Assembly: GCA_002686955.1 (NCBI GenBank)
Contig: NYZA01000045.1
Span: 1 to 11,930, forward strand
Reading direction: 5' to 3'
Length of the DNA stretch: 11,930 nt
DNA from: Gemmatimonadota bacterium
Lineage (GTDB): Bacteria; GCA-2686955
Positions 1 through 11,930 of this stretch are shown piece by piece. The position numbers were made by a program, and so were the translations under genes. Each line of letters starts with the position of its first letter. Position 1 is the stretch's first letter. Under the pieces are notes generated by a model that worked only from the letters and a program-made list of their open reading frames with translations, did not search any database and was not told the origin of the DNA.

Positions 1-413
1 CGGCGGTGCGGCGGGCGCTCTCGATTCCGGTGATCGGAAACGGGGATGTTTTCGAGCCGGAGGACGCAGGACGGATGCTCGACGAGACCGGCGTGGCGGC
101 GCTGATGATCGGGCGCGGCGCGGTCGGCAGACCCTGGATCTTCGATCGGGTGAAGCGCTTTCTGCGGACGGGTGAGCTGCTGCCGGAGCCGGGAGCTCGG
201 GAGCGCTTCGACCTGATCATGGAGCATGTGGGGATCGCCGTCGAGCTGGGGGGCGACGAGGCCCGGACGGTGCGCGAGCTGCGGCGCCACCTGGCGGCCT
301 ATACAAAAGGTCTGCCGGGCGCGGCGCGCCTGCGGGCGAGGCTTTTCGCATTGGAATCGGCCGCGGAGATCCGCGAGACTCTGTCGGACTTTCTGCTCCG
401 CCGGGCGGCGTGA
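1..413 (+). CDS. dusB: tRNA-dihydrouridine synthase, DusB-like (3' part, 5' end outside window)
   Basis: Partial gene; about 136 C-terminal residues are present (first full codon at 3, TGA at 411-413). The family reduces specific uridines in the tRNA D-loop to dihydrouridine, using FMN and NADPH, in the cytoplasm. Seen here: the FMN-phosphate-binding end of the TIM barrel, with GNGDV followed by GRGAVGRPWIF, and then the helical tRNA-binding domain with the DusB-type HLAAYTKGLPGAARLR segment. The catalytic cysteine region lies upstream of the window. The gene ends 16 nt before larB, so it probably shares a transcript with larB-larC, though no functional tie is obvious. The family call is firm; DusB rather than another Dus subgroup rests on the YTKGLPG segment and is likely. 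Confidence 0.9.
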   Translation, partial: AVRRALSIPVIGNGDVFEPEDAGRMLDETGVAALMIGRGAVGRPWIFDRVKRFLRTGELLPEPGARERFDLIMEHVGIAVELGGDEARTVRELRRHLAAYTKGLPGAARLRARLFALESAAEIRETLSDFLLRRAA

Positions 414-429
414 GCCACCAGGGAACGCC

Positions 430-1194
430 ATGACCCGTGCCGATATGGAGAAGCTGCTCTCTTCGGTCGCCGGGGGAGAGCTGTCGGTGGCGGACGCGCT
501 CGAGCAGCTGGCGCATTTCCCCTCCGAAGATCTGGGCTTTGCGCGGATCGACCACCAGAGGGCCATGCGACGCGGCTTTCCCGAGGTGGTGCTCTGCGAA
601 GGGAAGACGGAGGACCAAGCCGTGGCGATCATCGAGCGAATCGCAGGGCAAGGGGGATCGCTGCTCGCGACTCGGGCGGCGGCCTCCGTCTACGAGCGGG
701 CGAGGGCGAGCGTCCTCGGGCTCGCCTGGGACGATGCGGCGCGGATCGCCTATCTCGATCGGGGAGATGCGCCGCGGGGGGCGGGGAAGGTGCTGGTGCT
801 GACTGCCGGTACCTCCGATCTGCCGGTGGCGGCCGAGGCGTTGCGCACCTTGAAAGTGATGGGGAACGAATCCGAGCTCATCAGCGATGTGGGCGTCGCG
901 GGAATTCACCGTCTCGCTGCCGTCGATCGGGAGATGCGTTCGGCGCGGGTGTTGATCGTCGTCGCGGGGATGGAAGGAGCGCTGGCGAGCGTCGTGGCCG
1001 GTCTCGTTCATTGCCCGGTGATCGCGGTGCCGACATCGGTGGGCTATGGGGCGAGCTTCGGCGGAATCGCGGCCTTGCTCGGCATGCTGAACTCCTGCGC
1101 CGCCGGCGTGAGCGTCGTCAACATCGACAACGGTTTTGGCGCGGGGTACGCGGCGTCCCTCATCAATCATCTTGGGACCGAAGACGGTGGGTGA
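430..1194 (+). CDS. larB: LarB, nicotinate-adenine dinucleotide (NaAD) carboxylase/hydrolase of NPN cofactor synthesis
   Basis: 254 aa. In the known pathway LarB carboxylates the pyridinium ring of NaAD at C5 and cleaves the phosphoanhydride, giving the dicarboxylated mononucleotide that LarE then sulfurates. Seen here: the family segment GFPEVVLCEGKT (about 49-60), then a PurE-like (AIR carboxylase-type) domain with VLTAGTSDLPVA (about 123-134), PTSVGYGASFGG (about 201-212), LNSCAAGV (220-227) and NIDNGFGAGYAA near the C-terminus. Cys223 sits where the substrate-adduct cysteine of Lactiplantibacillus LarB (Cys221, from memory) is expected. The ATG at 430 is chosen because AGGGA at 420-424 precedes it at 5 nt and it gives the usual family length; the frame is open further upstream but runs inside dusB. 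Its end overlaps larC by 8 nt. Confidence 0.93.
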   Translation: MTRADMEKLLSSVAGGELSVADALEQLAHFPSEDLGFARIDHQRAMRRGFPEVVLCEGKTEDQAVAIIERIAGQGGSLLATRAAASVYERARASVLGLAWDDAARIAYLDRGDAPRGAGKVLVLTAGTSDLPVAAEALRTLKVMGNESELISDVGVAGIHRLAAVDREMRSARVLIVVAGMEGALASVVAGLVHCPVIAVPTSVGYGASFGGIAALLGMLNSCAAGVSVVNIDNGFGAGYAASLINHLGTEDGG

Positions 1195-2371
1195 TACGCA
1201 GATCCTGCTCTTCGACCCGGTCAGCGGTATCTCGGGCGATATGGCAGTGGGTGCGCTGGTGGGCCTCGGCGCCGATCCGGACGCGCTGCGCGGCGTGTTG
1301 GCCACGCTGCCGGTGAGCGGATGGAGCCTCGAGTTCGTCGAAACGCGGGTTCAGGGGATCGCCGCGACCGACGCGCGGGTGCATGCGCCGGAAGAGTCGG
1401 TCTACCGGCACGTCTCCGATATCGAAGAGATCATCGCGGACGCGGACCTACCGGGCGCGGCGGCCGAGCGGGCGGGAGCGATCTTCCGAAAGCTGGCGGA
1501 GGCCGAGGCTAAGGTGCATGGGGTCGGCGTGGAGGAGATCCACTTCCACGAGGTCGGCGCTCTCGATGCGATCGTCGATATCGTTGGGGTGGCGGTCTGC
1601 CTGGAGCTGCTCGCCGTGAACGAAGTGCGGGTCACGCCGATCCATGTTGGCACCGGGACCGTTGAGTGCGCGCACGGGATCATGCCGGTTCCGGCGCCGG
1701 CGACCCTCGAGCTGCTTCAGGGCTTTCCGGTTGTGCACACCGGTTTGCCGGCGGAGCTGACCACACCGACCGGAGCGGCCTTGCTGGCGACCTGCGCGAC
1801 TCCGGTTCCGGAAGGGTGGCGGGGAACTCCTCTACGGGCCGCATACGGCGCCGGGAAGCGCACGCTCCCGGGTGGGCGGCCGAATCTGTTGCGAGCAACG
1901 CTGGTGAGTGCCGAGCCACCCTCCTCCGCGGTTTCGATCCTCGAGGCCAACGTGGACGATATGAGCCCCGAGCTCGTTCCCTACGTGATCGACCGCCTGC
2001 TGGAGGCAGGGGCGCTCGATGCCTTCGTCGTTCCGATCATCATGAAGCACGGCCGACCGGCCAGCCTCTTCACGGTGATCGCGGCCGCCGAGCGGGAGCA
2101 CGATCTGGCCCGACTGCTCCTCACCGAGACCACGACGCTCGGCGTGAGGACCCGCCGTTCCGATCGCCACGTCGTGAGCCGCGAGATCCGCCGGGTGACA
2201 ACACGCCACGGTACGATTGGCGTCAAGCTGGCCCGCCTGCCGGACGGCCGATGGCGCGCTGCTCCCGAGTACCGCGACTGCGCGGCGGCCGCGCGGGAGG
2301 CCGGCGTGCCCCTGCTCGACGTGATGGAGGAAGCGCGCCGGGCGGGGGAGGAGCTGGCCCGGCGGATCTAG
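1187..2371 (+). CDS. larC: LarC, nickel insertion protein for the NPN cofactor (single uninterrupted ORF)
   Basis: 394 aa with a GTG start. LarC is the CTP-dependent cyclometallase that inserts nickel into the bis-thiocarboxylated mononucleotide to complete NPN. Seen here: N-terminal [11 protein letters not shown] (about 10-20), [10 protein letters not shown], then [32 protein letters not shown] and [11 protein letters not shown] of the LarC1 part. The LarC2 part follows: [20 protein letters not shown], then [19 protein letters not shown]. In Lactiplantibacillus plantarum full-length LarC needs a programmed ribosomal frameshift between LarC1 and LarC2; here both halves are in one frame. The His-rich linker of many homologues is absent. 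The GTG at 1187 is preferred because it places the conserved LLFDPVSG strand at the usual distance from the N-terminus; the Shine-Dalgarno GGGA at 1174-1177 is weak. It overlaps larB by 8 nt, implying coupling. No larE or larA is visible. Confidence 0.93.
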
Positions 2372-4593
2372 ATTTCGTCGATGATCGCGTTGAAGGTCGA
2401 GCTGGGGCGCATCTGCGCATTCGCTAGCTCGGCGTCGGGCAGGTAGTAGCCGCCGATATCGACCGGCTCACCCTGGGCAGCCAACAGCTCTGCGACGATC
2501 TTCTCCTCGCTCCGCTGAAGCCGGCGGGCGACGGTCGTGAAGCGCTCCTTCATCGCCGCGTCCTGGTCTTGTTCGGCCAGAGCTTGGGCCCAGTACACCG
2601 CCAAATAGAAGGTGCTGCCTCGATTGTCGATCTCGTTGACCCGGCGGGAGGGGTAGCGCGCGTTCTCCAGATACGTGCCGATCGCTTGATCGAGAGTGCT
2701 CGCGAGAAGCGCCGCCTTTTCGTTGCCGTTCTGTCGGGCGCCCAACTCGAGCGAGGGCACCAGGGCGCAGTACTCACCGAGCGAGTCCCATCTGAGATGC
2801 CCCTCCTCGAGAAACTGTTGCACATGTTTGGGAGCCGAACCGCCGGCTCCGGTCTCGAAGAGCCCGCCACCGTTCAGGAGCGGAACGATCGAGAGCATTC
2901 GGGCACTGGTGCCCAGCTCCAGGATCGGGAAGAGGTCGGTCAGGTAGTCACGCAGCACGTTGCCGGTAGCCGAAATGGTGTCTTCGCCTCTGCGGATTCT
3001 ATCGAGACTGAGTCGCATCGCCTCCTGGGGACGCATAATGCGGATGTCGAGCTCCGTGGTGTCGTGGTCGTTCAGATAACGCTGCACCTTCTTGATGATC
3101 TCCGCGTCGTGACCTCGACGCTCGTCGAGCCAGAAGAGGGCGGGCGCGCCCGTCGCCCGGGCCCGGGACACCGCCAGCTTGACCCAGTCCCGGATCGGTT
3201 CGTCTTTCGCCTGACACATGCGGAAGATATCGCCCGGTTCGACGCTCTGCTCGAGAAGAGTGCAACCGGTGGAGTCGACGACGTGAATTGTGCCCACGCC
3301 GGGCGCTTCGAAGGTCTTGTCGTGCGATCCGTACTCTTCCGCTTTCCGGGCCATCAGGCCGACATTCGAGACACTTCCCATCGTCGCGGGATCGAACTGA
3401 CCGTTTTTCTTGGCGTCCTCGAGAATCTCGGAGTACATCGTCGCGTAGCAACGATCGGGCACAACGGCGATACAATCCTGTAGCTCGTCTTGGGTGTTCC
3501 ACATCCTTCCGCCGTCGCGTACGACGTTCGGCATCGACGCGTCGACGATGATGTTGTTCGGAACGTGCAGATTCGTGATCCCTCTACGGGAATCGACCAT
3601 GGCGAGCGCGGGTCGGGTCTCGTAGACCGCATAGATATCGGCTTCGATCTCCGCCTTCTTGTCGGCGGGCAGCCGTTCGAGCCTCTCGAGGATATCGGCC
3701 AGCCCGTTGTTGACGTTGGCCCCGATCTCGCGCAAGAGATCGGCGTGCTTCTCGAGCGCATCGCCGTAGTAGACCGAGACACAATGGCCGAACATGATCG
3801 GGTCGGAGACCTTCATCATCGTTGCCTTGAGGTGCAAGGATAGCAACACGCCGTCGCGCTTTGCGTCCTCGATCTGCTCGCCGTAGAAGCGCCGTAGCGC
3901 CGCTACATTCATCACGGCCGTGTCGATCACCTCGCCCTCTATGAGCGACAGTTTCTCTTTGAGAAGAGTGGCGTTTCCATCGAGGGCGATGAACTCGATT
4001 CGGACATCGTCCGCCCGCGTCATCGTCGTCGATCTTTCGCTCGCGAAGAAGTCACCGCTCTGCATGTGAGCGACCCGCGCCTTCGACCCCGATTCGGGCC
4101 AGGGTCGCATCATTCGATGCGGGTGCTTTTGCGCGAACTTCTTCACCGAAGCGGCAGGTCTTCGGTCGGAGTTCCCTTCGCGCAGGACCGGATTGACCGC
4201 GGAGCCGAGAACCACGGCGAATCGGCGCTGAAGCTGCCTCTCCTCGTCGTTGGCTGGCTCTTCGGGGTAGTCCGGCAGATCGTAGCCCTTCGACTGCAGC
4301 TCCTTGAGGGCGTCTTGGAGCTGGGGAAGGGTGGCGCTGATATTCGGGAGCTTGACGATATTTGCTTTGGGCGTCTTGGCGAGCTCGCCGAGCTGAGCGA
4401 GACAGTCCGGGACCTTCTGGTCGTCCGTCAGGCACTCCGGGAAGTTGGCGAGGATCCTCGCAGTGAGAGAGATGTCTTTGGCTTCGACGTCGACCTCGGC
4501 TCCACGGGTGAAGGCCTGGACGATCGGAAGCAGCGAGTACGTCGCCAAGGCTGGCGCCTCGTCGATTTTCGTCCAGATGATCTTGGCAGACAT
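2368..4593 (-). CDS. icd: Isocitrate dehydrogenase, NADP-dependent, monomeric type
   Basis: 741 aa, the normal length for the monomeric class (about 740). It oxidises isocitrate to 2-oxoglutarate and CO2 with NADP+ in the TCA cycle and needs Mg2+/Mn2+. Substrate-site residues fit the Azotobacter vinelandii enzyme (numbering from memory) with a constant offset: Ser131, Asn134, Arg138 and Arg144 in the [16 protein letters not shown] segment, Lys256 in [13 protein letters not shown], Asp351, Tyr421, and the metal-site pair Asp549/Asp553. His590, Arg601 and Arg650 match the residues that hold the NADP 2'-phosphate, so NADP specificity is expected. The ATG at 4593 is chosen because AGGAGA (4603-4598 on this strand) lies 4 nt upstream and MSAKIIWT is a typical start; an in-frame ATG 36 codons upstream has no family-like sequence. 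Single gene, transcribed alone, divergent from pyrR and convergent with larC. Confidence 0.97.
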
Positions 4594-4597
4594 GTTC

Positions 4598-4603
4598 TCT
4601 CCT
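4598..4603 (-). promoter_or_regulatory. Ribosome binding site of icd
   Basis: AGGAGA on the minus strand, 4 nt before the ATG at 4593. It decides between this start and the upstream in-frame ATG at 4701, which lies inside the proposed promoter and so would not be transcribed from it. Confidence 0.7.
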
Positions 4604-4672
4604 GGGGATCTACCGGGGTCCGCGCACAGATCGTGCGGATCGGGTCTTGAGTTCGCCACCGCCCAACCGCAA

Positions 4673-4701
4673 GTAATACAGCCGATCGGGTGGGAGTTCA
4701 A
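4673..4701 (-). promoter_or_regulatory. Candidate sigma-70-type promoter of icd
   Basis: On the minus strand TTGAAC (4701-4696) and TATTAC (4678-4673) are separated by exactly 17 nt, each matching 4 of 6 consensus positions, in an otherwise very GC-rich region. Transcription would start near 4666, giving a leader of about 70 nt before the icd ATG. The leader holds a small imperfect hairpin at 4623-4637 (CGCAC/GTGCG, 5-nt loop). Inferred from sequence only; the organism's sigma-factor preferences are unknown. Confidence 0.45.
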
Positions 4702-4759
4702 CGATCGTGAGCCGACCGCTGGTCCCCCTCGTGCGCGGCCTCCCGCGTCGATCGCCGTC

Positions 4760-4788
4760 TTGATCGCTCGAACTCCACGTCGTAGGGT
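4760..4788 (+). promoter_or_regulatory. Weak candidate promoter of the pyr operon
   Basis: TTGATC (4760-4765), 17 nt, then TAGGGT (4783-4788): a correct spacing with a 4/6 -35 and a poor -10. The leader would be about 50 nt. A small hairpin, AGGGUC-CCAGC-GACCUU (4784-4800), overlaps the -10 and the predicted start. I see no convincing PyrR-binding loop or antiterminator/terminator pair in the leader, so how PyrR would act here is open. A second possibility, TTGAGT (4647-4652) with TAATAC (4674-4679), has a spacing of 21 nt, which is too long. Confidence 0.25.
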
Positions 4789-4830
4789 CCCAGCGACCTT
4801 CCCGCACCGCCACGACCCTCCGAACCGGAC

Positions 4831-4836
4831 AAGGAG
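4831..4836 (+). promoter_or_regulatory. Ribosome binding site of pyrR
   Basis: AAGGAG lies 8 nt before the ATG at 4845. It is one of the strongest Shine-Dalgarno sequences in the window and confirms the first gene of the operon. Confidence 0.75.
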
Positions 4837-4844
4837 AAGAACCG

Positions 4845-5414
4845 ATGGCGAGCCTGAACCGCAAGTCGATCATCATGGATGCCGCGGGCATCGAGCGGGC
4901 CCTCGCTCGGATCGCGCGCGAGATCGCGCGGAATGGACCCGGCGACGGTGAGCTCGCCATCGTGGGGATCCGCACGCGGGGGATCCCCTTGGGGGAGCGA
5001 TTGGCCAGGCAAATCGAAGAGATCCGAGAGGAATGTCCGCCCTTCGGCTACCTCGACATCACGCTCTACCGCGACGATCTGCAGTCGATCGGCTACCACC
5101 CGGTCGTGGGCGCGACACGGCTGCCCTTCGACATCAATGGGACGCATGTCGTCCTGGTCGACGACGTGCTCTACACGGGGCGAACCGTCCGGGCGGCGCT
5201 GAGCGTGCTCGTCGACTACGGCCGCCCCCGAACGATCCAACTGGCCGTCCTGGTCGATCGCGGTCATCGCGAGCTACCGATCAGGGCCGACTATGTCGGG
5301 AGCGAGGTGCCCACCTCTCGCGGAGAGGCGATTCAGGTGAATCTCGATGAGACCGACGGCGAAGAGGCGGTCTATCTCTGTGAGATTCCGGGGGAAGAGG
5401 GCACGACGCAGTGA
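4845..5414 (+). CDS. pyrR: PyrR, pyrimidine operon regulator / uracil phosphoribosyltransferase family
   Basis: 189 aa. The family binds pyr mRNA in a UMP/UTP-dependent way to attenuate transcription or block translation, and many members also convert uracil and PRPP to UMP. Seen here: a type I phosphoribosyltransferase fold with [14 protein letters not shown] (about 41-54), the PRPP loop [13 protein letters not shown] (102-114), and the C-terminal [16 protein letters not shown] and [11 protein letters not shown] segments typical of PyrR rather than of other PRTases. Length is normal. It is first in the operon and overlaps pyrB by 4 nt (GTGA, 5411-5414), the standard place for autoregulation of pyr genes. 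Whether it acts by attenuation, by translational repression or only as an enzyme cannot be decided, since no recognisable PyrR-binding loop was found in the leader. Confidence 0.95.
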
Positions 5415-6373
5415 AGCTCAATGATGCTCCCGGTCTCGATAGGAAGGACCTCCTCGGTCTCGAGGAGCTGTCTGAGCGTGAGATTCGGCTCATTCTCGAC
5501 ACAGCCAGGGAGTTTCGAGAGGTTCTGGACCGACCGATCAAGACCGTTCCGGCGATGCGCGGATTCACGATCGCGAATCTCTTCTACGAGAGCTCCACCC
5601 GCACGAGAATGTCGTTCGAGTTGGCTCAGAAGCGCCTCACCGCCGACAGCATCGGCCTTGCCGTGACCGCATCGTCGGTGAAGAAGGGCGAAAGCCTGCG
5701 CGACACCGCTCGGAATATCGAAGCGATGCGGGTCGACATGATCGTGATGCGACACTCGCAATCGGGTGCGCCGCACCGACTGGCCGCTCAGATCGACGCC
5801 CACGTCGTCAACGCGGGTGACGGTTGTCACGAGCATCCAACACAGGGTTTGCTCGATCTCTACACCCTCCTCGAGAATCTCGGCGACCTGCGGGGCAAGC
5901 GGATCGTCATCATCGGCGATATCGCGCATAGCCGCGTCGCGCGCTCGAATATTCACGGTCTGCGGCGAATGGGGGCCCAGGTCGGCGTTTGCGGTCCACC
6001 GACCTTGATCCCCGTCGGCATCGAGGATCTGGGGGTGACAGTCTACCCCACCATAGAAGAGGCCCTGGCCGAGGCCGATGCCATCAATGTGCTACGAATC
6101 CAGCTCGAACGGATCGGGGTGCCTCTTTTCCCATCCACACGGGAATACGCGCGCCTCTTTGGTGTCACTCCGGCACGGCTCGAGGTGGCGAAGCGCGAAG
6201 TTCTCGTGCTTCACCCAGGACCGATCAATCGAAACGTCGAGCTCGATTCCCGTGTCGCCGATGCTCCCGGGGCGGTCATACTCTCGCAGGTGACCAACGG
6301 TGTGGCGATTCGAATGGCGGTCACTTACCTCTTGGCCCAAAAGACCATGAAGGCGGCCCATGCACTCGCGTGA
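5411..6373 (+). CDS. pyrB: Aspartate carbamoyltransferase catalytic subunit
   Basis: 320 aa with a GTG start. It condenses carbamoyl phosphate with aspartate to N-carbamoyl-aspartate, step 2 of UMP synthesis; the active unit is a cytosolic trimer. Seen here: the carbamoyl-phosphate loop SSTRTR (61-66), the loop with SSVKKGESL (88-96; Lys92 likely reaches into the neighbouring subunit's site), RH at 114-115, HPTQGLLDLYT (142-152), GDIAHSRVARSN (169-180), RIQLER around 229-234 and HPGPINR (268-274) of the aspartate domain. No pyrI regulatory-subunit gene is present, so it is probably not allosteric through PyrI. The GTG at 5411 lies inside the pyrR stop region, with GAAGAGGG about 9 nt upstream. 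It overlaps pyrC by 14 nt; ATCase and DHOase form complexes in some bacteria (Aquifex), which would fit this coupling. Confidence 0.97.
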   Translation: MKLNDAPGLDRKDLLGLEELSEREIRLILDTAREFREVLDRPIKTVPAMRGFTIANLFYESSTRTRMSFELAQKRLTADSIGLAVTASSVKKGESLRDTARNIEAMRVDMIVMRHSQSGAPHRLAAQIDAHVVNAGDGCHEHPTQGLLDLYTLLENLGDLRGKRIVIIGDIAHSRVARSNIHGLRRMGAQVGVCGPPTLIPVGIEDLGVTVYPTIEEALAEADAINVLRIQLERIGVPLFPSTREYARLFGVTPARLEVAKREVLVLHPGPINRNVELDSRVADAPGAVILSQVTNGVAIRMAVTYLLAQKTMKAAHALA

Positions 6374-7649
6374 CCTACTGATCTCTGGAGGAAGGCTCGT
6401 CGACCCTGAAGCCGACGAACTGCGGCGCGCGGATCTGTTGATTCGAGACGGCAAGGTTGTCGCTCTCTCGCCGAACATCAACGCCGACGTGCCCGTGCTC
6501 GACGCAACGGGGCTAATTGTGTCTCCTGGCTTCATCGACCTACACGTTCATTTTCGGGAGCCGGGCCAGGAGTGGAAAGAGGATATCGACAGCGGGTCTC
6601 GCTGTGCCGCCGCCGGCGGATTCACGACTGTCTGCGCCATGCCAAATACCGATCCACCGCTGCACGATCAGGAGTCGGTTCGATTCGTAGTCGAACGTGC
6701 GCGAGAGGTCGGGCTGGTCGATCTGCACGTTGTCGGCGCGGTCACGACCGATCTCGCGGGAACAATCTTGTCTCCAATGGGGGAGATGGCGGCCGCGGGA
6801 TGCGTCGCATTCTCCGACGACGGCCGCCCGATTCTGGATTCCGGTCTCATGCGGCGCGCACTGGAATACTCGAGACAGTTCTATCTGCCGATTGTTCAAC
6901 ACGCCGAGGACACCGGATTGACCCGGGGGGGCGCCATGAATGAGAGCGCCATCTCGACGAAGCTCGGGTTGACGGGGATGCACTCCAGCGCCGAAGAGAT
7001 CGTCGTAGCCCGCGATCTGGCTCTGCTGCCGCTGACCGGGGGGCGTTACCATGTTGCCCATACATCCTGCGCCCGCACCATCGAGCTTTTGCGGCGTGCG
7101 CGGGCAGAGGGCCTGCCCGTCAGCTGCGAAGTGACGCCGCACCACCTCGCGCTCGACGAACAGGCCGTCTCGGATTGTGATTACGACGCTAACTACAAAA
7201 TGAACCCCCCTCTGCGCTCGGTGGTGGACCGTGAAGCGATGATCCAGGGCTGCGTCGACGGAACGATCGACGCAATCGCGACCGATCACGCCCCCCATCT
7301 TCCCGATGAAAAGGAGATCGGCTTCAGCGCCGCTCCGTTCGGCGTGATCGGACTTGAGACCGCCTTTTCAGTCGCCGCAACAACGCTTCTACCGCACATG
7401 AGCTTGCGCGATCTGTTGCGTCTCTTGACCACTGGGCCGGCATCAGTATTCGGATTCAAAGATCGAGGTCGCCTGGCACCGGGGCTGCGCGGAGATGTAG
7501 TGCTTTTCGATTCGGAATCCGAAGCTGTCTATTCCGTCGAATCTACGCACTCGAAATCTCGAAACAGCGCTTTTGACGGTATGCGGCTTCAAGGCAAGAT
7601 CGTAGCGACCGTGTTGGAGGGCCGGGTGGTGTTCGGCGAGTCGAGGTGA
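6360..7649 (+). CDS. pyrC: Dihydroorotase
   Basis: 429 aa. It cyclises N-carbamoyl-aspartate to dihydroorotate, step 3 of UMP synthesis. It belongs to the Bacillus-type (long, roughly 430 aa) zinc amidohydrolases: HVHFREPG with His62 and His64 as metal ligands, AFSDDGRP with Asp154, QHAED with His181, VAHTSC with His234 and TDHAPH with catalytic Asp309. All metal ligands are present, so it is an active enzyme rather than one of the inactive PyrC-like partners. NYKMNPPLR (substrate loop) is intact. The ATG at 6360 has AAGG 6 nt upstream and overlaps pyrB by 14 nt. The stop region contains the Shine-Dalgarno sequence of the next gene. Confidence 0.97.
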   Translation: MHSRDLLISGGRLVDPEADELRRADLLIRDGKVVALSPNINADVPVLDATGLIVSPGFIDLHVHFREPGQEWKEDIDSGSRCAAAGGFTTVCAMPNTDPPLHDQESVRFVVERAREVGLVDLHVVGAVTTDLAGTILSPMGEMAAAGCVAFSDDGRPILDSGLMRRALEYSRQFYLPIVQHAEDTGLTRGGAMNESAISTKLGLTGMHSSAEEIVVARDLALLPLTGGRYHVAHTSCARTIELLRRARAEGLPVSCEVTPHHLALDEQAVSDCDYDANYKMNPPLRSVVDREAMIQGCVDGTIDAIATDHAPHLPDEKEIGFSAAPFGVIGLETAFSVAATTLLPHMSLRDLLRLLTTGPASVFGFKDRGRLAPGLRGDVVLFDSESEAVYSVESTHSKSRNSAFDGMRLQGKIVATVLEGRVVFGESR

Positions 7650-7652
7650 TCG
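7644..7652 (+). promoter_or_regulatory. Strong Shine-Dalgarno that fixes the start of the TPR lipoprotein
   Basis: GAGGTGATC is a 9-nt match to the complement of the standard 16S 3' end. It spans the pyrC stop codon (TGA 7647-7649) and sits 8 nt before the ATG at 7661. It therefore favours 7661 over the in-frame GTG at 7646, which is part of this same sequence. Confidence 0.7.
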
Positions 7653-7660
7653 CGCGACCG

Positions 7661-9499
7661 ATGAAGGCAGCGGCGTTGAGCTTGCTGCTAGCTCTACATG
7701 TTGTAGGCTGTGTCTATTACAACACCTTTTACAATGCGCGGGCCCGCTATGACGAGGCGTTGGAGTCGAAGGCGCGACGAGCCGAGCGACGGATCGAAGA
7801 TGAGGAACGCTATATTCGGCAACTGCAGGATTGGCTGGCGGCGGGCGGCTCTGGAGACGATGTTCTAGCGCGAATCGAGGCGGGAGTCGAAGACTCTCTG
7901 GGGCGAGCCGACTCACTCAAGGCAGTGCTGATCGATTCTCTCGGAATCGCGACACCTCTCTCTCCGCCCGACTCTTTGGCCCTGGCCGAGGCGTTCGCGA
8001 AGCTCGATTCGACTCTGCGGGAGATGGAGGAGGAGGATGACGACGAGGAAGAAGAGGCGGAAACAGCTCAGGCCAATCCACGGCCACGAAGGCCCCGGAC
8101 CAGCGAGAACAGGGAGCTCATTCCGAGCGAGGAGCGGCTGCTCGATGCCTGCATCACCAAATGCGCGAAGGTGATCTCCCTCTATCCCGAATCGAAGTGG
8201 ATCGACGACGCGGTGTTTCTTATGGGTAAGGCGCTTTACGAAAAACGTTACTACCCCGACGCGCATACCAAATTCGTGGAGCTACGGCTCTACTACCGGG
8301 ACAGCCCTTTCCTCGAAGAGGCGCTCCTCTACGAGGGTCGCGGTCTGCATGCCATGGCGCGGGGAGTCGATGCCCGCGAAATCTGGCAGAGATTGGTCGA
8401 CGAGGCCGTGGACCCGCGGGTTCGCAGAGCGGCCGGGGTAGAACTCGCGGAATCGATCGGCACCGACGGTGATCACGGGAGCGCCATCCGGGTCTACAGA
8501 AGGCTCCTCGATCAGCCGAATACAGAGGGCCGTTCAGACCTCTGGATACGACTCGGCGGCAGCCTGGCCGCCGCGGGAGAATTCGATTCCGCGGTGGCCG
8601 CTTTCGATCGCACACTCAAAGAGGGGGGGGGAGTCGGAGAGCGATTCAGGGCGATCTTCGAAGGAGCTCGGGCGCTCGATGCGGCGGGCAGACCCGAGCA
8701 GGCGGCCAGGCGCTTGCGGAAGGTCGCGAGCGATCAGCGCCACTTCCGAGACGCAGCCAGGGCTCTGCTCGAGCTTGCCAGAATCGAGACGGCACAGGGT
8801 GAAACAGATGTTGCCCTCGAAACCTACCGGGAGATACTGCATGCATATCCCGGCACCGATGAAGGGGCAGAAGCCCTTCTGGCACTCGCACGATTGCACC
8901 GAGGAGTGCTGAACGATCCGTTGCGCGCCAAACGCGCCCTCGCGCTTCTTCTCGAAGAGAACCCTGATTCCGAAGCAGGGAAAACCGCTCGCGAGGAGCT
9001 GCGCGATCTCGACCGCTACCTGAGCCTGAAGCGGGATGCCGCGAGGGCCCGGGGAGCTTCGGCGCAGAGGGCACGATTCCTTCTGGCTGAGCATCTCCTG
9101 GTTGTCGAGGATCGCCCGGAGGACTCCTACCTCGGATACGCGGATCTGATCTCGCAATACCCGAGCACACCCTGGCGACCCAGGGCCGACATGGCCATGG
9201 CCTGGATCCTGAAGGGACCGCTGAGTCGGCCGGATAGCGCCGATTCGATCTATCGCGAGGTCGCGGAGCGCTATTCCGGTACCCATGCGGCCGCCGTGTC
9301 CTCCGCCGCAATCGGTCTCCCAGTCCCTCCGGTCACGATTGTCGATCAGGAGCCGCTCGAAGAGGATGCGACAAAAGAGCCGCCGGCCGCTACGGAAGCG
9401 GAGTCGAGTGAGGCGAAGTTCACGCCCCTGCTCCCCAATGACGAAGATGATGCGCTCCGTGCGCGCAGGCGGCAACGTACCGAGCCGGAGCCGAAATGA
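7661..9499 (+). CDS. TPR-containing lipoprotein (BamD/YfiO-like repeats), function unknown
   Basis: 612 aa. A short signal peptide (Lys2, hydrophobic 3-15) ends in the lipobox VVGC with Cys17, so it should be lipidated and, lacking Asp at +2, probably outer-membrane anchored. Directly after Cys17 come VYYNTFYNA and an Arg/Glu-rich helix (about 28-58). An almost purely acidic stretch of 14 residues (121-134) and a Pro/Arg linker follow. From about 155 to 545 the sequence is helical repeats of TPR type, e.g. ALYEKRYYPDAHTKFVEL, SLAAAGEFDSAVAAFDRTL and ALETYREILHAYPGTDEGAE, as in BamD/YbgF-type scaffolds. The tail (about 560-612) is disordered and charged. It is much longer than BamD (about 245 aa), so equivalence is not claimed; it could serve in outer-membrane assembly or secretion. 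It sits between pyrC (11 nt) and pyrK-pyrD (4-nt overlap). The exact function is unknown. Confidence 0.85.
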   Translation: MKAAALSLLLALHVVGCVYYNTFYNARARYDEALESKARRAERRIEDEERYIRQLQDWLAAGGSGDDVLARIEAGVEDSLGRADSLKAVLIDSLGIATPLSPPDSLALAEAFAKLDSTLREMEEEDDDEEEEAETAQANPRPRRPRTSENRELIPSEERLLDACITKCAKVISLYPESKWIDDAVFLMGKALYEKRYYPDAHTKFVELRLYYRDSPFLEEALLYEGRGLHAMARGVDAREIWQRLVDEAVDPRVRRAAGVELAESIGTDGDHGSAIRVYRRLLDQPNTEGRSDLWIRLGGSLAAAGEFDSAVAAFDRTLKEGGGVGERFRAIFEGARALDAAGRPEQAARRLRKVASDQRHFRDAARALLELARIETAQGETDVALETYREILHAYPGTDEGAEALLALARLHRGVLNDPLRAKRALALLLEENPDSEAGKTAREELRDLDRYLSLKRDAARARGASAQRARFLLAEHLLVVEDRPEDSYLGYADLISQYPSTPWRPRADMAMAWILKGPLSRPDSADSIYREVAERYSGTHAAAVSSAAIGLPVPPVTIVDQEPLEEDATKEPPAATEAESSEAKFTPLLPNDEDDALRARRRQRTEPEPK

Positions 9500-11292
9500 A
9501 ACAAACACTTGCGCTTCATTCCGCCACGGTCGTCGAGCGGGCCGACCAAGGGGGATTCTGCGTCATTGCGCTTCACGCACCGGGAGTCGCCGTCTTGGCT
9601 CAACCCGGTCAGTTCATCGAGGTGCTGCCGCCGCACGAGTCCGGCGAGTTCTTTCTGCCGCGCCCAATGAGCATCATGTTGGCCGAACCGGCTACAGGGA
9701 ATGTTCACTTCGCATTCAAGGAGGTCGGCCGCGGCACGCGTCGCCTGGCGGCGTTGCGAATCGGCGATCGCGTGAGGACCTTCGGACCGCTCGGCCGCGG
9801 CTGGTCCATACCCGAAGCGAATCAGACACTTTTGCTCGTCGGTGGGGGCGTCGGCTTTCCGCCGCTATATTTCCAGGCATGGAAACAGATCTCGGATGGA
9901 GGAAGCCGGAGCTCACCGGTGTTCATTATCGGGGCGCGTTCGGGCTCCGAGCTTCTCTACGTTGATCGCATCCGCGCGCTGAATGTCGAGGTCGAGATCG
10001 CAACCGACGATGGATCGCGAGGTTTCCACGGCAGCGCCGTCGAACTGATGGAAGAGATCTTGGAGAGACGCAACGAGGTCGAGTGGAGAGTTCAGGCCTG
10101 TGGCCCCACCCCGATGCTGGCCGCGCTTGCCCGCGCCGTCTCCGAGCGAGGTCTGAGTGCCGAAGTGAGCCTGGAAACACCGATGGCCTGCGGCGTGGGC
10201 GCTTGCATGGGCTGCGCCGTACCGCTGGATCCCGAAGGAACGTTGAAAGACAAACTGGCGATCCTCTGTGAGCAGGGTCCGGTCTACGATGCCGCCGAGC
10301 CCGATTGGCCGGCGTTGATGCAGCAAGTGCGGCCGGCATCCGCCGATCAAGGACAAGAAAGAAGTGTGGAGCTTTCCACCGAATTCGCTGGAATCGAGAT
10401 GGCCAATCCCGTGGTTCTCGCTAGCGGCACTTTCGGCTACGGAGCGGAGTACGGAAGAGTCATCGATCTGGACCGCGTCGGGGCGGTGATCACGAAATCG
10501 GTGTCGGAAAAACCACGAATCGGGAATCCTGCCCCCAGAATCCGAGAGTTGCCGACCGGCATGTTGAACGCCATCGGGTTGCAGAATGTCGGTGTGGATC
10601 GATTCATCCAGGAAAAACTGCCGCTATTCGACGGGCTCTCGACTCGCCTCATCGTCAACGTGGTCGGGCACGACGAAGATGAGTATCTGCGTGTGTTGGA
10701 TCGCCTCGCGGGGCACTCGCGCATCGATGGGATCGAGCTGAATCTCTCCTGCCCCAATGTCGAAGGAGGGATGCGGATCGCCACCGATCCGGCGACTATC
10801 GAGCGTGTCGTACATGCCGCCCGTGAGTGTTGCGATTTCCCATTGATCGTCAAGTTGACGCCAAATGTGACGGACATCGCTTCGGTTGCGCGAGCCGCAG
10901 AGGCTGGTGGTGCCGACGCCATCTCTTTGATCAACACCCTCGTGGGGATGGCGATCGATCTCGACACCCGCCGCCCCTGGATTTCGCGTGGCACCGCGGG
11001 GTATTCAGGTCCCGGAGTGAAGCCAGTCGCGCTGGCGATGACCTGGCTGGTGACTCAGGCGGTCTCGATTCCGGTATTGGGGGGAGGGGGGATCGGCACG
11101 GCCGAGGATGCGTGTGAGTTTCTTGTCGCCGGAGCATCGGCAGTATCGATCGGAACCACCAGCTTCGTCGATCCGGGGGCGGCGATTCGAATCGCCGACG
11201 GGATCGCGAAATGGCTCCGCGGGCAAGGGTGTCGAAGCGTGACCGAAGTGGTGGGAACGCTTCGTTCCTGGCCGGGAGCGGCGGGAGCATGA
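9496..11292 (+). CDS. pyrK-pyrD: Fused dihydroorotate dehydrogenase B: PyrK electron-transfer domain + PyrD catalytic domain
   Basis: 598 aa, equal to PyrK (about 260) plus PyrD (about 310) and a short linker. It would oxidise dihydroorotate to orotate (step 4 of UMP synthesis) and pass electrons to NAD+. PyrK part, 1 to about 270: LPRPMSI with Arg56 (FAD), VGGGVGFPP (NAD/FAD domain), ACGPTPML, and a [2Fe-2S] site with Cys232, Cys237, Cys240 and Cys258 in MACGVGACMGC and LCEQG. The last gap (17 residues) is slightly longer than in Lactococcus (14, from memory). Linker, about 271-290. PyrD part, 291-598: VLASGTFGYG, ITKSVS, NAIGLQNVG, ELNLSCPNV with catalytic Cys419 (the cysteine marks class 1), VKLTPNVTD and VLGGGGIGTAEDA for FMN phosphate. 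No stop or frameshift lies at the junction. GGAG at 9487-9490 precedes the ATG. It overlaps both neighbours by 4 nt (ATGA). Confidence 0.95.
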   Translation: MKQTLALHSATVVERADQGGFCVIALHAPGVAVLAQPGQFIEVLPPHESGEFFLPRPMSIMLAEPATGNVHFAFKEVGRGTRRLAALRIGDRVRTFGPLGRGWSIPEANQTLLLVGGGVGFPPLYFQAWKQISDGGSRSSPVFIIGARSGSELLYVDRIRALNVEVEIATDDGSRGFHGSAVELMEEILERRNEVEWRVQACGPTPMLAALARAVSERGLSAEVSLETPMACGVGACMGCAVPLDPEGTLKDKLAILCEQGPVYDAAEPDWPALMQQVRPASADQGQERSVELSTEFAGIEMANPVVLASGTFGYGAEYGRVIDLDRVGAVITKSVSEKPRIGNPAPRIRELPTGMLNAIGLQNVGVDRFIQEKLPLFDGLSTRLIVNVVGHDEDEYLRVLDRLAGHSRIDGIELNLSCPNVEGGMRIATDPATIERVVHAARECCDFPLIVKLTPNVTDIASVARAAEAGGADAISLINTLVGMAIDLDTRRPWISRGTAGYSGPGVKPVALAMTWLVTQAVSIPVLGGGGIGTAEDACEFLVAGASAVSIGTTSFVDPGAAIRIADGIAKWLRGQGCRSVTEVVGTLRSWPGAAGA

Positions 11293-11720
11293 ATCTCTCG
11301 CGATTCACCTTCATCGTCGCGCTGATCGCTATACTCGTCGGGTGCGGGAGCTCGGTTCGCTACGGGTCACCCGATCGCACGCGCTTCGAAGGGGATCGGA
11401 TCTTCGAGCCGGGCGAAGAGATCATCGGCTGGCGCGAGCAGGGCCAGGCGAGCTACTACGGGAAGAAGTTCCACGGACGACGAACCGCCAACGGAGAAGT
11501 CTACGATATGTACGGCATCTCCGCGGCGCACCGAACCTTGCCTTTCGGGGCCCGCGTGCGTGTGACGCATTTGGCCAACGGCCGCACGATCGAAGTCCGG
11601 ATCAACGATCGAGGTCCCTTCATAGAAGGCCGAATCATCGATCTCTCGTACGGGGCCGCGCAGACACTGGGGATGGTGCGCGAAGGTGTCGTGCCGGTGG
11701 AGATCGAGGTGGTGCGGTAG
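11289..11720 (+). CDS. rlpA: RlpA-like lipoprotein (double-psi beta-barrel septal/peptidoglycan protein)
   Basis: 143 aa. The signal peptide ends in lipobox LVGC with Cys19, so it is a probable lipoprotein. The remainder is one RlpA double-psi beta-barrel: GQASYYGKKFHGRRTANGE, AAHRTLPFGARVRV, VRINDRGPF and IIDLSYGAAQTLGM. Glu70, His81 and Asp107 have the same spacing (11 and 26) as Glu120/His131/Asp157 of Pseudomonas aeruginosa RlpA (from memory), a lytic transglycosylase acting on glycan strands without stem peptides. The C-terminal SPOR domain that targets RlpA to the septum is missing, as in many short homologues, so activity and location are inferred. The ATG at 11289 overlaps the pyrK-pyrD stop by 4 nt; GGGAG at 11274-11278 lies 10 nt upstream. 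It is the last gene of the operon. Confidence 0.92.
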   Translation: MNLSRFTFIVALIAILVGCGSSVRYGSPDRTRFEGDRIFEPGEEIIGWREQGQASYYGKKFHGRRTANGEVYDMYGISAAHRTLPFGARVRVTHLANGRTIEVRINDRGPFIEGRIIDLSYGAAQTLGMVREGVVPVEIEVVR

Positions 11721-11753
11721 GGGTCCGTTGCGCCTTGCCTTTCGAGCCCAGTA

Positions 11754-11783
11754 CCCGAATGGCGCGCCGACGATCCGTTCGGG
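11754..11783 (+). terminator. Terminator-like hairpin downstream of the pyr operon
   Basis: CCCGAATGG (11754-11762) pairs with CCGTTCGGG (11775-11783) over 9 positions, including one G-U, around a 12-nt loop. It lies 33 nt after the rlpA-like stop, where the operon should end. There is no T-run after it (GGTTGCTCG follows), so it is not a classical intrinsic terminator; it could end transcription with Rho or protect the 3' end. Confidence 0.3.
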
Positions 11784-11930
11784 GGTTGCTCGACCCGGCG
11801 CGCGGTAATACGGAGGATGACGTGATCGACGAGATGCGCTTAGGGTCCGCTCAAGAATAACTAGCGACTTTGGCATCCCATCTGCACCACATCTCCGGCC
11901 GATCGGCGAGCCCCGAAAGCCTCGAAGTAG
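11784..11930. other. Unassigned right edge, possible end of a mobile element
   Basis: No plus-strand gene is convincing here. From about 11842 the sequence (AGGGTCCGCTCAAGAATAAC and onward) reads on the minus strand as an open stretch of 22 codons that enters from the window edge and stops at TAG (11863-11861), followed by TTATTCTTGAGCGGACCC. A gene ending just before such a short sequence is how many insertion sequences end, but no repeat partner, transposase motif or target duplication can be seen, and the other minus frames are also open over this short distance. Confidence 0.2.

Follow-up and report, generated by a model that had tools for sequence, protein, structure and literature searches.

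The window, that is, the whole stretch of 11,930 nucleotides analysed here, is contig 45 of a genome assembly of 4.28 Mb and 270 contigs. A cluster of pyr genes on its forward strand (Table 1) ends in an uninterrupted frame, pyrKD, which runs from the ATG at 9496 to the stop codon at 11290-11292 with no internal stops. The ATG of pyrKD overlaps the stop of the preceding gene (ATGA). This preceding gene, which is TPR lipoprotein-like, overlaps each of its neighbours by 4 bases and is an envelope-type gene within the pyr cluster; its counterpart in the related genome G001 (L070, 4046-5962) shows the same arrangement. Downstream lies an RlpA-family gene (11289-11720), whose most likely start, the ATG at 11289, shares bases with the stop codon of pyrKD (ATGA); the start called by the program for this frame (11211) falls inside pyrKD. 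On the reverse strand a monomeric NADP-dependent isocitrate dehydrogenase gene (2368-4701; TIGR00178, 1199 bits) is convergent with an upstream larC-like gene. A scan of the window with Rfam gave zero matches, so pyrR is not preceded by any known leader RNA.

Table 1. Features of the pyr cluster and of the pyrKD product in the window, with the basis of each assignment.
Feature	Position	Strand	Basis
pyrR (pyr regulator / uracil phosphoribosyltransferase)	4845-5414	+	NCBIfam NF003549, 228.5 bits, cut-off 138
pyrB (aspartate carbamoyltransferase)	5411-6373	+	NCBIfam NF002032, 388.7 bits, cut-off 263
pyrC (dihydroorotase)	6360-7649	+	TIGR00857, 416.8 bits, cut-off 279
TPR lipoprotein-like gene (YbgF/PorW-like repeats), between pyrC and pyrKD	7646-9499	+	kept in G001
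pyrKD, PyrK-PyrD fusion of 598 aa, predicted class 1B dihydroorotate dehydrogenase	9496-11292	+	one frame, Pfam and NCBIfam, same fusion in G001
PyrK-like half, FAD-binding, NAD-binding and [2Fe-2S] domains, residues 1-268	9496-10299	+	domain/profile matches, structure alignment, motifs
[2Fe-2S] domain, ligands C232, C237, C240, C258	10174-10299	+	PF10418; alignment to L. lactis PyrK
Linker, residues 269-291	10300-10368	+	divergent in sequence, length differs between fused proteins
PyrD class 1B half, residues 292-590	10369-11265	+	Pfam, NCBIfam, alignment to L. lactis PyrD

Domain searches placed both families in this one frame, as the preliminary description had claimed for a single fused PyrK-PyrD polypeptide with a linker of about 20 residues; the linker was found to comprise about 23. 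Pfam DHO_dh matched residues 293-573 of pyrKD with 239.5 bits, and DHODB_Fe-S_bind (PF10418) matched residues 227-268 with 37 bits, each exceeding its gathering score. The PyrD half reached 379.3 bits with NCBIfam PRK07259/NF005574 (dihydroorotate dehydrogenase; cut-off 269) and 329.6 bits with TIGR01037 (cut-off 270). The closest solved structures were PyrD of L. lactis DHODB (5ue9_A, 1ep1_A) for the PyrD half and, among others, DHODB PyrK (1ep3_B) for the PyrK half. An AlphaFold model of pyrKD from a 9-row alignment was weak (mean pLDDT 62.7) and poor in the PyrK half; the barrel of this weak model matched DHODB PyrD chains best.

The motifs RPMS (residues 56-59), a form of the FAD motif RPxS, and GGGVG (116-120) are visible in the PyrK half. 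Alignment to L. lactis DHODB confirmed that the cofactor residues are retained in both halves, as had been proposed. The four cluster ligands aligned, in order, with C226, C231, C234 and C249 of L. lactis PyrK, and in the alignment to 1ep1_A C419 (10750-10752) corresponded to Cys135, the catalytic cysteine of PyrD. In the same alignment K334 (10495-10497) corresponded to Lys48, whose role is described by Combe et al. 2006, as cited in PMC8097209. K334, C419, the four cluster cysteines and RPMS were all invariant across the aligned fused proteins, which represent four lineages.

Within the phylum, the comparison covered a single further genome, G001, which belongs to the same family and to another genus. 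It carried a PyrK-PyrD fusion too (606 aa, no stop), and the order larC-pyrR-pyrB-pyrC-TPR lipoprotein-pyrKD was common to both genomes. The halves of the two fused proteins were 47% and 70% identical. The preliminary description had allowed that its reading would fall if close relatives all had separate pyrK and pyrD genes, and this relative was fused.

As the assembly is fragmented into many contigs, a stop or frameshift between pyrK and pyrD genes that are really separate could have been lost by an assembly or consensus error. However, the in-frame fusion recurs in an independent genome of another genus, where the linker differs and is longer (46 residues between the last cluster cysteine and the start of PyrD, as compared with 31 in pyrKD). 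With two independent assemblies carrying the fusion, loss of a stop by error is very unlikely, the least probable of the alternatives weighed here, and on the evidence of these sequences the fusion is regarded as real and not as an artefact. Other explanations concern the protein product. Internal initiation at the GTG at 10366-10368, which is codon 291 (V291) and lies where a separate PyrD would begin, would yield free PyrD in addition to the fused chain. This GTG had been put forward as a remnant start without a good Shine-Dalgarno sequence before it. The latter observation was correct, but the remnant start found no support, since G001 has Thr at the corresponding position; the other aligned fused proteins have neither Met nor Val there. 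A Thr in G001 and the lack of a good Shine-Dalgarno sequence leave a conserved internal start unsupported, and two products from this gene appear improbable. Cleavage of the linker after translation, leaving the enzyme as the usual heterotetramer, would be compatible with a linker that is hydrophilic, divergent and variable (30 to 46 residues from the last cluster cysteine to the start of PyrD). The aligned linkers nevertheless showed no conserved cleavage site, and such processing is considered highly improbable.

A further alternative is a related flavoenzyme with another substrate, e.g., dihydropyrimidine dehydrogenase or an NfnA-like electron-transfer enzyme. None of the curated NCBIfam PyrK models reached its cut-off with the PyrK half, though most of the model length was matched (best NF000799 with 135.5 bits, cut-off 314; NF000796 with 131.7 bits, cut-off 224), and NfnA-type chains were as near to this half as PyrK by score (106 and 104 versus 103 bits). 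At the residue level PyrK is favoured, because in the aligned NfnA-type chains Asp replaces the first cluster Cys and the Arg of RPxS is absent, whereas pyrKD has Cys at this position, like PyrK, and retains RPMS. The N-terminal half is PyrK-like by its motifs and its partner, not by curated score. Moreover, the PyrD half exceeds the cut-off for dihydroorotate dehydrogenase, the gene sits in the pyr cluster, and a separate PreA is encoded elsewhere in the genome. A different substrate is therefore strongly doubted. Because the PyrK half falls below the curated cut-offs, annotation pipelines may score pyrK as missing in such genomes.

DHO_dh matches in the source genome comprised pyrKD, PreA (dihydropyrimidine dehydrogenase; 627 bits, cut-off 335) and one weak match below the cut-off. 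No class 1A or class 2 dihydroorotate dehydrogenase was found in this 84.5%-complete genome, so that pyrKD is probably its sole orotate-producing enzyme; because of this degree of completeness, another dihydroorotate dehydrogenase could be missing from the assembly.

The distribution of the fusion was surveyed in 386 diverse genomes by matches spanning both halves. Spanning matches free of stops occurred in the family of the window and in families f121 (two genomes), f160 and f12, while in eleven genomes the spanning match contained one or more stops, i.e., adjacent split genes. Searches within the phyla found fused genes in at least 6 genomes of 4 genera for f121, in one genome (G174) for f160 and in at least 14 genomes for f12; these counts are lower bounds because strict score limits were used. 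The fusions of all three families (21 further loci) were each verified to carry both domains in a single reading frame. Thus the search for proteins covering the PyrK and class 1B families, which the preliminary description had suggested, yielded fusions in three further unrelated families. One genome of f12, G012, had split pyrK and pyrD, and the named relatives examined were all split or too distant. A second domain-wide sample, which largely overlapped the first, gave no additional fused family. The fusion is rare yet recurrent among bacteria, with at least three other lineages. Some fused frames were longer: in G121 (L049) the open frame around the fusion comprised 1025 aa, with about 450 putative residues ahead of the PyrK half, and four fused loci of genus g334 in f12 (L059, L060, L063 and L065) had a longer N-terminal part and a first half whose match to PyrK was poor and began only near query residue 139.

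In split pairs pyrK was located upstream of pyrD in 32 of 32 cases, which agrees with the earlier statement that the fusion follows the usual gene order. One of these loci (L025) was scripted as "downstream" owing to an early-beginning stop-to-stop frame of PyrD and is upstream by homology position. The gap between the genes was mostly within 100 bases, and nine of the 32 pairs shared one frame with an intervening stop. The usual order and the pairs in the same frame make the proposed origin by stop loss plausible, although they do not show it; the fusions probably arose when neighbouring pyrK and pyrD genes lost the stop that separated them. In a tree built from 60 PyrD domains, four changes of state between fused and split were needed, and one clade of all fused PyrD was recovered in 0 of 200 bootstrap trees. 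On this tree the AU test rejected the grouping of all fusions in one clade (p 9.5e-7, with a log-likelihood difference of 158). For the PyrK halves, a quickly built tree gave five changes; the split G012 was basal within f12 on the PyrD tree and nested on the PyrK tree. The exact number of changes is unsure because deep nodes were poorly supported, and some changes may be later splits (reversals) and not new fusions. The best reading of the trees is more than one origin. We consider it fairly probable that this is a recurrent, convergent single-chain class 1B dihydroorotate dehydrogenase, which arose by fusion at least three to four times in bacterial lineages not related to one another and was long kept, possibly with a changed quaternary structure in which a homodimer of fused chains replaces the heterotetramer.

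The pyrKD product is predicted to be a class 1B (NAD-dependent) dihydroorotate dehydrogenase with two normal subunits in one polypeptide (probability about 0.9). Its function is likely that of an ordinary NAD-dependent enzyme of this class with a fixed 1:1 stoichiometry. By comparison with the family, the C-terminal barrel would oxidise dihydroorotate at its FMN, with C419 as the base and K334 at the flavin, and the electrons would travel from FMN through the [2Fe-2S] cluster and then the FAD, both in the N-terminal half, to NAD+. The halves are probably packed as in Lactococcus DHODB, the linker probably only tethers them and fixes 1:1 synthesis, and the barrel halves probably continue to form dimers. 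For the Lactococcus enzyme, PyrD and PyrK are described as stabilising one another, and PyrD is apparently needed for incorporation of the cluster into PyrK (PMC8097209); these are reasons why tethering could be favoured.

Full-text literature searches, with coverage mostly outside subscription papers, found no description of a PyrK-PyrD fusion, and PMC4177761 does not mention fusions. A Geobacter "pyrKD" was rejected as a reported fusion, being operon shorthand in a table. Sequence databases very probably contain such proteins, so far without comment. The fusion provides natural evidence for PyrK and PyrD acting as a 1:1 unit, and it offers a ready-made single chain for kinetic and structural studies of electron transfer among FMN, [2Fe-2S] and FAD. 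That the fusion originated repeatedly, in phyla with little sampling, shows how adjacent operon genes turn into multidomain enzymes.

Among known systems, pyrKD is a variant of a known enzyme and not a new system. L. lactis DHODB (class 1B, PyrD and PyrK heterotetramer, PDB 1EP1-1EP3) shares with it both halves, the cofactor residues, the order of PyrK before PyrD and the pyr gene cluster. However, L. lactis DHODB consists of two subunits from two genes, whereas pyrKD is one chain, which makes it a variant of DHODB rather than an ordinary member. The NfnA/SudB-type subunit of NADH-dependent ferredoxin:NADP oxidoreductase (PDB 5JCA, 4YLF) has the FAD/[2Fe-2S] architecture in common with the N-terminal half, but differs in the cluster ligand and the arginine noted above, and its partner is GltD-like (PMC8097209). 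Pig dihydropyrimidine dehydrogenase (DPD, PDB 1H7W) resembles pyrKD in that a DHODH-like FMN barrel is covalently joined to an NAD(P)H electron-transfer part, although its substrate differs from the one predicted for pyrKD and its electron-transfer part is unrelated to PyrK (PMC8097209).
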